Below are positions 1 to 64,000 of a stretch of 64,000 nucleotides of DNA, piece by piece; the stretch's first letter is position 1, and each line of letters starts with the position of its first letter. The stretch lies in assembly GCA_018401695.1 (NCBI GenBank), contig JAGYKD010000001.1, positions 722,016-786,015 on the forward strand. The letters run 5' to 3'. Below the pieces are notes generated by a model, which saw nothing but the letters and a program-made list of their open reading frames with translations, was not told the DNA's origin and made no database searches. Made by a program: the position numbers and the translations under genes. Source of the DNA: Flavobacteriales bacterium (GTDB lineage: Bacteria; Bacteroidota; Bacteroidia; CAIKAF01).

Positions 1-1
1 C

Positions 2-469
2 ATGCCCAAATCCGATATTTTTGTAATGGTTTTGGTAACGGTCGTAACAGCCATTCTACACAACTTGGCTTTGGCAGTACTGGCAGGTGTCATTATCTCT
101 GCTCTTGTTTTTGCCTGGGACAATGCCACGCGCATTCGCGCCAGAAAACATATGGACCAAAACGGGGTAAAATACTACGCCTTGTATGGCCCATTATTTT
201 TTGGCTCCGTGGCCGCTTTTCAAGAAAAGTTTGACATAGAAGGCGACCCCCAGGAAGTGGTTATTGATTTTGCCGAAAGTAGAATCGTGGACATGTCCGC
301 CATTGATGCGCTTAACAAAATCACCAAACGCTATGCCGATGCCGACAAACGGGTGCGCTTAAAACACCTTAGTGAAGATTGCCGTAAGCTCCTTACCAAT
401 GCTTCTGCCATTATCGATGTAAATGTAATGGAAGACCCAAGCTACAAGGTGGTTACAGACAAACTTTAA
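2..469 (+). CDS. SulP-family anion transporter, C-terminal part with STAS domain (5' end outside window)
   Basis: This is the 3' end of an inner-membrane SulP/SLC26-type anion transporter (sulfate or bicarbonate class). The reading frame is open to the window edge, so the ATG at base 2 is unlikely to be the true start. About 30 hydrophobic residues (roughly 7-40) form the last membrane segment. They are followed by a cytoplasmic STAS domain of about 100 residues with the typical alternation of a beta strand (VVIDFAESRIVD) and helix (SAIDALNKI). STAS domains of this family bind nucleotides or partner proteins and modulate transport. The substrate cannot be told from this fragment. It ends 48 bases before the stop of the convergent gene. 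Confidence 0.85.
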   Translation: MPKSDIFVMVLVTVVTAILHNLALAVLAGVIISALVFAWDNATRIRARKHMDQNGVKYYALYGPLFFGSVAAFQEKFDIEGDPQEVVIDFAESRIVDMSAIDALNKITKRYADADKRVRLKHLSEDCRKLLTNASAIIDVNVMEDPSYKVVTDKL

Positions 470-516
470 GGCTTTCTTGGCCTTCATTAATTATCCATTA
501 AAGACTCCCTAAAAAG

Positions 517-2718
517 CTAGTTCGACAAGGAGCTCCCTTGACTAGGCAACAACAATACCATGCCACGGTAACTCTTAAATCGACCAAACACATTGGTCAA
601 GTCTACGGCATAAACATAGCTGCCCTGAGGACATAAAGCCCCTTGATACGTGCCGTCCCAACCTTCGCTCAAGTCGGTGGTTTCAAACAGCAACTCTCCC
701 CAACGATTAAAAACCCTCAAAGTGTAGCTATCAATGCCAATCCCATAGCCCTTAAAAAATTCGTTGATACCATCCCCATTGGGGCTTAGTGTGTTGGGTA
801 CATAAAACGAAAATTCCGGCAACACTCGAACCGGTATGGTGGCCGTATCGTTGCAACCGAATTCATTGGTCGCTACAACATAAGCCAGGTAGGTTCCCGA
901 AGTATCGTAGCTGTGTGCCACCGAGGGTGGGCAAAGGTTTAGCTCAATTCCATCTCCAAATCCATAGATGCAAGAAATATTATCTACCGACTCATTGAAA
1001 AACGTGAAATTAGGCTCAAATACCGATTGCTCCTCGGGGCTAACCGATATCCCCGCCTGCGGAATGGGATAAACGGTAATGGGAATACTGGCCCGTAACG
1101 TATCTCGGCAGCCGGTTTGAGAAATCATAGTGAATTCAGCCTGCCAGGTACCCTCTTGATACACCACCTGACCTTGGGCCGTTTGGGAGGTGGTGCCATT
1201 TCCAAAATCCCAAAAATAAGTCAACTGATTATTGTTCGGATTAATTATGGGCTGAAAGTTGATAAGCAAAGGCGTACATCCGGCCTCTGCCGGCGGTAAA
1301 TCCAATGTGGGATGACCGGTCACCTGAACCACCGCACTAACCGAATCTATACATCCCTCGTATTCTGCAGAAAGCCGAATTGTGTAGGCTCCGGGCGAAT
1401 TATAGCTCACCGTTCCGGGTGGGTTTTGATTACTGCTTGCCGGACTCGCTCCCTGAAAATTCCACGAAAAATTGGTCCCCGATGGTAAATTGCCCGAAGC
1501 CAATGGCTGAAGCTCCGCGTTATCTATACACAAGGCCGGAAAAGACAAAGGCGATAAATTCACCGGATCCTTTATTACCAATGTTTGGGTGCTGGTGTCC
1601 GCACAAAAATATCCCGGATTACTTATCAATTGTATTACATAATTGCCGACACCCGGATAGGTGTAGCTTGGGTTTTGGGCACTACTGGTATCATTGATTT
1701 GGCTCAGATCCCCAAAATCCCAAAAATAACTACTGGCATTTATGGAATTATTCTGAAATGGAATGGGCACCGGGCCACAAATCTCCAAAGAGCCATCCGG
1801 CGCTTGCTGAACCGGAATATTCAAATCAAAATCCGACACCGTATTTACCTGACAATTGGTAATGTTGAACTGAAAGTCTCGTTGATGGGTCCCCAACAAC
1901 TGACCGTTCCTATACTCTTTTACACAAACCCCAACCACATACTGCCCAATTTGATTTGGAACCGCCGTTAAAAGTCCACTGATTGGATCAATTTGAATGG
2001 GAGGGTTAGAGGCTAAAGGACTTTGCTGACTAAATGGCGGCTGAAACGTAATGGGCGTAAAGGGGGGGGCGCTCGTAGGTATGGGCATAGGATTCGCCAC
2101 AGAACCTCCATGATAGGTGGCGCAAAGCTCATAGGCCAAACTATCTCCATCCGGATCGGTAGCCGAATGATCGAACTGAAGGGTATCGCCCAAACAAATA
2201 GCAATGGGTGGAAAATTCGTAAAACGAGGACTACTGTTGCAGGCTGCCAAACTCACCGGAGGCATACTGTTCACATAAGTGCTTCCCGTCGATCCGGGAT
2301 TCACCAAGTTTATGATGCTGTTGTTCCTGCAGCAACGCTGGTAGGCCAAGGTAATTCCCTGATTTATATTCGGAAGATTTACCTGCACACTATACACCGC
2401 TTCTTCTACACAAACGTTGGGAGGTGCCTGAAAACAAGGGGAATTGGGGATAAAAGGCACATTGGTTGAGCCGGGAAACGGCAAATTTATATTCCTAACG
2501 AAATTCCCGTTGGAGTCCCAAACCGTAATGCTCGCAGGATTGTCGAAAGGTGCTTGGCCATTGATACAATCCCTGTAAATCTTTAGCGTTATTTGGTAAT
2601 TATCATTGCCCAAACAATCATAATACAACTCCCCTCCAATGATATGCGTAGCCCGTAATGGAAGGCATGAAAATGCTATACACAAGCAACATAGCCGCAT
2701 GAGCATGCTCGATTCCAT
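517..2718 (-). CDS. secreted PKD-domain protein with T9SS type B (gliding-associated) sorting domain
   Basis: A 733-residue extracellular protein. The N-terminus has a short hydrophobic segment (about residues 5-22) that fits a signal peptide. The middle holds PKD-like beta-sandwich repeats, marked by the WDFGD and WDFGNG motifs near residues 333 and 505. The last 100 residues, from VPNTLSPNGDGINE onward and containing FNRWGELLFE and GWDG, are the gliding motility-associated C-terminal domain used as a type B signal for the type IX secretion system. It probably acts as a cell-surface adhesin or structural protein. Its ATG overlaps the stop of the upstream gene by one base (TAATG), so the two are translationally coupled. 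The ligand is unknown. Confidence 0.88.
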   Translation of the reverse strand: MESSMLMRLCCLCIAFSCLPLRATHIIGGELYYDCLGNDNYQITLKIYRDCINGQAPFDNPASITVWDSNGNFVRNINLPFPGSTNVPFIPNSPCFQAPPNVCVEEAVYSVQVNLPNINQGITLAYQRCCRNNSIINLVNPGSTGSTYVNSMPPVSLAACNSSPRFTNFPPIAICLGDTLQFDHSATDPDGDSLAYELCATYHGGSVANPMPIPTSAPPFTPITFQPPFSQQSPLASNPPIQIDPISGLLTAVPNQIGQYVVGVCVKEYRNGQLLGTHQRDFQFNITNCQVNTVSDFDLNIPVQQAPDGSLEICGPVPIPFQNNSINASSYFWDFGDLSQINDTSSAQNPSYTYPGVGNYVIQLISNPGYFCADTSTQTLVIKDPVNLSPLSFPALCIDNAELQPLASGNLPSGTNFSWNFQGASPASSNQNPPGTVSYNSPGAYTIRLSAEYEGCIDSVSAVVQVTGHPTLDLPPAEAGCTPLLINFQPIINPNNNQLTYFWDFGNGTTSQTAQGQVVYQEGTWQAEFTMISQTGCRDTLRASIPITVYPIPQAGISVSPEEQSVFEPNFTFFNESVDNISCIYGFGDGIELNLCPPSVAHSYDTSGTYLAYVVATNEFGCNDTATIPVRVLPEFSFYVPNTLSPNGDGINEFFKGYGIGIDSYTLRVFNRWGELLFETTDLSEGWDGTYQGALCPQGSYVYAVDLTNVFGRFKSYRGMVLLLPSQGSSLSN

Positions 2719-4868
2719 TACCTCAACAAATTAACGTGTCCTAGGAATTCTTTAGTTCTGCCATTGGGCAAGGTGAGCACAAAACGGTAGGCATAAACCC
2801 CTATGGGATACCTTTCTCCTTGGTCCAAACCACTCCAGCCTCGGCCATAGTGCACGGATGAATATAACTCTTGACCCCAACGGTTAAAAATGTACATTTC
2901 GTAAGCCTTGAACCCTTGCCCCTTCCCGTCAAAAATATCGTTTATGCCGTCGCTATTTGGCGTAAATGTATTTGGTATATAAAAACCAAAATCAGGATAG
3001 GCATAAATCGTTTTAACAATGGTGTCGGTGCAACCAAAGGAATTGCTTACAATAAGCGACACCTCATAAAACCCGGAGTCTCTATAGGTATGCGTGGGCG
3101 ACTGCACCGAATCTACTCCGCCATCTCCAAAATCCCAATACCAATCAACAATATCATCGGAGCCTACACCTTCAAAGGTCAGTTTTCTGTTGTCGGCGTA
3201 AGCATAAGTAAAATCAGCTTGTGGGTCACGCACCCTTACTAAGGCCGATGCCCCACTGGTGTTTCCACAGCTGTCGGTAACGGTAACGGAATAAACCGTG
3301 GTCTCTTGGGGATATACCCATTGCTGATATACCGAATCCGGAGCACCATTGCTCCAAGACAGAACCAAATTCCCGATACCCCCTCCGGCTGTTACACTTA
3401 ACAATACGGCATCACCGGGACAAACCGCAGTATCGTTTACAAATGTCAATTCCACAGGCGCTGCATCAGGCACCTGAATCCTCACCGTATCCCTTGCCAC
3501 ATTTTGGCATGCGTCTCTTGCTTCTACCACATAATTTGTGGTTTGGCCCACCAAGGTAGGCACGGGACTCCCTACCAAGCCTCCGGGATTCCAGGTAAGA
3601 CTCAAGGGCGCAACGCCTCCCTCGGCTTGCGCTTGCAATATCACCAATTGGTTGTTGCACTCAAAACTTGTGTCGTTCATCGCCGTTAGCTCAATAGGAT
3701 CCACACTCACTATCGGTATCTCTATCGAAGGCCTTGGTGTATTTGGACAAAGGTTGGGGTCATTCACCTCTATAATAAGGTTCTCCAAGCCTTCTGCTTG
3801 CCCATCTACCAATGCACTGGTTAGTAAAACAACGGAGTCCTGTCCCGCCGGAATGGTTACAGAGGTCGGTAAATTCTGATAGTCGATTCCGTTTACGGCA
3901 CTTCCCATCAACGACAATTGAAGCACTCGATCCGTAGCTTGCTTTGCCGTGGTCTTTATTACGATTTGCGCTTGCCCACATCCTTCAAACAAACTATCCT
4001 TCTTGGGAGAGTTAATAAGAGTATACTGAATATCTAGTCCGGCAGAAGAAAAGCTCTTAGCCTCCAAAAACACTCCGGAATCATAAATTCCATCGGCTAC
4101 ATCGGCTATTGCCAACCGAATGGTATAGGTGGAACAAGGAATTACCGACGCCCTAGCCGTAAGGACTCGGGTTAAGCCATCGTACTGAAAATAGGGCTGA
4201 AGTGGACTTGATCCATTGGGAGGATTATCTTGGTAATAGGCCGAATTGGACAGATGATTTACATTATTGATGGACACCAACGTACCATTGGGCAAGCGAG
4301 CTATGTTTTGGTTGTTGTATGTGCCTCCGGCAGGATTGGGCCCCGAAATAAAAAATCCAAAAATGTCATTAAACGCAGACCCTACATACTCTTTGTATTC
4401 GTCAGACCCGAAAATGTATTTGAATACTACAGAATCCCCTTGGGGAACAAAATTAAATTGAAGCGTGATTGCATTAAAGGTGGGCTCTGTAAAATTAAAC
4501 GCATTGTCCAACAAAGCACTTCCCGGATAATTATTGTCTACTCCTACACCCTCTGCATTCGGACCACTGTTGGGCCCTTGTGGACCGTTGGCCCCGGATA
4601 TAGTGCCGGTGGTCATTATTATTCCCTCTTGAATGGCAAATGTAGTATTGTAGGCCGTAAAATATCCGTAGGCCTGTGGTGACCCAGAAATACTAACATT
4701 ACTTACCTGAACACCTCCTCCCACCAAAAAATTCTGCACCAAATTCAAGGGCGCTATACCTCCTTGGGTCACCAACTGTGCTGGCAAATCGGAACCTATA
4801 ACAACAACCCCAATAAAGCACAAAAAGTACCTAAAGAGAAGGAACGTATGGTGGGTTTTTAACAGCAT
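2718..4868 (-). CDS. choice-of-anchor L / PKD secreted protein with T9SS type B sorting domain
   Basis: A 716-residue secreted protein. A signal-like N-terminus (about residues 8-30) precedes a choice-of-anchor L domain (about 35-265), recognisable by the GSDEYKEYVGSAFNDIFGFF-type core. Calx-beta-like and Ig-like segments follow, then a PKD repeat (WDFGDGG near residue 578) and a C-terminal gliding-associated domain starting near IPNTFTPNSDGIND. The last of these is a type B T9SS signal. It lies directly upstream of, and overlaps by one base, a second PKD protein on the same strand, so they form a two-gene surface-protein operon. The role is likely adhesion or matrix formation; this rests on domain type only. 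Confidence 0.87.
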   Translation of the reverse strand: MLLKTHHTFLLFRYFLCFIGVVVIGSDLPAQLVTQGGIAPLNLVQNFLVGGGVQVSNVSISGSPQAYGYFTAYNTTFAIQEGIIMTTGTISGANGPQGPNSGPNAEGVGVDNNYPGSALLDNAFNFTEPTFNAITLQFNFVPQGDSVVFKYIFGSDEYKEYVGSAFNDIFGFFISGPNPAGGTYNNQNIARLPNGTLVSINNVNHLSNSAYYQDNPPNGSSPLQPYFQYDGLTRVLTARASVIPCSTYTIRLAIADVADGIYDSGVFLEAKSFSSAGLDIQYTLINSPKKDSLFEGCGQAQIVIKTTAKQATDRVLQLSLMGSAVNGIDYQNLPTSVTIPAGQDSVVLLTSALVDGQAEGLENLIIEVNDPNLCPNTPRPSIEIPIVSVDPIELTAMNDTSFECNNQLVILQAQAEGGVAPLSLTWNPGGLVGSPVPTLVGQTTNYVVEARDACQNVARDTVRIQVPDAAPVELTFVNDTAVCPGDAVLLSVTAGGGIGNLVLSWSNGAPDSVYQQWVYPQETTVYSVTVTDSCGNTSGASALVRVRDPQADFTYAYADNRKLTFEGVGSDDIVDWYWDFGDGGVDSVQSPTHTYRDSGFYEVSLIVSNSFGCTDTIVKTIYAYPDFGFYIPNTFTPNSDGINDIFDGKGQGFKAYEMYIFNRWGQELYSSVHYGRGWSGLDQGERYPIGVYAYRFVLTLPNGRTKEFLGHVNLLR

Positions 4869-5114
4869 GTGAATAATCTATGTAAAGGTACATTTTCCGT
4901 GGTGCTATTCAAAATGATACACTGGCATTAACACTCCTTAAGTATTGCTTTTCAGCAATTTTATTTCAACTCAAGCTCAGTAAGTTACAATAAGCCCTCG
5001 GGTTCAAAGGCTTATGCAGTTCAGGTTTAGAAAACTCCCTAATGGGCTCCTTCATGGTTTTCCCTTTCTTTCTTTACGGGATTTCCCCAACTTTGTTCCA
5101 AATTCTTGTGAATT

Positions 5115-6485
5115 ATGAAGGCTACTCAACAGTTTATTGCGCAACATCAATCCCGCTTTTTAGACGAACTGATGGACTTGCTCCGCATTCCGTCCATCTC
5201 AGCAGACTCCGCATACAAACAAGACGTCATGCGATGCGCCGATTGGGTAGCTGAAAAACTTAGTGCAGCCGGCGCCGATAAGGTAGAAATTTGCCCTACC
5301 AAAGGCTTTCCAATCGTGTATGGCGAAAAAATCATTGACCCTGCCAAACCTACGGTTTTGGTCTATGGCCACTATGATGTTCAACCCGCCGTACCTCTCG
5401 AACTGTGGGAAACCCCGCCCTTTGAACCCACCATCCGAAAAGACCGCATTTATGCCCGTGGTAGCGCCGACGACAAAGGGCAATTTTACATGCACCTCAA
5501 AGCCTTTGAGGCCATGATGCAGGCCAACGAGCTGCCTTGCAATGTAAAGTTCATGATCGAAGGTGAAGAGGAAGTGGGAAGTGCCAACCTCGCCTCCTTC
5601 ATCAAAGACGAAAAAGAACGCCTCAAAGCCGATATGGTATTGATTTCCGATACTTCCATGCTCGGCAACGAAACCCCTTCCATCGATGTTGGCCTGCGTG
5701 GGCTCTCTTATGTAGAGGTAGAAGTAACCGGCCCAAACCGCGATTTGCACTCAGGTGTCTACGGAGGCGGAGTCGCAAACCCCATAAACATCTTGGCTCA
5801 AATGATAGCTAAGTTGCAGGATGAACAAAACCGCATCACCATTCCCGGCTTTTACGACGATGTGCAAGAATTAAGTGCCGAAGAACGTGCCGCATTAAAC
5901 GCAGCTCCATTCCACCAGGTAGAGTATTGCAGTGACCTTGGTATCGATCAGGTGCATGGCGAAGAAGGATACTCCACCCTAGAGCGCACAGGCATTCGCC
6001 CAACGCTAGACGTAAACGGCATTTGGGGCGGCTACATTGGAGAAGGAGCCAAAACCGTGCTTCCATCCAAAGCCTATGCTAAAATATCCATGCGGTTGGT
6101 TCCCAATCAATCCAGCGATAAAATCACAGCGCTTTTCGCCAAACATTTCAAGGCTTTGGCTCCCAAATCGGTGAAGGTAGAAGTTCGCCCTCACCACGGC
6201 GGTGAACCCGTAGTGACACCTACCGACTCCCCCGAATTCCTAGCCGCCAGTTTAGCCATTCAGGAAACCTTCGGAAAAGAACCTATTCCAAAGCGCGGGG
6301 GGGGCTCCATCCCCATCGTTGCTTTATTTGAAGAGGTCCTTGGGCTTAAATCGGTGCTTATGGGCTTTGGCCTGGATATCGATGCGCTGCACAGCCCGAA
6401 TGAATCCTATGGCATCTTCAATTTCAACAAAGGCATTGAAACCATTCCTTGGTTTTTTCACCATTACACCAAATTGAAGGAATGA
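5115..6485 (+). CDS. M20 family dipeptidase (CNDP/PepV-like)
   Basis: A 456-residue cytosolic zinc dipeptidase of the M20 family. It is of the length expected for the carnosine-dipeptidase-like branch that keeps the large dimerisation insert. Metal-site motifs are in order: YGHYDVQP (His near 86, Asp near 88), GSADDKGQ (bridging Asp near 119), EGEEEVGS (catalytic and ligand Glu near 150), SDTSM, and a terminal HSPNES. The insert contains the DLHSGVYGG loop. The ATG at 5115 follows a non-coding gap. The stop overlaps the start of the next gene (ATGA), so the small lipoprotein downstream is probably co-translated. The exact dipeptide substrate is not predictable from the sequence. Confidence 0.93.
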   Translation: MKATQQFIAQHQSRFLDELMDLLRIPSISADSAYKQDVMRCADWVAEKLSAAGADKVEICPTKGFPIVYGEKIIDPAKPTVLVYGHYDVQPAVPLELWETPPFEPTIRKDRIYARGSADDKGQFYMHLKAFEAMMQANELPCNVKFMIEGEEEVGSANLASFIKDEKERLKADMVLISDTSMLGNETPSIDVGLRGLSYVEVEVTGPNRDLHSGVYGGGVANPINILAQMIAKLQDEQNRITIPGFYDDVQELSAEERAALNAAPFHQVEYCSDLGIDQVHGEEGYSTLERTGIRPTLDVNGIWGGYIGEGAKTVLPSKAYAKISMRLVPNQSSDKITALFAKHFKALAPKSVKVEVRPHHGGEPVVTPTDSPEFLAASLAIQETFGKEPIPKRGGGSIPIVALFEEVLGLKSVLMGFGLDIDALHSPNESYGIFNFNKGIETIPWFFHHYTKLKE

Positions 6486-6904
6486 AACGTTTCCTTATCC
6501 TCCTAATCCTAACTTTTTTTTGGGCATGTAAGGTTGGAGTGCCACGGCCTACCGGCTTAAGCCTTAGCCCCGGCTCAACATCCATGGCTAGGCTCAACAT
6601 CAAGCTCAAAAACCCTAACTTTTTTGGCTTAAGGGTAAAACAGCTCAATGTGGCTGTGCATGTAAACGGAAATGAAATTGCCCAAATCCAAGGCGATAAG
6701 GTTATCAAAATCCCAAGAAACTCGGAAGAAACCTACCCTATAGACCTCTCCCTCAATCCGCAACAATTGCTTGGAAACGGCCCGGCCTTGCTCCAACTGC
6801 TTTCAGGAAGACCTCCCGAAATCCGCATTGTGGGTGGTGGAAAAGTGCGCTATTTCTTGCTTTTTGGCAAGCGATTCTCGGTAGACCAAAGCCTCACACC
6901 TTAA
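6482..6904 (+). CDS. small predicted lipoprotein, LEA-like fold
   Basis: A 140-residue protein starting at the ATG that overlaps the dipeptidase stop (ATGA). A longer frame reaches upstream, but the lipoprotein signal (hydrophobic LILLILTFFWAC, Cys near residue 15) fixes the start here. The remainder has alternating strands with the pattern of water-stress/LEA type 2 domains (KLKNPNFFGLRVKQLNVAVH), which are found in small envelope lipoproteins of Bacteroidota. The function is unknown. Its stop overlaps the convergent ABC ATPase gene by 11 bases, so no intergenic terminator separates them. Confidence 0.72.
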   Translation: MKRFLILLILTFFWACKVGVPRPTGLSLSPGSTSMARLNIKLKNPNFFGLRVKQLNVAVHVNGNEIAQIQGDKVIKIPRNSEETYPIDLSLNPQQLLGNGPALLQLLSGRPPEIRIVGGGKVRYFLLFGKRFSVDQSLTP

Positions 6905-8558
6905 GCAAACTCTTCATTAAACCTTGGGTATAAACCTCCTTAGGCGAACCAAACAAATCCTTAGGTTCGCCTGCTTCTACCACCTTACCGTCCTTCATTA
7001 CCAGCATGTAGTCGCTAAGAAATTGAACTACATTCAAATCGTGAGAAATAAACAAATAACTTAGCCCAAACCGCTCCTGCAACTCCAGCAATAGGTTTAG
7101 TATCTGCGCCTGAACACTTATGTCCAAGGCCGCAACCGACTCATCACAAACCAGCAACTTTGGCTTTAGGCCCAAAGCTCGGGCTATGCCTATGCGCTGC
7201 CTTTGCCCGCCGCTAAACTCATAAGGAAACCGCTTCAACATGGCACTTTCAATCCCGGTTTGCTCCAATAGCTCCACCGCTGCATCTTGGCATTGACGCT
7301 TGGTGGGATACATCCGATGCACCCACATGGGCTCCGTTACGGCTTCCCCTATCCGCATTCTTGGATTTAAGGAGGCAAAAGGATCTTGAAAAATAAGCTG
7401 CATACTCCGCCGCCTTTCTCGCAAACCCTTGGCCGACAATTGCCCCAAATCTTCCCCTTCCAAAAACACCTTACCTCCGGTGGGTTCCTGCAAACGCAAT
7501 ACAGCTCTACCTAAAGTTGACTTTCCACAGCCGGATTCGCCAACTAAACCCAAGGTCCGGCCCTGTTTCAACTCAAAACTCACACCATCTACTGCCTTTA
7601 GCCATTTCCGAGGTCGTCCAAGCCAGTCTTTCTCCAACAAATAGTGGACGTGCAAATCCTGCACCCGAAGCAGCGCTCCTCCCTCCTTTGGCTTTGGACG
7701 TTCTTGGATAAACTCAGGGGCATTCAGGCGATTCGATAAGGCGTCTTTTACCGTAGGTAAACGCAGGCTGCGCCTTCCCGGTGCCGGACGACAAGCCAAC
7801 AAACCTTTGGTGTAGGGGTGCTTAGGACTTTGCAATACTTGGTCCGCACTTCCCTGCTCTACTAGGTTGCCTTGATACATTACGGCCACCCGATGGGCTA
7901 TTTGACGGACGACCCCCAAATCATGGGTCACAAACAATATGGCCATCCCACGCTCTTGCTGCAAGCGATAAAACAAATCCAATAAATGTTTCTGAACGGT
8001 CAAATCCAAAGCAGTGGTAGGCTCGTCCGCAATAAGCAACTCCGGGCCACAAGCCAAAGCCATGGCAATCATTACCCGCTGTTTTTGCCCACCGGAAATT
8101 TGATGTGGATAAGCCCCCAGCATAGCCTCGGGCCTGGGCAGTTGCACTTCACGGAAAAGCTCAACACACCTGGCCTTTGCCGCCTTTCTGGATATCCCTT
8201 CATGAATCCGCATGACTTCGGCCACCTGATACCCACAAGTATATACAGGGTTTAGCGAGGTCATGGGTTCCTGAAAAACCATAGAAACGCTGCGGCCTCT
8301 AATGCGCCGCAATGCCTTTTCACTCATTTGAAGTACCTGCGCTGCACCACCCCTAGCACCTAACAAAGCAATTTGGCCGCTATAAGACGCATCGAGCAAC
8401 CGCATTATGGACAAACAGGTCACCGATTTTCCGGAACCCGACTCGCCTACCAAGGCCAGGGTTTCGCCTGCATTCACAGAAAAGGAAACCCCATGTACTA
8501 CCTCTTGGGAGCCAAAAGAAACCTTTAAGTCTTGTATTTGAAGCACTTCCTTCATCAA
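6894..8558 (-). CDS. fused double ATP-binding protein of an oligopeptide/nickel-type ABC importer (DppDF/YejF-like)
   Basis: A 554-residue cytoplasmic ATPase in which the two nucleotide-binding domains of a peptide ABC importer are fused, as in YejF or GsiA. Domain 1 has Walker A GESGSGKS (about 37-44), signature SGGQKQR and Walker [13 protein letters not shown]. Domain 2 has GESGCGKS (about 343-350), signature SGGQRQR and [12 protein letters not shown]. Each domain carries the C-terminal oligopeptide-type extension after its H-loop (HPYTKGLL and VYTQGLM). No permease or substrate-binding protein genes are adjacent, so the partners must be encoded elsewhere. It is preceded by a small lipoprotein gene only 3 bases away on the same strand. 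Confidence 0.93.
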
Positions 8559-8561
8559 TCA

Positions 8562-9080
8562 TTACATGACTAAAGGTTCTGAACTGCCTTGAGCATAACG
8601 TATGGTCAAACGCACCGCCCCCGCCTCATACAGGGGACTTTCATCAAATAGCTCAATCCGTGCTTCTTGATTCTCAAAATAAAAAGTGCCCCGACTTTCC
8701 TGGGCTTGCATGCCAAGCTTTTGCGCGTACCATTCTGTAAATAATGTGGTCACCAGAGCTCCCTCTTCTTCACTTCCTAAAAACACCTGCACATGGATTT
8801 CATCCAAGTACCCTTCAAAAAACCGATAACTTACTTCATAATATTCGGTATCTGAATAGTGAAAGTGAAACTTAGCAAAGGCTGAATCTTGAAAAACAAG
8901 CGCTTTGCCGTCCTCACGTTCCAAAACATCATCCAAAGGGTCCCCGGGGCTATTCCCTCTAAAATAGCCGCTTTCCGCCTCCATAATCTCTTTAAAATGC
9001 CGTTCTAAACGGTTGTCACCGCAGCTCCAAAGGACTAATACCCCAAGCCCCAATACTGCTTTTGCCAACAATGATCTCAT
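8562..9080 (-). CDS. hypothetical lipoprotein
   Basis: A 172-residue protein of unrecognised family. The N-terminus has a lipoprotein signal (hydrophobic stretch ending VLWSCGD, Cys at residue 20), so it is likely tethered to the cell envelope. The rest is acidic, with alternating strand and helix patterns and no catalytic motif that can be recognised. It lies 3 bases upstream of the fused ABC ATPase gene on the same strand and is probably co-transcribed with it. That may hint at an envelope role linked to transport, but this is weak evidence. Confidence 0.65.
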   Translation of the reverse strand: MRSLLAKAVLGLGVLVLWSCGDNRLERHFKEIMEAESGYFRGNSPGDPLDDVLEREDGKALVFQDSAFAKFHFHYSDTEYYEVSYRFFEGYLDEIHVQVFLGSEEEGALVTTLFTEWYAQKLGMQAQESRGTFYFENQEARIELFDESPLYEAGAVRLTIRYAQGSSEPLVM

Positions 9081-9119
9081 GATTCAAAGATAGGACGCTG
9101 ACGGCGAAAAGCGATAGTT

Positions 9120-9365
9120 CCTTTTGGCTTGCTCAACAAAGGCCGAACACAAAACCGAAAGGGTGCAACCCTGGTGGCTTTCGGAGCTTATCCCCTACAG
9201 AGTGGCCCCCCGACCGGCAAAGGGCCCTGCGCACCCGGCACGCTTACCGGGGCGAGGGCGAGGAGGTGTAGCTTGGCGGAACCACCGCAGCCCCACCCCG
9301 GCGCGTGCCGGGAAGCAGGACCGACGCAAGGGCGGACTAAATTCCCTGAGCTCCAAAAAATCTCA
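9120..9365. repeat. GC-rich intergenic repeat element
   Basis: A 460-base gap between the lipoprotein gene and the exonuclease gene holds a very GC-rich, hairpin-rich block. A core similar to GTGTAGCTTGGCGGAACC recurs as a variant near 28937-28965 and, inverted, near 30818-30840. This marks a dispersed non-coding repeat family, not a gene. Short frames through it have atypical composition. No conserved RNase P, tmRNA or SRP RNA core was found on either strand. The remaining bases to 9520 show nothing recognisable. Confidence 0.5.
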
Positions 9366-9522
9366 GGGCCCTAAACTACCCCTTAGAACGCTAAGCTTTA
9401 AAGTGGCTTCCAAACGTAAATAAACAATCCTATGTTGAAATTCCTACTCATAAAGTTTGCATTCTGTTGGCGGGAAATATATCTTAGCGCCAGAAATGCA
9501 TACGTGTTTTTTCTATAACCCA

Positions 9523-9552
9523 AACAATGGCTAGCTCCCGCTAGCCATTGTT
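9523..9552 (-). terminator. rho-independent-like hairpin at the end of the exonuclease gene
   Basis: A perfect 12-bp inverted repeat (9523-9534 with 9541-9552, loop of 6) overlaps the TAG stop of the minus-strand exonuclease gene. On the minus strand it is followed by TTTGGGTT, and on the plus strand by GTTTTC. It is a plausible terminator for the minus-strand gene. The U tract is poor, so attenuation or mRNA end stabilisation is also possible. Confidence 0.55.
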
Positions 9553-10287
9553 GTTTTCACCGGCCAACACCGCCGCATCTGCCGCACATAATTGCTCGGC
9601 AAGTCGGTAATGTCCTCCCAACACACACATTATCCGACACAATTGGAGTACATCCTCCTCAGCATAAGCAGCAATAGCTTCTAAATGTCGTTGCTCGTAC
9701 CAATAATGATATACCTCCGCACCGGTCATGAGCTGCTTTCCTGCCGGCAAACCCAGGGTCCGCGCAAGGGTCTCTAATCCCACACTATGTTTGTAATCCC
9801 CAAATTTCCAAGCCTCTAAACTATCCAGCAGGCGGCCGTTGCGGGCAAACCGGCCTCGGTTGTCCAAAAGCTCGGGCAGCAAAACCCGGCAGGCCAGCAT
9901 CCGCCGCGCCAAAAATGGGAAATCAAATTCCCGACCGTTGTGTGCCGCCAAGCTCCAGGCATCGCCTTCAGAAGAAAATTGCTCCAATAGCGATGAAAAC
10001 TCCTGCAATAAGTGAACTTCCGAAGCATGCGCCATACGGCGTACATGCAACTTGGGGGTTTGCCCGCCTTCCCAAACCAGCCATCCCGCAGCCCAAGCAG
10101 CCACACGGCCAAACTCCGCATAAATCCCCGCACGTTTAAAATCGGATTCCTGGCCAAGACGATCCAACCACTTGGCTTTATGTGCCCATTGAGCTTGAAA
10201 ATCAGGGGGCGATGCCTCCAAATTAGCGTATTGAGGCACCGTTTCTATGTCCAAAAACAAAACCCTCCGCAATGCATGTGTTTTCAT
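9541..10287 (-). CDS. predicted 3'-5' exonuclease, PolB-exonuclease-like (DEDDy)
   Basis: A 248-residue cytoplasmic ribonuclease-H-fold exonuclease related to the proofreading domain of family B polymerases. The DEDDy motifs are visible: FLDIETVP near residues 10-17 (Asp and Glu), AHNGREFDFPFL near 113-124 (Asp), and YAEED near 213-217 (Tyr and Asp). It lacks a polymerase module, as is usual for this stand-alone family in Bacteroidota. The likely substrate is the 3' end of DNA in repair, but no direct partner gene lies alongside. The gene stands alone between two repeat-filled gaps, with a hairpin overlapping its stop codon. Confidence 0.87.
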   Translation of the reverse strand: MKTHALRRVLFLDIETVPQYANLEASPPDFQAQWAHKAKWLDRLGQESDFKRAGIYAEFGRVAAWAAGWLVWEGGQTPKLHVRRMAHASEVHLLQEFSSLLEQFSSEGDAWSLAAHNGREFDFPFLARRMLACRVLLPELLDNRGRFARNGRLLDSLEAWKFGDYKHSVGLETLARTLGLPAGKQLMTGAEVYHYWYEQRHLEAIAAYAEEDVLQLCRIMCVLGGHYRLAEQLCAADAAVLAGENNNG

Positions 10288-10329
10288 AAAACCATTTTGC
10301 GGGCAAAGGACATGCTAATATACAACATT

Positions 10330-10498
10330 GGGGGCGCAATTCCGGTCTCCGGCGCTAGGGTTTTTGTTTTTGGCTGCCGGCCAAGGGCTCCGGGGTCTTC
10401 GTTCCTCAGCCTCCTCGCTCCATGGCCGGCAAAAGCCAAAAACTGCAAACCGCTGGCTGCCTGCACCCGGGCGCCAAGAATCCGGCAAAGCTCCTCTT
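10330..10498. repeat. GC-rich intergenic repeat block
   Basis: A GC-rich stretch with short inverted repeats (for example GCCGGCC and GCCGGC elements near 10375-10430). It contains a GGGGTCTTCG segment resembling one at about 30870 (GGGGTCTTCCGCTC). It has no convincing reading frame. It adjoins the MITE-like element that starts at 10511. Confidence 0.4.
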
Positions 10499-10510
10499 AA
10501 CATTTAAAAC

Positions 10511-10777
10511 GACCGTTGACGCGTTGTGTTTTCAAGACGGAGTCCCTGACCGAAGCGTCCGGGGTTTAAGGCACGGACAAATCGAAAGTCTCCTGACGCT
10601 TCGGTCGGGACAGGCTAACGTTTACTGTTTGTAAATGAGGACCCGCTGACGCAAGGTGCTGACGCTGCAGCCAGCATCTTTGAGTCAGGGCAAAATGCTT
10701 GAGATTTGGCCGTAACGCATACCCTGACGCTGTGGTCAGGACAGGATCGCCGCCAGAATAGCAACGCGTCAACGGTC
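10511..10777. repeat. MITE-like element, copy 1 (267 bp, perfect 16-bp inverted ends)
   Basis: The ends are a perfect 16-bp inverted repeat (GACCGTTGACGCGTTG at 10511-10526 and its complement at 10762-10777). The interior consists of CTGACCGAAGCGTCAGG-type hairpin units. It closely matches copy 2 at 18265-18569, including the block from TGAGTCAGGGCAAAATGC to the right end. Degenerate copies lie at 31015-31175 and 46520-46805. It has no coding capacity. It sits just upstream of the KDO synthetase gene. Confidence 0.75.
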
Positions 10778-10839
10778 TCAGATTTATTGGGCCATGAAAA
10801 CCAAGCCTTCATTTTTAGTAATTTTGAACAAATCTTCCC

Positions 10840-11634
10840 ATGGTAAAGCAATCTGAACTTCCCATCCTCATCGTAATTCCGGCACGTCTAAACTCCAGCC
10901 GACTACCCAATAAGTTGTTGCTGGACTTGGATGGAAAAACAGTATTGCAACACACCTGGAGTCGATGCATAGCCGTAAAGCATCCGGTGGATGTGGTAAT
11001 TGCCACCGACAGCCCCGAAATTTCGGAACAAGCCCGAGCCTTTGGAGCAAACGTGTTCTTAAGCGAACACGAGCACCTATCCGGCACTTCCCGATGCCTT
11101 GAACTGTGGAAAAAACTAACCAACAACGGTACCCTTTATGGCGGCTTAATCAATGTACAAGGCGACGAGCCCTTTGTCCCCACATCGCTCATCGAAGATT
11201 TGTGCTTGGAACGCCTTCAATGCAAAGAAGATGTACTAACCGTGGCCACTCCCATTACTGAAATCAACGATCTAAAAGCCCCTCAGGTGGTTAAGGTGGT
11301 GTTTTCCGAATTCAGCCATAAAGTGCATTACTTTAGTAGGCAAGCCCTTCCCTTTGTACGAGACGAACCCTTGGAGCGCTGGTCCCTGAAGCATAACTAC
11401 TGGAGACACCTCGGCCTCTATGCCTTTAGTCCCGAAGTATGTGCTGGCTCAGTCCTTTCTCTTAGCTCTCCCCTGGCCGAATCCGAAAAGCTGGAACAAC
11501 TCGCATGGCTGGAAAGGGGACTCAGCATACGTATTTGGCGAAGCGAAAGCATTCCCCCCGGTATCGATACCCCCGAAGATTTAGAAAGAGCCAGGGATAG
11601 AATGTCCAGAAAAAACGGAAACCTATTTATGTAA
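10840..11634 (+). CDS. kdsB: 3-deoxy-manno-octulosonate cytidylyltransferase (CMP-KDO synthetase)
   Basis: A 264-residue cytosolic enzyme that activates KDO with CTP for lipopolysaccharide inner-core assembly. Hallmarks seen are the N-terminal nucleotide-binding loop IPARLNSSRLPNKLL, NVQGDEPF (metal-binding Asp), HLGLYAFS and the C-terminal EKLEQLAWLERG and GIDTPEDLERA. The loop usually read SGTDR is SGTSR here, a mild variant. The length fits the family. It begins a plus-strand run with a thioesterase and further envelope-sugar genes. A MITE-like repeat lies immediately upstream, so its promoter region is short (about 60 bases). Confidence 0.93.
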   Translation: MVKQSELPILIVIPARLNSSRLPNKLLLDLDGKTVLQHTWSRCIAVKHPVDVVIATDSPEISEQARAFGANVFLSEHEHLSGTSRCLELWKKLTNNGTLYGGLINVQGDEPFVPTSLIEDLCLERLQCKEDVLTVATPITEINDLKAPQVVKVVFSEFSHKVHYFSRQALPFVRDEPLERWSLKHNYWRHLGLYAFSPEVCAGSVLSLSSPLAESEKLEQLAWLERGLSIRIWRSESIPPGIDTPEDLERARDRMSRKNGNLFM

Positions 11635-11665
11635 TTTATGGCCTGCTTTTTGTACAGGATTGCTC

Positions 11666-12199
11666 ATGCTCAATCCTAAAAAAGCTGCCGAGTCTCTAGC
11701 CATCAATACCGAAATTGTAATGCCGGACCACACCAACACCCTCGGTAACCTTATGGGAGGACGCCTGTTGTATTGGATGGATGTCATTAGCGCTGTTGCC
11801 GCTTACCGCCATTGCCGTAGAGTGGTGGTTACAGCCGCGGTCAACAACGTGAGTTTTAACCATCCCATAGCCCTCGGCGATGTGGTTACCTTGCAAGCCA
11901 AAGTTTCCAGAGCATTTACCTCTTCCATGGAAGTGTTTATTGACGTTTGGGTCGAAAACCACGACACCGGCAAAAAAACCAAATGCAACGAAGCCATTTA
12001 TTCGTTTGTTGCCGTTGACCAAAGAGGTCAACCCATTCAGGTGCCTGCTTTACTTCCGGAAACCGAAGAAGAAAAACGCCGGTACCAAGGAGCCCTCCGC
12101 CGCAAACAATTGAGCTTAATTCTAGCCGGTAAAATGCAACCCCAAGACGCTCACGAACTCAAAGCCTTATTCTTAGAAGGAGGAAAAGCAGGGGTGTAA
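11666..12199 (+). CDS. hotdog-fold acyl-CoA thioesterase (YciA/BACH-like)
   Basis: A 177-residue cytosolic thioester hydrolase. The single hotdog domain (residues about 10-130) shows the family core MPDHTNTLGNLMGG with the catalytic Asn/Asp region, followed by AAVNNVSFNHPIALGD. An in-frame TTG lies two codons earlier, but the ATG at 11666 is the better start. The C-terminal tail of about 45 residues is charged and helical. It follows kdsB by 31 bases and probably shares its transcript. Acyl-chain preference cannot be inferred. Confidence 0.87.
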   Translation: MLNPKKAAESLAINTEIVMPDHTNTLGNLMGGRLLYWMDVISAVAAYRHCRRVVVTAAVNNVSFNHPIALGDVVTLQAKVSRAFTSSMEVFIDVWVENHDTGKKTKCNEAIYSFVAVDQRGQPIQVPALLPETEEEKRRYQGALRRKQLSLILAGKMQPQDAHELKALFLEGGKAGV

Positions 12200-12336
12200 G
12201 CCACCGGAAACTTTTGTACCACACCGGGTTTCCGAATGGCTTGAATCCAAAGGTTTTTATGGTAAACGGGCCATTCCCTTAACACTATTTATTTATGAAT
12301 GTGACAAAAATCATCGACAAGATGCCCCTATTCCCC

Positions 12337-12344
12337 TACTTTTG
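12337..12344 (+). promoter_or_regulatory. Bacteroidota -7 promoter box (TAnnTTTG) before the DUF2147 gene
   Basis: TACTTTTG matches the TAnnTTTG -7 consensus of Bacteroidota sigma factor. It lies 28 bases before the ATG at 12373 and argues against the longer frame that opens at 12295. No clear -33 TTG is apparent at the usual distance. Confidence 0.5.
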
Positions 12345-12372
12345 TGTACGAAATCGTATGCATTCACAGGTC

Positions 12373-12834
12373 ATGAAAAGAGGCATTGTTTTAAGTTTCC
12401 TGCTGGTACTTCCCATGCTTTGGTCTTTTGCTCCAACTCCAACCGAAGAACGCTTCGGTTCTGAAGCCTTAATCGGCACTTGGCTCAATGACGAAAAAAC
12501 CGTAAAAGTTAAAATAGAACGCCTAGGCTCCAAATACTTCGGAAAAATCATTTGGCTCGAAAAACCCAATTGGCCCGACGGCACCCTCAAAACCGATAAG
12601 TTTAACCCCGATCCCAACCTCCGCAGTATCCCTTTCATTGGATTGCGTATCGTTAAAGATTTGGTGTATATGGGCGACGACGAATGGGGAAAAGGTTCCT
12701 TGTACGACCCCGAACATGGCAAAACCTACGGCTGCAAAATTACCCTTACCGATGGAGATACCGCCGAAATTCGAGGCTACCTGGGCTTCTCCTTTATTGG
12801 AAAATCCGTAACCTTTTTGCGCGCAGATGCCTAA
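12373..12834 (+). CDS. DUF2147 domain secreted protein
   Basis: A 153-residue exported protein. A signal peptide (about residues 1-22, LSFLLVLPMLWSFA) is followed by a DUF2147 domain with GTWLNDEKTVKVKIE, GKIIWLEKPNWPDG and GYLGFSFIGKS. DUF2147 proteins are small periplasmic or outer-membrane-facing beta-barrel-like proteins of unknown function. The start at 12373 is chosen because the signal peptide begins there and a -7 box lies just upstream; 12358 is an alternative. It overlaps the next gene by 8 bases. Confidence 0.8.
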   Translation: MKRGIVLSFLLVLPMLWSFAPTPTEERFGSEALIGTWLNDEKTVKVKIERLGSKYFGKIIWLEKPNWPDGTLKTDKFNPDPNLRSIPFIGLRIVKDLVYMGDDEWGKGSLYDPEHGKTYGCKITLTDGDTAEIRGYLGFSFIGKSVTFLRADA

Positions 12835-13873
12835 AAACATGCCGAATAAACCTAAAATACTTTTTGTAATTGGTTCGCCCAACCAAACCACACAAATGTT
12901 TGCTATTTACCAGCACCTCAAAGACGATTTTGACTGCTGGTTTACGCAGTTTTTTCCCGACAAACCCTGGGAAAGAGCTACCAAGGCACTTGGCTTGGTC
13001 GAAAACACCATCATGTCCGGCCGGTTCAAGAAAAAAGGCGAACAGTTTGTGCAAGACCATGGCCTGCAATACGATTACCGCGGCGAAAAAAACTACAACG
13101 ACTACGCCTTAGTTTTTCTTTGTACCGACTCTATTTTCCCTCGGGTGGCCGCACGAACCAAATCCATTTGGGTGCAAGAGGGCATGATTGACCCCATCGA
13201 CTGGTGGGGAAAACTGGTAAAAAAACTTGGCCTTCCCGGTTATATGGCCTTAAGAACCAGCCTTAATGGCTCTATGAACGCCGCCGATATTTATTGCGCC
13301 GCATCCCAAGGCTACAAAAACTTCTTTAGCAAAATGGGCACCGAAAAAGACCGCATTGTGGTTACCGGAATGCCCAATTTTGACCATTGCGCCCAATTTC
13401 TAAACAACGATTTCCCCTACAAAGACTATGTCTTGGTCTGCTCCAGCGATATCCGCGAAACCTTTAAACGCGAAGACCGGCCCGCATTCATCAAACAATG
13501 CGTAGATATTGCCGCTGGTCGACCTTTGGTGTTTAAACTACACCCCAACGAAATTTGGGACCGCGCCTACAAAGAAATCATGCAGTATGCCCCCGAGGAT
13601 ACCTTGGTGTTTCAAAAAGAGGATACCAACCACATGATTGCCAATTGCCAGGAACTTATTACCCAATACTCCACCGTAGTATACGTGGGCATGGCCCTTG
13701 GCAAAAAAGTACACTCGTATTTCGATGTAGACGAACTCCGCGAACTTATGCCCCTCCAAAATGGCGGCAGCTCAGCAGAGCTTATCGCTCAAATTGGACG
13801 GGAATACATCGCATTCGAAGGTCCCGGAACCGCCTTCTTAAAGCAACGCAGCTTACAAAACAGCCCTTCCTAA
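12827..13873 (+). CDS. GT-B-like transferase (CDP-glycerol glycerophosphotransferase / sugar transferase-like)
   Basis: A 348-residue protein whose two Rossmann-like halves resemble the GT-B fold. The N-terminal strand ILFVIGSPNQTTQM and the C-terminal half with PLVFKLHPNEIWD and the QYSTVVYVGMALGKKVHSYF segment resemble capsule-type glycerophosphotransferases and UDP-GlcNAc 2-epimerase-like proteins. It overlaps the preceding gene by 8 bases, and its stop overlaps the start of the cytidylyltransferase gene (TAATG). This links it to making or transferring an activated sugar-like unit. The reaction itself is not determined. A second ATG lies at 12839. Confidence 0.68.
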   Translation: MPKNMPNKPKILFVIGSPNQTTQMFAIYQHLKDDFDCWFTQFFPDKPWERATKALGLVENTIMSGRFKKKGEQFVQDHGLQYDYRGEKNYNDYALVFLCTDSIFPRVAARTKSIWVQEGMIDPIDWWGKLVKKLGLPGYMALRTSLNGSMNAADIYCAASQGYKNFFSKMGTEKDRIVVTGMPNFDHCAQFLNNDFPYKDYVLVCSSDIRETFKREDRPAFIKQCVDIAAGRPLVFKLHPNEIWDRAYKEIMQYAPEDTLVFQKEDTNHMIANCQELITQYSTVVYVGMALGKKVHSYFDVDELRELMPLQNGGSSAELIAQIGREYIAFEGPGTAFLKQRSLQNSPS

Positions 13874-14673
13874 TGCCAAAGGTGCTAACTGTAGTGCAAG
13901 CCCGTAGAGGCTCTAGCCGACTGCCCGATAAGGTGACCCTCGATTTAATGGGCGCCACCCTTTTAGAACGCATGGTGGAACGAGTAATCGCCGCTAAACT
14001 CAGCGGAAGCGTTGTTGTAGCGATTCCCGAATCCCCCGAAAACGACCCCCTCGAAGGCATTTGCAAAAACCGTCAGTGGCCCTGTTTCCGAGGAAGCGAA
14101 AACGATTTGCTCGACCGACACTACCAAGCCGCCAAAGCTTTTGACGCCGATATCGTGCTCAAAATCCCCTCCGACGTTCCCCTCATTGACCCAAAGGTCA
14201 TTGATCTGGTCGTTCAATACTATTTAAACCACACACAAGATTTCGATTTTGTGAGCAATTTGCACCCTCCCACCTGGCCCGACGGCATGGACGTAGAAGT
14301 TATGCCCATGCCAATCCTTGAAACGGCTTGGAAGGAAGCAACAAAACCCCACGAACGAGAACATACCACGCCCTTTATTTGGGACCAACCCCACCGCTTC
14401 CGTATCGGCAATGTGGCTTGGGATTCCGGACTCGATTACAGCATGTCGCACCGATTCACCATCGATTATCCGGAAGACTACAGCTTTATACGTACCGTTT
14501 ACGAGGCCTTATACCCCACAAAACCCATGTTTGGTCTGGACGATATCCTTCAGCTTTTGGATAAGAATCCGGATATTTACCAAATCAATGCGGCCTTTGC
14601 CGGCGTAAATTGGTACCGAAATCACGTGGAGGATCTGCAGACCGTGCGGAAAGACCAAACAAAAAACATATAG
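13873..14673 (+). CDS. cytidylyltransferase-family protein (SpsF-like)
   Basis: A 266-residue nucleotidyltransferase of the KdsB/NeuA-like fold annotated in relatives as spore-coat polysaccharide protein F-like. The N-terminal signature VVQARRGSSRLPDKV carries the CTP-binding loop, and KIPSDVPLIDP holds the metal-binding Asp. The start is the ATG overlapping the upstream stop (TAATG); an upstream extension in the same frame is out of context with the gene before it. It lies between a GT-B-like transferase and a transketolase half with 0-1 base gaps, so the three are an operon, presumably activating a sugar acid or polyol for a surface glycan. Confidence 0.83.
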   Translation: MPKVLTVVQARRGSSRLPDKVTLDLMGATLLERMVERVIAAKLSGSVVVAIPESPENDPLEGICKNRQWPCFRGSENDLLDRHYQAAKAFDADIVLKIPSDVPLIDPKVIDLVVQYYLNHTQDFDFVSNLHPPTWPDGMDVEVMPMPILETAWKEATKPHEREHTTPFIWDQPHRFRIGNVAWDSGLDYSMSHRFTIDYPEDYSFIRTVYEALYPTKPMFGLDDILQLLDKNPDIYQINAAFAGVNWYRNHVEDLQTVRKDQTKNI

Positions 14674-14674
14674 C

Positions 14675-15532
14675 ATGGAAACTCAAAAGAAAGAAGAACT
14701 CCAAAACCTGGCCCTTAGGGTAAGAGAACATATTGTGCGCATGAGCACCGACGGAGGCTGCTTTATCGGGGCCTCCCTTTCCTGTGCCGATTTGTTTGTG
14801 TACCTCTACACCCAATTTCTGGACATTGCACCGGATCGACTCGAAGATCCAAACCGTGATTATTTGCTCCTATCCAAAGGACACGACGTACCCGCCCTCT
14901 ACGGAACTTTGGCCGAATTGGGCTGGATAGAAAAAGACCGACTCAAAAACCACCTCAAAAGCTCCGACTCCATTTACTGGCACCCCAACCGAAAAATTCC
15001 CGGCATTGAATTCCACAGCGGCTCCTTAGGTCACCTGCCCAGCGTGGCTATTGGTTTGGCCATGGATATTAAAATGAAAGGAGGAAACAACAAAGTGGTG
15101 GTAGTTACCGGCGACGGCGAACTCAACGAAGGCACCTGCTGGGAAGCCGCTTTGGTAGCCCAAGCTTATAAACTCGACAACCTGATTTGGGTGGTGGACC
15201 GAAACCATTTTCAAGCCAACATCCGCACCGAAGAGCTGATTCCCCTCGAGCCCCTGCAAGACAAATTCAAGGCCTTTGGCTTTGCCGTAAAACGCATCAA
15301 CGGACACGATTTTGACGCCCTGGAACAAGCCTTTGCTCAGTTTCCCATCGAAACAGGTAAACCCAACGTAATTATCGCCGATACGGTGCGCGGCAAAGGA
15401 TTGCCCAGCATTCAGGAACGGGCCGATCGTTGGTTCTGCAACTTCAGCCACGATGAAGTGGATGCCCTGCTCAAAGAACTTCATGGAGAGGCTCAGGCCG
15501 ATCTCACCAGCGAAACCCTCACGGTGCGCTAA
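14675..15532 (+). CDS. transketolase, N-terminal (thiamine diphosphate pyrophosphate-binding) subunit
   Basis: A 285-residue protein equal to the first domain of transketolase. It contains the thiamine diphosphate motif VVTGDGELNEGTCWEA, with the trailing Asn at about 173 (VVDRNHFQAN), and an LLSKGH substrate loop. Split transketolases normally have a separate C-terminal subunit encoded next to the first. Here the next gene is a methyltransferase, and no C-terminal half is present in the window. It follows the cytidylyltransferase by one base, suggesting that it supplies a ketol-transfer step for a nucleotide-sugar pathway. The C-terminal half may lie elsewhere in the genome. Confidence 0.86.
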   Translation: METQKKEELQNLALRVREHIVRMSTDGGCFIGASLSCADLFVYLYTQFLDIAPDRLEDPNRDYLLLSKGHDVPALYGTLAELGWIEKDRLKNHLKSSDSIYWHPNRKIPGIEFHSGSLGHLPSVAIGLAMDIKMKGGNNKVVVVTGDGELNEGTCWEAALVAQAYKLDNLIWVVDRNHFQANIRTEELIPLEPLQDKFKAFGFAVKRINGHDFDALEQAFAQFPIETGKPNVIIADTVRGKGLPSIQERADRWFCNFSHDEVDALLKELHGEAQADLTSETLTVR

Positions 15533-15559
15533 AAAAGTTCAAAATCCACACTTTCTTTT

Positions 15560-15567
15560 TAATTTTG
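15560..15567 (+). promoter_or_regulatory. -7 box (TAnnTTTG) before the methyltransferase gene
   Basis: TAATTTTG fits the Bacteroidota -7 consensus, 16 bases upstream of the ATG at 15584. It lies in the 51-base gap after the transketolase half and suggests independent transcription of the methyltransferase. Confidence 0.5.
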
Positions 15568-15583
15568 CAACAAAGTTGCACTT

Positions 15584-16318
15584 ATGAGCGCGCATTGGTT
15601 CGAGTCCTGGTTTGATTCTCCTTACTACCCCATCCTTTATCGGCATAGAAACGAGGAAGAAGCCGCGCAATTCCTGGATCGGCTCTTTGACTTTATCCAA
15701 CCCGAGCCTCAAAGCAAGGTGCTGGATTTAGCCTGCGGGAGGGGCCGACATGCCCGACATCTGCACCAAAAAGGCTACCACGTTACCGGCCTAGACCTTT
15801 CTCCTGCAAGCATTCAAGAGGCCAAAGCTTACGAAAGCCCGGGCTTGTCCTTTGGAATCCATGACATTCGAGACCCCTTTCCCGCTCCCAAATGGAACGT
15901 AGTGCTCAATGTGTTTACCAGCTTCGGCTATTTTGAGCAGGAGCAAGAACACCTTATGGCCATCAAAACCATGGCCTCTGCCCTGTTGCCCCAAGGCATT
16001 TTGGTTATTGACTTCCTAAACCCAAAGGTCTTAGATTTAAAAGAGCCTCCCGGTGATGTACAGGAAAAACAGGTAGATGGCCTGCATTTTACCATCCGCA
16101 AATTTCAGAAAGACGGTTATGCCCATAAAGAAATAGACGTGTTGGACGGAAACCACCGACATCATTACCGCGAAAAGGTTCGACTGTTTAGCAAACAAGA
16201 TTTGGAACATTTGGCAGAACAGGTAGGATTAAAGCCCTGGAGAAGTTTCGGCAATTATGCCTTGGAGGACTGGAACCCCAACTCCGAACGCACCATTTTA
16301 CTGCTCAAGCACGCTTAA
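15584..16318 (+). CDS. class I SAM-dependent methyltransferase
   Basis: A 244-residue cytosolic methyltransferase. Motif I VLDLACGRGRHA (about residues 45-56) binds S-adenosylmethionine; motif II/III residues follow in VTGLDLSPASI and LVIDFLNP. The C-terminal part is a strand-rich extension found in small-molecule methyltransferases of this class. The methyl acceptor is unknown. It has its own -7 box upstream and is followed by a ZIP transporter gene 45 bases on. Confidence 0.85.
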   Translation: MSAHWFESWFDSPYYPILYRHRNEEEAAQFLDRLFDFIQPEPQSKVLDLACGRGRHARHLHQKGYHVTGLDLSPASIQEAKAYESPGLSFGIHDIRDPFPAPKWNVVLNVFTSFGYFEQEQEHLMAIKTMASALLPQGILVIDFLNPKVLDLKEPPGDVQEKQVDGLHFTIRKFQKDGYAHKEIDVLDGNHRHHYREKVRLFSKQDLEHLAEQVGLKPWRSFGNYALEDWNPNSERTILLLKHA

Positions 16319-16363
16319 GTTCAAAAAGCCAATGCGCTTGGCTATCTTTACGCCCCTGTTTTG

Positions 16364-17101
16364 ATGATATACAAAGCCCTTTTACTCTTTCTGCCCGCCT
16401 TTACGGCCGGGATTTGCATGAGCATGTTGCGCATGCCGGCCACCTTTTTGCGTTTGCTGCTGGCCTTTTCAGGCGCTTTTTTGCTCAGCGTAACCCTAAC
16501 CCATGTGCTCCCCGAAGTTTTTGAAGCAGAACACCACTGGGCGGGACTTTGGCTCTTGATTGGCTTTTGCTTGCAAATCGTCATCGACATGTTTTCCAAA
16601 GGATTGGAGCATGGGCACGTGCACCTGCACCATCATGAGGGGCACCACCACCACCACGGACCGGCCAAAGCGGCCATTCCCATGGTTTCTTTGGGCCTCT
16701 TTGTGCATGGACTGTTGGAAGGACTTCCCCTATTCTCCGTAGAATCCATAGAAGATCCCCTCCTTTGGGGCATTGTATTGCATTCCATTCCGGTAGCCGC
16801 CGTATATGCCGGACTGCTGCGCAAACACGCCTTAGGCCTATGGAAACGCTGGTTTTTGATTGCCGCCTTTTGCCTTATGGCTCCAATAGGCATGGCCTTA
16901 GGCGCCTGGCAAACCGAAGGCCACGAACACCTCAAAACTGTGTTTATGGGCCTTACCGCCGGTGTGTTTCTACACATAAGCACCACCATCTTGTTTGAGT
17001 CGGCCCACGAACATCAGTACAAACTCCGCCGCCTTTTGGCCATTTTGGCCGGTATGGCCGCAGGTGCCTTAGGCATTTGGTTTGGCCATGCACATGCTTA
17101 A
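16364..17101 (+). CDS. ZIP-family divalent metal transporter
   Basis: A 245-residue inner-membrane protein with about eight hydrophobic helices. A His-rich cytoplasmic loop near residues 85-105 (HGHVHLHHHEGHHHHHG) is the usual metal-sensing loop between helices 3 and 4. The conserved pore segments VHGLLEGLPL and VLHSIPVAAVYA match helices 4 and 5 of ZIP carriers. The ATG at 16364 is preferred over the in-frame TTG just before it. It probably imports zinc or iron. A weak -7 box (TATCTTTA) lies near 16343. Confidence 0.88.
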   Translation: MIYKALLLFLPAFTAGICMSMLRMPATFLRLLLAFSGAFLLSVTLTHVLPEVFEAEHHWAGLWLLIGFCLQIVIDMFSKGLEHGHVHLHHHEGHHHHHGPAKAAIPMVSLGLFVHGLLEGLPLFSVESIEDPLLWGIVLHSIPVAAVYAGLLRKHALGLWKRWFLIAAFCLMAPIGMALGAWQTEGHEHLKTVFMGLTAGVFLHISTTILFESAHEHQYKLRRLLAILAGMAAGALGIWFGHAHA

Positions 17102-17154
17102 GATTTCTTAACCGCAGATTCCCTCAAAGTTTTAGCCGTTTCGTTCGCATAGTG

Positions 17155-17162
17155 TACTTTTG
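17155..17162 (+). promoter_or_regulatory. -7 box (TAnnTTTG) of the peroxiredoxin gene
   Basis: TACTTTTG fits the Bacteroidota -7 consensus and lies 26 bases upstream of the ATG at 17188. This supports the short start, because the longer frame opening at 17077 would run through the promoter and overlap the ZIP gene. Confidence 0.5.
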
Positions 17163-17187
17163 TGCACAACAAAAAATCGTTTCCTAT

Positions 17188-17817
17188 ATGACACTTGTTT
17201 CTAAAAAAGCCCCCATATTTAAAGCTGCGGCAGTAATCAACGGCGAAGAAATCGTTGATGACTTTTCCTTAGAGCAATACATTGGCAAAAAACATGTGGT
17301 GTTTTTCTTTTACCCCAAAGACTTCACCTTTGTTTGCCCTACCGAATTGCATGCCTTCCAAGCCAAGCTGGCCGAATTTGAGAAGCGCAACGTAGCCGTA
17401 GTAGCCTGCTCTACCGACACCGCCGAATCGCATTGGGGCTGGTTGCAAATGTCCAAAGACGCCGGTGGCATTCAAGGCATCACCTATCCGGTAGTAGCCG
17501 ACAGCACCAAAACCATCGCAGCAAACTTTGGTACCCTTTTCGGAGATTACGACTGGAACGAAATGGGCGAATTGGTAGCCGATGGCCCCATGATTGCCTT
17601 CCGCGGATTGTTCTTGATCGACAAAGAAGGCGTAGTACAGCACGAGCTCATCAACCATTTGCCTTTGGGCCGCAACGTAGATGAGGCTTTGCGCATGGTA
17701 GACGCCCTACAATTTTTCGAAGAAAAAGGCGAAGTATGTCCCGCCAACTGGGAAGCCGGCAAAGAAGGCATGACCGCCTCACACCAAGGCGTTGCCGACT
17801 ACTTGTCCAAGCACTAA
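17188..17817 (+). CDS. ahpC: 2-Cys peroxiredoxin (AhpC/TSA family)
   Basis: A 209-residue cytosolic peroxidase that reduces hydrogen peroxide and organic hydroperoxides. The peroxidatic Cys is in the DFTFVCPTELHAF motif (near residue 50) and the resolving Cys in EVCPANWEAG near residue 171, typical of the two-cysteine class. The start at 17188 follows a -7 box and gives the usual N-terminus; the frame is open further upstream but is not supported. A strong hairpin terminator follows. No AhpF reductase gene is adjacent, so thioredoxin is a likely reductant. Confidence 0.93.
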   Translation: MTLVSKKAPIFKAAAVINGEEIVDDFSLEQYIGKKHVVFFFYPKDFTFVCPTELHAFQAKLAEFEKRNVAVVACSTDTAESHWGWLQMSKDAGGIQGITYPVVADSTKTIAANFGTLFGDYDWNEMGELVADGPMIAFRGLFLIDKEGVVQHELINHLPLGRNVDEALRMVDALQFFEEKGEVCPANWEAGKEGMTASHQGVADYLSKH

Positions 17818-17835
17818 ACAAACCAACGACACCAT

Positions 17836-17865
17836 AAAGGCCTTCTTCGGAAGGCCTTTTTTTTT
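17836..17865 (+). terminator. rho-independent terminator of the peroxiredoxin gene
   Basis: A perfect 9-bp stem (17836-17844 with 17851-17859, loop of 6) is followed by a run of T residues to 17865. It starts 19 bases after the stop codon of the peroxiredoxin gene. This is a textbook intrinsic terminator. Confidence 0.9.
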
Positions 17866-17870
17866 GATTT

Positions 17871-18034
17871 TTTGGGCGCCTTATCCGTCTCCGGCCATTA
17901 GCTGCCTTGTGGGCTAGCTACGCCGCGATGCCCACCCAAGGAGCTTCCTGCGGTCGCTCTTGGTTGTGCAGCGGCTGAGCACCCCACATCGGCAGGCTAA
18001 TTGGCCTCCGCCGGGGCGCGTTAAGCTCCGTGTG
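17871..18034 (+). repeat. GGGCGCC-type intergenic repeat, copy 1
   Basis: An element of about 160 bp that starts TTTGGGCGCCTTATCCG and runs through a CCGGCCATTAGCTGCC segment. It continues with a shared CTTCCTGCGGTCGCTCTTG segment and ends GCTAATTGGCCTCCGCCGGG followed by GCGCGTTAAGCTCCGTG. Copies occur at 37350-37514 (inverted) and 43142-43310, and a truncated right half at 18567-18661. It has no convincing reading frame and is extremely GC-rich. This family fills gaps between genes in this genome. Confidence 0.7.
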
Positions 18035-18048
18035 GAGATTTTCCCATA

Positions 18049-18073
18049 GCCCACGGTTTTAACCGTGGGCTGA
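18049..18073. repeat. AGCCCACGGTT hairpin (REP-like)
   Basis: A perfect inverted repeat, AGCCCACGGTT / AACCGTGGGCT, separated by a short T-rich loop. Degenerate copies lie near 18674-18690 and at 46828-46842. It appears to be a short palindromic interspersed repeat. Because it sits well beyond the terminator at 17836, it is not needed as a terminator. Confidence 0.55.
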
Positions 18074-18264
18074 AAATGCGGTGGCCGAGGCAACCGTTTT
18101 AACGGTTTAAAATGCTAGTCCTTTGCTGCCTTGTGGGCTCTTGACAATTAAGCCATGCCACATCATGTATACCGAAATCTCACGGGCAAATAATGCGCTG
18201 GTTGCGCAAAGCGGCAGTATTTGGAAGTATCACGCAACAAAGCGTATCGGCCCATCTTTTCAAT

Positions 18265-18569
18265 GCGAGACCGTTGACGCGTCGTGTTTTCAAGTTTATA
18301 ACCCTGACCAAAGCGTCAGGGACCTTGTTCCTGACCGAAGCGTCAGGGGCGAATTAAGGCACGGACAAATCGAAAGACCGCTGACGCTTCGGTCAGGACA
18401 GACCTGAGTTTACTAATGGTAAATGAGGATCCGCTGACGCAAGGTGCTGACGCTGCGGCCAGCATCTTTGAGTCAGGGCAAAATGCTTGAGATTTGGCCG
18501 TAACGCATACCCTGACGCTGCGGTCAGGACAGGATCGCCGCCAGAATAGCAATGTGCCAGCGGTCTCGC
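18265..18569. repeat. MITE-like element, copy 2 (305 bp)
   Basis: Same family as 10511-10777, with ends GCGAGACCG and CGGTCTCGC. The interior contains CCTGACCAAAGCGTCAGGG, CTGACCGAAGCGTCAGG and complementary hairpin units, and then a long stretch almost identical to copy 1. An insertion of one extra hairpin unit near 18300-18350 accounts for its greater length. No coding potential. Confidence 0.75.
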
Positions 18570-18661
18570 TTCCTGTGGTCGCTCTTGCCCATGCGGCTGC
18601 TGAGCCCCCTAGTGCGGCAGGCTAATTGGCCTCCGCCGGGGCGCGTTAAGCTCCGTGTGGT
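18567..18661 (+). repeat. truncated GGGCGCC-type repeat (right half)
   Basis: This stretch matches the right half of the element at 17871-18034, from the CTTCCTGTGGTCGCTCTTG segment to the GCGCGTTAAGCTCCGTG end. It directly abuts the right end of MITE-like copy 2. This suggests that the MITE-like element inserted into, or replaced, the left part of a second repeat copy. Confidence 0.6.
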
Positions 18662-18724
18662 GTTTTATGAAGCCCACGGTTTAAACCGTTTTTTTGGGGG
18701 GGCTGCAGGTTAAACCGAAGGCTA

Positions 18725-18916
18725 CCCAGCAGCCACAAGAAAGCTGCGCTTCATTCGCTGAGGAACCGTAATGCAACGCATTTGCTTGAGGGGGGGTCTG
18801 ATTTCCGGGTCATACAGGAGTTGCATGGGCATAAGAGCAGCAAGACAACAGAGATTTACCCGCATATTAGCAACCGGCTGCTCCAAAAGATTCGTATACC
18901 TTTCAATGACTTGTGA
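18725..18916 (+). pseudogene. tyrosine recombinase (integrase), C-terminal remnant
   Basis: No intact gene is present, but the frame from 18731 to the TGA at 18914-18916 encodes the last 61 residues of a Bacteroidota-type tyrosine recombinase. Visible are the HSLR motif (catalytic His and Arg), NATHLLEGGSDFRVIQEL, the GHKSS box with the second catalytic His, and TTEIYPHIS with the nucleophile Tyr, ending NRLLQKIRIPFNDL. Relatives read LRHSFATHLLE and IYTHVS at these positions. Nothing of the N-terminal DNA-binding or core portion is recognisable before 18725, so it is a decayed 3' end. It marks the left edge of the AT-rich island and implies acquisition by site-specific recombination. Confidence 0.82.
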
Positions 18917-18985
18917 AAACAACTTATCTTAGCAAAGATTAACCGAATGAGGTAAACCATCACTTTGCCTACCATTGAGGGTGGA

Positions 18986-19008
18986 TAAATGAGGTTCAGC
19001 CTCATTTA
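18986..19008. repeat. 9-bp perfect hairpin downstream of the integrase remnant
   Basis: TAAATGAGG (18986-18994) pairs with CCTCATTTA (19000-19008) around a 5-base loop. It lies 70 bases after the integrase stop, where integrases of cassette-type systems often have their own attachment site. GC content drops sharply from here on. It has no T tract, so it is not a typical terminator. An attachment-site role is only a guess. Confidence 0.4.
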
Positions 19009-19118
19009 AAAACGAGTTGTGGGCAAATTTTAGTATTGCCTCGTCCTAAAATAGGTTGACCAAAAATTAAACAATAAATATATTTGTTTATAAACTTAGA
19101 GTTTTTACTCCATTTTCC

Positions 19119-19126
19119 TATATTTA
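19119..19126 (+). promoter_or_regulatory. possible -7 box before the UDG-like gene
   Basis: TATATTTA deviates by one base from TAnnTTTG. It is positioned 28 bases before the ATG at 19155 in a very AT-rich leader. In such sequence a chance match is common. Confidence 0.3.
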
Positions 19127-19154
19127 TCCAATAAAACTCCTTAACCAAAATCGA

Positions 19155-19883
19155 ATGAATACAGAAAAATTATTAAAGTTGTATGAAAATGAATTTAATG
19201 CAAATGGATTTTACACCCTACTGCATCATTTACGCCAAAATTCTCCTAATGAATATAGCAACAGAGAATTTTACTTGGGAGAGACAGTCCAGTTACAGAA
19301 TTCGAAGGTAAAGGAATCAAATTTAGATAATAATGTTAAGGTAGAAAAGAATGATATTCGAATAGATATGCCAATTTTACTTGGCAATACAAAAGCTAAA
19401 AAACGCATTATGATTCTTGGTCTTGAACCTAGGCATACAAATGACTTTTACAATATAATGAAAGTGGGAAATCAGGTTTTCGCAACTCCATTTGGTATCG
19501 ATAGGTGGTATTCTAAAAGCAAACAGAGTATTTATGGAAGCGCTTTTAAGAAATTTCTAAATGAGAATAGACTTTTCTTATTTTCTGACTTTGTAAAAGA
19601 ATATAAAGTAATTGACCCTACTTTGAAAGGTGGCAATGATAAAAAAGCAAGACAAGATTTCAGTAAAGTATTTAATGAAAAGTATATCCACTTTCTTGAA
19701 AAGGAGATAGAAATGTTCTCACCTGATTTGATTATTGGGCTCGGTAAAACTGATATAAACAAATACGTGCCCAAATCATGGCTTGAAAAATTCAAAGTTA
19801 AAGTTATCTCTCACCCTACAAATGGAAATTTCCCTAAAATGCAAAAAGCAATGGAAGAAATTATCCAAAAAACAGCGTTATAG
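19155..19883 (+). CDS. uracil-DNA glycosylase-superfamily-like protein (tentative)
   Basis: A 242-residue protein. The strand MILGLEPRHTNDFYN (about residues 85-100) sits where UDG-superfamily enzymes have motif A. DLIIGLGKTD and the later ISHPTNGNFPKMQKAM segment resemble the second strand and the HP-containing motif B loop of these enzymes. If correct, it would remove a modified or deaminated base from DNA. The match is by pattern only, and the residue that activates water is not certain. Base composition is strongly AT-rich, unlike the flanking host genes. It is the first gene after the integrase remnant and 56 bases upstream of the SLOG gene. Confidence 0.55.
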   Translation: MNTEKLLKLYENEFNANGFYTLLHHLRQNSPNEYSNREFYLGETVQLQNSKVKESNLDNNVKVEKNDIRIDMPILLGNTKAKKRIMILGLEPRHTNDFYNIMKVGNQVFATPFGIDRWYSKSKQSIYGSAFKKFLNENRLFLFSDFVKEYKVIDPTLKGGNDKKARQDFSKVFNEKYIHFLEKEIEMFSPDLIIGLGKTDINKYVPKSWLEKFKVKVISHPTNGNFPKMQKAMEEIIQKTAL

Positions 19884-19938
19884 ATATTTTGCAGCTACCC
19901 ATTTAACTTATAGACTATTATTAATTAAAAGAGATGCT

Positions 19939-20538
19939 ATGGTCTTGACATTAAATGATTTTATCACTCTTTATGACAAAGATGATTCCATAATCCTTCT
20001 TGAAGGCAAAAGAACTGTTTCAATCAAAGACAAAGAAAAGCTGTTTACGCTAGGTAAACTACTTGCAAACAGCACTCAAAAAATTATCTTTAGAAGCGGT
20101 AATGCAGATGGTTCTGACCAATTATTCTCTAACGGAGTTGCAGCGATTGATTCTAAGAAATTACAAGTTATAACTCCATATTCAGGACACCGACAAAAGA
20201 CAAATCAAGCATTTGAAACAATTTCTCTAGAGGAAATAAACATTGCTGCTGAACCAGAAGTATTATATCAATCAAAAGCTAATAAGAAAACCAATAAGCT
20301 AATTGACCAATTTGTTTCAGGAGAGCATAATAAAGTTACAATTAAGGCTGCATATATAATTAGAGACACTATAAAGGCAATTGGCACTGATAAAATCAGA
20401 CCAGCTACTTTCGGCATTTTTTATGATGACCTTGAAAATCCTGTATCAGGAGGAACAGGCCACACAATGAATGTTTGCAAACAAAATAACATCCCAATAA
20501 TAGATCAAACAACATGGTTTAAATGGTTAGAAGAATAG
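19939..20538 (+). CDS. SLOG-like Rossmann-fold protein (DprA/LOG-related nucleotide-sensing fold)
   Basis: A 199-residue protein. IILLEGKRTVS (about residues 17-27) followed by KIIFRSGNADGSDQLFSNG (about 47-65) fits the SLOG/LOG superfamily, where a GSR strand and a G-x-ADG-x-D loop bind a nucleotide or its derivative. The C-terminal part with PVSGGTGHTMNVC and IPIIDQ closes the Rossmann sheet. SLOG proteins are often sensors or effectors in conflict systems, but here no effector domain is fused. The start at 19939 is chosen because the longer frame overlaps the upstream gene by 100 bases. It lies between the UDG-like gene and a small unknown gene. Confidence 0.62.
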   Translation: MVLTLNDFITLYDKDDSIILLEGKRTVSIKDKEKLFTLGKLLANSTQKIIFRSGNADGSDQLFSNGVAAIDSKKLQVITPYSGHRQKTNQAFETISLEEINIAAEPEVLYQSKANKKTNKLIDQFVSGEHNKVTIKAAYIIRDTIKAIGTDKIRPATFGIFYDDLENPVSGGTGHTMNVCKQNNIPIIDQTTWFKWLEE

Positions 20539-20594
20539 AGTAAGATCAGTTACATCTTTTTATATAGTAAGTACATTTAAAGTCTAATTAATAA

Positions 20595-21005
20595 ATGCAA
20601 GATATGTCTCAAGAGTTAATTGATAGAGCAAAAAGAGGAATCCAAGAATTGAGTTCAAAACATTCTAAGCTGAATGATGACATTGACAATATAGCCTTTG
20701 CAGAAGAGTATGAGATACAAGCTGAAATGATTATTCTAGAATATTGTTTAAACAAAAATTATGAAGTCAATGGGTTTTCGCCAATATTATTAGCAGACAA
20801 TGAAGAAGTTGAAGATATTAATAACTACTTAGAGAAACTAAGACTTTACTTTGACTTACTTTCTATTAAAAATAAAGATGTTGCAGAATTATGGCTCTAT
20901 TATCAATCAATATTCTGGCCTGATTATATTGAAACGGAAGATGAGATGATTGCTCGAATACATCAGCAAATTGACAGCGGCAAATTTTACAGAATAGATA
21001 TTTGA
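20595..21005 (+). CDS. small acidic helical protein of unknown function
   Basis: A 136-residue, largely alpha-helical acidic protein with no recognised domain. Its pattern (AEEYEIQAEMIILEYCLNK, ELWLYYQSIFWPDY) suggests a compact helical bundle. It is the last of three AT-rich genes that run in the same direction, 56 bases after the SLOG gene, and is followed 12 bases later by an attC-like hairpin. The position, at the 3' end of a cassette-like block, is the main clue. No function can be assigned. Confidence 0.6.
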   Translation: MQDMSQELIDRAKRGIQELSSKHSKLNDDIDNIAFAEEYEIQAEMIILEYCLNKNYEVNGFSPILLADNEEVEDINNYLEKLRLYFDLLSIKNKDVAELWLYYQSIFWPDYIETEDEMIARIHQQIDSGKFYRIDI

Positions 21006-21017
21006 TAAAATAAGCCC

Positions 21018-21068
21018 ATAACAGCGCACAGCCGCCATTAAAACGGACGGCTGTGCGCGAGACGTTAT
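21018..21068 (+). other. attC-like recombination site (cassette 3' end)
   Basis: ATAAC (21018-21022) and GTTAT (21064-21068) are complementary outer boxes. They enclose an 11-bp perfect stem (GCGCACAGCCG, 21024-21034, with 21048-21058). Inside, CC pairs with GG around a short loop, leaving A21047 unpaired. Integron attC sites have this layout: outer R''/R' boxes ending AAC and starting GTT, inner complementary boxes, and extrahelical bases. It directly follows the stop of the 136-residue gene, as attC follows the gene of a cassette. No integrase gene is intact nearby. An ordinary terminator is less likely, since no T run follows. Confidence 0.5.
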
Positions 21069-21138
21069 CGCTCAGTGTAAAAGACAACGACAGAAATAAA
21101 AATGAAAGACAGAAATAAAAAGCCAACCGCACATTCAG

Positions 21139-21188
21139 GCACATCTGCATGCCCAACGCACGGGCGACCGCTTCGCAAGCAAAAGAGC
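21139..21188 (+). repeat. left copy of imperfect direct repeat flanking the five-gene operon
   Basis: The segment runs from GCACATCTGCA, through CGCAC and CGAC, to GCAAGCAAAAGAGC (50 bases). A corresponding segment at 28321-28373 reads GCACATTTGCA, then CGCAC, CGAC and GCAAAAGAGC. The two lie just outside the operon start and stop. Sequence of this kind at both borders is consistent with cassette boundaries left by site-specific recombination. Confidence 0.5.
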
Positions 21189-21228
21189 CAAATTTTCCCA
21201 CCCACAGAAAGAAATTTTTAGAGCGACA

Positions 21229-21257
21229 TTGTTTGGCGTTTCACCAAGATAGTTTTG
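21229..21257 (+). promoter_or_regulatory. predicted promoter of the five-gene operon
   Basis: TTG at 21229-21231 and TAGTTTTG at 21250-21257 (fit to TAnnTTTG) are separated by 18 bases, close to the 19 expected for the Bacteroidota housekeeping promoter. The predicted transcript would begin near 21264, with the ATG at 21284. This favours 21284 over 21149 as the ATPase start. Confidence 0.5.
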
Positions 21258-21283
21258 TAGCAGAAATTAAAAAAGACATCGGT

Positions 21284-22987
21284 ATGGCAAACGCAACACT
21301 TAAACAATTAATAATCAACAGCATTGGTTTGGTTTATAACTTGGCAGAGAAATCTAAGTTAGACGATTCATTATTTGAACAAACAGACAAGGAACTTTCA
21401 TTTCTTGCCGATTACTTTCACATTACCAAGTCGCAAGCACTTTTAATTGCTGTTATTTTTACTTTGAATTACAAAGGGCGCAAGGTTGATTTAGATGATT
21501 TGAATTCACATTTTGAATGTAATCCAATGAAACTTCTTGAATATAGCGATGACTTTGTTGAGTTATATGAAAAACGTTTGCTACGCAAAAACAACAAAAG
21601 CAATAGACACAGACAAATAAAACTCAAAGGTGTGGACGAAGAGTTTTGTATAAACGAATTAGTTTCTGAAAAAATACTTAAAAGCGAACCTATTCCTGAA
21701 ATTTTGATTGATGTTGTGAAATATGAAGACATATTCACTTTACTTGAAAAACTATCCGAATTAGGCGAGCAACGAGATAACGATGAAATTACAACAAGAG
21801 AATTGTTTGAGCAGACTCAAAGCATTATAGATGAGAACATCCATTTTGAACTTATTCAGAGAACGAGGTTTTTAGGAACATCTATTGAAGAAAAATATTT
21901 GTTTTTATACGTTGTTTGGAAATTTCTTGAAGGCGACAAAGACCCTTGGGTTGAACGAACTTTCAAAGGGATTTATGACAGACCAAACGAACGATTTACC
22001 CAAATACAAAGGTTTTTAACCAAAGAAAACAATCTGATTAAAGAAGATTGGTTAGAAATAGAAGATGCAGCTTTTTTTGATGATGCTAAAATGAAACTCA
22101 CAGAAAAAGCATTAGACCTACTATCCGACTGCGACATTAAATTATTCAATAAGGATTTAGACAAAAAGAAAAAAGAAAACGTAATTCTGCCCGACAGTGT
22201 GCCATTCCGTGAACTAATTTATAGTGATGAAGAAGCACATCAATTAGATTTATTAAAAACTCTTTTGGTTGAAGAAAATTTTAAAAACACGCAAGAACGA
22301 TTAGTAGAAAAAGCATTACCAAAAGGTGTAACAGTATTGTTGCACGGTGCACCAGGCACAGGAAAAACGGAAAGTGTTTTACAAATTGCCAAAGCTACAA
22401 ACCGAGAAATTATGAAAGTTGATATTAGTGCATCACGCTCAATGTGGTTTGGTGAAAGCGAAAAAATTATCAAACAAGTTTTTAAGGATTATAAATCCTA
22501 TGCAAAAGGACTACAAGCAACACCTATCTTGTTCTTCAATGAAGCTGATGCAATAATTGCTAAACGCAAAGAGGCAAATACTTCAAATGTGAGCGATACA
22601 GAAAACAGAATTCAAAATATTTTGTTGGAAGAAATTGAAAACTTTGAAGGCATTTTAATTGCAACAACCAACTTAGCAAACAATATGGACAACGCATTTG
22701 AAAGGCGTTTCTTATTCAAAGTTGAATTCAAAAAACCAAGTGTTTCTGCCAAATCACAAATTTGGAAATCCAAATTACCACATTTATCAAATGATGATTG
22801 TGAATTGTTGGCTTCTCAGTTTGATTTTTCGGGCGGACAAATTGATAACATCGTTCGTAAAAACGAAATCAACGAGATTATTCACGGCAATAAAGTTGAT
22901 GTAAAAACGCTTTTTGAATTTTGCAAAGAAGAAACACTAAGTAATCAGTTTTCAAGAACTCAAATTGGATTTAAAAGAAGCAACTAA
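21284..22987 (+). CDS. AAA+ ATPase (FtsH/spastin-like module) of the putative defence operon
   Basis: A 567-residue protein. The N-terminal half (about 1-310) is helical and unassigned. The C-terminal half is a AAA+ module with Walker A HGAPGTGKT (about 352-360), Walker B ILFFNEADAI (about 414-423), in which Asn precedes the catalytic Glu, sensor-1 ATTN (about 459) and ERRF arginine-finger region (about 471). The start at 21284 sits 27 bases after a -7 box; an upstream extension of 45 residues reads through repeat-like DNA and is less likely. Its stop overlaps the exonuclease start (TAATG). Related ATPases occur alone in Bacteroidota, so its role as a remodeller for this system is inferred from position. 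Confidence 0.85.
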   Translation: MANATLKQLIINSIGLVYNLAEKSKLDDSLFEQTDKELSFLADYFHITKSQALLIAVIFTLNYKGRKVDLDDLNSHFECNPMKLLEYSDDFVELYEKRLLRKNNKSNRHRQIKLKGVDEEFCINELVSEKILKSEPIPEILIDVVKYEDIFTLLEKLSELGEQRDNDEITTRELFEQTQSIIDENIHFELIQRTRFLGTSIEEKYLFLYVVWKFLEGDKDPWVERTFKGIYDRPNERFTQIQRFLTKENNLIKEDWLEIEDAAFFDDAKMKLTEKALDLLSDCDIKLFNKDLDKKKKENVILPDSVPFRELIYSDEEAHQLDLLKTLLVEENFKNTQERLVEKALPKGVTVLLHGAPGTGKTESVLQIAKATNREIMKVDISASRSMWFGESEKIIKQVFKDYKSYAKGLQATPILFFNEADAIIAKRKEANTSNVSDTENRIQNILLEEIENFEGILIATTNLANNMDNAFERRFLFKVEFKKPSVSAKSQIWKSKLPHLSNDDCELLASQFDFSGGQIDNIVRKNEINEIIHGNKVDVKTLFEFCKEETLSNQFSRTQIGFKRSN

Positions 22988-23466
22988 TGACATCATTCAC
23001 CGCCATAGATTTTGAAACAGCACATCCGCAAAAGTGGAGTATTTGCCAAGTTGGTTTGGTTCGTGTAGAAAATGGAATTGTATCTGAAAAAATTTCATTA
23101 CTGGTTCAACCACCGAAAAATTTTTATTGGGGTAAGTTTATAGACATTCACGGAATTACGCCCGAACAAACAATTACAGCACCAACTTTTGAAATAGTTT
23201 GGCAAAAGATTGAACCTTTTATTAAGGAACAAATTGTTGTTGCTCACAACGGTTTTGCGTTTGATTTTCCTTGTTTGAAAAACGCATTAGCATATTACGA
23301 CATTACAGAGCCACGTTACCAAAAACATTGTACTTACAAACTTTACAAGAAAAACTTAGCGACACTTTGCCAAGAAAACAATATTTCGCTAAACCACCAC
23401 GATGCATTGAGTGATGCAAATGCTTGTACAGAGTTATTTAATTTGTATTTAAGAAGAAATAATTAG
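22987..23466 (+). CDS. DnaQ-like 3'-5' exonuclease (DEDDh)
   Basis: A 159-residue stand-alone exonuclease of the DNA polymerase III epsilon/PolC type. Catalytic residues are in place: Asp8 and Glu10 in AIDFETA, Asp93 in HNGFAFDFP, and His138 and Asp143 in HHDALSDA. The length fits an enzyme with only the catalytic core. Its start overlaps the ATPase stop, and its own stop is one base from the DUF262/HNH gene, so the genes are probably translated together. It would degrade DNA (or RNA) from 3' ends; in this operon it may extend damage made by the HNH nuclease. This is inference. Confidence 0.9.
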   Translation: MTSFTAIDFETAHPQKWSICQVGLVRVENGIVSEKISLLVQPPKNFYWGKFIDIHGITPEQTITAPTFEIVWQKIEPFIKEQIVVAHNGFAFDFPCLKNALAYYDITEPRYQKHCTYKLYKKNLATLCQENNISLNHHDALSDANACTELFNLYLRRNN

Positions 23467-23467
23467 A

Positions 23468-25153
23468 ATGAAAAACAGCAACAACATAACAATAAAAACA
23501 ATCAGCGAATTGCTTAAATGTGATTTCTTTATTCCAACGTATCAAAGAGGTTATCGTTGGACAGAGCAACAAGTAACTGAATTATTGAATGACATCAATG
23601 AATTTTCACCAAAGGAAATTCCTAATTCGAATGAAAAAACTTGGTATTGTTTGCAACCAATTGTTGTAAAACTAAAATCTAAAAATGAATGGGATGTGAT
23701 AGATGGACAACAACGACTTACGACAATTTATTTGATTTTATATTATTTAAATCAAAGATATACAGAAGAGGGCAGAACCAAACTATTTGAATTAGAATAT
23801 GAAACACGTGTAGGTTCAGCTAATTATTTAAAAAATGAATTAGGTAAAAATGAAGAAGACAATACCAACATTGATTATTTCCACATTTCAGTTGCATATC
23901 GAACTATTAAAAATTGGTTCAGAGAAAACAAAGTTGAAAAATCATTTGAACCAAAATTCTATGATTCCACAAAAGTTATTTGGTATGAAACTTCAACAAA
24001 TGATGATTCTATTGATATTTTCACAAGAATCAATAGCGGTAAAATTCCGCTGACAAATGCCGAATTGATTAAGGCTTTGTTTTTAAATAGTTCAAATTTC
24101 GCAAAAGCAGACAGCGAAAAACTACGTTTAAAACAATTAGAAATTGCTTCAGAATGGGACAGAATTGAATATGCCTTACAAGACGATTCTTTTTGGTATT
24201 TCATCAACAAAAATGGAAATAAATTGGCAACGAGAATAGAGTTTATTTTTAATTTAATGTCAGACAAGCCAAGTGATGACAAATATTCCACTTTCCATTT
24301 CTTTAATGAAAAATTTAAAACCAAATCAGAAAAAGAAATAAACGACAATTGGCAGGAAATTAAAAAGTATTTCCAAACTCTTGAAGAGTGGTATAATGAC
24401 AGAGAATTGTATCATAAAATTGGTTATCTAATTGCGATTGGAACTAATATCAAAAACATTCTTAAAGAGAAAAAAGAAAAAACCAAAACGGAGTTTTCAA
24501 ATTGGATAAACCAAGAAATAAAATCCAAATTTAGAAACGTGAATTTGGAAGAAGTAGAATATAACGGAGGCTATGTGCGTGAAATTTTATTGCTACACAA
24601 CATTCAAACAATGCTTAACAACGAAAACGAAACTAATCGTTTTCCTTTTGACCGTTACAAAAAAGAATCTTGGGACGTTGAACACATTCACGCTATCGCA
24701 ACAGAAGTTAATGTGAAAATAGAAAATCAAATTGAGTGGCTAAAAAACAACTTCATCAAAACAGACAATCATCACAACGTGGAGTTAAATGATCGAATTG
24801 AATTCATAAAATCAGGCAAAACAATTGATGAAAATGAATTTGAAGACATTGTTGATTATGTATTGGGCCAAGAAGATAATAGCTTACGAAACCTGTGTTT
24901 ATTAGATAGTGGAACTAATCGTTCTTACAAAAACGATTCTTTCAAAGAAAAAAGAAAGAAAATAATTGAAAGAGAAATTGAAGGAACTTTTATTCCCATT
25001 TGCACAAAAAATGTTTTTATGAAATATTATTCAGCAAACGTGCAAGACATTGAAGTTTGGAATGAAAAAGATAGAACTTCATATTTTGAAAAAATACAAA
25101 AAGTAATCAATCAGTATTTACCTCAAATGACATTGGCAGAAAATGAGCAATAA
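23468..25153 (+). CDS. DUF262 + HNH (DUF1524) protein, GmrSD-like type IV restriction family
   Basis: A 561-residue protein combining an N-terminal DUF262 (GmrS-like) NTP-using domain and a C-terminal DUF1524 HNH-type nuclease (GmrD-like). The DUF262 motifs are IPTYQRGYRW (22-31), DGQQRLTTI (79-87) and RINSGKIPLTNAELIKALF. The nuclease carries VEHIHA near 404-409 and the distal LRNLCLLD with an Asn and basic residues near 472-500. GmrSD enzymes cleave modified phage DNA and use nucleotide hydrolysis. Histidine instead of the common proline follows HI in the HNH core, a small variation. It is encoded one base after the exonuclease and overlaps the next gene by 11 bases. Confidence 0.88.
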   Translation: MKNSNNITIKTISELLKCDFFIPTYQRGYRWTEQQVTELLNDINEFSPKEIPNSNEKTWYCLQPIVVKLKSKNEWDVIDGQQRLTTIYLILYYLNQRYTEEGRTKLFELEYETRVGSANYLKNELGKNEEDNTNIDYFHISVAYRTIKNWFRENKVEKSFEPKFYDSTKVIWYETSTNDDSIDIFTRINSGKIPLTNAELIKALFLNSSNFAKADSEKLRLKQLEIASEWDRIEYALQDDSFWYFINKNGNKLATRIEFIFNLMSDKPSDDKYSTFHFFNEKFKTKSEKEINDNWQEIKKYFQTLEEWYNDRELYHKIGYLIAIGTNIKNILKEKKEKTKTEFSNWINQEIKSKFRNVNLEEVEYNGGYVREILLLHNIQTMLNNENETNRFPFDRYKKESWDVEHIHAIATEVNVKIENQIEWLKNNFIKTDNHHNVELNDRIEFIKSGKTIDENEFEDIVDYVLGQEDNSLRNLCLLDSGTNRSYKNDSFKEKRKKIIEREIEGTFIPICTKNVFMKYYSANVQDIEVWNEKDRTSYFEKIQKVINQYLPQMTLAENEQ

Positions 25154-27383
25154 TCCGACATCAAAAAAATTAAATTTTCTGCAATTGCTTTCTAACGAGG
25201 AGGCTATTTATGAAAATGAAGCTTGGCAACCGCTAAGTAAAATTGAAATTCCAATTATACAACGAGATTACGCACAAGGCAGAGAGGGTAAGGAGGAACT
25301 ACGGAAAAATTTTTTGACCGCTTTACTTGAAGCTGTTAATGGTAGACCATTGGAATTAGATTTTGTTTACGGTAGTGTTAAAAAGGATAAAGAGAATAAT
25401 ACAACTTTACACCCGCTTGACGGCCAACAAAGATTAACAACATTGTTTTTGTTGCATTGGTTTGTTGCAGTTAAAGAAAACAAGTTAAATGATAATGAAA
25501 AAAATCTTTTGACAAAATTCACTTACCAAACACGAACAAGTTCAAGAGAATTTTGCTTTGACTTAATCAACAAAGGAATTGACTTTAACAAAATATTAGA
25601 AACAGATTACTACGATGAACAAAAAAATAAACCAAAGAACAATGAGCTTTCCAAGACTATAATTGACAGTTCTTGGTTTTTCATTTCTTGGAAAAGAGAC
25701 CCGACAATAAAATCAATGCTCACTATGTTGGATTCTATTCAGCATACTTTTAAGGATACAAAGGAAGTATGGGATAAACTAAACAACATTAGTTTTCATT
25801 ACATAGAACTACAAAACTTTGGACTTTCTGATGATTTGTATATCAAAATGAATGCAAGAGGTAAACCTCTTACTGATTTTGAGAATTTTAAAGCAAAGTT
25901 TGAGCAACATATAAACAAAGAGTGTTGGGAAGTTGGCGTAGAAGCGACAGAAACATTTTCACATAAAATTGATACACTTTGGACGGATTTGTTTTGGAAT
26001 TATCGTGATAAAACCGAAAATGTTTTTGACGAACAGCTTTTGGATTTTTTCAGAACAATGGCTGTAATTAATTACACACTAAAAGCCCCAAAAGACGATA
26101 AATTCAGAGGAGTAGTTGATTTATTGAGAGGCGGTCAAAAAGTTTCATTCAATCAATATTTGGAATTAGGTTGTTTTGATAAGGATTATTTCAAAACGCT
26201 AAAATCAGTTTTAAATAAAATAGCTGATAAAAAGGGATTGAAGGAATTTCTTTCCGATACAACTTTTACGAATGAGAAAGAAATTTTTAGGGGTGCGATA
26301 CAAAGCAATTTGTCATATCCCGATTTGGTTATTGCTTTTGGCTACTACCAATATTTAGCATCGGAAGAAATCATTGAAACAGAAAATCTGAATAGTTGGT
26401 TACGTATCGTTCACAATCTTGCAGAAGGTAGCAGGCCTTACTTATTCAACAATGCTAATGAATTTGCGAACGCTTTACGTTCTATTAATGAATTGTTACC
26501 CAACAGAAATTCCATTGTTAAACATTTCGCAGAGACACAAAGTAATACACTTTCGGGTTTTATCAGCGAACAAGTGAGCGAAGAAAAGCTAAAAGCAAAA
26601 CTCATTTCAGGAAGTGATGATTGGAAAAAAGTTATTATTGAAATTGAAAATCACAGATACTTCAAAGGACAAATCGGCTTTATTTTAGATTGGTGTAAAG
26701 ACGAAAACGGAATACACAATATTGATATATTCAAAGAATACGCAGGAAAAGCAAAAGCCGTATTTAGTAATGACGGATTGAAAAACTTTGACAATTATCT
26801 TTTTGAAAGAGCATTGTTAGCAACAGGAGATTATTTGTTGAGAAAAGGTAGAAATTACAGTTTTTTGATTAACAATGAACGTGATATAAGTTGGAAAAGA
26901 TTATTGAGAGATAGTAATGATAAACGATTAGTGTTAAAAACACTTTTTGATAAAATTGAGCTAACAACTCTAAGTGAAAACTTAGAACAAATCGTTAAAG
27001 ATTTTTCTGATAAAAATGATTGGCGTTATTATTTCATTAAACATTATGAAATTATTGACAATTGCGGAAATCAAAAACTTATTCGATTTAACGATGAAGA
27101 TGGATATGATATTCTTTTGTTGGGGTCAACAACTACAAGCGGCTACCATAAAGAATATTATTCATATTCACTTTTTGTGGATTTAAAAATCAACCAATCC
27201 AATATTTCATATTACGACCAACGTTCAGTGAATGATTGGAAATATTTTGAAATTAACGGAAAACAAATTGCTTTTGATTGTAAGTCTGTAAAATATGTTT
27301 GGACACAAAACAACGATTGGAACAGCAAACAAGAATTTGAAAACAGAGAAAAGGCAATTTTAGAACTGACAGGAACGAATTAA
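25143..27383 (+). CDS. second DUF262 protein, long form without a visible nuclease
   Basis: A 746-residue protein with a divergent DUF262 domain: IPIIQRDYAQGR near residues 37-48, PLDGQQRLTTLFLLHWF near 95-111 and LYIKMNARGKPLTDFENFKA near 236-255. The RDYAQGR wording is typical of a different DUF262 branch from that of its neighbour. The C-terminal 450 residues are mostly helical. No HNH, PD-(D/E)XK or other catalytic motif could be recognised there. Its ATG lies 11 bases inside the upstream gene, and its stop is 2 bases before the WYL gene, so it is tightly coupled. It may be a sensor or partner for the nuclease-bearing paralogue. Confidence 0.85.
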   Translation: MSNNPTSKKLNFLQLLSNEEAIYENEAWQPLSKIEIPIIQRDYAQGREGKEELRKNFLTALLEAVNGRPLELDFVYGSVKKDKENNTTLHPLDGQQRLTTLFLLHWFVAVKENKLNDNEKNLLTKFTYQTRTSSREFCFDLINKGIDFNKILETDYYDEQKNKPKNNELSKTIIDSSWFFISWKRDPTIKSMLTMLDSIQHTFKDTKEVWDKLNNISFHYIELQNFGLSDDLYIKMNARGKPLTDFENFKAKFEQHINKECWEVGVEATETFSHKIDTLWTDLFWNYRDKTENVFDEQLLDFFRTMAVINYTLKAPKDDKFRGVVDLLRGGQKVSFNQYLELGCFDKDYFKTLKSVLNKIADKKGLKEFLSDTTFTNEKEIFRGAIQSNLSYPDLVIAFGYYQYLASEEIIETENLNSWLRIVHNLAEGSRPYLFNNANEFANALRSINELLPNRNSIVKHFAETQSNTLSGFISEQVSEEKLKAKLISGSDDWKKVIIEIENHRYFKGQIGFILDWCKDENGIHNIDIFKEYAGKAKAVFSNDGLKNFDNYLFERALLATGDYLLRKGRNYSFLINNERDISWKRLLRDSNDKRLVLKTLFDKIELTTLSENLEQIVKDFSDKNDWRYYFIKHYEIIDNCGNQKLIRFNDEDGYDILLLGSTTTSGYHKEYYSYSLFVDLKINQSNISYYDQRSVNDWKYFEINGKQIAFDCKSVKYVWTQNNDWNSKQEFENREKAILELTGTN

Positions 27384-27385
27384 TT

Positions 27386-28303
27386 ATGTCAAAAAGAGGC
27401 TACATATCAAGATACCTGCTCATTCTAAAAAAGTTGAAAGTAAAGCCCTATTCAACCTATGAAGAATTACAGAACTATATTGAAAACCAATTTGACTACC
27501 TGCAAATGCAAGACGATACGCTTAATATTGGCTTTTCAAAACGGACATTGCAAAGGGATTTGAAAGAAATCAGAAATGTTTTTGGAATTGACATTGAGTA
27601 TTCAAAAACGAACAAAGGTTATTACATCAGCCAAAGCGAAACAGAAAATATGAACTTTCAAAGAATGATTGAAGCCTTTGATATGTTCAATTCATTAAAC
27701 CTTGCACAAGACTTGACACCTTTTATTCACTTGGAAAAACGCAGACCTCAAGGAACTGAAAACTTATATGGTTTGCTTCACGCAATCAAGAATAAACTTA
27801 AAATCAAATTCACATATCAGAAGTTTTGGGAAGAAGAAGTAAGCCAGCGTTTGGTTGAACCTTATGCGTTGAAAGAATTTAAAAATCGATGGTATATATT
27901 GGCGAAAGACAGCAAAGACAATAACATTAAAAGTTTCGCTCTTGACCGTTTAACAAATCTTGAAATCACAACGCAACATTATCAATATCCCGACAATTAC
28001 AGCATTGAACAAAGTTATCGTTATTGCTTTGGCATTATCAGTCTAAATGGTTCAGACCCGCAAGACATCATTTTATCGTTTGACCCATTTCAAGGCAAAT
28101 ACATAAAGACATTGCCGTTACACGAAACGCAGGAGGTTTTAGCGGACAACGACCAAGAAACGAGAATAAAACTCAAACTTTGTTTAACACACGACTTAGT
28201 TATGGAATTACTCTCATTTGGCGACAATATGAAAGTAATTGAACCAAAACAATTAGTAGATGAAATCAAAGAAGCACATAAAAATGCATACAAACAATAT
28301 TAG
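27386..28303 (+). CDS. WYL-domain transcriptional regulator
   Basis: A 305-residue cytosolic regulator. The N-terminal winged helix (about residues 5-75, including FSKRTLQRDLKEI) is followed by a WYL domain (about 135-205, with RWYILAKD replacing the W-Y-L core) and a C-terminal WCX-like extension. WYL proteins bind ligands such as nucleic acid fragments or nucleotides and are frequent regulators of CRISPR-Cas and BREX loci. It starts 2 bases after the second DUF262 gene and is the last gene of the operon, which suggests autoregulation of the whole unit. It is AT-rich like its neighbours. Confidence 0.9.
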   Translation: MSKRGYISRYLLILKKLKVKPYSTYEELQNYIENQFDYLQMQDDTLNIGFSKRTLQRDLKEIRNVFGIDIEYSKTNKGYYISQSETENMNFQRMIEAFDMFNSLNLAQDLTPFIHLEKRRPQGTENLYGLLHAIKNKLKIKFTYQKFWEEEVSQRLVEPYALKEFKNRWYILAKDSKDNNIKSFALDRLTNLEITTQHYQYPDNYSIEQSYRYCFGIISLNGSDPQDIILSFDPFQGKYIKTLPLHETQEVLADNDQETRIKLKLCLTHDLVMELLSFGDNMKVIEPKQLVDEIKEAHKNAYKQY

Positions 28304-28320
28304 CCGACACACAAGGTCAA

Positions 28321-28373
28321 GCACATTTGCAAACCGCACAAGCCGACACGCAAACCAAAGTTTGCAAAAGAGC
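28321..28373 (+). repeat. right copy of imperfect direct repeat flanking the five-gene operon
   Basis: Begins GCACATTTGCA, 18 bases after the WYL stop, continues with CGCACA and CGACACGCAAACC and ends GCAAAAGAGC. It matches the left copy at 21139-21188 in the order and spacing of its blocks. Copies are 7182 bases apart. CCCACGCAGACA beyond it also has a counterpart (CCCACCCACAGA) after the left copy. Confidence 0.5.
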
Positions 28374-28547
28374 TTGCCCTTTACCCACGCAGACAAAATT
28401 GAATTAAAAATAATCTCCTCCCCTGGATACAACGGTTCAAATAATGCCAGCGATTTCGGTTGGTTAGTGCCAGACTTTTCGGTTCAAAACGTGCCACTTT
28501 AAAAGATCAAGTAGAAAACTGCTATATCCCAGGACAAGAACTGAGGT

Positions 28548-28643
28548 ATGGCACATAAACTTGATCCCATGGATTTAAAACAAATCATTAGCCTCCGTCT
28601 AGACGGACTGAGTGAGATGCTCAACCTTTCTAGACTCCTTTAA
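28548..28643 (+). pseudogene. remnant of an IS21-family istA transposase start
   Basis: A 31-codon frame (MAHKLDPMDLKQIISLRLDG..., stop TAA at 28641) matches in style the N-terminus of IstA of Bacteroidota IS21 elements, which begin with a MDLKQII-R/T-L-HLDG-S helix before the helix-turn-helix. The homology stops after about 22 residues and no downstream transposase or istB is present. It is therefore a decayed insertion-sequence fragment close to the right border of the island. The frame is short, so the call is tentative. Confidence 0.42.
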
Positions 28644-28759
28644 ATTCCAATGCCGTAGTTTTTATTGCTAAAAACAGAGAGACTGCCCTAGACAAGCTCT
28701 ACACGAATCCCCTTAAAATCAAAATAGCCGCCCTTGGTGTCTAGTTCTGGACCACCAAT

Positions 28760-29070
28760 ACAGGTTTTGTTGTTGGGTTTTTGGGGACGACCCGGCCAAA
28801 AACATTGGGCTGGCCCACCGAATGTGCGTGCCTCCCTATCCCACGACTTCACGAGCCCTAGGTCTCGATACCCACCATCCGGCGGCCCCGGACCGAACGG
28901 ATGGCCCCGTGCGGTGGGCGGCGTGGCTTAGCCAAGCGAGGCGTGTGGAGCTTTGCGGAACGCCGCCGAGCTCAGCTAAGCCCGCCGACCACAAGCGGGA
29001 CAGCAGGGAGGGCCGACACGGAGCATGATCATCCCATGGGCGAGGCCCCCTACCCTACGACTTCAGTCCT
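28760..29070. repeat. GC-rich repeat-like block between island and glycine-rich gene
   Basis: Composition jumps from AT-rich to about two-thirds GC near 28780. The block contains GTGTGGAGCTTTGCGGAAC (28939-28957), which recurs inverted at about 30818-30840 (GTTCCGCAAGCTCCACAC) and as a variant near 9268-9287. Frames crossing the block have no protein-like composition. The 28380-28540 and 28650-28760 stretches show nothing recognisable. Confidence 0.4.
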
Positions 29071-29106
29071 GGCTTCGGCATCAGACCCCACAACGGATGT
29101 CGTGGC

Positions 29107-30579
29107 TTACCACTCCACGTACACCACCCCGGCGGCGCCGTTGCCGCCCGATTCGCGGATGGACGCACTGTTGTATCCACCGGCGCCGCCCCCGCCGCCG
29201 TAACCGGCACCGCCTTTGCCACTCCAGCTTTGCGGACCATTGCCGCCCGAAGGACCGGCGTTGTTGATGAGTACGCCGCCGCCGCCGCCGCCGCCCGAAT
29301 GGGAGGAGTTCCCGCCCTGGCCGCCGGCACCCGCCGTGATGTTGTTTCGAATAAACTGCGTTAAACTGTTGGTAAAATTGCCTTGCCCTTGCCCAAAGGG
29401 TTGATTGCAGGACCCGCCGTTGCTGCCTCCCGTACCGCCATTTCCTCCCGGAGAACCGCCATTGCAGGACCCGCCGCCGCCCGACCCTCCGTTTTGCCCA
29501 CCCCCATTTACGGAGGTTACCACCTGGCCTCCATTGGCCGTTAACAAATTGCCGAAACTGCTGGCTTGCCCCGGGGAAATGCCTTGTATGTTGTTGGTAT
29601 TGAATACGGCAGAGGCTCCGGCACCTCCTGCGCCTACGGTCACCGTATAGTTCTGACCGGGGCTCACGGAATAGGTGCCCGTTTGTACGTATCCCGAACC
29701 GCCGCCGCCTTGGTGCCCGCTGGCTCCGCCGCCGCCGCCGCCCACACAAAGCACTCGAATTTGACTTATGCCTGGAGGCACGGTAAAGGTGCCGCCGGCC
29801 GTAAAGGTCTGAAACAACTGAACCGCCACCGAGACCGGCACGGTGGCCGTATTGGTAGTGCAAGCTCCCGCTACCGCAAACACGGAATAGGTCCCACTCA
29901 TGGTTAGCTGGGCATTGGGAATGGAAGGGTTCTGCGAGGTGCTGGTGAAATTGTTGGGGCCCGACCAAAAATAGGTAGCATTGGGCACGGTGGTAGCGTT
30001 CAATTGTATGGTATTATTGAGGCTTACGGGGCTATTGGAGCTTGCCGTTACCTGCGGTAGGGCAGGTGCCACGGATACGGATACCGAAGCCGGGGTGGAA
30101 ACGCAGCCGTTTTGACTGAGCACCACCTGATAATTGCCTGCTTGAGCGGCCTGAATCCCTTGAATTTGAACGCTTGCCCCGGAGGCGCTGAACCCGCCCG
30201 GCCCGGACCAAGCCGCGGTAGCCCCTTGGGGAGCATTTACCGAAAGGTTTAGGGTATCGCCGGAACAAAGGCTGGTGCTGCCGCTAATGACCGGATTTAA
30301 AGCGCATTGAAAACAGGATTGCAGCCAATTGTTGCCGTCCCACAAATTGATGCAGTCGGTGCTGGTATTCAAAATCATAAGCCCATAGGCCGGATTGGCC
30401 ATGGCGTTGCGTTGTTGCTCGGTCATGCGAGGAATGAGCATGCCTTTGGTGGTGTCGGCCACATCGAGCATGGCGCTGGGGTGCGGAGCAGTGCCGGAAG
30501 CGTTGATGCCAACGCCCTGCGCCACAGCAACAACCCCAAGAAAAAAAGGAAGCAAAAGAAAGACAAAACGAGTAGCCAT
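29107..30579 (-). CDS. secreted glycine-rich, Ig-like domain protein
   Basis: A 490-residue exported protein. The signal peptide (about 1-20, VFLLLPFFLGVVAVAQ) follows the ATG at 30579; a second in-frame ATG four codons upstream is equally possible, but the -7 box at 30601 lies too close to it. The N-terminal motif SAMLDVADTTKGMLIPRM resembles Bacteroidota structural/fibre-like proteins. Two Ig-like repeats follow (about 100-260). From about 285 a TVPPGISQIRVLCVGGGGGG segment leads into a glycine-rich, low-complexity region to the end. It lacks an obvious T9SS tail. Runs of CCG codon repeats make the DNA highly GC-rich here. It is likely a surface fibre or matrix protein. Confidence 0.8.
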   Translation of the reverse strand: MATRFVFLLLPFFLGVVAVAQGVGINASGTAPHPSAMLDVADTTKGMLIPRMTEQQRNAMANPAYGLMILNTSTDCINLWDGNNWLQSCFQCALNPVISGSTSLCSGDTLNLSVNAPQGATAAWSGPGGFSASGASVQIQGIQAAQAGNYQVVLSQNGCVSTPASVSVSVAPALPQVTASSNSPVSLNNTIQLNATTVPNATYFWSGPNNFTSTSQNPSIPNAQLTMSGTYSVFAVAGACTTNTATVPVSVAVQLFQTFTAGGTFTVPPGISQIRVLCVGGGGGGASGHQGGGGSGYVQTGTYSVSPGQNYTVTVGAGGAGASAVFNTNNIQGISPGQASSFGNLLTANGGQVVTSVNGGGQNGGSGGGGSCNGGSPGGNGGTGGSNGGSCNQPFGQGQGNFTNSLTQFIRNNITAGAGGQGGNSSHSGGGGGGGVLINNAGPSGGNGPQSWSGKGGAGYGGGGGAGGYNSASIRESGGNGAAGVVYVEW

Positions 30580-30600
30580 ATTTGGTTGCATGTTGGTACT

Positions 30601-30608
30601 CAAATATA
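30601..30608 (-). promoter_or_regulatory. -7 box (TAnnTTTG) of the glycine-rich protein gene
   Basis: Reads TATATTTG on the minus strand, 21 bases upstream of the ATG at 30579. The spacing supports this start over the one at 30591. A matching -33 element is not clear. Confidence 0.4.
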
Positions 30609-30784
30609 GCATCTTCATAGCACAAGACCTCCATTTCAACCTAGTTGATGTGCATGTGGCGGAAAACCAATTCCAAAGAAGATGCATGTAGCGAGGGCCC
30701 CGGTTCCAAGCCCTAGGTTTCAACCCAAGGTTTCAACCTAGGGATAATCCTCCTCCGTATGGGCTTCCGCTGCAGCCTCGCCGT

Positions 30785-30864
30785 CCAAAGCACGGGGCTG
30801 ACAAACCGTCAAAGGGCGTTCCGCAAGCTCCACACCTTTTCCGGTGTCAGCCCGCGTGCTTTGG
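30785..30864. repeat. long hairpin in the 30.6-31.3 kb intergenic region
   Basis: CCAAAGCACGGGGCTGACA (30785-30803) pairs, with about one mismatch, with TGTCAGCCCGCGTGCTTTGG (30845-30864). The loop contains the GCGTTCCGCAAGCTCCACAC segment shared with 28939-28957. A second imperfect inverted repeat (CCCTAGGTTTCAACC / GGTTTCAACCTAGGG) lies just before at about 30710-30742. These are dispersed non-coding repeats. Confidence 0.55.
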
Positions 30865-31014
30865 CCGCCGGGGTCTTCCGCTCAAGCCCGGGGGCCATAA
30901 TATGCAATAATGGGTTTATTCGGGGACGCTTAAGGGGTGGATCCATAGAGCTTGGCCAAACCCGGCGAATACAAAGCAGATGCTTACATCTCGTGGGAGA
31001 GCAAAGAACAGAAT

Positions 31015-31175
31015 GAGCGCCTTGAGGGCTTGTGTTTTTAAGAGGGAAGCGTCAGGGCTTTAAAACGCTAACCGAAGCGTTAGGGACCTGGTTCCTGACT
31101 CAAAGATGCTGATCGAAGCATCCGTACGAAGCCTCAGGGGCAGAACCCCGCCGGAATTGCCATGCGTCAACGGTC
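31015..31175. repeat. MITE-like element, copy 3 (degenerate)
   Basis: The right end GCGTCAACGGTC (31164-31175) and the preceding CCGCCGGAATTGCC match copies 1 and 2. The interior carries the TGACTCAAAGATGCTGA unit and GAAGCGTCAGGG units. The left end is decayed to GGGCTTGTGTTTTTAAG. No coding potential. Confidence 0.6.
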
Positions 31176-31289
31176 CCCTTGCTTTTCCTATGGAAGCAAG
31201 GCCCAAAAAACCTCTCGGACCAACAACCCCACCTTTAAACCAAAAATGAAACGCCGCCCTCTATTTCCCGGTAAAATACGCGCCGAACT

Positions 31290-32327
31290 CTATTCAAAAT
31301 AGATGTGGCCCGGAATGATTCCCACCAAAAAACTGCGGCGCAAACTGCCGTCGGGGCGGTAAATGTACACTTCGCCACGCTGTACGTAGTCTTTGGCGTC
31401 GGCAAGGTATATTTCGCTGCTTTGGGGATGTACGCCTAAGCCATACAAATTGCGCCCCTCTGCGGCAATGAAGGGCTGCATGGGCAGCTGGCCGGCCTCA
31501 ATGCTGCATCGATACAGGTCGCCGTCCAAATAATACAGGGTGTCGCCGCCGCCGTTGAGGCTTAGTCTGCTTGGACCTGCGCCGGGGTCGCTAAAGTTCA
31601 GGCTCTGCTCTACTTCCAAGCTTACCGGATCAATGCGCAGGAGCCGTGCCGCTTGCCCTTGCCCGCTGCTGCCGCTGCTTAACACCCAAAGTTTTCCGTT
31701 TTTGTCCTGCACCAGGGAATTGGCTCCAAAGCCCACCTCAATGCTGTCTACGATTTGGTCGCCGGCGGTTTCAATCACATATACATACGCGCTCGACCGG
31801 TTGGTTACGAAAGCTTTGCCATAGGCCAGGGCCATAGCCTCGGTCCAACCGGGACAAGGAATGCTCCCCTCCACGGTGTGGCTGCTGAGGTTCACCACGG
31901 CAATGGCATCGGCATACAAATCGCTTACATAGGCTTTGGCATTGCTAACGGGCAACATATAGCGCGGCGATGCCAAGCCGGTAATGGTGTGTAGTTCATT
32001 AAAACTATCCTTTTGTACAATCTCTATTTTGCCGGAATTGTTGAGTACGGCATATACCTTGCCGTTGAAAAAACAAAGGGATTGACATACATCGCCCAAA
32101 GGCCGGTTGTTGGCCGGTGCAAACAGGTCTTCGACGGCCTGGTCCCAACCTTCCTGAAAATAACTGACCGATGCATTTCCAAACTGGAAGTTGCCTTCGT
32201 TGGCAATATAAACACCGTTTTGGCCGTCGGTAGAAATGGGCGGATTGTTGCTGTCGGGTCCGTCCTTAACGCAAGCACCAAAGGCCAAACAAAGGGCCAA
32301 CATCCAAAGAAGGCTTGGTTTAATCAT
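31290..32327 (-). CDS. BtuG-like surface lipoprotein (YncE/DUF5074 beta-propeller), B12 binding
   Basis: A 345-residue lipoprotein with a signal and lipobox (ALCLAFGACVKDG, Cys at about 19). The rest is a seven-bladed-type beta-propeller of the DUF5074/YncE kind, with repeated blades such as NGKVYAVLNNSGKIEIV and NAKAYVSDLYADAIAVV. In Bacteroides, BtuG proteins of this class bind cobalamin at the cell surface and hand it to the TonB receptor BtuB. Family assignment is by fold type and position: it is the last gene of the operon behind a cobalamin riboswitch, overlapping the gene before by 8 bases. B12-specific residues cannot be judged by eye. Confidence 0.8.
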   Translation of the reverse strand: MIKPSLLWMLALCLAFGACVKDGPDSNNPPISTDGQNGVYIANEGNFQFGNASVSYFQEGWDQAVEDLFAPANNRPLGDVCQSLCFFNGKVYAVLNNSGKIEIVQKDSFNELHTITGLASPRYMLPVSNAKAYVSDLYADAIAVVNLSSHTVEGSIPCPGWTEAMALAYGKAFVTNRSSAYVYVIETAGDQIVDSIEVGFGANSLVQDKNGKLWVLSSGSSGQGQAARLLRIDPVSLEVEQSLNFSDPGAGPSRLSLNGGGDTLYYLDGDLYRCSIEAGQLPMQPFIAAEGRNLYGLGVHPQSSEIYLADAKDYVQRGEVYIYRPDGSLRRSFLVGIIPGHIYFE

Positions 32328-33312
32328 GCTGAATCCTCAGTTTTTGGGTTATTCGCTGGCTGTTGCTTTGTGCGAGCCAAATATAGTTTCCCGGAGGGAA
32401 AGCCGCTACCGAAATGCTGAATTCCGAAGCCGCCTCCGGTTCCGGTACGTGGTAAACCAATTGCCCAAGGGCATTATAAAGCCCAAGAAATTGCAGCGCT
32501 TCGGGATGATTCCACTGAAGATGGACTTGCTGCCCGGCAGGATTGGGAAAAAGCGTGATGTCGCTGTTTTGAACCGGATTATGGGCAGAGGCGGAGGGAT
32601 GGTTCAATACCGCCACGGCATCTAAATCAAAGCCACCGGAAGGAAAAGGAGTAGGCCAAGGATCGTTGATTTTGTTGCCCAAATGGTCGTAGGTGGCAAA
32701 GCTGTCTTGAAGACTGCCCACCACATCTATAATTTTAATGTGGCTAATGGCATCCAAATCCAGTCCGGGTGTGCCGCTTAGCTCGTCCAAATCGAATGGA
32801 GTGCCGAACAGGGCGCGGTATTTTCCTGCTAAGTTGTTGATTTGAGTGGGGTCAAGGCTGCCAAAGCTTCCGACTTGCAGGCTGTCTTGGCTTAGGGAAG
32901 TGGCCGGAAAGCGAAAGAAGTTCAGTCCATCCGAACTGACTTCCACAAATGCCAACTCCAAATAATCGTCGCTGAAGCTGTTTTCGAAAACGGCAAAATC
33001 CCAACCCGGACCGTTTGGCATAGGCTCCGCAAAGCTCAGAATGGCCCGACCGCCATCGCCTAAGCTCACCACACCTGCCGTGCCGGCAGGCCCCAGCGCC
33101 ATGGAACTATCGCCCACATTTGCCAAACCCAGGGCGGTGTCCGAAATGTCCTGATAGCCCCGCTGCACCGTGCACGAAACGGCCCAGGCAGCAATAAGGC
33201 TGCTGTCTTTGTGAATGGCCGTAGAGCCGGGCTGTCCTGCCGCAGGCGGAAATTGTGCCGCCGCCGAAAGGCTGAGAAAAAACAAAAGGACAAGGGTACT
33301 CAAAGACCTCAT
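32320..33312 (-). CDS. secreted protein with T9SS type A sorting domain in the B12 operon
   Basis: A 330-residue exported protein. A signal peptide (about 1-19) is followed by a 225-residue domain with LGDGGRAILSFAEPM, DFAVFENSF and GFDLDAVAVLN. Its pattern is that of a cell-surface protein family found with B12 receptors in Bacteroidota, but no catalytic motif is visible. The last 80 residues, starting near LFPNPAGQQVHLQW, are a type A T9SS sorting domain. Its start overlaps the upstream stop (ATGA) and its stop overlaps the BtuG-like start, so it is co-translated. It is probably an accessory cobalamin-capture protein; that role is an inference. Confidence 0.72.
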   Translation of the reverse strand: MRSLSTLVLLFFLSLSAAAQFPPAAGQPGSTAIHKDSSLIAAWAVSCTVQRGYQDISDTALGLANVGDSSMALGPAGTAGVVSLGDGGRAILSFAEPMPNGPGWDFAVFENSFSDDYLELAFVEVSSDGLNFFRFPATSLSQDSLQVGSFGSLDPTQINNLAGKYRALFGTPFDLDELSGTPGLDLDAISHIKIIDVVGSLQDSFATYDHLGNKINDPWPTPFPSGGFDLDAVAVLNHPSASAHNPVQNSDITLFPNPAGQQVHLQWNHPEALQFLGLYNALGQLVYHVPEPEAASEFSISVAAFPPGNYIWLAQSNSQRITQKLRIQHD

Positions 33313-34457
33313 TGCTTCAAAAATTGAGCGCTATGCAAGGTGTTGCCTTGCTTAAGCATTAAAAAATAGGTGCCGGCCGGCAAATGCTGAATGGAGATGG
33401 GCGTAGAGGCCTCCAACATGCTTTGGTGCCATAACCTACGCCCGGAAAGGTCAAGAATAAAGGCTTCTTCCCAAGTTTCTACAGCAGCACCCTTCGATGC
33501 TAAGTACAAGAAATCTGAGGAAGGGTTGGGATACACCCCTAGGGAGATGGAGGCTTTTGCTTCCATGCCGGCCACCGGAGTCGCTGCACTTGGATATCCG
33601 GGGCGCAAAGCCGGACTGAAATCGGTATAGGAACAACCAAAAAAACTGCCGTTTTGGAGGGTGTCGCCTATGCCTATGTTGAAATCCCAATTGCCTAAAT
33701 TGGTCGCACTCCAAGTGCCCCAAAAGTTGGGATTGCCTCCAATGCCCGAATAGCTTCCGTAGGTAATGTCGTTCAAAAACCCTCCGGCCATGGCCACGCT
33801 AAGCATGGGATCGGCAGCAGCAATGGCGTTGAGCATTTGCTCGCCCGTTTGAATGCCGGAATAGGCATAGCCCCAAGCAAAGGAAGCGCTTCCGGTCCCA
33901 TCCAAAAAGTCAATGACCAAAATGCTGCTGTCGCTGCCGCTGCCCACCCAAAAATCGACCTCTTGGGCCGTGAAACGCGCCGGGTCAAAGGCCGGTATGG
34001 GATTGCCCGGTGCTAAGGCCGGATTAAAGTCGGTAAAGGCACAGCCAAACCAATCTCCGTTCGCCAGGCTTTCGCCTATGCCTGAATTCATGCTCCAGTT
34101 GGAGGCATGGGTACCCGACCAGGTAGACCAGTAAAAGCCATTGGTTCCTCCAATGCCGCTGTGGTTGCCGTAGTTTAGGTCGTTTAAAAAGCCTCCATTG
34201 GTATTGATGCTAAAGTTGGGGTCCACCGCAGCAATGGCATTGAGCATTTGCTCGGCCGTTGCGTTGCCGTTGTGCAAAAAGCCCCAGGCATAGGAGCTGT
34301 CCCAGCTGGCGTCTTTAAAGTCCACCACCAAAACGGAGGAATCGCTGCCACTGCCTACCCAATATGCTACATCGGAAAAGGAAAGTTGGGCTTGTGCATT
34401 AGCGCTTCCTGCTCCTAAGCATAGAACCATAAGGCTGCGCATGGCTTGTTTTTTCAT
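33309..34457 (-). CDS. secreted protein with duplicated domain and T9SS type A tail (B12 operon)
   Basis: A 382-residue exported protein. A signal peptide (about 1-22) precedes two copies of a domain of about 130 residues. Both contain WVGSGSDSS, a VVDF/VIDF strand, GEQMLNAIAAADP/AEQMLNAIAAVDP and GGFLND. A type A T9SS sorting domain (from about YPNPSSDFLYLAS) ends it. The duplication looks like a tandem ligand-binding unit. The upstream start at 34565 would overlap the receptor gene, so 34457 is used. It is 11 bases from the receptor stop and under the same riboswitch, which makes cobalamin or cobamide binding plausible but untested. Confidence 0.75.
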   Translation of the reverse strand: MKKQAMRSLMVLCLGAGSANAQAQLSFSDVAYWVGSGSDSSVLVVDFKDASWDSSYAWGFLHNGNATAEQMLNAIAAVDPNFSINTNGGFLNDLNYGNHSGIGGTNGFYWSTWSGTHASNWSMNSGIGESLANGDWFGCAFTDFNPALAPGNPIPAFDPARFTAQEVDFWVGSGSDSSILVIDFLDGTGSASFAWGYAYSGIQTGEQMLNAIAAADPMLSVAMAGGFLNDITYGSYSGIGGNPNFWGTWSATNLGNWDFNIGIGDTLQNGSFFGCSYTDFSPALRPGYPSAATPVAGMEAKASISLGVYPNPSSDFLYLASKGAAVETWEEAFILDLSGRRLWHQSMLEASTPISIQHLPAGTYFLMLKQGNTLHSAQFLKQ

Positions 34458-34468
34458 AAGTGTAGGTA

Positions 34469-36391
34469 TTAATTGTTCGGTTTTTGTAATCGTATGGAAA
34501 TGCCCCCCATCCACTGTATGCCGGGCATGGGACGGTTGGCAACGACCAAGTAGTCGCGGTTCCAAACATTGTTAATGCTCAGGTGTGCCCGAAGCCTGTG
34601 GCTTTTGAACGGAAAAAGGTAAGCCAATTGCACACTTCCCAAATCGAAAGGACTTAGAAACTGGGTATTGTCGGTAGAAGTGTATCGGTACCCGGTGTAT
34701 TGGTGGGTATAGCCTAGGCTAAATCCGGCATAAGCCAGGGACAGTCCGGCTCCGCCGCTGTACACCGGGGTATAAATCAATTGCTTACCCACCGATAAAT
34801 CGTTCGGGCTCAAGGACTTTTGGTTGGTCGAAACCACGTATTGCGTGGACAAATTCAGTCCTAGGCGCCACTTGCCTTGTCGATAGCTTAGCTCGGTTTG
34901 GGTTTCCAAGCCTCGGCTCCACACCTGCCTCAAATTTTGCGGACTCCAAAAGGAGCTGCCCGGTAGCCAAAGAATCCAGTCGTCTATATCTCTATGGAAA
35001 ACGGCAAGGGACGAACGCAGCGCAAATTTCTTATACTTAAAGTTTATATCTATACCGCCCTCCAGCGCATAACCCTCTTCGGGCTTTAGGTCCGGATTTC
35101 CTCCGGGAACCCAATAGAGATCATTTAGGGTAGGGATGCGGTACAGCTTGGAGGCATTGGCCCTAAATTTCAACCATGGAAAGAGAAGATAGTCCAAGCC
35201 CACCGAAAAAGTAGGAGGAGCCACATTTCCACCCCAGATTTCGCCGCGGCCTGAAGCTTGAGCATGCCATTTGCGGTTTTTGCTGCGGTAAGCGTAGGAG
35301 GCAAACAAGGCCGTACGGAACTGTTCGGGGTTTTCGGCAAAACTAGGATGGGAAGCCAGCGCAAAACTTCCATGCCAGCCCATTTGCAGGCTGTGGTTGG
35401 GGTGAAGCTGTGCCTTGGCTTCGGCCTCAGCTATCCATTGGTGGCTTAAGCTTAGGCTGGAGATGTCGGACAAGGTATCTTGAAACAAGAGGTTTTCATA
35501 CAGATAGGCCGTGCGAACATGGGTCTCCCAATGGCCCTTTTGGTACTTCCAGGCGGCATGCAACCGAAGGGTTTGATCTTCTTGTTGGGCACGGCTTATG
35601 CTTTGCAGCAAGGTGGGCGGCAGCTTACGCTCGGTGTGTTGCAGCCAGGCATTTAAGCTCAGGGTATGTCCCTTTCCGGGCGACCAAATATGGTCGGTAA
35701 TCAGCCCTAAATTCCGCAGCTCGGCATGGCTTTGCCGGCTCCGTGCGTTGCCCTGATAGGGATTGGTGAAGCTAAAATCGTTTTGCGCCGAAGCGTGCAA
35801 TATGCGCAGCGAAGAGGCAAACTTCTTTTTACTCCAAGTAGCGCCCAGCTGCTGCCGATAATCGGAAAAACTACCCGCCGACAGGTCTGCCTCCACACTA
35901 AAGCCCTGCCCTAACGAAGGTTGACTGGAAAATTTGAGGACTCCGGCCACCGCACCGCTACCAAACAACGCGGTAGAGCCTCCGTGTTGCAGCTCCAAAT
36001 GATTGGCAGCGGCCAAGGGAATCAAGGACAGGTCCAGCAGTCCGTTCATGGGGCTGGACAGCGCAATGCCGTTCCAAAGCACCGCGGTATGGTAGGCACT
36101 GCCGCCCCGAAATGCGGTAGTAGCCAAGGAACCCAAGCCATAGGATTTGATAAACATCGGGCTTTCTCGGGTCAGGAAATCCGCCAAATTCCCTTGGGGA
36201 TACCTTTGAAGTAAGGAATCGTAAGGGCTGGTATTTAGCCCGGCATGGCTATGTTTGATGCGGTCGGCGAGGATTTGCGTTTCAGGAAGCGTAATGGCCG
36301 AATCGGAAGGAATGGATTGGGCAAAGGAAATCCCTGTTTGCGCAAGGCAAAACCAAAGAGCTACCATGGGAGGGAAACGGTACATATTCAT
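34469..36391 (-). CDS. btuB: TonB-dependent outer-membrane receptor, BtuB-like (cobalamin)
   Basis: A 640-residue outer-membrane receptor. A signal peptide (about 1-24) leads to a TonB-box region, a plug domain (about 45-160, with TTAFRGGSAYHTAVLWNGI) and a 22-strand-type beta-barrel ending in an aromatic-rich terminus (SIRLQKPNN). The receptor takes up its ligand using energy from TonB. The cobalamin riboswitch on the same strand, about 110 bases upstream, identifies vitamin B12 as the likely ligand. The start at 36391 (a second ATG lies 6 bases further in) lies inside a hairpin that can hide it. The gene is the first of a four-gene operon. Confidence 0.88.
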   Translation of the reverse strand: MNMYRFPPMVALWFCLAQTGISFAQSIPSDSAITLPETQILADRIKHSHAGLNTSPYDSLLQRYPQGNLADFLTRESPMFIKSYGLGSLATTAFRGGSAYHTAVLWNGIALSSPMNGLLDLSLIPLAAANHLELQHGGSTALFGSGAVAGVLKFSSQPSLGQGFSVEADLSAGSFSDYRQQLGATWSKKKFASSLRILHASAQNDFSFTNPYQGNARSRQSHAELRNLGLITDHIWSPGKGHTLSLNAWLQHTERKLPPTLLQSISRAQQEDQTLRLHAAWKYQKGHWETHVRTAYLYENLLFQDTLSDISSLSLSHQWIAEAEAKAQLHPNHSLQMGWHGSFALASHPSFAENPEQFRTALFASYAYRSKNRKWHAQASGRGEIWGGNVAPPTFSVGLDYLLFPWLKFRANASKLYRIPTLNDLYWVPGGNPDLKPEEGYALEGGIDINFKYKKFALRSSLAVFHRDIDDWILWLPGSSFWSPQNLRQVWSRGLETQTELSYRQGKWRLGLNLSTQYVVSTNQKSLSPNDLSVGKQLIYTPVYSGGAGLSLAYAGFSLGYTHQYTGYRYTSTDNTQFLSPFDLGSVQLAYLFPFKSHRLRAHLSINNVWNRDYLVVANRPMPGIQWMGGISIRLQKPNN

Positions 36392-36431
36392 TCCAAAAGG
36401 GCTGCAAGCATGGCAATGCAGTGGAATGAAT
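36386..36431 (-). promoter_or_regulatory. start-codon-sequestering hairpin downstream of the cobalamin riboswitch
   Basis: ATTCATTCCA at 36386-36395 (plus strand) is the perfect complement of TGGAATGAAT at 36422-36431. In the mRNA the resulting 10-bp stem contains the receptor AUG (36391-36389) in one arm. An inner CTGC/GCAG pairing may extend it. This would block ribosome access, so the riboswitch probably acts at the level of translation. An expression-platform role is inferred from position. Confidence 0.6.
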
Positions 36432-36507
36432 ACAGCTAGGCAGGGGCAATCGCCCAAACGCCAACCAGACCTAAAGCTTCAAACCGCGAAAGCATTGTCT
36501 ATACGAT

Positions 36508-36665
36508 GAAGGCAGGTCTCCTGACTTGTAACATTTGGGGCCATCCTTCCCGCCGGAGCAGTGGATATCGAGGGCCGCAAACTTTTTGTTACTTACAGTT
36601 GCGCGACAGTTCGTGATTTGCACACGATTCCCTTTTCATGCACCTTTCGGTGCAACCAACATCGG
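36508..36665 (-). ncRNA. cobalamin riboswitch (adenosylcobalamin class)
   Basis: On the minus strand the sequence contains, in order, GGTTGC/GGTGC hairpin arms, AAAAGGGAA near 36630, GTGCAAATCAC, CGCAACTGTAAG near 36590-36605, GCCACTG-like CCACTG near 36560, CGGGAAGG near 36545-36552, and the B12 box AAGTCAGGAGACCTGCC near 36511-36527. These are the hallmark conserved blocks of cobalamin riboswitches. It precedes the BtuB-like receptor operon. Ligand binding would repress expression of that operon when B12 is plentiful. Confidence 0.95.
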
Positions 36666-36748
36666 TTGATACTTGATGTATGTTTAAAAGAACTAGCCGC
36701 GAAGTTAAACCAAATAAATGGAGATGCAACACGTGAAGACCATTTGAT

Positions 36749-36842
36749 TTTTGGGCGTGCCCCTATGGGTCGGGCTATCCGCTGCAAGTCCTCGCTCGTT
36801 CCTCGCTGTGGGCTTTCCGCTGCTATCCCTCACGCGGGGATT
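36749..36842 (+). repeat. dispersed TTGGGCG...GCAAGTCCTC intergenic repeat, copy 1
   Basis: The element begins TTTTGGGCGTGCCCC, contains GGGCTATCCGCTGCAAGTCC and ends with GGGCTTTCCGCTGCTATCCC followed by GCGGGG. Related copies with the same order (TTGGGCGC, TTGCAAGTCCTC, GGGCTTTCCACGC) lie at 56513-56667 and inverted at 60142-60300. Similar GGGCTATCCGCT elements are common between genes in Bacteroidota. Function unknown. Confidence 0.6.
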
Positions 36843-36876
36843 GTCTTAAACAAGGGTGTTTTTCGCCCGAAGGGAG

Positions 36877-37192
36877 GGGGCATCCCGTCTTTACTGTGTC
36901 CGTAGGAGACGGGAGGCATCCCGTCTTTACTGAGAGACGGGAGGCATCCCGTCTTTACCGCGTCCTGAGGAGACGGGAGGCATCCCGTCTTTACTGAGAG
37001 ACGGGAGGCATCCCGTCTTTACCGCGTCCTGAGGAGACGGGAGGCATCCCGTCTTTACTGAGAGACGGGAGGCATCCCGTCTTTACCGTGTCCTTAGGAG
37101 ACGGGAGGTCTCGTCTTTACCGCGTCCTGAGGAGACGGGAGGCATCCCGTCTTTACTGAGAGACGGGAGGCATCCCGTCTTTACCGCGTCCT
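36877..37192. repeat. tandem array of palindromic units (alternating 28 and 36 bp)
   Basis: About nine to ten units of GAGACGGGAGGCATCCCGTC followed by TTTAC. Each unit is itself a hairpin (AGACGGGA / TCCCGTCT, loop GGCA). Tails alternate between TGA (28-bp unit) and CGCGTCCTGAG (36-bp unit), giving a 64-bp higher-order period. One unit near 37102-37115 is shortened to GGAGGTCTCGTC. The uniform units and lack of unique spacers rule out a CRISPR array. It lies between the riboswitch and hldD. Confidence 0.9.
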
Positions 37193-37263
37193 TACGGGGA
37201 TGTTGGTTATACCGTTTTGGTTGGCCAATACACAAGGGGGTTTCATATTGCCTCAAACTATGG

Positions 37264-37330
37264 ATGTAGAGATTTTCGTCTTAACTAACCATTGATAATC
37301 AAGCAGTTCATCAAAAACATGTAGAGGTTT
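37264..37330 (-). repeat. 67-bp composite element, copy C
   Basis: On the minus strand: AAACCTCTACAT (37330-37319), 16 bases, TTGATTATCAA (37302-37292), 16 bases, AAATCTCTACAT (37275-37264). The two 12-bp direct repeats start exactly 55 bases apart, with the near-palindrome in the centre. Two further copies with identical spacing occur at 46867-46933 and 56702-56768. Confidence 0.8.
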
Positions 37331-37349
37331 TTTCTTCCCCAAAATGCCC

Positions 37350-37514
37350 CCACGGAGCTTAACGCGCCCCGGCGGAGGCCAATTAGCCTGCCGCAGTGGG
37401 GTGCTCACCCGCTGCGGGGGCAAGAGCGACCACAGGAAGCTCCTTGGCCCCGCTTAGCGGCGTAGCAAGCCCACAAGACAGCTAATGGCCGGAGACGGAT
37501 AAGGCGCCCAAAAA
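37350..37514 (-). repeat. GGGCGCC-type intergenic repeat, copy 2 (inverted)
   Basis: Inverted relative to 17871-18034. Reading the minus strand gives TTTTGGGCGCCTTATCCG, the CCGGCCATTAGCTG segment, a GGAGCTTCCTGTGGTCGCTC segment, GGCTAATTGGCCTCCGCCGG and GCGCGTTAAGCTCCGTG. It lies just downstream of the hldD stop, so it may also serve as a transcript end for that operon. Confidence 0.7.
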
Positions 37515-37549
37515 AACAACTATGGGTATACATATGATTGTGCTACAAT

Positions 37550-38518
37550 CTAGCCACCGGTTTTTAACCAGTCCACATAGCGGGCTACGCCAATTTCGAG
37601 GGGGGTGAATGGGGCTGTATATCCTGCTTTGGTGCGGAGGTTTTGGGTGTCGGCCTGGGTGAAATATTGGTACTTTCCTTGGAGTTTGGCCGGCATGGGG
37701 ATGTACAGGATGTGCTCTTTTGTGCGCATGGCTGCAAAAAGGCTGCGGGCCAGGTCGTTGAAGCTCCGGGCGCGTCCGGTACCCAGGTTGTATATGCCGG
37801 AGGCGCCGGGGCTTTTCCACTGACGGATGAGGCAATCCACCACATCGTCTACGTAAATGAAATCGCGCTTTTGTTCGCCATGGGCTATGCCCTCTTTATC
37901 GGAAGCAAAAAGGCGGATTTCTCCGGTTTGTTTGATTTGGTGATAGCCATGCCACATCACCGAGGCCATGGGCCCTTTGTGGCCTTCGCCGGGTCCGTAG
38001 ACGTTGAAGAAGCGAAATCCGGCATAAAAAGGCGGCCGGTGCGCTTGGGACTGTGTCCAGGCATCAAAATCGAGCTTGCTTTGGGCGTACAGGTTGAGCG
38101 GCTGGAGCCGGGGCATAAGCTCGGGGGCATCGGCGTACCCATGGCTTCCGTTGCCGTACACAGCCGCCGATGAGGCATATACCATAGGAATTCCAAGCTT
38201 GGCACAGGCCGTCCACAGCCGCTGACTATACTGTAGGTTGAGATGTGAAATCAGGTCCTGATCCGTGGCCATGGTATCGGTGCGTGCTCCCAAGTGAAAC
38301 ACGACATCTACATCGAAAAGCAAGGCCTCCATCTGTTCCAAAAAGGTTTCGCGGTCTATGGTTTTGCGCATGGGCAGAGCCATCCACCGACGGGGTGCTT
38401 GGTTGCGGCTAAAGTCATCCACACCAATCACCTGATGTCCCTCCCGAATGAGTTGTTCGGCTAGGCGGCCCGCTATAAAACCGGCAGCTCCGGTGACAAG
38501 CACTCGCGCTCCACTCAT
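37550..38518 (-). CDS. hldD: ADP-L-glycero-D-manno-heptose 6-epimerase-like (HldD/RfaD)
   Basis: A 322-residue cytosolic short-chain dehydrogenase-type epimerase that would interconvert ADP-heptose isomers for lipopolysaccharide core. Seen are the NADP-binding TGAAGFIAGRL loop (about 8-18), YASSAAVYG and the catalytic YAQSK motif (Tyr-x3-Lys), plus the HldD-type stretch EQKRDFIYVDDVV and YNLGTGRARSFNDLA. The start at 38518 overlaps the stop of the upstream peptidase gene (ATGA); a longer frame would extend into that gene. It is the last gene of a minus-strand group. Confidence 0.9.
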   Translation of the reverse strand: MSGARVLVTGAAGFIAGRLAEQLIREGHQVIGVDDFSRNQAPRRWMALPMRKTIDRETFLEQMEALLFDVDVVFHLGARTDTMATDQDLISHLNLQYSQRLWTACAKLGIPMVYASSAAVYGNGSHGYADAPELMPRLQPLNLYAQSKLDFDAWTQSQAHRPPFYAGFRFFNVYGPGEGHKGPMASVMWHGYHQIKQTGEIRLFASDKEGIAHGEQKRDFIYVDDVVDCLIRQWKSPGASGIYNLGTGRARSFNDLARSLFAAMRTKEHILYIPMPAKLQGKYQYFTQADTQNLRTKAGYTAPFTPLEIGVARYVDWLKTGG

Positions 38519-39597
38519 GGTTGATGTGTTTGGATTTGATTGGCATGCACCAAAGCCAGGCACAACAAGCGAAGCGCTGCTTGTATATCTTCTTTATGCA
38601 CGGTTTCAATGGTTTGGTGGATGTGCCGGGTAGGAATGGAAATGGCGCCGGCTAAGGCTCCGCCTGCGGTAAATTTTTGCATGCCGGCGGTATCGGTTCC
38701 GCCTCCGGTTAGAATTTCGGTTTGCCAGGGAATCTCGTAGGCTTGGGCCATTTCCTTCAAAAAGGCCACCACCTTGGGGTGGGCAATGGCAGAGGAGTCC
38801 ATGAGTTTTATAGCGGCGCCTTTGCCTAAAGACGTGATGTATTCTTCTTTGCGCGCTCCGGCCACATCAAAGGCAATGGTGGTATCGATGGCAAGCGCTA
38901 TTTTGGGTTGAATTTTAAGCGTCGCGGCCTGTACTCCACGAAGGCCAACCTCCTCTTGGGCCGAAAACACGGCATATAGGGTGTAGGGCAGCGCTTGGTC
39001 CTTCAACAGGCGAAGGGCCTCCATAAGAATGTATACCGACACGCGGTTGTCCAAGGATTTGCCGTTGAAGCAATGCCCCATGGCCAATAATTCTCGATCA
39101 CGGGTCACCACATCGCCGGCCTGGACGAGCTGTTGAACCTCCTCGGCAGGCATTCCTAAATCCACAAAAAAGTCTTGGATTTTTGGGGCTTTGTTGCGTT
39201 CTTCCGGATCCATAAGGTGGATAGGTTTTGAGCCCAAGACCCCTGGAAGGTCTTTTTTTCCGTGCACAATCACCCGTTGTGAGGTCAATGTTTTGGGGTC
39301 AAAGCCTCCCAATGGGGTAAGTTTTAAAAAGCCGTTTTCGTCTACATGGGTCACCATAAACCCAATTTCGTCCATGTGTGCGGCCACCATAAAGGGCGTT
39401 TCGGAAGCCCCCTTTTTTACCAAGACCAAATTTCCAAAATGGTCTTCGTAATAGCTGTCGGCGTATTGGCCCACCTGTTCAAGAATAAATTTGCGCACCC
39501 GTTGTTCGTGTCCGGGAGGTCCGGGTACGCGGCAGGTATCGGCAAGCAAGCTTATGTTCAAATCGGCGGAAAAATCCGAGGCATTAGGCATAGTCAC
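38515..39597 (-). CDS. M42 family glutamyl aminopeptidase-like metallopeptidase
   Basis: A 360-residue cytosolic di-zinc aminopeptidase of the M42 (FrvX/TET) family. Zinc and catalytic motifs are in order: AHMDEIGFMV (His ligand, Asp), LDNRVSVY (bridging Asp), SAQEEVGLRG (catalytic Glu, ligand Glu), DTTIAFD and PTRHIHQTIE (last His ligand). The N-terminal ADTCRVPGPPGHEQRVR is typical. It probably forms a large oligomer that trims peptides. A second ATG two codons in is possible. It overlaps hldD and is 39 bases from the DUF4837 gene. Confidence 0.92.
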   Translation of the reverse strand: MTMPNASDFSADLNISLLADTCRVPGPPGHEQRVRKFILEQVGQYADSYYEDHFGNLVLVKKGASETPFMVAAHMDEIGFMVTHVDENGFLKLTPLGGFDPKTLTSQRVIVHGKKDLPGVLGSKPIHLMDPEERNKAPKIQDFFVDLGMPAEEVQQLVQAGDVVTRDRELLAMGHCFNGKSLDNRVSVYILMEALRLLKDQALPYTLYAVFSAQEEVGLRGVQAATLKIQPKIALAIDTTIAFDVAGARKEEYITSLGKGAAIKLMDSSAIAHPKVVAFLKEMAQAYEIPWQTEILTGGGTDTAGMQKFTAGGALAGAISIPTRHIHQTIETVHKEDIQAALRLLCLALVHANQIQTHQP

Positions 39598-39636
39598 AAA
39601 ATTTTGTGCAAGCTACAAAACAACAGAAAATAGAGC

Positions 39637-40647
39637 TTAGAAACGAATGCTTCGGAGGATGGCTTCGAGCTCCAGCATATGGACGCGTTTGTCCAAGCCC
39701 GGACCATAGGCGTGTGCATGAAACAAATAAAGCGACTGAGTAGCTTCATCCACTACAGCATAAGCAAGGAAAGGTCCTCCTTTAAACTCGTTGCTCATGC
39801 GCCAGAGTCCCCGAATCTCCATGGCGTAATTTCCATGCCAGTCAAGGTACTTGACTTCGGGGGCTTCCCGAATTTCGGTGACGAGGTAGGAGCCTTCGTT
39901 TTCGCCAAAAAAAGTTTGGGTAGTAATGCGGTCGATGAATTGGAGCAGGGAATCGTATGCAAACACTTGGGGGCCCGGGTAGGGTCTTTTGGCTAAGAGC
40001 ACCGATTTGCTCAAAAAAAGCTGTTTGCCCTTCTCTATGCGTTCCGCTTCGTAATGCAGCACCGATTTGCTTTTGCCCAGAACCATGGCCTGATATCCTT
40101 GCGGCAAATCTATGTGCAGGCCTTGATACGCTTTAATGGAGTCGATGGCGGTTTGTGCCGGAGCGGCTTTTAGCCGAGCCATTTTACGATGCAGGTCAAT
40201 GGTTTTGAAGGAATCGATGATGGGGTCCCTCATTTTGTGAAAGGCGGCCAACCATTCGTTGGGGTGGTTGGCGGAGAGCCGAACCACAAACTGGCCTTGA
40301 GCAAAAGGATCGTGTCCGTATTGGATGGTTGGTTTAGGGGAGCGGTGTTCGGGTCCAACCAGTGCCATAAACACGGATTGATGGCGTCGGATACTGCCGC
40401 TAAAATCTACTTCTTGCACCCTACTCAATCGAAACAAGGGTTCGGCCTGAGGTAGTCCGGGGAAAGGTTGTTGAAGGATATCGCGCAAGGTGTCGCCCAT
40501 GGGGTGCTCTCTCCACATATCGTCGTCGATAACCAAAAGCAATTCTCCTTCTGCCCCAACGGCGTTGGGCAGCATGTTCTCGTGTCCTGAGAAACAGGAG
40601 ACCAGGCTAATACCGAGGCAAACAAGCAGAGCAAAAAACAGGCGCAT
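39637..40647 (-). CDS. DUF4837 family lipoprotein
   Basis: A 336-residue envelope lipoprotein (signal with lipobox LGISLVSCFS, Cys about 18). It has the DUF4837 pattern: GAEGELLLVIDDDMWRE, an IQYGHDPFAQGQFVVRL-like middle and a YAVVDEATQSLYLFHA C-terminal part. DUF4837 is a Bacteroidota-restricted family without known function. Its start overlaps the stop of the murein transglycosylase gene (TAATG), so a link to cell-wall remodelling is suggested by position. Confidence 0.85.
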   Translation of the reverse strand: MRLFFALLVCLGISLVSCFSGHENMLPNAVGAEGELLLVIDDDMWREHPMGDTLRDILQQPFPGLPQAEPLFRLSRVQEVDFSGSIRRHQSVFMALVGPEHRSPKPTIQYGHDPFAQGQFVVRLSANHPNEWLAAFHKMRDPIIDSFKTIDLHRKMARLKAAPAQTAIDSIKAYQGLHIDLPQGYQAMVLGKSKSVLHYEAERIEKGKQLFLSKSVLLAKRPYPGPQVFAYDSLLQFIDRITTQTFFGENEGSYLVTEIREAPEVKYLDWHGNYAMEIRGLWRMSNEFKGGPFLAYAVVDEATQSLYLFHAHAYGPGLDKRVHMLELEAILRSIRF

Positions 40648-42149
40648 TATTCCTTGATTTTTAGTCGTTGGCCCACATTAAGGGCGTCGGATCGAAGATT
40701 ATTGAGCGATTTAATTTGGGCCATAGACAGGCCATATTTTTTGGAGATGGCCCAGAGTGTTTCGCCGGAGCGCACGGTGTGGTACACAACTTTCCCGGGG
40801 TTTGCAGGACTGCTATTGCTTGATGGAGCGTCTTGCTCCAGGGATTCTTGTATCTCGAGCCTTTTGTCGGAGGTGGGCAAATAGACCAGCAGTTGTTGGC
40901 CTAGCCTTACGGCCGGGTCTTCCAATTGGTTCCAAACCCTTAGTGAGTCCACCGGCAGCTGATACAGTGAGGCGATAAGGTCGAGGTATTCGCCGCGAGC
41001 CACCTCATGGTATAATGCGCCGTATCCTTTCGCCAGCAAGGTAGAATCGGGATTGATTTTCCGTTCTGCTTCGGTGAGGTAACGGTAGAGCAGGGCTTCG
41101 TTGGTAATGAAGTCGCCGATGAGGTTTTTGGGCAAATAGAGGGGCATTCCGGTATGGGAAGCGGGAATAATGTCTTGAATGTATTGGGGATTGAGCACGC
41201 GGAGATCTTCCAGGGCCACGGGCAGCACTTTGGTTATTTGCTCAAAGCTCACTTGTCTGCGCACGTAAACGCTATCAATTTCGTAGCGAAAGTATTTGGG
41301 TTTGGTAGGATAAATATTATGCTCTTTGTGGTAGTTCATGATATAGGTAGCCGCAATAAAGGCGGGCACGTATCCGGCGGTTTCGCGGGGCAGATAGGGT
41401 CTGAGTTCCCAATAATTTTTCTTACCTCCGGATCTGCGGATGGCTTTGTTTACGTTTCCGGGACCGGCATTATAGGCAGCAAGAGCGAGTTGCCAATTGT
41501 TGCCGTAATACTTGTACAGGTAATTTAAGTATTTGCAAGCGGCGAGGGTTGATTTTTCGGGGTCGCAGCGTTCGTCGATATAGGAATTAATTTCCAGGCC
41601 CATGTGCTTTCCGGTGCCATACATAAACTGCCATAAGCCCATGGCTCCAGCGCGGGATTTAGCGGTAGGATTCAGTGCCGACTCCACAATTGCGAGGTAT
41701 TTGAGTTCGAGGGGCATTTTGTTTAGCGCCAATTTTTCTTCGAAGAGTGGGAAATACAATTCGGCCAGGCCAAGCATTCGGCTTGCGGTACCACGGCGTC
41801 TAACCGCGTACAATTCAATGTAGGCCCTTACGTCCGGGTTAAAGTCGAGTTCGAAGGGCGTTTTTCGGTCCAGTTCCTGCATACGGTTGCGATACACATA
41901 GTCGGGGAACTTGGGAACCGAATCTTTGGGGTAGCCATAGACATTGAGTTTGCTTCGGTCGGCCGTAAAGTTGTGGTTTTTAAAAAAATGAAGGACATCG
42001 AGGCTGTCCATCATAGCCAAGACGGGGTCGTCGGGGGCGGGCATTTTAAGGCTGTCTCCGGGACCGGCAAATAGAGCTATTGGGAAAAATGCCAGAAGAG
42101 GCCAGGCGGCTAATTGGGGGAATAATTTGGTGAGAGACCACATAGACAT
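40647..42149 (-). CDS. mltD: membrane-bound lytic murein transglycosylase D-like, two LysM domains
   Basis: A 500-residue periplasmic enzyme that cleaves peptidoglycan glycan chains with anhydro-muramic product. The start is placed at 42149, just before the signal-like hydrophobic stretch. The GH23 lytic domain (about 115-260) contains the catalytic Glu in LAIVESALNPTAKSRAGAMG, the GLWQFMYGTGKHMGL segment and LALAAYNAGPGNVNKAI. Two LysM repeats close the protein, from YHEVARGEYLDLIASLYQLP and from YHTVRSGETLWAISKKYGL. It is followed directly by a DUF4837 gene. Confidence 0.92.
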   Translation of the reverse strand: MSMWSLTKLFPQLAAWPLLAFFPIALFAGPGDSLKMPAPDDPVLAMMDSLDVLHFFKNHNFTADRSKLNVYGYPKDSVPKFPDYVYRNRMQELDRKTPFELDFNPDVRAYIELYAVRRRGTASRMLGLAELYFPLFEEKLALNKMPLELKYLAIVESALNPTAKSRAGAMGLWQFMYGTGKHMGLEINSYIDERCDPEKSTLAACKYLNYLYKYYGNNWQLALAAYNAGPGNVNKAIRRSGGKKNYWELRPYLPRETAGYVPAFIAATYIMNYHKEHNIYPTKPKYFRYEIDSVYVRRQVSFEQITKVLPVALEDLRVLNPQYIQDIIPASHTGMPLYLPKNLIGDFITNEALLYRYLTEAERKINPDSTLLAKGYGALYHEVARGEYLDLIASLYQLPVDSLRVWNQLEDPAVRLGQQLLVYLPTSDKRLEIQESLEQDAPSSNSSPANPGKVVYHTVRSGETLWAISKKYGLSMAQIKSLNNLRSDALNVGQRLKIKE

Positions 42150-42207
42150 GGAACGATAGAATAAACGATTCGGTATGAAACGCACGAAAAAAGGCAAAAA
42201 AAGCGGA

Positions 42208-42555
42208 TTAAGGAAGCTGGTTTTCCATTTGATCGAGCAAAGACTTCACGTGTTCCAACCTTTGAATAGTTTCAGAAAGCGGGTCGTGTGCTTGTTGGTT
42301 GGATGCCTGCAGTTTTTTTCTTGCCCCATCAAGGGTATACCCTTGTTCTTTAACCAGCTGATAAATCATTCGAAAGTGTCGAATATCTTCTCGGGTAAAA
42401 AGTCGATTTCCTTTGCGGTTCTTTTTGGGTCTAATTTGAGGGAACTCTTTTTCCCAAAACCGAACCAGAGAGGTGTTCACTTGAAACAGTTCGGCTACTT
42501 CGCCAATGGTATAATAAAGTTTTAGGTCGTTGTCTGGCTTTTCTTTGTAGGGCAT
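42208..42555 (-). CDS. MerR-type transcriptional regulator
   Basis: A 115-residue DNA-binding protein. The N-terminal helix-turn-helix contains YTIGEVAELFQVNTSLVRFW followed by the wing and RLFTREDIRHF, the signature of MerR domains. A short helical dimerisation tail follows and no effector cysteines are present. Its ligand is unknown. It is 12 bases downstream of a receiver-domain gene and 58 upstream of mltD, suggesting one regulatory group. Confidence 0.9.
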   Translation of the reverse strand: MPYKEKPDNDLKLYYTIGEVAELFQVNTSLVRFWEKEFPQIRPKKNRKGNRLFTREDIRHFRMIYQLVKEQGYTLDGARKKLQASNQQAHDPLSETIQRLEHVKSLLDQMENQLP

Positions 42556-42567
42556 TACACAAAGTCC

Positions 42568-42966
42568 TTAATGGTTATCGGTAACTTTAGCTAGCAATTG
42601 CTTAATTGCCTCTAAAGTTAAGGGTTTTGTGTAGTAGTCCCTAATTACGTCTATAGCTAAGGCTTTATTTCGGTCCTCTTTATGTATGGAGCTTGAAATC
42701 ATAAAAAGAAACAAGCTGGATTCATGGGCTATGGGAAGCGTTTGCCATTCTTCGAGAAAAGCCCAGCCATCCATACCCGGTAGGTTGATATCCAAAAGAA
42801 TAACCGTTTGCCCAGTATTACTCACCGGCAGGGCCTTACAATAACCCAAGGCATCTTCTGCGGAGAAAAAAGACCTTATGGAGTCTTCTTTTACCCCGGA
42901 CTTTTCGAGCAACCGTTTGGTGGTAAACTGAAAAACCTCATCGTCATCGATAATAATAAAATGCAT
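42568..42966 (-). CDS. single-domain response regulator (CheY-like receiver)
   Basis: A 132-residue stand-alone receiver. MHFIIIDDDEVFQ provides the acidic pocket (Asp7-Asp9), LLDINLPGMDGW the phosphoacceptor Asp near 59, a switch Ser/Thr follows in LFMISSS, and YTKPL holds the conserved Lys near 114. It lacks an output domain, so it acts through partner proteins. The ATG at 42966 is used; a start four codons earlier is possible. No kinase gene is adjacent. Confidence 0.88.
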   Translation of the reverse strand: MHFIIIDDDEVFQFTTKRLLEKSGVKEDSIRSFFSAEDALGYCKALPVSNTGQTVILLDINLPGMDGWAFLEEWQTLPIAHESSLFLFMISSSIHKEDRNKALAIDVIRDYYTKPLTLEAIKQLLAKVTDNH

Positions 42967-43141
42967 GCGTATCCCCACAAACCGAAAATAATAAATCTCT
43001 TTGGCTTTTTGGGCAAAATTGAATTTTTCTCTTTGCCAATGCCTTACATAATTCTATCTCAAAACAACCGAAAATCCATTAAAACCAACCCAACACCTGT
43101 TTTGATTTGGCTCCTATGCTTGGCTTTATATGCATTTTCTT

Positions 43142-43310
43142 TTTGGGCGCCTTATCCGTCTCCGGCCATTAGCTGCCTCGTAGGATAGCCACGCCGCCAA
43201 GCCAGGCCAAGGAGCTTCCTGTGGTCGCTCTTGTCCTAGCGGCGGCTGTGCATCCCACTTTGGCAGGCTAATTGGCCTCCGCCGGGGCGCTTTCTGCTCC
43301 GAAACATAGT
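43142..43310 (+). repeat. GGGCGCC-type intergenic repeat, copy 3
   Basis: TTTTGGGCGCCTTATCCG starts the element; GGAGCTTCCTGTGGTCGCTC and GGCTAATTGGCCTCCGCCGG segments follow as in copy 1, then GCGCTTTCTGCTCCG. The rest of the 42979-43470 gap shows nothing recognisable apart from AT-rich leader DNA. Confidence 0.7.
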
Positions 43311-43470
43311 TCTCTGCCTAAAAATGGTAAGTCGAAGGCCTCCAATCTTGGCACGAGATTTGAAATATGCCTTCGGTATCGTATCTTTATAACCTTGGTT
43401 TAGATAGTAATGCCTTCTTTATTCCCTTATAAAAAAGCGCTATCCAAAAACTCCAGAATGCCATACATGT

Positions 43471-45372
43471 ATGCCACGATTTAGTTTACCCTTAGTCCTC
43501 GCCCCTGTTTTTTTGTTTTTCAATTTTTCCGCGCTTTTTGGCCAAGCCTGCCCGGGTTGTGCCGTAAACAACAGCTGTTTTGTGGCGGGTGGCGGACTGT
43601 GTCCCGATTCGCTTCCCGGTGCCGTGGTAGGCAGCGGCTACAGCCAAGACGTTACCTTTTATTTGCCCGAGCAAATAGACGCTACTAGTTTTTCTGGTGG
43701 CTTACTTGGCATGGTGGACCTTCTTGAAATGCGGATTGACGCCATTAGCGGCCTACCTTTTGGATTAAACTGGACCTGCAACAATACCGGCAACAATTGC
43801 ACCTATTATCCTACTCAGGGCGACAGCCTAGGCTGTGTAAAAATTTGTGGAGTTCCCATTGGCAATCCCGGGGTTTATAATATCAACATTTTTGTTACGG
43901 CAACCGTAGATGCAGGCATCCTTGGAGCACAACAAGGGCAGACCTCTTTTGCCAACTTGCTGGTTCTTTTGCCCGACACCTCTTCGAATAACGGATTTTC
44001 CATGGCTCCCGGATTAGGCTGTGCTCCCCTCACGGTAAACTTCATTAACAATTTCCCGAGCAATGGGTATCAAGCCATACCCGGTCAAACCCAAGGCTAT
44101 GTGTATACCTGGGATTTTGGCAATGGTTTGCAATCCAATGTCGAAAACCCTCCTGCTGTCACGTATATTAATCCGGGTCAATTTCCGGTGCAATACAGTG
44201 CCACCGTTGACACCTTTGGTTTTCAACTCAATGATATTACCGTTACGGCAGTCAACTGTACGGATTTAATCGGCCCCCCGGATTTGTACCTTAAGGTTTT
44301 TGATGGCAGCAACAATGAGGTATTTAGCACCATCAATAGTCCAACAACCAGTCTGCCCTTTAGTGTAAGTCCTTCGCTTACTGCCAACAATCCGCCCTAT
44401 CGGGTGGAAGTTTGGGACGATGACTCCGGCTTTTTAGGCTCTCCGGACGACAACTGTTTTGACAACACCGAGAACCCACACCCACCGGTGACCCTTCCTC
44501 TGCCGGCGGTGAATCAATTGGGAAACACCACCCAATTTTTTAGTCAAGGCAATACTCCTTTGGCCTTCAACTACACCTACGCAAAAAATGCTTTTCAGGT
44601 TCAAGTAACCGACACCGTATTGGTACTACCTGTTCCTCCACAGCAACAACTGGTAGTAAGTCCGGGGACTCAAGTGTGCACACCCGACAGCGTGTTGCTT
44701 CATGTGGGATCCGGCTATGGCTACGAATGGTTTTTTAACGATACCCTTATTTTACCCGGCGCACAAACCGATTCTGCTTGGGTAAGCCAAAGTGGCTCCT
44801 ATAAAGTTCGCGTTTTTGACTTAAATACCGGATGTTTTAGTTTTAGTAACGACACCTCTATTTCTGTTTCCCCGGGAATACCCGGCAATTTTGCCATTGC
44901 TGTAAGTGCTCCCGGTGTTTTGAGCAGCAACATTTCGGGTTTTTATGCCTTCCAGTGGATTTTCTTATCCGGCACCCAATGGGTAAACATTCCAGGGCCC
45001 ACGGGCACACAATCCAACTATACGGTTCCTGCTCCCGGAGATTATGGCCTTATTGCCGAAACTCCGGAAGGCTGCAAGGATACCGCCTTCATAACGGTTA
45101 ACAACTTAGGTTTTGGAACAGCTGACCAAGAAGGCAAATTGTATCCGAACCCAAGCTCAGGGCAGGTTTTCCTTGAATTGCCCGGCTGGAATGGCCAGGT
45201 TCAAGTTGGCTTAATCGACATGCAAGGGCGCACGCTTTATGAACAGTTGGAGAGCATGAGTCCGGAAGGTAGACTGCATCTTGACTTTAGGGACTTTCCT
45301 TCTGGCTTATACCGGATGCTAGTGCGTCAAGCCGGCCGCCAATGGACGGGGAATTTATGGCTTCAGCCCTGA
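43471..45372 (+). CDS. secreted PKD-domain protein with T9SS type A sorting domain
   Basis: A 633-residue exported protein. The signal peptide (about 1-25) precedes Cys-rich PGCAVNNSCF. A PKD repeat lies near residues 205-270 (WDFGNGLQSN), followed by an extended region carrying DDDSGFLG and a beta-rich stretch. An Ig-like repeat (about 400-470) follows. LYPNPSSGQVFLELPG opens the type A T9SS sorting domain (about 555-633). The likely role is cell-surface adhesion. No ligand is predictable. It is transcribed alone before the isochorismate synthase gene. Confidence 0.85.
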   Translation: MPRFSLPLVLAPVFLFFNFSALFGQACPGCAVNNSCFVAGGGLCPDSLPGAVVGSGYSQDVTFYLPEQIDATSFSGGLLGMVDLLEMRIDAISGLPFGLNWTCNNTGNNCTYYPTQGDSLGCVKICGVPIGNPGVYNINIFVTATVDAGILGAQQGQTSFANLLVLLPDTSSNNGFSMAPGLGCAPLTVNFINNFPSNGYQAIPGQTQGYVYTWDFGNGLQSNVENPPAVTYINPGQFPVQYSATVDTFGFQLNDITVTAVNCTDLIGPPDLYLKVFDGSNNEVFSTINSPTTSLPFSVSPSLTANNPPYRVEVWDDDSGFLGSPDDNCFDNTENPHPPVTLPLPAVNQLGNTTQFFSQGNTPLAFNYTYAKNAFQVQVTDTVLVLPVPPQQQLVVSPGTQVCTPDSVLLHVGSGYGYEWFFNDTLILPGAQTDSAWVSQSGSYKVRVFDLNTGCFSFSNDTSISVSPGIPGNFAIAVSAPGVLSSNISGFYAFQWIFLSGTQWVNIPGPTGTQSNYTVPAPGDYGLIAETPEGCKDTAFITVNNLGFGTADQEGKLYPNPSSGQVFLELPGWNGQVQVGLIDMQGRTLYEQLESMSPEGRLHLDFRDFPSGLYRMLVRQAGRQWTGNLWLQP

Positions 45373-45392
45373 TGTGTGAAGGCCAGAATTGG

Positions 45393-45400
45393 TACCTTTG
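45393..45400 (+). promoter_or_regulatory. -7 box (TAnnTTTG) of the isochorismate synthase gene
   Basis: TACCTTTG matches TAnnTTTG and lies 6 bases upstream of the ATG at 45407. The transcript would be nearly leaderless. The box makes the upstream ATG at 45389 an unlikely start. Confidence 0.45.
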
Positions 45401-45406
45401 GGTACT

Positions 45407-46480
45407 ATGAACAATACCGGTATCTCTTGGGAAAAGCTATTTACTCGTCCTAAAAGCGAGGGCTTGTATGGAGGTATATTTGCATTTCCTGGAGAAGAGC
45501 CTCGGGTTTTTGGTGGCAAAGTGGAACAGGGGCTGCATCTAAGTCGAGGCGTCCCCCGTTTTTTGTTGTTTCCTTTTTCGGAAAATGAACCTTACCCGGG
45601 CATTGACTTGCCTTTGCAAGAGGAAACAGACTTGGAATCACTCAACGAAAATTGGGAAATGACGGATGGCTGGGGATGTTCCATGCTTTGCCACACGGTA
45701 GATTCCGAGGAGTACAAGAAAATGGTAGACGATGCCCTTTCTGTTTTGGGAGGGTCCTTTAAAAAAGCCATGCTATGCAGGCGCTGGCAGGTTGCAAAGA
45801 GTCGTTTTTTTCCTATATACGCTTGGAAATCTCTAAGGGAGGCCTTTCCCAACACCTTTACTTGGCTGGCAACTTGCCCCGTAGCCGGCACTTGGATTGG
45901 GGCTTCTCCGGAGCTATTGCTGGAGCAACAAGGAGCCAAAGCCCAAAGTTGGTCTCTGGCAGGCACGCGGCACCAAAGTCGGCCTTCGGGCTGGACAGCG
46001 AAGGAAAAAGAAGAGCAGGATTTGGTAACCCGTCATATTCGTTCGAGCATGCAGACTTTTGGTTTGAGCGATATCCAAGAAGAGGGACCCCAAGAATTCG
46101 CAATGGGCGACCTGAAGCATTTGGCCACCCGATTATCCGGAACTCTGCCTGATGCAAATACCGAAACCGGCCTTCGGCTGGCTAGACTTATGCATCCTAC
46201 CCCGGCCATTGGAGGCACTCCAACAGAAGCAGCACTTTCCTTTATTCAGGAAAAAGAAAAGCAAAACCGGGGATATTATGCCGGATTTATGGGGCTTTTG
46301 GAACCGGAAGAAGTTAGATTAAGGCTGTACGTTAATCTCCGCTGCGCTTCTATAGCTCCAGAAGCCCATTGGATATTTGCCGGAGCGGGAATAACTGCTC
46401 TTTCAAACCCCAAGGCCGAAGCACGGGAAACGGAGCGGAAAGCGGACTTGATTCGTCCCTTTTTGGGCGTTTCTCCTTGA
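45407..46480 (+). CDS. menF: isochorismate synthase (chorismate-binding family)
   Basis: A 357-residue cytosolic enzyme turning chorismate into isochorismate for menaquinone or siderophore synthesis. The chorismate-binding core runs from about residue 135 to the end, with AGTRHQSR (catalytic Lys/Arg region), HLATRLSG, the family motif MHPTPAIGGTP and the closing AGAGITALSNPKAEARETE. Menaquinone synthesis is the likely route in this group, but menD and the other men genes are not in the window, so entC-type function is not excluded. The start is chosen after the -7 box. Confidence 0.88.
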   Translation: MNNTGISWEKLFTRPKSEGLYGGIFAFPGEEPRVFGGKVEQGLHLSRGVPRFLLFPFSENEPYPGIDLPLQEETDLESLNENWEMTDGWGCSMLCHTVDSEEYKKMVDDALSVLGGSFKKAMLCRRWQVAKSRFFPIYAWKSLREAFPNTFTWLATCPVAGTWIGASPELLLEQQGAKAQSWSLAGTRHQSRPSGWTAKEKEEQDLVTRHIRSSMQTFGLSDIQEEGPQEFAMGDLKHLATRLSGTLPDANTETGLRLARLMHPTPAIGGTPTEAALSFIQEKEKQNRGYYAGFMGLLEPEEVRLRLYVNLRCASIAPEAHWIFAGAGITALSNPKAEARETERKADLIRPFLGVSP

Positions 46481-46519
46481 ACTCCGAAAATTGCCAAGAC
46501 CACTAAACGCCTATAGAGG

Positions 46520-46805
46520 CTGAGACTGCTGAAGCCTTGTGTTTTCAAGGTTTTAGCCCTGACTCAAAGATGCTGACTCAAAGATGCTGACTCAAAGATG
46601 CTGACTCAAAGATGCTGACTCAAAGATGCTGACTCAAAGATGCTGACTCAAAGATGCTGACCGTAAGCGTCAGTACGTAAGCGTCAGTACGTAAGCGTCA
46701 GTACCTAAGCGTCAGTACCTAAGCGTCAGTACCTAAGCGTCAGGACCTAAGCGTCAGGACCTAAGCGTCAGGACAACATCACCGCCTGAATAGCATGGTG
46801 GCCAC
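46520..46805. repeat. MITE-like element, copy 4, with expanded 14-bp tandem array
   Basis: The left flank GCCTTGTGTTTTCAAGG and right flank CCGCCTGAATAGCATGG match the ends of copies 1 and 2. Between them lies a 14-bp tandem array at 46559-46774: seven copies of CTGACTCAAAGATG followed by eight copies of STAAGCGTCAGKAC. Both units are variants of the hairpin motif found singly in the other copies. No reading frame. Confidence 0.7.
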
Positions 46806-46866
46806 AGGCTCAGTTTTTTTTGGGCGCTTAAACCGTGGGCTACCGTTTCGTATTTCCTATAAGAAA

Positions 46867-46933
46867 AAATCTCTACATAATTTTTTATAAATTATTGATT
46901 ATCAGTATAATGAAAAGTAAAAAATCTCTACAT
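46867..46933 (+). repeat. 67-bp composite element, copy A
   Basis: AAATCTCTACAT (46867-46878), 16 bases, TTGATTATCAG (46895-46905), 16 bases, AAATCTCTACAT (46922-46933). The 12-bp direct repeats start 55 bases apart, exactly as in copies at 37264-37330 and 56702-56768. It lies between the isochorismate synthase and tryptophan dioxygenase genes. Confidence 0.8.
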
Positions 46934-47067
46934 ACTTGATTAAAGAAAGGGAAAAGAGGAAAAAGCTCGTTGGTTTAAGAAACGGCATGTGAAATACCTT
47001 TCCAAACCTTTTAGCAAGTCCCGGGCTCGAGAAAACTGAGCCTTCCGTGCTAAGCCATTAGATTTTG

Positions 47068-47075
47068 TACTTTTG
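47068..47075 (+). promoter_or_regulatory. -7 box (TAnnTTTG) of the tryptophan dioxygenase gene
   Basis: TACTTTTG lies 8 bases upstream of the ATG at 47084 and fits the Bacteroidota -7 consensus. The short leader would carry no conventional ribosome-binding site, as is common in this phylum. Confidence 0.5.
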
Positions 47076-47083
47076 GAATAACT

Positions 47084-48043
47084 ATGGACACGCAACAAGC
47101 AAACAATCAAGAGGCTTTAAAAGAGCAAATTCGGAAGCTGGAAGAAAAGTATGCTGCCATGGGACAAGACCTAAGCAGCTACCTCGACGGCCTCCTATAT
47201 TCTGAATACCTAACCTATTGGGATTATATAAACTTGGACGTGTTGCTCAACCTGCAACAGCCTAGAACGGCATTTCCTGACGAGGAAGTGTTTATTATGT
47301 ACCACCAAATTACGGAACTCTATTTTAAGCTTTGCCTGCATGAAATGCGGCAGATCCAAGAAAAAAGTGGGGATGGCGCCTTTATGGCTCAGCGCTTAAA
47401 GCGCATGACGGCCTACTTTGAAAGCCTTACTAAGTCCTTCTCTATAATGATAGAGGGGATGGAGCCCGAGCAGTTTTTAAAATTCCGCATGGCTTTACTG
47501 CCTGCCTCAGGCTTTCAGTCGGCTCAATACCGAATGATTGAACTTCAAGCAACCCCACTCATTCATTTGGCGCGTCACGACCTCCGCAGCTCCCTTTTGG
47601 AACAAAAGGCCGACATTCCCACCCTATATTCGCATATTTACTGGAATCAAGGTGCTACCGAACTGGCTACAGGCAAAAAAACGCTTACCCTTAGGCAGTT
47701 CGAGTCCAAGTACGGAAGCACCTTTTTGGCGATGGCTCATGAAATGGAAGGCAAAACTTTGTACGATATGTATTTAGATTTGCCGGATTCAGAGCAGGGG
47801 CCGGAATTAAAAGAAAGCTTAAGAACCTTCGACCGCCAAGTAAATATTGACTGGCCACTTGTCCATTACAAATCTGCCGTTAGATATCTCAAAAAGAATC
47901 CGGAAGACATAAAAGCTACCGGCGGTACCAACTGGCAAAAGTACCTTCCTCCCAAGCACCAATTCCGGATATTCTTTCCTGATCTATGGACAAAAGAGGA
48001 AAAAGAGCACTGGGGTGTTCCCGAAAAAATGGGGGTTTTATGA
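47084..48043 (+). CDS. kynA: tryptophan 2,3-dioxygenase
   Basis: A 319-residue heme enzyme that opens the indole ring of tryptophan to form N-formylkynurenine, the first step of tryptophan breakdown. The family core is recognised by YSEYLTYWDYINLDVLLNLQ, FIMYHQITELYFKL (distal pocket), LLPASGFQSAQYRMIELQ and a C-terminal TGGTNWQKYLP segment. The length is slightly longer than short bacterial homologues. Kynurenine pathway partners are not in the window. Its stop overlaps the start of the M23 peptidase gene (ATGA). Confidence 0.92.
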   Translation: MDTQQANNQEALKEQIRKLEEKYAAMGQDLSSYLDGLLYSEYLTYWDYINLDVLLNLQQPRTAFPDEEVFIMYHQITELYFKLCLHEMRQIQEKSGDGAFMAQRLKRMTAYFESLTKSFSIMIEGMEPEQFLKFRMALLPASGFQSAQYRMIELQATPLIHLARHDLRSSLLEQKADIPTLYSHIYWNQGATELATGKKTLTLRQFESKYGSTFLAMAHEMEGKTLYDMYLDLPDSEQGPELKESLRTFDRQVNIDWPLVHYKSAVRYLKKNPEDIKATGGTNWQKYLPPKHQFRIFFPDLWTKEEKEHWGVPEKMGVL

Positions 48044-49362
48044 GGCAACATGGTAACGGCCTTGTTCGACTTTTTGCAGTATGCATTGCTGCGCTTTGGT
48101 TGAGTGCCTGCAGCTCTGCTCCTCAAGAAAAGCCCTCTGCGCTTTCATCCAAGCAAGAAATACTGGAAGAGCAAGTTTCCGAAGAAATGTTTGGCATTCC
48201 CATGCAGAACCTACAAGCAAGAGCATTTCAAGTGGAGCAAGGGCAAAGTTTTTCGGAGATTTTGGCCTCCCACAAAGTCCCTGGAAACGTTTCCGGGGCC
48301 CTGATTGAAGCCTCAGATTCTATTTTTGACTTGCGTAAGCTTAGGGCAGGAAAGCCTTATACCCTGCTGTGTAAAAAAGGGAGCGATGGACTTCCGGTTT
48401 GTTTGGTATATGAAGCCAGCCTTACGGAAGCCGTGGTTTTTGACTGGAGGCAAGAAAAGGCTCCTACGGTGTACAAAGAAGCCCGAGCAATCGTTTACGC
48501 ACAGAAAGAAGCCGCCGGGGTAATTGAGTCTTCTTTGTACCAAACCGTGGTAGATCAAGGTTTGGACCCCAACATTTGTTACAAACTGGACGGAATGTTT
48601 AAATGGTCGGTAGACTTTTTTGCCTTACAAAAAGGCGATAGGTTTCGGGTTATTTACGAAGCCATGTATGCCGATACTCTAGACCTTGGGGTACACAAAA
48701 TCTTGGCGGCAACCTTTACCCATAGGGGAAAAGAGCGTATGGCTATTCGGTTTGAGCAAGGTGAAAAAGTGGGCTTTTACGATGCTGAGGGACAAAGCAT
48801 GAAAAGCAGGTTCTTAAAGGCGCCTTTAGAGTATTCAAGAATTTCTAGTCGATACAACCTCAACCGCTACCACCCTATCCTTAAAAGGCGAAAAGCCCAT
48901 TTAGGCACCGATTACGCCGCACCTACCGGAACGCCTATTGTTTCGGTGGCCGACGGTGTGGTGGTTGCTGCCGGTTACGGAAGAGGAAACGGCAATTATG
49001 TTAAAGTAAAGCACGACAACACCTATACCACTCAGTACTTACACATGAGTAAGTTTGGCCAAGGCATTAAGCGCGGTATGCGCGTGAGTCAAGGCCAAGT
49101 TATTGGCTATGTAGGAAGCACAGGATTAGCTACCGGCCCCCACTTATGTTACCGGTTTTGGAAAAACGGAAAGCAGGTAGACCCATTCAAGGAGCAGCCG
49201 CAGGTAACCGAACCCTTAGCCGACAGCCTTAGGCCTGCCTTTGAAAAAATTAGAGACCGCTTGGTTCCCCAATTGGAGTCCATAGGCTACCATGAGCATT
49301 TAAGACAGGCCGCACTGAATGCCTTAAAGAAAAGTACCGCAAGTTTCAAGGCGGATGCCTAA
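48040..49362 (+). CDS. M23 family LytM-type peptidase lipoprotein
   Basis: A 440-residue cell-envelope lipoprotein (lipobox LWLSACSSA near residue 24). An OapA/LysM-like region (about 60-250) precedes the C-terminal M23 domain (about 275-385): HLGTDYAAPTGTPI supplies His287 and Asp291, and GPHLCYRFW near 366-374 replaces the usual HLHY motif with HLCY, so Cys370 stands where the second zinc-binding His is normally found. This variant is common among Bacteroidota homologues but should affect zinc binding. It may still cut peptidoglycan cross-links or be a divisome activator. It is coupled to kynA. Confidence 0.88.
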   Translation: MRQHGNGLVRLFAVCIAALWLSACSSAPQEKPSALSSKQEILEEQVSEEMFGIPMQNLQARAFQVEQGQSFSEILASHKVPGNVSGALIEASDSIFDLRKLRAGKPYTLLCKKGSDGLPVCLVYEASLTEAVVFDWRQEKAPTVYKEARAIVYAQKEAAGVIESSLYQTVVDQGLDPNICYKLDGMFKWSVDFFALQKGDRFRVIYEAMYADTLDLGVHKILAATFTHRGKERMAIRFEQGEKVGFYDAEGQSMKSRFLKAPLEYSRISSRYNLNRYHPILKRRKAHLGTDYAAPTGTPIVSVADGVVVAAGYGRGNGNYVKVKHDNTYTTQYLHMSKFGQGIKRGMRVSQGQVIGYVGSTGLATGPHLCYRFWKNGKQVDPFKEQPQVTEPLADSLRPAFEKIRDRLVPQLESIGYHEHLRQAALNALKKSTASFKADA

Positions 49363-49371
49363 CTTCATAGC

Positions 49372-50679
49372 ATGCTCACCAATAGAACCCTTAGGCTAGT
49401 ATCTGTTGTTGCCGGCTGTGCTTTATGCGGCTTAGTTACCATTCAAGTGTTTTGGGTGCAAAAAGCCTACCGGTTCACCAGCGAACAGTTTCAAAACCGC
49501 GTTGAGCTTGGCTTACTAAATGTTGCCAATCAAGTGTATCGCTACCACAGCGATTCCACCAATATTAGAGAGTCTGTGGTTACCACCGACGGAGACTTGT
49601 TTGCTATGCAAATTGGGGCAACCACCTCTCCTGATTTTTTGCTGAATTTGCTTGTGGCCGAGTTTAGAAAGCAAAGCATTTTACAAGATTTTCAGGTAGG
49701 AATGTACGATTGCTTTTCAGACTCCGTAGTGTGGAGGCAGTATTCCGAAGCACTCGGCCCTTTGTTTCATGCTTCAGGAACCAACAATATTCCTTGGACC
49801 AAACAATTATCCGAGCTGAATTTATCCAAAGACAGCCATACGGTTTTGGTGCACTTTACTAAGCAAGGTGCGTTTATTTCAAGGCAAATGAGCCTAATGT
49901 ATTTCACCACCTTGGGCATCCTTATCATTATGGGTGTCTTTATTTTTATGGTGTTTATTATCTTCAGAGAAAAGCGGCTTTCCGCCATGCGTCAAGATTT
50001 TATAAACAACATGACCCATGAATTTAAGACCCCCATTGCCTCTCTTTTAGTCGCCGGAGAAGTCCTCCAAAAGGATAGAACAGCCTCAGCCCCCGAAAAA
50101 GTTAAGTCCTATGGCAGCATCATACAAAAGGAGTCTTTGCGGCTTCGAAATCAGGTTGAGCAAATTCTAAAAGTTGCCCTGATTGAATCCAATCGGCACA
50201 AACTTAAGATGGAGCCTTTGGACCTGGGACTGTTGGTACAAGAAATTGTGGCACAAATTAAGCTGCGCATGGATGCCAGCGGCGCCAAATTCACCGCGGA
50301 AATTGACTCGGAGCAATCCTACCTTATTCTGGGCCATGCCACGCACTTAGGAAATGCCCTTTACAATTTGCTCGACAATGCCCTTAAATACGGTGGCGAT
50401 GAAGTGGAAATCTTTCTTAGTCTAAAAAGAACCGGCCCGCATCAAGTTGCTCTAACCGTAAAAGACAACGGTCCCGGAATTCCGCAAAAACTACAACGTA
50501 TGGTTTTTGAAAAGTTTTATCGGGTACCCACAGGCAACCTACACGATGTTAAGGGCTTTGGTTTAGGCTTAAGCTATGTAAAGGAAATCGCCAAACATCA
50601 TCATGCCCTAATCCAACTCCAAAGCGCCCCCGGGAAAGGGGCTAAATTCACGTTAACCTTTAATTCCATTAAGCCATGA
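49372..50679 (+). CDS. membrane sensor histidine kinase
   Basis: A 435-residue inner-membrane kinase. Two membrane segments (about 8-27 and 176-198) enclose a periplasmic sensor of about 150 residues. The dimerisation domain carries the phosphoacceptor His near residue 216 in MTHEFKTPIA. The catalytic domain shows N box NLLDNALKYGG, G1 DNGPGIP and G2 GFGLGLSYV. It begins 9 bases after the M23 peptidase gene, and its stop overlaps the cognate regulator gene (ATGA). The stimulus is unknown; the neighbourhood suggests envelope stress. Confidence 0.93.
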   Translation: MLTNRTLRLVSVVAGCALCGLVTIQVFWVQKAYRFTSEQFQNRVELGLLNVANQVYRYHSDSTNIRESVVTTDGDLFAMQIGATTSPDFLLNLLVAEFRKQSILQDFQVGMYDCFSDSVVWRQYSEALGPLFHASGTNNIPWTKQLSELNLSKDSHTVLVHFTKQGAFISRQMSLMYFTTLGILIIMGVFIFMVFIIFREKRLSAMRQDFINNMTHEFKTPIASLLVAGEVLQKDRTASAPEKVKSYGSIIQKESLRLRNQVEQILKVALIESNRHKLKMEPLDLGLLVQEIVAQIKLRMDASGAKFTAEIDSEQSYLILGHATHLGNALYNLLDNALKYGGDEVEIFLSLKRTGPHQVALTVKDNGPGIPQKLQRMVFEKFYRVPTGNLHDVKGFGLGLSYVKEIAKHHHALIQLQSAPGKGAKFTLTFNSIKP

Positions 50680-51380
50680 GTGTTTTGCAAAGCATCGGAT
50701 ACGTAGAGGATGATCCCAGTTTGGGGATGCTTTTGGCAGACCAGCTTGAACAAGAGGGTTGGAAGGTGCATTGGTTTCAGAATGGAAAAGAAGCCCTCAA
50801 GGCCTTTGAATCCAATTGCCCGGATTTTTTTGTTTTGGATGTTATGTTGCCCGGTTTGGATGGATTTTCCCTTGCCAAACAGCTTAGAGAAACGGCCCCC
50901 GAGGCTCCTATCTTGTTTCTAACTGCAAAAGGAGAAACCCCCGATCGACTCAAAAGCCTCACCTTAGGCGACGACTACTTGGCCAAGCCTTTTTCTTTTG
51001 AAGAACTCATTCTGCGCATTAAAAACCTCTGGAACCGAACAACACCAAATGCAGACCTAAGCCCCAGTGTCTTTGCCTTAGGCTCATTTACCTTTGACAG
51101 CACCAACTTTTTGTTATCTCACCCCGAGGCCGGTGACCGTAGATTAACCGACCGGGAGGGAAAGCTGTTGCATGCGCTTTGCAAGCTTGGCCATAGGGTG
51201 GTAAAACGCGAAGAACTTATGATGGAAGTTTGGGGAAAGGACGACTATTTTACGGGCAGAAGCATGGACGTTTTTATTTCAAAACTCCGTAAATACTTAA
51301 GTGTAGATTCCAAGGTAAAAATCCAAGTGGTGCATGGTATTGGGTTTGAATTTATTATACCCAACCAAAATTCCGATTAA
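50676..51380 (+). CDS. OmpR/PhoB-type response regulator
   Basis: A 234-residue cytosolic transcription factor. The receiver domain (about 1-120) has acidic pocket Asp12-Asp13 and phosphoacceptor Asp55 in FFVLDVMLPGLDG. The linker leads to a winged-helix output domain (about 140-232) with GRSMDVFISKLRKYL, the DNA-contact helix. It is translated with the kinase gene just upstream. Its stop overlaps the stop of the convergent 922-residue gene, so both transcripts run into each other. Confidence 0.93.
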   Translation: MSVLQSIGYVEDDPSLGMLLADQLEQEGWKVHWFQNGKEALKAFESNCPDFFVLDVMLPGLDGFSLAKQLRETAPEAPILFLTAKGETPDRLKSLTLGDDYLAKPFSFEELILRIKNLWNRTTPNADLSPSVFALGSFTFDSTNFLLSHPEAGDRRLTDREGKLLHALCKLGHRVVKREELMMEVWGKDDYFTGRSMDVFISKLRKYLSVDSKVKIQVVHGIGFEFIIPNQNSD

Positions 51381-54115
51381 GGGGCTGTTGTTCTCACTAT
51401 GCGCTCAATGAGCGCTCGGTCACGGTAGCGTAGTTCAAAAGTATAGACGCCGGCCTCCATCGTGCTCAAATCCAATCGGAGAACATTTAAACCTTTTACT
51501 CCTTCCAGCACATCCTCTTGAACCACGGCTCCTGAAGCGCTGCTTAAACTCCATTCTACGGTTTCGGTTTCAGGCAAAATGATAAACAGCTCGGTGGTGC
51601 CGGTGCTGGGGTTAGGTACCGGAGGCGAAAGCGAAAGCCCTGATCGAATAGGGCTACAAATGCGTCCCCCCTCCTCTGAATATTTTCCGGAAGGTAAATT
51701 GGACCACAATTCATCTAATTGAACACAACAGTAGTTGGGCGATTCTTCCGAAAAGACCTGTGCCGTAAATTCAAAGGGCAATAAGGCGCCGGGAGCCAAA
51801 TTGTCTTCCCAAACCTCGCGGAGCAAGGAGGCGCCCTGAAGACCAAAAGAAATGTCTAAGCCATTGATATTCAAAAACTCAGAAACATTCCGCAATGCAA
51901 AACTCCCGGTATAATAACCTGCACTGTCGCTGCATTCCAAACCTTCCACCAAAATCTCCAAATTGGCCGGTATCACTCGAATCGTTTTGGAAAGGCTGTC
52001 GCTGCATCCAAAAAAGTTCTCTGTTCTTAAACCAACCTCGTATAAACCGGTGTCGCTGAGCAATACAAAAAGGCTGTCGTTGGTGACGGTAAAGCCCGAA
52101 GGGCCATACCAGTCCACGGAAGAGGCTCCGGAGGATTGATTCACTGCTTGGAAAGCAAAAGGAGGAATCCCCAAGTCGCTGTTTAGTTCGATAGCTGATT
52201 CAGGGTTGGGAATTACTTCCAATTCAAAAGCCGCAGTGTCTATGCAATTGTCTGAACTGTTGACTATTAAGGCTATGGACTGGGTACCGGCATTCGAAAA
52301 CACAAAAATGAGACTATCCGCATTGCCCACATTCATGTTGTTTATTAGCCAAGTAGCGATGGCCGCCTGCGTATTCTGATACTGGCTTGCATCTAAAAGG
52401 CCAACAGAAGTTCCTGCACAAATGGAATCCGTTTCTGAAAACACCTGAGCATTAACAGATTTGTTAATAACGATTTGACGCACCGAATCGTCCACGCACC
52501 CATTATTAATTCCTACCTCCAAAGAGACCCAAAAAGTATCGGTTTGCTGAGGAAAAGTAAAGGAAGGGCTCACGTTTTGTGAACTATCTAAGCCATCAAA
52601 GCGCCATCGGTAAGAGGTGGCAAAAAAGCCGCTGGGAATGGAAGAGGTATTTCCAAATTGCACCGGCTGACCTTTGCACAGGCCTTGATTGGTAAAGTTG
52701 GCCACAGGCGGCTCTTTAACCACCACAGGCTTAACAATGGTATCCGAGCACCCTAGACTATTCCGGGCCGCCAACTGCACCAAATAGGTGCCGGCCTGTT
52801 GGTAGGCATGCTTAGGATTCTGGAGGGTATCGGTGTTTCCATCCCCAAAATCGTAGTGCCATTCGGAAATAAAGCCGGCCAAAGGCACACTGGTATTGGT
52901 AAACGAAGTGGTATCGCCCAAGCATACCTCTAGTGAGGCAAAATCAGGCAGCACATGAGAACTCACTTGAATGGGCGTAGAGTTTACCGTACAGTTGCTG
53001 GAACTTAATTGGTAAAAATAAGTGCCGGCTTGGTTTACAATGGCACTGTCGCCAACCACTCCATTGCTCCACGTATAGGATATGCCGGGTTGTGGATTCA
53101 CTACCCGCACCCAAAAAGGACTTTCCTTGCACAGTAAGGTATCGTTGGAAGGCTCCATTAAAGGCGGAGGAATAATACCGTTCACCGTAATGGTGTCGTA
53201 CTGAATTCTTCCAAAGGTCTCTGTCTCGATCCAATAGGTGCCATTTTGGGTAATGGTTATGGAACGGCTGGTATCGCCGGTTGACCATAAATGCCGCCCA
53301 AAACTGTGCCCTCCAACAGGTTCCAATACCAGTGAGGTTAGGCAAGTGTCAATGGTATCTGGACCAATATCTAACATGGGTAAATGAGCTGCCACCAAAG
53401 AATCGGACTTGGCGGCCATGGCAGAATCGCTCAAATAGCCGTCGAAAATCATCATTTCTGCCAAATATCCTTTAAAAATGTATTGGTTGGTGGCCCAAGG
53501 CAAATCTATTCCTCCCATGTGGTTAATTACCGTTGAATGTGGAAAACCACTCCAACTGGGGTTTGGATGCACAGAAACCGGTGCACCGTTTAACCAAAAC
53601 CCATTGTTTCGCATGGCCAAAACAGCCCATCCGGTTACTTCCGAAGTGGATTGCCAATTGGCATAGGGAGGTTGAGACCCCCATCCAAAACCATCGGTAC
53701 CCGGCTGGGTTCCGCCTACCCAAAAACCTCCCGAATAGACCCCATTCACTTCTCCGGCCACGTAAAAGTGCATCGTATTGGCCACTGCCGGAAGATTTAC
53801 CACAGCCAATACCGATGCGGTGTCTATAGTAATCGCAGAAAAATACAAGGGCTGGACAGCGGCGTTACTGATTCCAAAAGCAACAGCAGCGTGGCCGTTG
53901 AGTTGGCCCACCGAAGCCACGTGGTCGGGCGCAATTTGCGGACTCAAGGGAGCCGCCGATTGAGCTGAAGCATCAGCACTCACCCACTGCGTAACTTTAC
54001 CGCTTTGATTGGTCGTTAGGTTTTGGTCTGCATCCCAGTGGACAATCACCGGCTGCTGCGTAAAAGCCGATTGCCCTATCAAAAACGCAATAAAACATAG
54101 TACATATGGGCGCAT
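51377..54115 (-). CDS. large secreted protein: LamG-like, PKD repeats, T9SS type A tail
   Basis: A 912-residue exported protein. The signal peptide (about 1-19) starts at the ATG used here (a start 10 codons upstream is possible). The first 240 residues resemble a LamG/concanavalin-like lectin fold with VVNLPAVANTMHFYVAGE and AEMMIFDGYLSDS. Ig-like and PKD repeats follow, including YDFGDGNTDTLQNP near residue 415. The final part from LSPPVPNPSTGTTELF is a type A T9SS sorting domain. It is probably a large surface adhesin. Its stop overlaps that of the response regulator gene. Confidence 0.85.
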   Translation of the reverse strand: MRPYVLCFIAFLIGQSAFTQQPVIVHWDADQNLTTNQSGKVTQWVSADASAQSAAPLSPQIAPDHVASVGQLNGHAAVAFGISNAAVQPLYFSAITIDTASVLAVVNLPAVANTMHFYVAGEVNGVYSGGFWVGGTQPGTDGFGWGSQPPYANWQSTSEVTGWAVLAMRNNGFWLNGAPVSVHPNPSWSGFPHSTVINHMGGIDLPWATNQYIFKGYLAEMMIFDGYLSDSAMAAKSDSLVAAHLPMLDIGPDTIDTCLTSLVLEPVGGHSFGRHLWSTGDTSRSITITQNGTYWIETETFGRIQYDTITVNGIIPPPLMEPSNDTLLCKESPFWVRVVNPQPGISYTWSNGVVGDSAIVNQAGTYFYQLSSSNCTVNSTPIQVSSHVLPDFASLEVCLGDTTSFTNTSVPLAGFISEWHYDFGDGNTDTLQNPKHAYQQAGTYLVQLAARNSLGCSDTIVKPVVVKEPPVANFTNQGLCKGQPVQFGNTSSIPSGFFATSYRWRFDGLDSSQNVSPSFTFPQQTDTFWVSLEVGINNGCVDDSVRQIVINKSVNAQVFSETDSICAGTSVGLLDASQYQNTQAAIATWLINNMNVGNADSLIFVFSNAGTQSIALIVNSSDNCIDTAAFELEVIPNPESAIELNSDLGIPPFAFQAVNQSSGASSVDWYGPSGFTVTNDSLFVLLSDTGLYEVGLRTENFFGCSDSLSKTIRVIPANLEILVEGLECSDSAGYYTGSFALRNVSEFLNINGLDISFGLQGASLLREVWEDNLAPGALLPFEFTAQVFSEESPNYCCVQLDELWSNLPSGKYSEEGGRICSPIRSGLSLSPPVPNPSTGTTELFIILPETETVEWSLSSASGAVVQEDVLEGVKGLNVLRLDLSTMEAGVYTFELRYRDRALIERIVRTTAP

Positions 54116-54427
54116 ATTCCTTGGGTTAGGTGGCCATTTATTCAATCTACAAAATTACAGCTTATTTCTAAGCTTTCGTAAGGCAATGAGCATTTAATAT
54201 GTCCCACCTTTTATCGTGTATTTGGCTTCCCTTTTTCTCCTTGCTCCATAACCCTCTGACCTTCATTATAGACCCTTTCGTTTCCAAATTTTATAGATAT
54301 TTGCACTCAACCGTATATGCCCAAAGAGGACTTTGGGGCCTCCCATTCGTTTGCTCTAATGTGTTTCGGTGGAAAGCCGCTCGATCTTTATTTTTGGAAT
54401 TCCTTCCTAGATTTTAGGCCAACTGCT
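54116..54427. other. intergenic region with no recognised feature
   Basis: About 310 bases separate the divergent 912-residue protein gene and the glycosyltransferase gene. It is moderately AT-rich. It would contain promoters for both flanking genes, but no convincing -7 box, repeat or small gene was found. A short frame upstream of 54428 in phase with the glycosyltransferase is not supported. Confidence 0.4.
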
Positions 54428-55351
54428 ATGCAACAGACTGCCCATAACCCATTTTTTTCCATTATTGTTCCCGCCTACAACCGAGAAAAGTTTATTCACC
54501 ATACCTTGGAATCTTTGCAAAGCCAATCCTTCGAAGACTGGGAATGTGTGGTTGTAGACGATGGTTCCAAAGACAAAACAGGCGAGGTGGTAAAGGCCTT
54601 GGCCGAAAAAGACCCAAGGATTCGCTACGTGTATCAGGACAATGCCGAACGCTCCGCTGCCCGAAACCACGGTGCCCGAAAGGCCAATGGCTCTTTTTTG
54701 TGTTTTTTGGACAGCGATGACCGATACCTCCAAGACCATCTCAAAAACGTGCACCAAGAAATCCAAGACCAAGGACAACTCGTTGCCTTGTATTTTACCG
54801 GTTATTGCGAGGACCGAAATGGCAAACTTAGCCAAATGGAGGTGGCGCCCTTATCTCAACCCCACACCGAGTACTTCTTAGACCATGCCGTTATTCCTGC
54901 GCGCACTTGTCTCCATCGTAAGATTTTTGAAACCCACCAATTCGACGAGGATATTGTTACTGTAGAAGACCAGTTGCTTTGGATCCGGATTGCAGACAAA
55001 TTCTCCGTGGTTCAGCTACCACAAACCTCGGTAGCCTATGCCGTTCATGACAACAACAGCATCAACCTCAAAAACAATCCCGGCCGCCTTAGGCTGCAAG
55101 GAGTCCAAACCTTTGCCAAACGCTACCCACAACTTTGGCAACAACTCCCCAAAGCCAAACGCCGGTCCATTTTAATCCAAAGTAGGTTCACCATTGCCAA
55201 ATATCATTTAATGAAAGGGAATAAAGGCCCTGCCCTAGGCTACCTTTGCCGCTGCATCCTTACCGAACCCGGACACCCTCAATTTAGGCATTGGTTGCTG
55301 CTGCTTGCACAAACCCTTTTGGGTCAAAAAAATCAATACCAGCAAGCTTAA
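54428..55351 (+). CDS. family 2 glycosyltransferase (GT-A)
   Basis: A 307-residue glycosyltransferase. The N-terminal GT-A domain (about 5-115) has ISIIVPAYN-type FSIIVPAYNREKF, the VVVDDGSKDKT nucleotide-binding motif and the DXD-type LDSDDRYLQ. The C-terminal part is helical. It would add a sugar to a lipid-linked or polysaccharide acceptor; donor and acceptor cannot be deduced. The start is placed at the ATG before the strand; upstream in-frame ATGs lack protein-like sequence. Its stop overlaps the next gene (TAATG). Confidence 0.9.
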   Translation: MQQTAHNPFFSIIVPAYNREKFIHHTLESLQSQSFEDWECVVVDDGSKDKTGEVVKALAEKDPRIRYVYQDNAERSAARNHGARKANGSFLCFLDSDDRYLQDHLKNVHQEIQDQGQLVALYFTGYCEDRNGKLSQMEVAPLSQPHTEYFLDHAVIPARTCLHRKIFETHQFDEDIVTVEDQLLWIRIADKFSVVQLPQTSVAYAVHDNNSINLKNNPGRLRLQGVQTFAKRYPQLWQQLPKAKRRSILIQSRFTIAKYHLMKGNKGPALGYLCRCILTEPGHPQFRHWLLLLAQTLLGQKNQYQQA

Positions 55352-56502
55352 TGCCGAAAATTGTTTTATTATCTACCGAATATCCTCCGGGACCGGGCGG
55401 CATTGGAACCCATGCGCGCGCACTGCTCGAAGGCCTGATTCCCCACCATTGGGAACCTATGTTGGTGGCCAGACAAGAAAATGCTTCTCCGGAAGAAATT
55501 CAGCAATTCAACGCTCATGCGCCCTACCCCGTAGTGCCTCTCAAACATGCCCCTACCTTAAAGGCTTTTATCCGTCAAGCTTTTTCCCTTGCCGGACAAT
55601 GCAAAGCCTTTGGAGCTGACTTAGTTGTTGGTTCCGGCAAACATGCTTCTTGGTATGCTTATTTAATTGCTGCCATTAACCGAAAACCCTACGCACTTAT
55701 TGGACACGGCACCGAATTTGGGCAGTCCGACGGCAAACTCTTCAATCTCTTACATACACGCGCCTACAACCGGGCCGACAGCCTCATTTTTGTTAGCCAT
55801 TTTACCCAAAAAATGGCCGAATCTTTCGGCATTCGCCCCAAACATCCCTGCATTATTCACAACGGTGCCGACCACATGCTTTTTTATCCCGAAACCGAAG
55901 CCAACATTCAGGATTTTCGTAAAAAAAAGGGCCTAGACGCCGCTGACCAACTGTTGCTTACGGTGGGTAATATGTCCCCAAGAAAAGGGCAGGAATGGGT
56001 TATTCGCGCTTTGCCGCATTTAATCCAAAAATTCCCAAAACTGCACTATGCCTGCGTGGGCAACCCTCAGGACCAAGCACGGCTGCAAAGCCTGGCCAAC
56101 GATTTGGGAATGCCTGCCCATGTGCATTTGGTGGGCCGACAAACCACAGAAGAAATACGTATGTGGTACAATGCCGCTACACTCTACACCATCACCAGCG
56201 CTATGGACAAAGGCGACTTCGAAGGCTTTGGGATTTCGGTAATTGAAGCTGCGCTTTGTGGAAAGTGTGCCGTGGTAAGCAACAACAGCGGATTGCTCGA
56301 AGCCATTGTGGAGGGCGAAACCGGGTTGGCTGCTCAAGAGAAAAACCCCGAACACATCGCACAAACCATTGCTCGACTCCTTGAAGATTCAAACCTTCGC
56401 CAACAACTCGAAAACCAAGCCCAACAAAGGGCCCAAGCTCAACTAACCTGGCAAATGGTGCTGGCTAATTACCACCAACTGTTCCAAAAACTCATTCCAT
56501 AG
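55351..56502 (+). CDS. family 4 glycosyltransferase (GT-B)
   Basis: A 383-residue glycosyltransferase with the GT-B fold. The N-terminal TEYPPGPGGIGTHARAL loop is typical of the GT4 acceptor-binding region. The C-terminal half has VGNMSPRKGQEWVIRAL (donor-binding region), and the EX7E motif lies in FEGFGISVIEAALCG. It probably uses a nucleotide sugar in surface polysaccharide assembly. It is translated with the preceding GT2 gene. A gap full of repeats separates it from the exporter genes. Confidence 0.9.
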   Translation: MPKIVLLSTEYPPGPGGIGTHARALLEGLIPHHWEPMLVARQENASPEEIQQFNAHAPYPVVPLKHAPTLKAFIRQAFSLAGQCKAFGADLVVGSGKHASWYAYLIAAINRKPYALIGHGTEFGQSDGKLFNLLHTRAYNRADSLIFVSHFTQKMAESFGIRPKHPCIIHNGADHMLFYPETEANIQDFRKKKGLDAADQLLLTVGNMSPRKGQEWVIRALPHLIQKFPKLHYACVGNPQDQARLQSLANDLGMPAHVHLVGRQTTEEIRMWYNAATLYTITSAMDKGDFEGFGISVIEAALCGKCAVVSNNSGLLEAIVEGETGLAAQEKNPEHIAQTIARLLEDSNLRQQLENQAQQRAQAQLTWQMVLANYHQLFQKLIP

Positions 56503-56512
56503 GGTATAGGGT

Positions 56513-56667
56513 TTGGGCGCCTTATCCGGTGCTTGTTGCAAGTCCTCACCGGGCAAGCACGCCTAGCTAAGGCCTACGTGGGCTTCTCAAGAAATTGAAT
56601 CAGCCTCCGTGGCCTAAGCTAGGCGGCCTGCCCGGTTCCGGGCTTTCCACGCGCCCCGGGGCGCATC
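56513..56667 (+). repeat. dispersed TTGGGCG...GCAAGTCCTC intergenic repeat, copy 2
   Basis: TTTGGGCGCCTTATCCGG, TTGTTGCAAGTCCTCACCGG and GGGCTTTCCACGCGCC then GGGGCGC recur in order, as in copies at 36749-36842 and (inverted) 60142-60300. The interior has the pair CTAGCTAAGGCC / GGCCTAAGCTAG, forming a hairpin. No reading frame of note. Confidence 0.6.
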
Positions 56668-56701
56668 TTCTTCCAAAATCAAATCCATAATTTGGATCTG
56701 G

Positions 56702-56768
56702 AAATCTCTACATAAAAACATTTAATTAATTGATTTTCAGCACTTTTTTAAAAATGAAATCTCTACAT
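56702..56768 (+). repeat. 67-bp composite element, copy B
   Basis: AAATCTCTACAT (56702-56713), 16 bases, TTGATTTTCAG (56730-56740), 16 bases, AAATCTCTACAT (56757-56768). Spacing between the 12-bp repeats is 55 bases, as in copies A and C, while the intervening bases differ. The rest of the gap to 57181 shows nothing recognisable. Confidence 0.8.
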
Positions 56769-57181
56769 CCGGATTTCCTTAGCCCTACCTATATATGCCT
56801 TAAGGTCTATGGCCCCATTTTAGATTTTCCATACCTAAGCAAGCACCACGCAGAGGCCACATGGCCTTTTTGCTCAACAACAGGGCCTTCTAAGCTAGTA
56901 GCTTGCGTGCAGCAAGTACAGAAGCCCAAATGTCCGATTCAAAAAAAACCTTAAATTTCAAGGAAACCAATACCTTTGAGGCGCAACTGGCGCAACAAAT
57001 CGAATATGCCTAAAAAAGGGTGCTTTGTGCTTAAACAGCCCTGCTTTTTGACTTTTGCATACCCAATACCTGCTTAGGTTGGTAAAGCAACTGCAAAAAA
57101 TCGAGGTGAGCTTGTTGCGGCATCGCAGTATTTGTCTTTTGAACCCAAGTCCCAATAGACAAGTGCCTAAAAAAGAATTAA

Positions 57182-58030
57182 ATGAAACAAGAACTCCCCG
57201 TAACACATATACGACCTCAAAAAAGCTGGTTTGAGTTGGGCTGGGGCGATGTGTGGCAATACCGCGACCTGGTAGCCATATTTGTGCGCAGGGACATTGT
57301 AGCCACCTACAAGCAAACGGTGCTTGGACCTTTATGGTATTTTATAAGTCCCATACTCACTACCTTTATTTTTACTTTTGTTTTTGGTAGCGTAGCCAAG
57401 ATTCCCACCAGCAATATTCCAGGACCGGTGTTTTATCTTTCAGGTCTTACTTTGTGGAATTATTTTCAAAGCTGCTTTACCGGAGCCTCCTCTACCTTTA
57501 CCGCCAATGCCGCCTTGTTTGGCAAAGTGTATTTTCCACGGCTGGCTTCACCCCTGGCTCTGGTTATTTCGAATTTGGTGAAATTTGCCATTCAGTTTAG
57601 TATTCTGGTGGCCTTTTCGCTCATTTACCACGCCAAAGGAGCCTTTGTTTGGTCGCCCGGTTTTAAAATGCTTTTGTTGCCCATGTTGGTTGCCTTAATG
57701 GCCTTACTTGGCCTGGGTGCGGGTATTTTCATTTCTTCGCTTACCACCAAATACCGCGACTTGGCCATTTTGGTCTCTTTTGGTACTGGTTTGCTTATGT
57801 ACATCACCCCGGTTATTTATCCTATGGAAGCCCTTCCCATTCAGGGGGCTTGGATTATTGGGTTAAACCCAATTTCGCCTTTGGTAGAGTCGTTTAGGAC
57901 CTGCTTTTTGGGCGTAGGAGATCTATCCTGGGGAGGCTTGGCATACAGCGCCTGCTTTACCCTGGCCCTGTTGGTTATGGGGTCGCTATTGTTTAACCGC
58001 ACCGAGAAGTCCTTTATGGATACCGTTTAA
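57182..58030 (+). CDS. wzm: ABC-2 type permease for polysaccharide export (Wzm-like)
   Basis: A 282-residue inner-membrane permease with about six transmembrane helices. The N-terminal amphipathic region (WQYRDLVAIFVRRDIVATY) and VLGPLWYFISPIL are typical of Wzm/RfbD-type O-antigen or capsule exporters, and VFYLSGLTLWNYF follows in the next helix. It would move undecaprenyl-linked glycan through the membrane with the ATPase encoded 13 bases downstream. The start at 57182 is a clear ATG. Confidence 0.92.
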   Translation: MKQELPVTHIRPQKSWFELGWGDVWQYRDLVAIFVRRDIVATYKQTVLGPLWYFISPILTTFIFTFVFGSVAKIPTSNIPGPVFYLSGLTLWNYFQSCFTGASSTFTANAALFGKVYFPRLASPLALVISNLVKFAIQFSILVAFSLIYHAKGAFVWSPGFKMLLLPMLVALMALLGLGAGIFISSLTTKYRDLAILVSFGTGLLMYITPVIYPMEALPIQGAWIIGLNPISPLVESFRTCFLGVGDLSWGGLAYSACFTLALLVMGSLLFNRTEKSFMDTV

Positions 58031-58043
58031 GGTTCTATAGAAT

Positions 58044-59354
58044 ATGCACATGAAACCAGCCATAGAGGTCAAAGAAGTTTCCAAAATGTACCGCTTGGGG
58101 CAAGTGGGCTCCGCCACGCTAAAAGACGATTTGGTTCGGGGCTGGCACCGTTTAACCAAGGGTAAAGATCCTTTTACTGCCCAAGGACAAGAAAACGACC
58201 GCAGCTCTGCGGCCTTAAACCCCTACGTTTGGGCACTAAAGGACATTAATTTTGAGGTAATGCCCGGTGAGGTGATGGGCATTATCGGAAAAAATGGCGC
58301 CGGAAAAAGCACCTTGCTTAAAATTTTAAGCAGGGTTACGACGCCCTCGGTTGGCGAAGTGGTTTTACGCGGCAGGGTATCCAGCTTACTTGAGGTGGGT
58401 ACGGGTTTTCACCCGGAACTTACCGGCCGCGAAAATATTTACTTAAATGGCGCCATATTAGGTATGCGCCGGGTTGAAATTCAAAAAAAGTTTGATGAAA
58501 TTGTAGCCTTTGCAGGCGTAGAAAAGTACGTAAACACCCCTGTAAAGCGATATAGCTCAGGAATGTATGTTAGGCTCGCCTTTGCTGTGGCCGCCCATTT
58601 GGAGCCCGAAATTCTAATTGTAGATGAAGTATTGGCTGTGGGCGATGCAGAATTTCAAAAAAAATGCCTGGGCAAAATGAAAGCCGTAAGTCAGGAAGAC
58701 GGACGTACCGTACTTTTTGTAAGCCACAACATGACTGCCATTCGGCAGCTTTGCTCCCGTTGCGTAGTGCTCAAAAACGGGACTGTACAAACCGTAGGCG
58801 AACCCAACGCCACCATTAACACCTACCTCACCACCTTCGATAAACACCTGCTTGAAAAAGATTGGGAAGAGCAAAATGCTCCGGGCAACGAAAGCTTAAA
58901 GCTTAGATCAATGACGCTATGCTATGCCGATGGCGAACGCCCCACCACCGGAATGTTTGAAATAACCCGGGACTTGGTACTTAGGGCCAGGTATGAAGTG
59001 AAAGAGCCCATGGGGCCTTTTACCCACGGCCTAAGCCTGTTTAATGAGGAAGAGGTGAACCTGTTCAACTCCCACGATGTAACCAGCAGCCTTAGAAACG
59101 AAGAACGTAAGCCCGCCATATATACCATCGAAGCCGTAATTCCCGGCAACCTGCTTTCCGAAGGAAAGTTTTCTATAAGCCTTACGCTATTTAAGAAAAC
59201 GCCATTCGAAATTTTTGCCCAAGCCGAAAAAGTGATTCAGTTTTCGGTAGTAGACGAAATGACGGGGCGGTCTGCCCGAGGCGACTATGCCCAAGGTTGG
59301 CCCGGAATGGTTCGGCCCTTACTTCAATGGAGCTCCAAAAAAGACAGCCTGTGA
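58044..59354 (+). CDS. wzt: ABC ATPase for polysaccharide export with C-terminal carbohydrate-binding domain (Wzt-like)
   Basis: A 436-residue peripheral ATPase that powers Wzm. The nucleotide-binding domain (about 5-255) contains Walker A GKNGAGKST, signature YSSGMYVRLAFAVA and Walker B ILIVDEVLAVGD. The C-terminal domain (about 280-425) is a beta-sandwich of the Wzt_C type that recognises the glycan terminus, often a methylated or otherwise capped end. Three methyltransferase genes follow, which could supply such a cap. A second ATG is 6 bases in. Confidence 0.92.
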   Translation: MHMKPAIEVKEVSKMYRLGQVGSATLKDDLVRGWHRLTKGKDPFTAQGQENDRSSAALNPYVWALKDINFEVMPGEVMGIIGKNGAGKSTLLKILSRVTTPSVGEVVLRGRVSSLLEVGTGFHPELTGRENIYLNGAILGMRRVEIQKKFDEIVAFAGVEKYVNTPVKRYSSGMYVRLAFAVAAHLEPEILIVDEVLAVGDAEFQKKCLGKMKAVSQEDGRTVLFVSHNMTAIRQLCSRCVVLKNGTVQTVGEPNATINTYLTTFDKHLLEKDWEEQNAPGNESLKLRSMTLCYADGERPTTGMFEITRDLVLRARYEVKEPMGPFTHGLSLFNEEEVNLFNSHDVTSSLRNEERKPAIYTIEAVIPGNLLSEGKFSISLTLFKKTPFEIFAQAEKVIQFSVVDEMTGRSARGDYAQGWPGMVRPLLQWSSKKDSL

Positions 59355-60142
59355 TTAAAGATTTTCTAAAACGCCAATTGGCCAAGCGTGGCTTTGTAAA
59401 ACAACAAGAGCTGGAAGAACGGTTTTTGTTGCTGGACAAAAACCGGCTGACCTATTCGAACGACCTGTTGTTCACCTACCACAACGCCGATTTCTTAACC
59501 GAACCGCGTTTTGCCAAAGCCTATGCCTTGGGTAAGGCCACCGACAACGACTCCTTACTTAAGGATTACGACATTCAGTGGCGTATTCATGTCCTTTGTT
59601 GGGCCGCAACGCATGCCGCCAAACTCGAAGGCGATTTTGTGGACTGCGGAGTCCATACGGGCATTTTTTCAAGAGCGGTAATTGAGTATGTAGATTTTAA
59701 TTCTTTAGGCAAAACCTACTATTTGCTGGACACCTTTGAGGGCTTAAGCCCGGAATACAGCACCGAAGAAGAACTGCGACGCAACAAGCTCATGGGCTAT
59801 GCCGACGAAGACCACGATGCCTTGTATACGCAAGTGGTGGAAACCTTTGCCCCTTTCCACACCAAAATAATTCGCGGGGCCGTGCCGGCTACGTTGCCGG
59901 AAGCAAACCCGGACAAAGTAGCCTATTTGTCCATAGATATGAACTGCGTAGAGCCTGAAAGGGCTGCCTTAGAGTTTTACTGGGACAAACTCGTGCCCGG
60001 AGGCCTCATTGTTTTAGATGATTTTGGCTACGACAACAAGACCAAGGATCAGCAAAGAAACCACGAAGATTTTGCCCGGTCGAAGGGCGTAGAAATACTT
60101 AACTTACCTACCTGTCAAGGATTAATCATAAAACCCGGTTAA
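59327..60142 (+). CDS. TylF/MycF-like O-methyltransferase family protein
   Basis: A 271-residue protein of the macrocin-O-methyltransferase (TylF) family. FVDCGVHTGIFSRAVIEY is the SAM-binding loop. YYLLDTFEGL and a later LSIDMNCVEPERAALEFYW plus GGLIVLDDFGYDN hold the metal-coordinating acidic residues. Members methylate sugar hydroxyls, so capping of a surface glycan fits the neighbouring Wzt C-domain. The start is uncertain: ATG at 59327 overlaps Wzt by 28 bases, whereas GTG at 59351 gives a GTGA overlap typical of coupling. Confidence 0.85.
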   Translation: MELQKRQPVIKDFLKRQLAKRGFVKQQELEERFLLLDKNRLTYSNDLLFTYHNADFLTEPRFAKAYALGKATDNDSLLKDYDIQWRIHVLCWAATHAAKLEGDFVDCGVHTGIFSRAVIEYVDFNSLGKTYYLLDTFEGLSPEYSTEEELRRNKLMGYADEDHDALYTQVVETFAPFHTKIIRGAVPATLPEANPDKVAYLSIDMNCVEPERAALEFYWDKLVPGGLIVLDDFGYDNKTKDQQRNHEDFARSKGVEILNLPTCQGLIIKPG

Positions 60143-60300
60143 CCCGGCGCCCCGATGGCGTGAAAAGCCCGGAAGGACAAAAGGCTGACCGGGCAGCAAG
60201 GCCACCGTGGCGCGCCAGCAAACGCGTGGGCTTGCTTTGCCCGGACGCCTTTTGGACTGAGGACTTGCAACAACAGCGGGAATAGCGCCCCAAAACCAAA
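60142..60300 (-). repeat. dispersed TTGGGCG...GCAAGTCCTC intergenic repeat, copy 3 (inverted)
   Basis: Read on the minus strand, TTTTGGGGCGCTATTCCCGC, TTGTTGCAAGTCCTCAG and GGGCTTTTCACGCC then GGGGCGCC match the order in copies at 36749 and 56513. It fills the 163-base gap between two methyltransferase genes of the polysaccharide operon, interrupting what would otherwise be a tight operon. Confidence 0.6.
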
Positions 60301-60305
60301 AAACT

Positions 60306-61022
60306 ATGAAAGAGTTACTTAAAAAATTGTTTGGAAAAAAAGAAGCCCCTGTGGAGCAGGAGCCCTACGATTTTAACGCCAGCAACCCTTTGGGCGGAAA
60401 TGGCGAACGGGTAGACATTACTTTTTCGGGCGAGCTGCAATTTGAGCGGCTGGATATGTACCAAAAAAATCATTTTAGACGCTACGAGTATGCCCTGGGG
60501 CTGATTCCGGAAGGGGTAGATGTGGCCGACCTGGCTTGCGGCACCGGTTATGGCTCCATGATGTTGGCGCAAAAGGCTAATTCTGTGGTAGGTGCGGACT
60601 TAAACGGCGAGGTGATTTCCGCCATTTCGGAACGCTACAAAGACCACGAAAAAGTGCGTTTTATGGAGGCCAACCTACTGCATTTGGATTTTGAAGAAGT
60701 GGTGGATGTGGTGGTTTCCTTTGAAACCATAGAGCATTTTAAAGAAAGCGATATCTCTACCCTCTTAGGGATTTTCCATAGGGCCTTAAAACCCGGTGGA
60801 AGCCTGATTTTTTCGACACCCTACAATCAGGAAGACTCCGAAGAGGCCCGCAAACTTGGCTTCCATTTGACCTTTAATATTGTGGAAGAGAAAATTGAAG
60901 CTTGGTTGGAGGCGGCCGGGTTTGAGCCGATTTCCTACAAATACCAAGATTACCAAAGTCATGAAGTGCGCGACAAAGCCGGCCATAATGACTTTATTTT
61001 GACCCACTGCCGAAAAAAATAA
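60306..61022 (+). CDS. class I SAM-dependent methyltransferase
   Basis: A 238-residue methyltransferase. Motif I VADLACGTGYGSMMLA (about 75-90) binds S-adenosylmethionine; VVGADLNGEVI and VDVVVSFETIEHF are motifs II and III. The N-terminal 60 residues are basic and may contact a lipid or the Wzm/Wzt complex. It is 2 bases upstream of a GT2 gene, within the polysaccharide locus. The acceptor is probably a glycan, but is not known. Confidence 0.88.
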   Translation: MKELLKKLFGKKEAPVEQEPYDFNASNPLGGNGERVDITFSGELQFERLDMYQKNHFRRYEYALGLIPEGVDVADLACGTGYGSMMLAQKANSVVGADLNGEVISAISERYKDHEKVRFMEANLLHLDFEEVVDVVVSFETIEHFKESDISTLLGIFHRALKPGGSLIFSTPYNQEDSEEARKLGFHLTFNIVEEKIEAWLEAAGFEPISYKYQDYQSHEVRDKAGHNDFILTHCRKK

Positions 61023-61024
61023 GC

Positions 61025-61873
61025 ATGTCGGAGCCTTTAGTTTCTGTGGTTGTACCTGCCTACCAGCAACCGGACTTGTTGCGTAGGGTGTTAAAGTCCA
61101 TTGCCATGCAGGACTTTAGCGATTACGAACTTATTGTAAGCGACGACTCTCGGGGAAATGAGGTAGATGAGGTAGTGAAGGAGGAAGGGCATGCCTTTCC
61201 ACGGCTGCTGTATGTGCGAAATCAGCCTGCGAAGGGAAGTCCTCAAAACTGGAACCATGGCATGGACTTGGCAAATGGTCGGTACATTAAAATCATGCAC
61301 CACGACGATTGGTTTGCCGAGCCCTTTGCGCTAAGGCTTATGGTGGAGGCGCTGCAAGCCGACGAAAACCGCTTGGTATTTGGAGGAATAAAAGGCCGAT
61401 ACGAAGTAGAACAAAGAGATTATATCAACCTGCCCACCAAGGAGTGGGTGAACCAAGTACAAAAAGACCCATTGCATTTGCTCCGTGGCAATTTGGTGGG
61501 GCCTCCTTCCACCATAATGTTTAAACGCCAAGAGGCGCAGTTTGACCCCAACTTAAAATGGCTGGTTGACATTGAGTTTTATTTGCAATTGTTGCTTCAG
61601 GGGCATCGCCTGCATTTGGTAAACCAAATTTTGTTTGAGAATGTGCAAACGGCCGAGGCGGTGACCAAACGTGTGGAGCACGACAAGCATCTAAACGTTT
61701 ACGAATACATGTATGTGGCCGCTAAGCATGCAAAAAACAGGTCTTGGGGCTGGAAAATTCGATATTTTGCTTTCGTAAAAAAACTGGTGAATGGTTTTGG
61801 CAAGGTAAGCTATGCCGAACTATGGTCTGCTTATTCCAACCCAACATCCTATAAAACACGTGTAGGCCTATGA
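61025..61873 (+). CDS. family 2 glycosyltransferase
   Basis: A 282-residue glycosyltransferase. The GT-A core has VSVVVPAYQQPDL, LIVSDDSRG and MHHDDWF (in place of the common DXD). The C-terminal part includes LVDIEFYLQLLLQG. It starts 2 bases after the methyltransferase and overlaps the next gene by 4 bases (ATGA), so it belongs to a single transcript. Specificity is unknown. Confidence 0.9.
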   Translation: MSEPLVSVVVPAYQQPDLLRRVLKSIAMQDFSDYELIVSDDSRGNEVDEVVKEEGHAFPRLLYVRNQPAKGSPQNWNHGMDLANGRYIKIMHHDDWFAEPFALRLMVEALQADENRLVFGGIKGRYEVEQRDYINLPTKEWVNQVQKDPLHLLRGNLVGPPSTIMFKRQEAQFDPNLKWLVDIEFYLQLLLQGHRLHLVNQILFENVQTAEAVTKRVEHDKHLNVYEYMYVAAKHAKNRSWGWKIRYFAFVKKLVNGFGKVSYAELWSAYSNPTSYKTRVGL

Positions 61874-62562
61874 TTTTTCCCCACCGCATTACTAAAATTG
61901 GTCCTAAAGATCGGGTGTTGGAAATTGGTCCGGGAGCTCATCCCTACCACCGGTCAGACGTGTTGTTGGAAAAAAACTACGACACAAAAGAAGAGTGGTT
62001 TGCCCAAAGTGGCTACGAAGCCCCATACCAGGGCGATAAAGAAGTGGTTTTTTACGACGGAGGGGCCTTTCCCTTCGAAGACGGTGCTTTCGACTATGTA
62101 GTGTGTTCGCATGTGGTAGAACACGTTCCGGATTTGCCCTTTTTTGTAGCAGAAATGTGTCGGGTTGCCCCGCGCGGTTATCTTGAGTTCCCCAGGGTTT
62201 ACTATGATTTTATTTATAAAATCGAGGAGCACCTCAACCTTATTCAATGGAAAGGCGATACGCTGATGTATATGAAGCATGCCAATACGCCATTGGATTA
62301 TTTTGCACCCTTACGCAGGCAGTTTAAAAAGAGTTTGGACCAAGGGTATTTTGGACTAGTAAACGCGTTGCAGCCGGTGTTTTTTTGCGGAGCAGAATGG
62401 GAGGGCGTTTTAAAGGTAAAAGAAGTAGAAGATCTTTCACTTTTACTGCAAGAAGATACCGAGTGGAAATTAAAAGCTCAAACGCCTATGCGGCCGGAAG
62501 ACCAAGTGAGTTTGGCCGGAATGTTGCGTTACAAACTCCAGAAAAAACTTAGGCGGTCTTGA
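61870..62562 (+). CDS. SAM-dependent methyltransferase
   Basis: A 230-residue methyltransferase. RVLEIGPGAHPYHRSDVL is the SAM-binding loop, and YVVCSHVVEHVPDLPFFVAE is the motif III region found in glycan and quinone methyltransferases of this class. The ATG overlaps the upstream GT2 stop (ATGA) and its own stop overlaps the next start. The surrounding genes suggest a sugar or polysaccharide acceptor; no direct evidence for the position of methylation. Confidence 0.85.
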   Translation: MIFPHRITKIGPKDRVLEIGPGAHPYHRSDVLLEKNYDTKEEWFAQSGYEAPYQGDKEVVFYDGGAFPFEDGAFDYVVCSHVVEHVPDLPFFVAEMCRVAPRGYLEFPRVYYDFIYKIEEHLNLIQWKGDTLMYMKHANTPLDYFAPLRRQFKKSLDQGYFGLVNALQPVFFCGAEWEGVLKVKEVEDLSLLLQEDTEWKLKAQTPMRPEDQVSLAGMLRYKLQKKLRRS

Positions 62563-63440
62563 TTATAGCAGAAATTACCGGAGGCTTGGGAAACCAAATG
62601 TTTCAATATGCCAAAGGCCGTGCGGTTGCCGAAGCCTTGGGCGAAGAATTGAAGCTGGACATCCACAGCTACCATTGGGACTCCTTGCGCAGCTATGGTT
62701 TGGATGTGTTTTGTTTGGATGTGCCCTTTGCCGACCGGGGCGAAATTGACCTTCAGCAAGGCAAAATAGAAGCGCCCCAAAGCCGTTGGAAACGCCTGCT
62801 TCGTCCTTTTGAAAAAAAGCCCAGCCATGGCATTTGGCAAGAGGCTTCTTTTGCTTTTAATCAAAAAGACCTCCATATTCCTGACGGAAAATACCTGCGG
62901 GGCTATTGGCAAAGTCCCAACCATTTTGAGCACATTGGCCCAATACTCCGCAAAGATTTTGCCTTTAAAGCAGCTCCGCCTGCGCCGGTAGCCCAGCTTT
63001 TGGCGCGTATGGAGGGCTGCAGCTCGGTGGCCCTGCATGTGCGGCGGGGAGATTATGCCCAAAACAAGTCTACCCAAGCTTTTCATGGCTTGTGCAGCCT
63101 TAATTATTTTAAAAAAGGCATTACTTACATGCGCGAACGGCTAGAGAATCCTATGTTCTTTGTGTTTAGCGACGACCCGGACTGGGCACAAAGCAGCTTT
63201 TCTGAGGCGCAAGATGTGGAGGTGGTGCGTTTAGACGTGCCGGATTATGAGGACTTGAGAATGATGCAGCATGCTCAGCACCAAATCATTTCGAACAGCA
63301 CCTTTAGTTGGTGGGCGGCTTGGCTTAACCCGAACTCCAACAAACGGGTAGTTGCTCCTGAGCCCTGGTTCGAAGACCCTGTGATTCAAGCGCAAACCCA
63401 AAGTCTATACCTTCCCTCATGGCATAGGTGCCCAAAGTAA
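62559..63440 (+). CDS. alpha-1,2-fucosyltransferase (GT11 family)
   Basis: A 293-residue glycosyltransferase of the GT11 family, transferring fucose from GDP-fucose. TGGLGNQMFQYAKGRA is the N-terminal signature, VALHVRRGDY contains the GDP-fucose-binding HxRRxD motif, and ISNSTFSWWAAWLN is the third family motif. The initiation codon is TTG at 62559, overlapping the stop of the preceding gene (TTGA); no better ATG exists nearby. It implies that the exported glycan carries fucose. The donor pathway genes are not in the window. Confidence 0.9.
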   Translation: MIIAEITGGLGNQMFQYAKGRAVAEALGEELKLDIHSYHWDSLRSYGLDVFCLDVPFADRGEIDLQQGKIEAPQSRWKRLLRPFEKKPSHGIWQEASFAFNQKDLHIPDGKYLRGYWQSPNHFEHIGPILRKDFAFKAAPPAPVAQLLARMEGCSSVALHVRRGDYAQNKSTQAFHGLCSLNYFKKGITYMRERLENPMFFVFSDDPDWAQSSFSEAQDVEVVRLDVPDYEDLRMMQHAQHQIISNSTFSWWAAWLNPNSNKRVVAPEPWFEDPVIQAQTQSLYLPSWHRCPK

Positions 63441-63507
63441 CGCCTAAACGAGCTCCCAAACACAACAAACAATTAGTTAGCTTGCATCTGCAAACCCCTA
63501 AAATGCT

Positions 63508-64000
63508 ATGGAAAGCCTTGCTAAAAGTCCCCAAACGCCTTTGATTTCCATTGTACTCCCGGTATACAACGGCGAAAATTACCTGGCACAGGCCATACAG
63601 TCTCTACTGAACCAATCTTTTACGGATTTTGAGCTGATCGTAATCAACGATTGCTCTACCGATGCCACCGAGGAAGTGATTCGCTCGTTTTCCGACCCTC
63701 GAATCGTGTATGCCAAAAACGAGCGCAATATGCATTTGATTTACTCCTTAAACAAGGGTTTAGACTTGGCTAAAGGTAAATACATCGCCAGAATGGACCA
63801 CGACGATATTGCCTTGCCCGACCGGTTAAAAAAACAAGTGGAGTTTCTCGAAGCGCATCCGGAAGTCATGGTTTTGGGTACGCTCATTGAGCGCTTTTCT
63901 GACCAAGGCCGCAGCTTCCTTCCAAAGTTTCCATTTGAAGCCGACGACGTGGCAGTTTCCATGCTGTTTTTCAACCCCATTTCGCATCCTTCGGCCATGT
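63508..64000 (+). CDS. family 2 glycosyltransferase (3' end outside window)
   Basis: The first 164 residues of a GT2 enzyme. ISIVLPVYNGENYLAQAI, VINDCSTDATEE and the GT-A metal-binding MDHDDIA motif are present. The frame continues past the window end. The start at 63508 is the ATG closest to the conserved strand. The gap from the fucosyltransferase is 67 bases. It continues the polysaccharide locus; donor and acceptor are unknown. Confidence 0.88.
   Translation, partial: MESLAKSPQTPLISIVLPVYNGENYLAQAIQSLLNQSFTDFELIVINDCSTDATEEVIRSFSDPRIVYAKNERNMHLIYSLNKGLDLAKGKYIARMDHDDIALPDRLKKQVEFLEAHPEVMVLGTLIERFSDQGRSFLPKFPFEADDVAVSMLFFNPISHPSAM

What the first reader, a model, noticed from the sequence alone, without database searches (positions are those of the whole stretch)
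21284..28303. Five-gene, translationally coupled operon: AAA+ ATPase, DnaQ-like exonuclease, GmrSD-like DUF262-HNH, second DUF262 protein, WYL regulator
Seen directly: five genes in one direction with overlaps or gaps of 1-2 bases (overlaps at 22987 and 25143-25153), low GC compared with both sides, and a plausible promoter at 21229-21257. Established: DUF262/DUF1524 proteins of the GmrSD group are type IV restriction enzymes for modified phage DNA, WYL proteins commonly regulate defence loci, and DEDDh exonucleases and AAA+ proteins recur in defence operons. I do not recognise this exact five-gene combination as a named system. Inference: the pair of DUF262 proteins may be a sensor/effector duo, with the exonuclease widening the cut and the ATPase remodelling or loading.
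Basis: partly seen in the sequence, partly recalled or inferred. Interest (0 to 1): 0.88.

Follow-up and report, generated by a model that had tools for sequence, protein, structure and literature searches.

The report
Restriction operon carried as mobile cassette
Five bacterial genes form a portable, probably anti-virus operon built around a known kind of two-protein DNA-cutting pair (GrwAB-type), with an added nuclease, motor protein and regulator, and close relatives of it move between unrelated bacteria as one integron-like cassette.

Summary
The five-gene operon is real and at the stated coordinates. Its core is a pair of DUF262 proteins: the first carries a C-terminal HNH nuclease, the second a long extension without one. 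This is the architecture, gene order and motif set of GrwAB, a two-protein type IV (modification-dependent) restriction system published in 2025, so the 'sensor/effector duo' is a known kind. The pair is adjacent in 31 of 31 loci examined, in five phyla, mostly without the other genes. The DnaQ-like exonuclease, AAA+ ATPase and WYL regulator are recurrent accessories; all five families meet in three places, in three different orders. New here: (1) the accessorised version, in which the ATPase alone is replaced between otherwise homologous operons; (2) carriage: relatives of the operon (7.47 kb) and of the bare pair (4.1-4.3 kb) are attC-bounded cassettes in several Bacteroidota; one 7,467-bp unit is 99.9% identical in two different bacteria with nothing shared outside. 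The window copy follows an attI-like site and an attC; its own attC was cut off by an IS21 remnant. Defence, specificity and the accessories' roles are inferred. Verdict: new variant of a known kind, moderately high interest.

The parts
18734..19022 (+). Broken tail of an integron-type integrase followed by an attI-like stretch; first cassette joins after ...ACGAGTTG
   Evidence: TIGR02249 positions 256-314, 51 bits; about a dozen similar tails in the genome, each followed by different DNA from the same point; DNA copies in G000 and one species of the same genus
21016..21070 (+). attC of the preceding cassette; operon cassette begins at the G|TT here (G at 21064)
   Evidence: Only attC found in the window, null 0; DNA hairpin z = -5.6
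21121..21273 (+). Conserved leader of the operon
   Evidence: 81.6% identical to L002 4197-4352 although the gene after it differs (alignment)
21284..22987 (+). AAA+ ATPase, 567 aa, classical remodelling AAA clade, Walker B with Asn-Glu
   Evidence: Pfam AAA 1.7e-25; alignments A4/A7; fold search
22987..23466 (+). DnaQ-like DEDDh 3'-5' exonuclease, 159 aa
   Evidence: RNase_T 2e-16; PADLOC DEDDh 3.4e-25; D8, E10 and the HxxxxD motif visible in the sequence
23468..25153 (+). GrwA-like protein: DUF262 + HNH/DUF1524, 561 aa; R83, H406, N475, N484
   Evidence: GmrSD_N 3.5e-33; motif residues in 16/16 relatives; match to SspE and other solved DUF262 proteins
25143..27383 (+). GrwB-like protein: DUF262 + long helical C-terminal part without HNH, 746 aa; R97
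   Evidence: GmrSD_N 6.4e-22; QR/DGQQR in 18/18 relatives
27386..28303 (+). WYL + WCX transcription regulator, 305 aa
   Evidence: WYL 1e-15, WCX 4.8e-10; 88.5% identical in L002
28304..28423 (+). 3' end of the cassette with an imperfect inverted repeat (28313-28381); attC itself missing
   Evidence: Homology with L002 continues to 28424; inverted repeat I11
28424..28613 (+). Left end of an IS21-type element (IstA start) that cut off the cassette's attC
   Evidence: 88-94% identical to the left part of an apparently intact IstAB element in L106

Best explanation
The operon encodes a GrwAB-type, two-protein, modification-dependent (type IV-like) restriction system with three accessories, moved as a single integron-type gene cassette. 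Most likely working: the DUF262 domains of both proteins bind and hydrolyse nucleotide and together recognise modified incoming (phage) DNA; the HNH domain of the first protein cuts it. These steps are inferred from GrwAB, where mutating either DGQQR motif or the HNH residues abolishes protection. The DEDDh exonuclease probably degrades DNA from the cuts so that breaks become irreversible. The AAA+ protein belongs to the classical protein-remodelling AAA clade (PAN, FtsH, Vps4) and more likely remodels a protein (the GrwAB complex, or a phage inhibitor bound to it) than DNA. The WYL protein, last gene of the operon, probably controls expression in response to a nucleic-acid ligand. Shown here: gene content, coupling, catalytic motifs, constant pairing of the two DUF262 genes, recurrent association of the accessories, replacement of the ATPase, attC-bounded transfer of close relatives. 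Inferred: defence, specificity, and every step of the accessories.
For: Architecture, gene order and catalytic residues equal those published for GrwAB, including the N-x8-N spacing in 16/16 relatives. Pair adjacent in 31/31 loci over five phyla. All five families together in the window, the Chryseobacterium balustinum plasmid and the Prevotella sp. E2-28 plasmid, in three orders at 26-62% identity. WYL in 10/31 pair loci against roughly 0.2 expected. Cassette: 7,467-bp unit shared at 99.88% by L002 and L009 only between G|TT points, with attC; 4.1-4.3 kb attC units for the bare pair. ATPase swap between conserved leader and exonuclease. AAA clade from the fold search.
Against: No direct comparison with the V. 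cholerae GrwAB sequences was possible. DUF1524 scores just below Pfam's cut-off. Most pair loci lack the accessories, so these may be neighbours rather than parts. No experiment. The window's own attC and an intact integrase are missing.
Confidence: 0.7

Rival explanations
1. Only the GrwAB-type pair is the defence system; exonuclease, ATPase and WYL are independent cassette passengers or a second system placed beside it.
For: Most pair loci have none of them; bare-pair cassettes exist; ATPase and WYL also occur together without the pair, e.g. beside type I restriction genes; the ATPase family is also found alone in many genomes and viral contigs.
Against: One-base couplings within the operon, the same combination assembled in three orders at low identity, exonuclease directly beside the pair in five loci, conserved leader before two different ATPases.
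Confidence: 0.25
2. The AAA protein is the sensor that licenses the nucleases, and its exchange changes what the operon responds to, as with swappable sensors in other defence systems.
For: The ATPase alone is replaced between homologous operons; its N-terminal 330 residues are poorly conserved while the AAA core is conserved.
Against: Bare pairs without any ATPase are common, and in GrwAB the pair alone senses and cuts (PMC12137116).
Confidence: 0.2
3. The operon is related to IetAS, an AAA ATPase plus subtilisin-like protease defence system, with the nucleases replacing the protease.
For: Best PADLOC hit of the ATPase is IetA, 2.5e-28; NCBIfam anti-phage ATPase model 89.5 bits.
Against: The match covers only the AAA core and is far below the curated cut-off (89.5 vs 510 bits); no protease gene in the operon or its cassette relatives.
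Confidence: 0.03

Closest known systems
[quoted passage not shown] cholerae; PMC12137116)
   Same: Two adjacent genes, DUF262+DUF1524 first, DUF262 plus long unknown C-terminal part second; QR, DGQQR and HNH residues with identical N-x8-N spacing
   Different: GrwAB is described as two genes only; here exonuclease, AAA ATPase and WYL are added and the unit is a cassette. Direct sequence comparison not done
TgvAB (V. cholerae VPI-2; PMC11411939)
   Same: Two DUF262 proteins, one with DUF1524, both required
   Different: Opposite gene order; TgvA is like GmrSD only in its N-terminal DUF262 domain; embedded in a type I RM operon
GmrSD / BrxU / SspE
   Same: DUF262 NTPase-sensor and HNH nuclease domains of the first protein
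   Different: Single-protein enzymes; here always with a second DUF262 partner
WYL regulators of defence loci (BrxR, CapW; PMC9122601, PMC9122588)
   Same: WYL + WCX regulator beside defence genes
   Different: Last gene of the operon, not a separate upstream or divergent gene as I recall for BrxR and CapW; no operator identified
Integron gene cassettes carrying phage defence genes (Vibrio chromosomal integrons and mobile integrons; reviewed in PMC12409362)
   Same: attC-bounded units inserted at G|TT next to an attI-like site; defence cargo
   Different: 4-7.5 kb operons of two to six genes instead of mostly one-gene cassettes; in Bacteroidota, where complete integrons were reported as nearly absent (PMC9024848); only broken integrase tails in G000

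Membership tests
GrwAB | Two adjacent same-strand DUF262 genes, nuclease partner first | tested here: met
   Window and 31/31 loci
GrwAB | GrwA: QR, DGQQR, FxxxN plus His-Me residues H, N, N | tested here: met
   R83, H406, N475, N484; N-to-N spacing 9 as in N521/N530; 16/16 relatives. Pfam GmrSD_C just under cut-off
GrwAB | GrwB: DUF262 with QR/DGQQR and extended C-terminal part without nuclease | tested here: met
   18/18 relatives, third motif is YxxxN; only GmrSD_N found by Pfam
GrwAB | Full-length sequence homology to V. cholerae GrwA and GrwB | not tested
GrwAB | Restriction of phages with modified DNA, both genes needed | not testable with these tools
   Needs plaque assays
TgvAB | Partner without nuclease encoded first | tested here: not met
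   Order reversed in all loci
IetAS | IetA ATPase over curated cut-off with adjacent subtilisin-like protease | tested here: not met
   89.5 vs 510 bits; no protease
Integron gene cassette | Unit bounded by G|TT with an attC at its 3' end | tested here: met
   Met for relatives L002, L005, L009, L004, L008, L010
Integron gene cassette | The same in the window copy | tested here: inconclusive
   Upstream attC and attI-like site present; own attC lost at an IS21 remnant
Integron gene cassette | Cognate intact integron integrase | tested here: not met
   No TIGR02249 match over cut-off in G000 or 59 relatives; integron-like tails only in G000

The most novel reading that the evidence does not exclude
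Bacteroidota carry a little-noticed integron-like traffic: about a dozen dispersed attI-like landing sites in one genome, each made of a decayed integrase tail plus attI, receive giant multigene cassettes (4-8 kb) that move whole operons between families. Among these, GrwAB-type restriction exists in bare and accessorised forms, in which an exchangeable AAA+ protein, a DnaQ-like exonuclease and a WYL regulator tune the pair.
Probability: 0.35. Interest if true: 0.75.

Novelty: new variant of a known kind. Interest (0 to 1): 0.57.

Why it matters
Why two-protein GmrSD-like systems need a second DUF262 partner is an open question (PMC11411939, PMC12409362). Naturally bare and accessorised versions at 70-88% identity make it testable what the exonuclease, ATPase and regulator add. 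The attC-bounded 7.5-kb units indicate that complete defence operons, not just single genes, can travel as cassettes, and they do so in a phylum reported as nearly free of complete integrons (PMC9024848). The dispersed attI-like sites give a place to look for more such operons.

Tried and rejected
AlphaFold of the GrwB-like protein had low confidence (pLDDT 63) and its fold search gave nothing usable. PDB sequence search with the GrwB-like profile found nothing convincing. No relative among phage records. The Bacteroidota promoter consensus does not exceed chance in the window. A first, too strict attC scan found almost nothing and was replaced by one that asks complementarity only of the parts that belong to one cassette; its threshold was thus chosen after seeing the first result, but the null stayed near zero. 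The leader as a WYL-specific operator was weakened: part of the L002-type leader also precedes an unrelated biosynthetic cassette in the same genome in which no WYL gene was found. IetAS and TgvAB membership were tested and not met.

Full report
OBSERVATION. The five ORFs, their strand, coordinates and couplings are as described. Domain assignments hold: AAA, RNase_T/DEDDh, DUF262 with a weak DUF1524, DUF262, WYL+WCX. The low-GC block runs from about 19.0 to 28.4 kb and holds three further genes: a UDG-superfamily protein at 19155, a gene at 19870 that looks SLOG-like to the eye (no Pfam match), and an unknown at 20595.

CORE PAIR. Searches with the fourth protein found relatives in genomes, plasmids and three contigs of the viral collection, none in phage records. 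In all 31 loci examined the GrwA-like gene lies immediately upstream of the GrwB-like gene on the same strand, usually overlapping or within a few bases. Hosts span Bacteroidota, Bacillota, Campylobacterota, Pseudomonadota and Actinomycetota. The QR, DGQQR, FxxxN and H..N-x8-N residues are conserved in 16/16 nuclease partners and QR/DGQQR in 18/18 second partners. The second partner has no recognisable HNH domain. This matches GrwAB as described in PMC12137116 (GrwA R81, H431, N521, N530; GrwB R86 with extended C-terminus; both genes needed; Tevenvirinae and Queuovirinae restricted; escape through dpdA). TgvAB (PMC11411939) has the opposite gene order. The GrwAB type is therefore well supported by anatomy, but the published sequences were not compared directly. 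Prevalence in the sampled Bacteroidota is low: 9 of 395 genomes and 10 of 395, the window's own genome included.

ACCESSORIES. WYL genes occur in 10 of 31 pair loci. The Bacteroidota background is about one per 2.8 Mb (roughly 120 matches in 99 genomes), so about 0.2 would be expected in stretches of this size (rough, since some loci are from other phyla and a few loci are related). The exonuclease abuts the pair in five loci (window, L002 group, L020, L030, L071) and the ATPase family is near it in four (window, L025, L030, L071). All five families meet in three loci with different orders: window ATPase-exo-A-B-WYL; Chryseobacterium balustinum plasmid exo-A-B-ATPase(split frame)-WYL; Prevotella plasmid WYL-exo-A-B-3 genes-ATPase. 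Protein identities to the window range from 26% to 62%, so these are not recent copies of one event. ATPase and WYL genes also occur together without the pair, e.g. beside type I restriction genes in L063, so the modules are portable.

ATPASE EXCHANGE. The window and L002 share the leader (81.6%) and everything from 22999 to 28424 (81.8%), but not the ATPase gene between. In L002/L005/L009 that place holds a different AAA protein (26% over the core only) and a 99-aa repeat protein that reappears in L020 next to WYL. The window ATPase resembles classical remodelling AAA proteins and its family has an invariant Asn-Glu in Walker B.

CASSETTE. L002 (a Bacteroidetes MAG) and L009 (Parapedobacter defluvii) share 99.88% identity over 7,478 aligned bases and nothing of the flanks. 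The unit between recombination points is 7,467 bp in both and 7,472 bp in L005. It begins G|TTATAG and ends with an attC of about 130 bp whose left core CTATAAC is complementary to that start. The bare pair is a 4.1-4.3 kb cassette of the same make in L004, L008 and L010. The attC scan found exactly these sites with a null near zero. In the window an attC ends the preceding cassette at 21016-21070. The operon's own attC is absent: homology stops at 28424, where the left end of an IS21-type element begins; an apparently intact element of this kind follows another attC cassette in the same genome (L106). Upstream, at 18734-19022, lies a broken integrase tail plus an attI-like stretch. Tails of this kind occur at about a dozen loci of G000, each followed by different DNA from the same point. 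Close DNA copies are found in one other species of the genus. No intact integron integrase was detected in G000 or 59 relatives. Complete integrons were reported in Bacteroidetes only from Salinibacter (PMC9024848).

MECHANISM (inferred). DUF262 domains of both partners sense modified DNA using nucleotide hydrolysis; the HNH cuts; the exonuclease digests from the ends; the AAA protein remodels a protein component; WYL controls expression. The first two steps rest on GrwAB/TgvAB experiments, the others on family knowledge only.

VERDICT. A real, mobile, probably anti-phage operon: a new variant of a known kind rather than a new kind. The accessorised form and the cassette carriage are the parts that go beyond what I found in the literature searched. 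That search covers open-licence papers only.

Noticed in passing
window 18734-19022; G000 C1, C12, C14 (L092-L105): About a dozen dispersed copies of a broken integron-integrase tail plus about 110 bp ending ...GAGTTG, in two sequence families, each followed by different DNA from the same point: dispersed attI-like sites in one genome; close copies also in one species of the same genus.
   Followed up: partly
L106 (G000 C12:203801-218000): An 8-kb multigene cassette (SLOG-like, glycosyltransferase-like, epimerase-like, asparagine-synthase-like genes) with the L002-type leader and attC, so large operon cassettes are not limited to defence.
   Followed up: partly
window 19155-21063: Preceding cassette with three genes: UDG-superfamily protein, SLOG-looking protein, unknown. 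A 68% identical relative of the second sits beside a homologue of the operon's ATPase in another genome (L068).
   Followed up: no
window 21140-21190 and 28313-28381; L002 3649-3741: Recurring imperfect palindrome of the form GCACATTTG..[stem]..CAAAAGAGC at ends and leaders of cassettes.
   Followed up: no
window 22533-22553 (ATPase residues 417-422): The ATPase family has an invariant Asn-Glu instead of Asp-Glu in Walker B (FFNEAD).
   Followed up: no
L063: ATPase (50%) and WYL (55%) homologues coupled to each other beside type I restriction-modification genes, without the DUF262 pair.
   Followed up: partly
G000 C1:547014-547214: The only other WYL gene of the genome lies about 3 kb downstream of another attI-like site (C1:550046).
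   Followed up: no
L007: Contig filed as a Limnohabitans MAG carries the Bacteroidota version of the pair (about 80% identity); possibly a binning error.
   Followed up: no
window 29107-30723, - strand: Very GC-rich (62%) stretch with a 538-aa glycine-rich ORF directly after the low-GC island.
   Followed up: no
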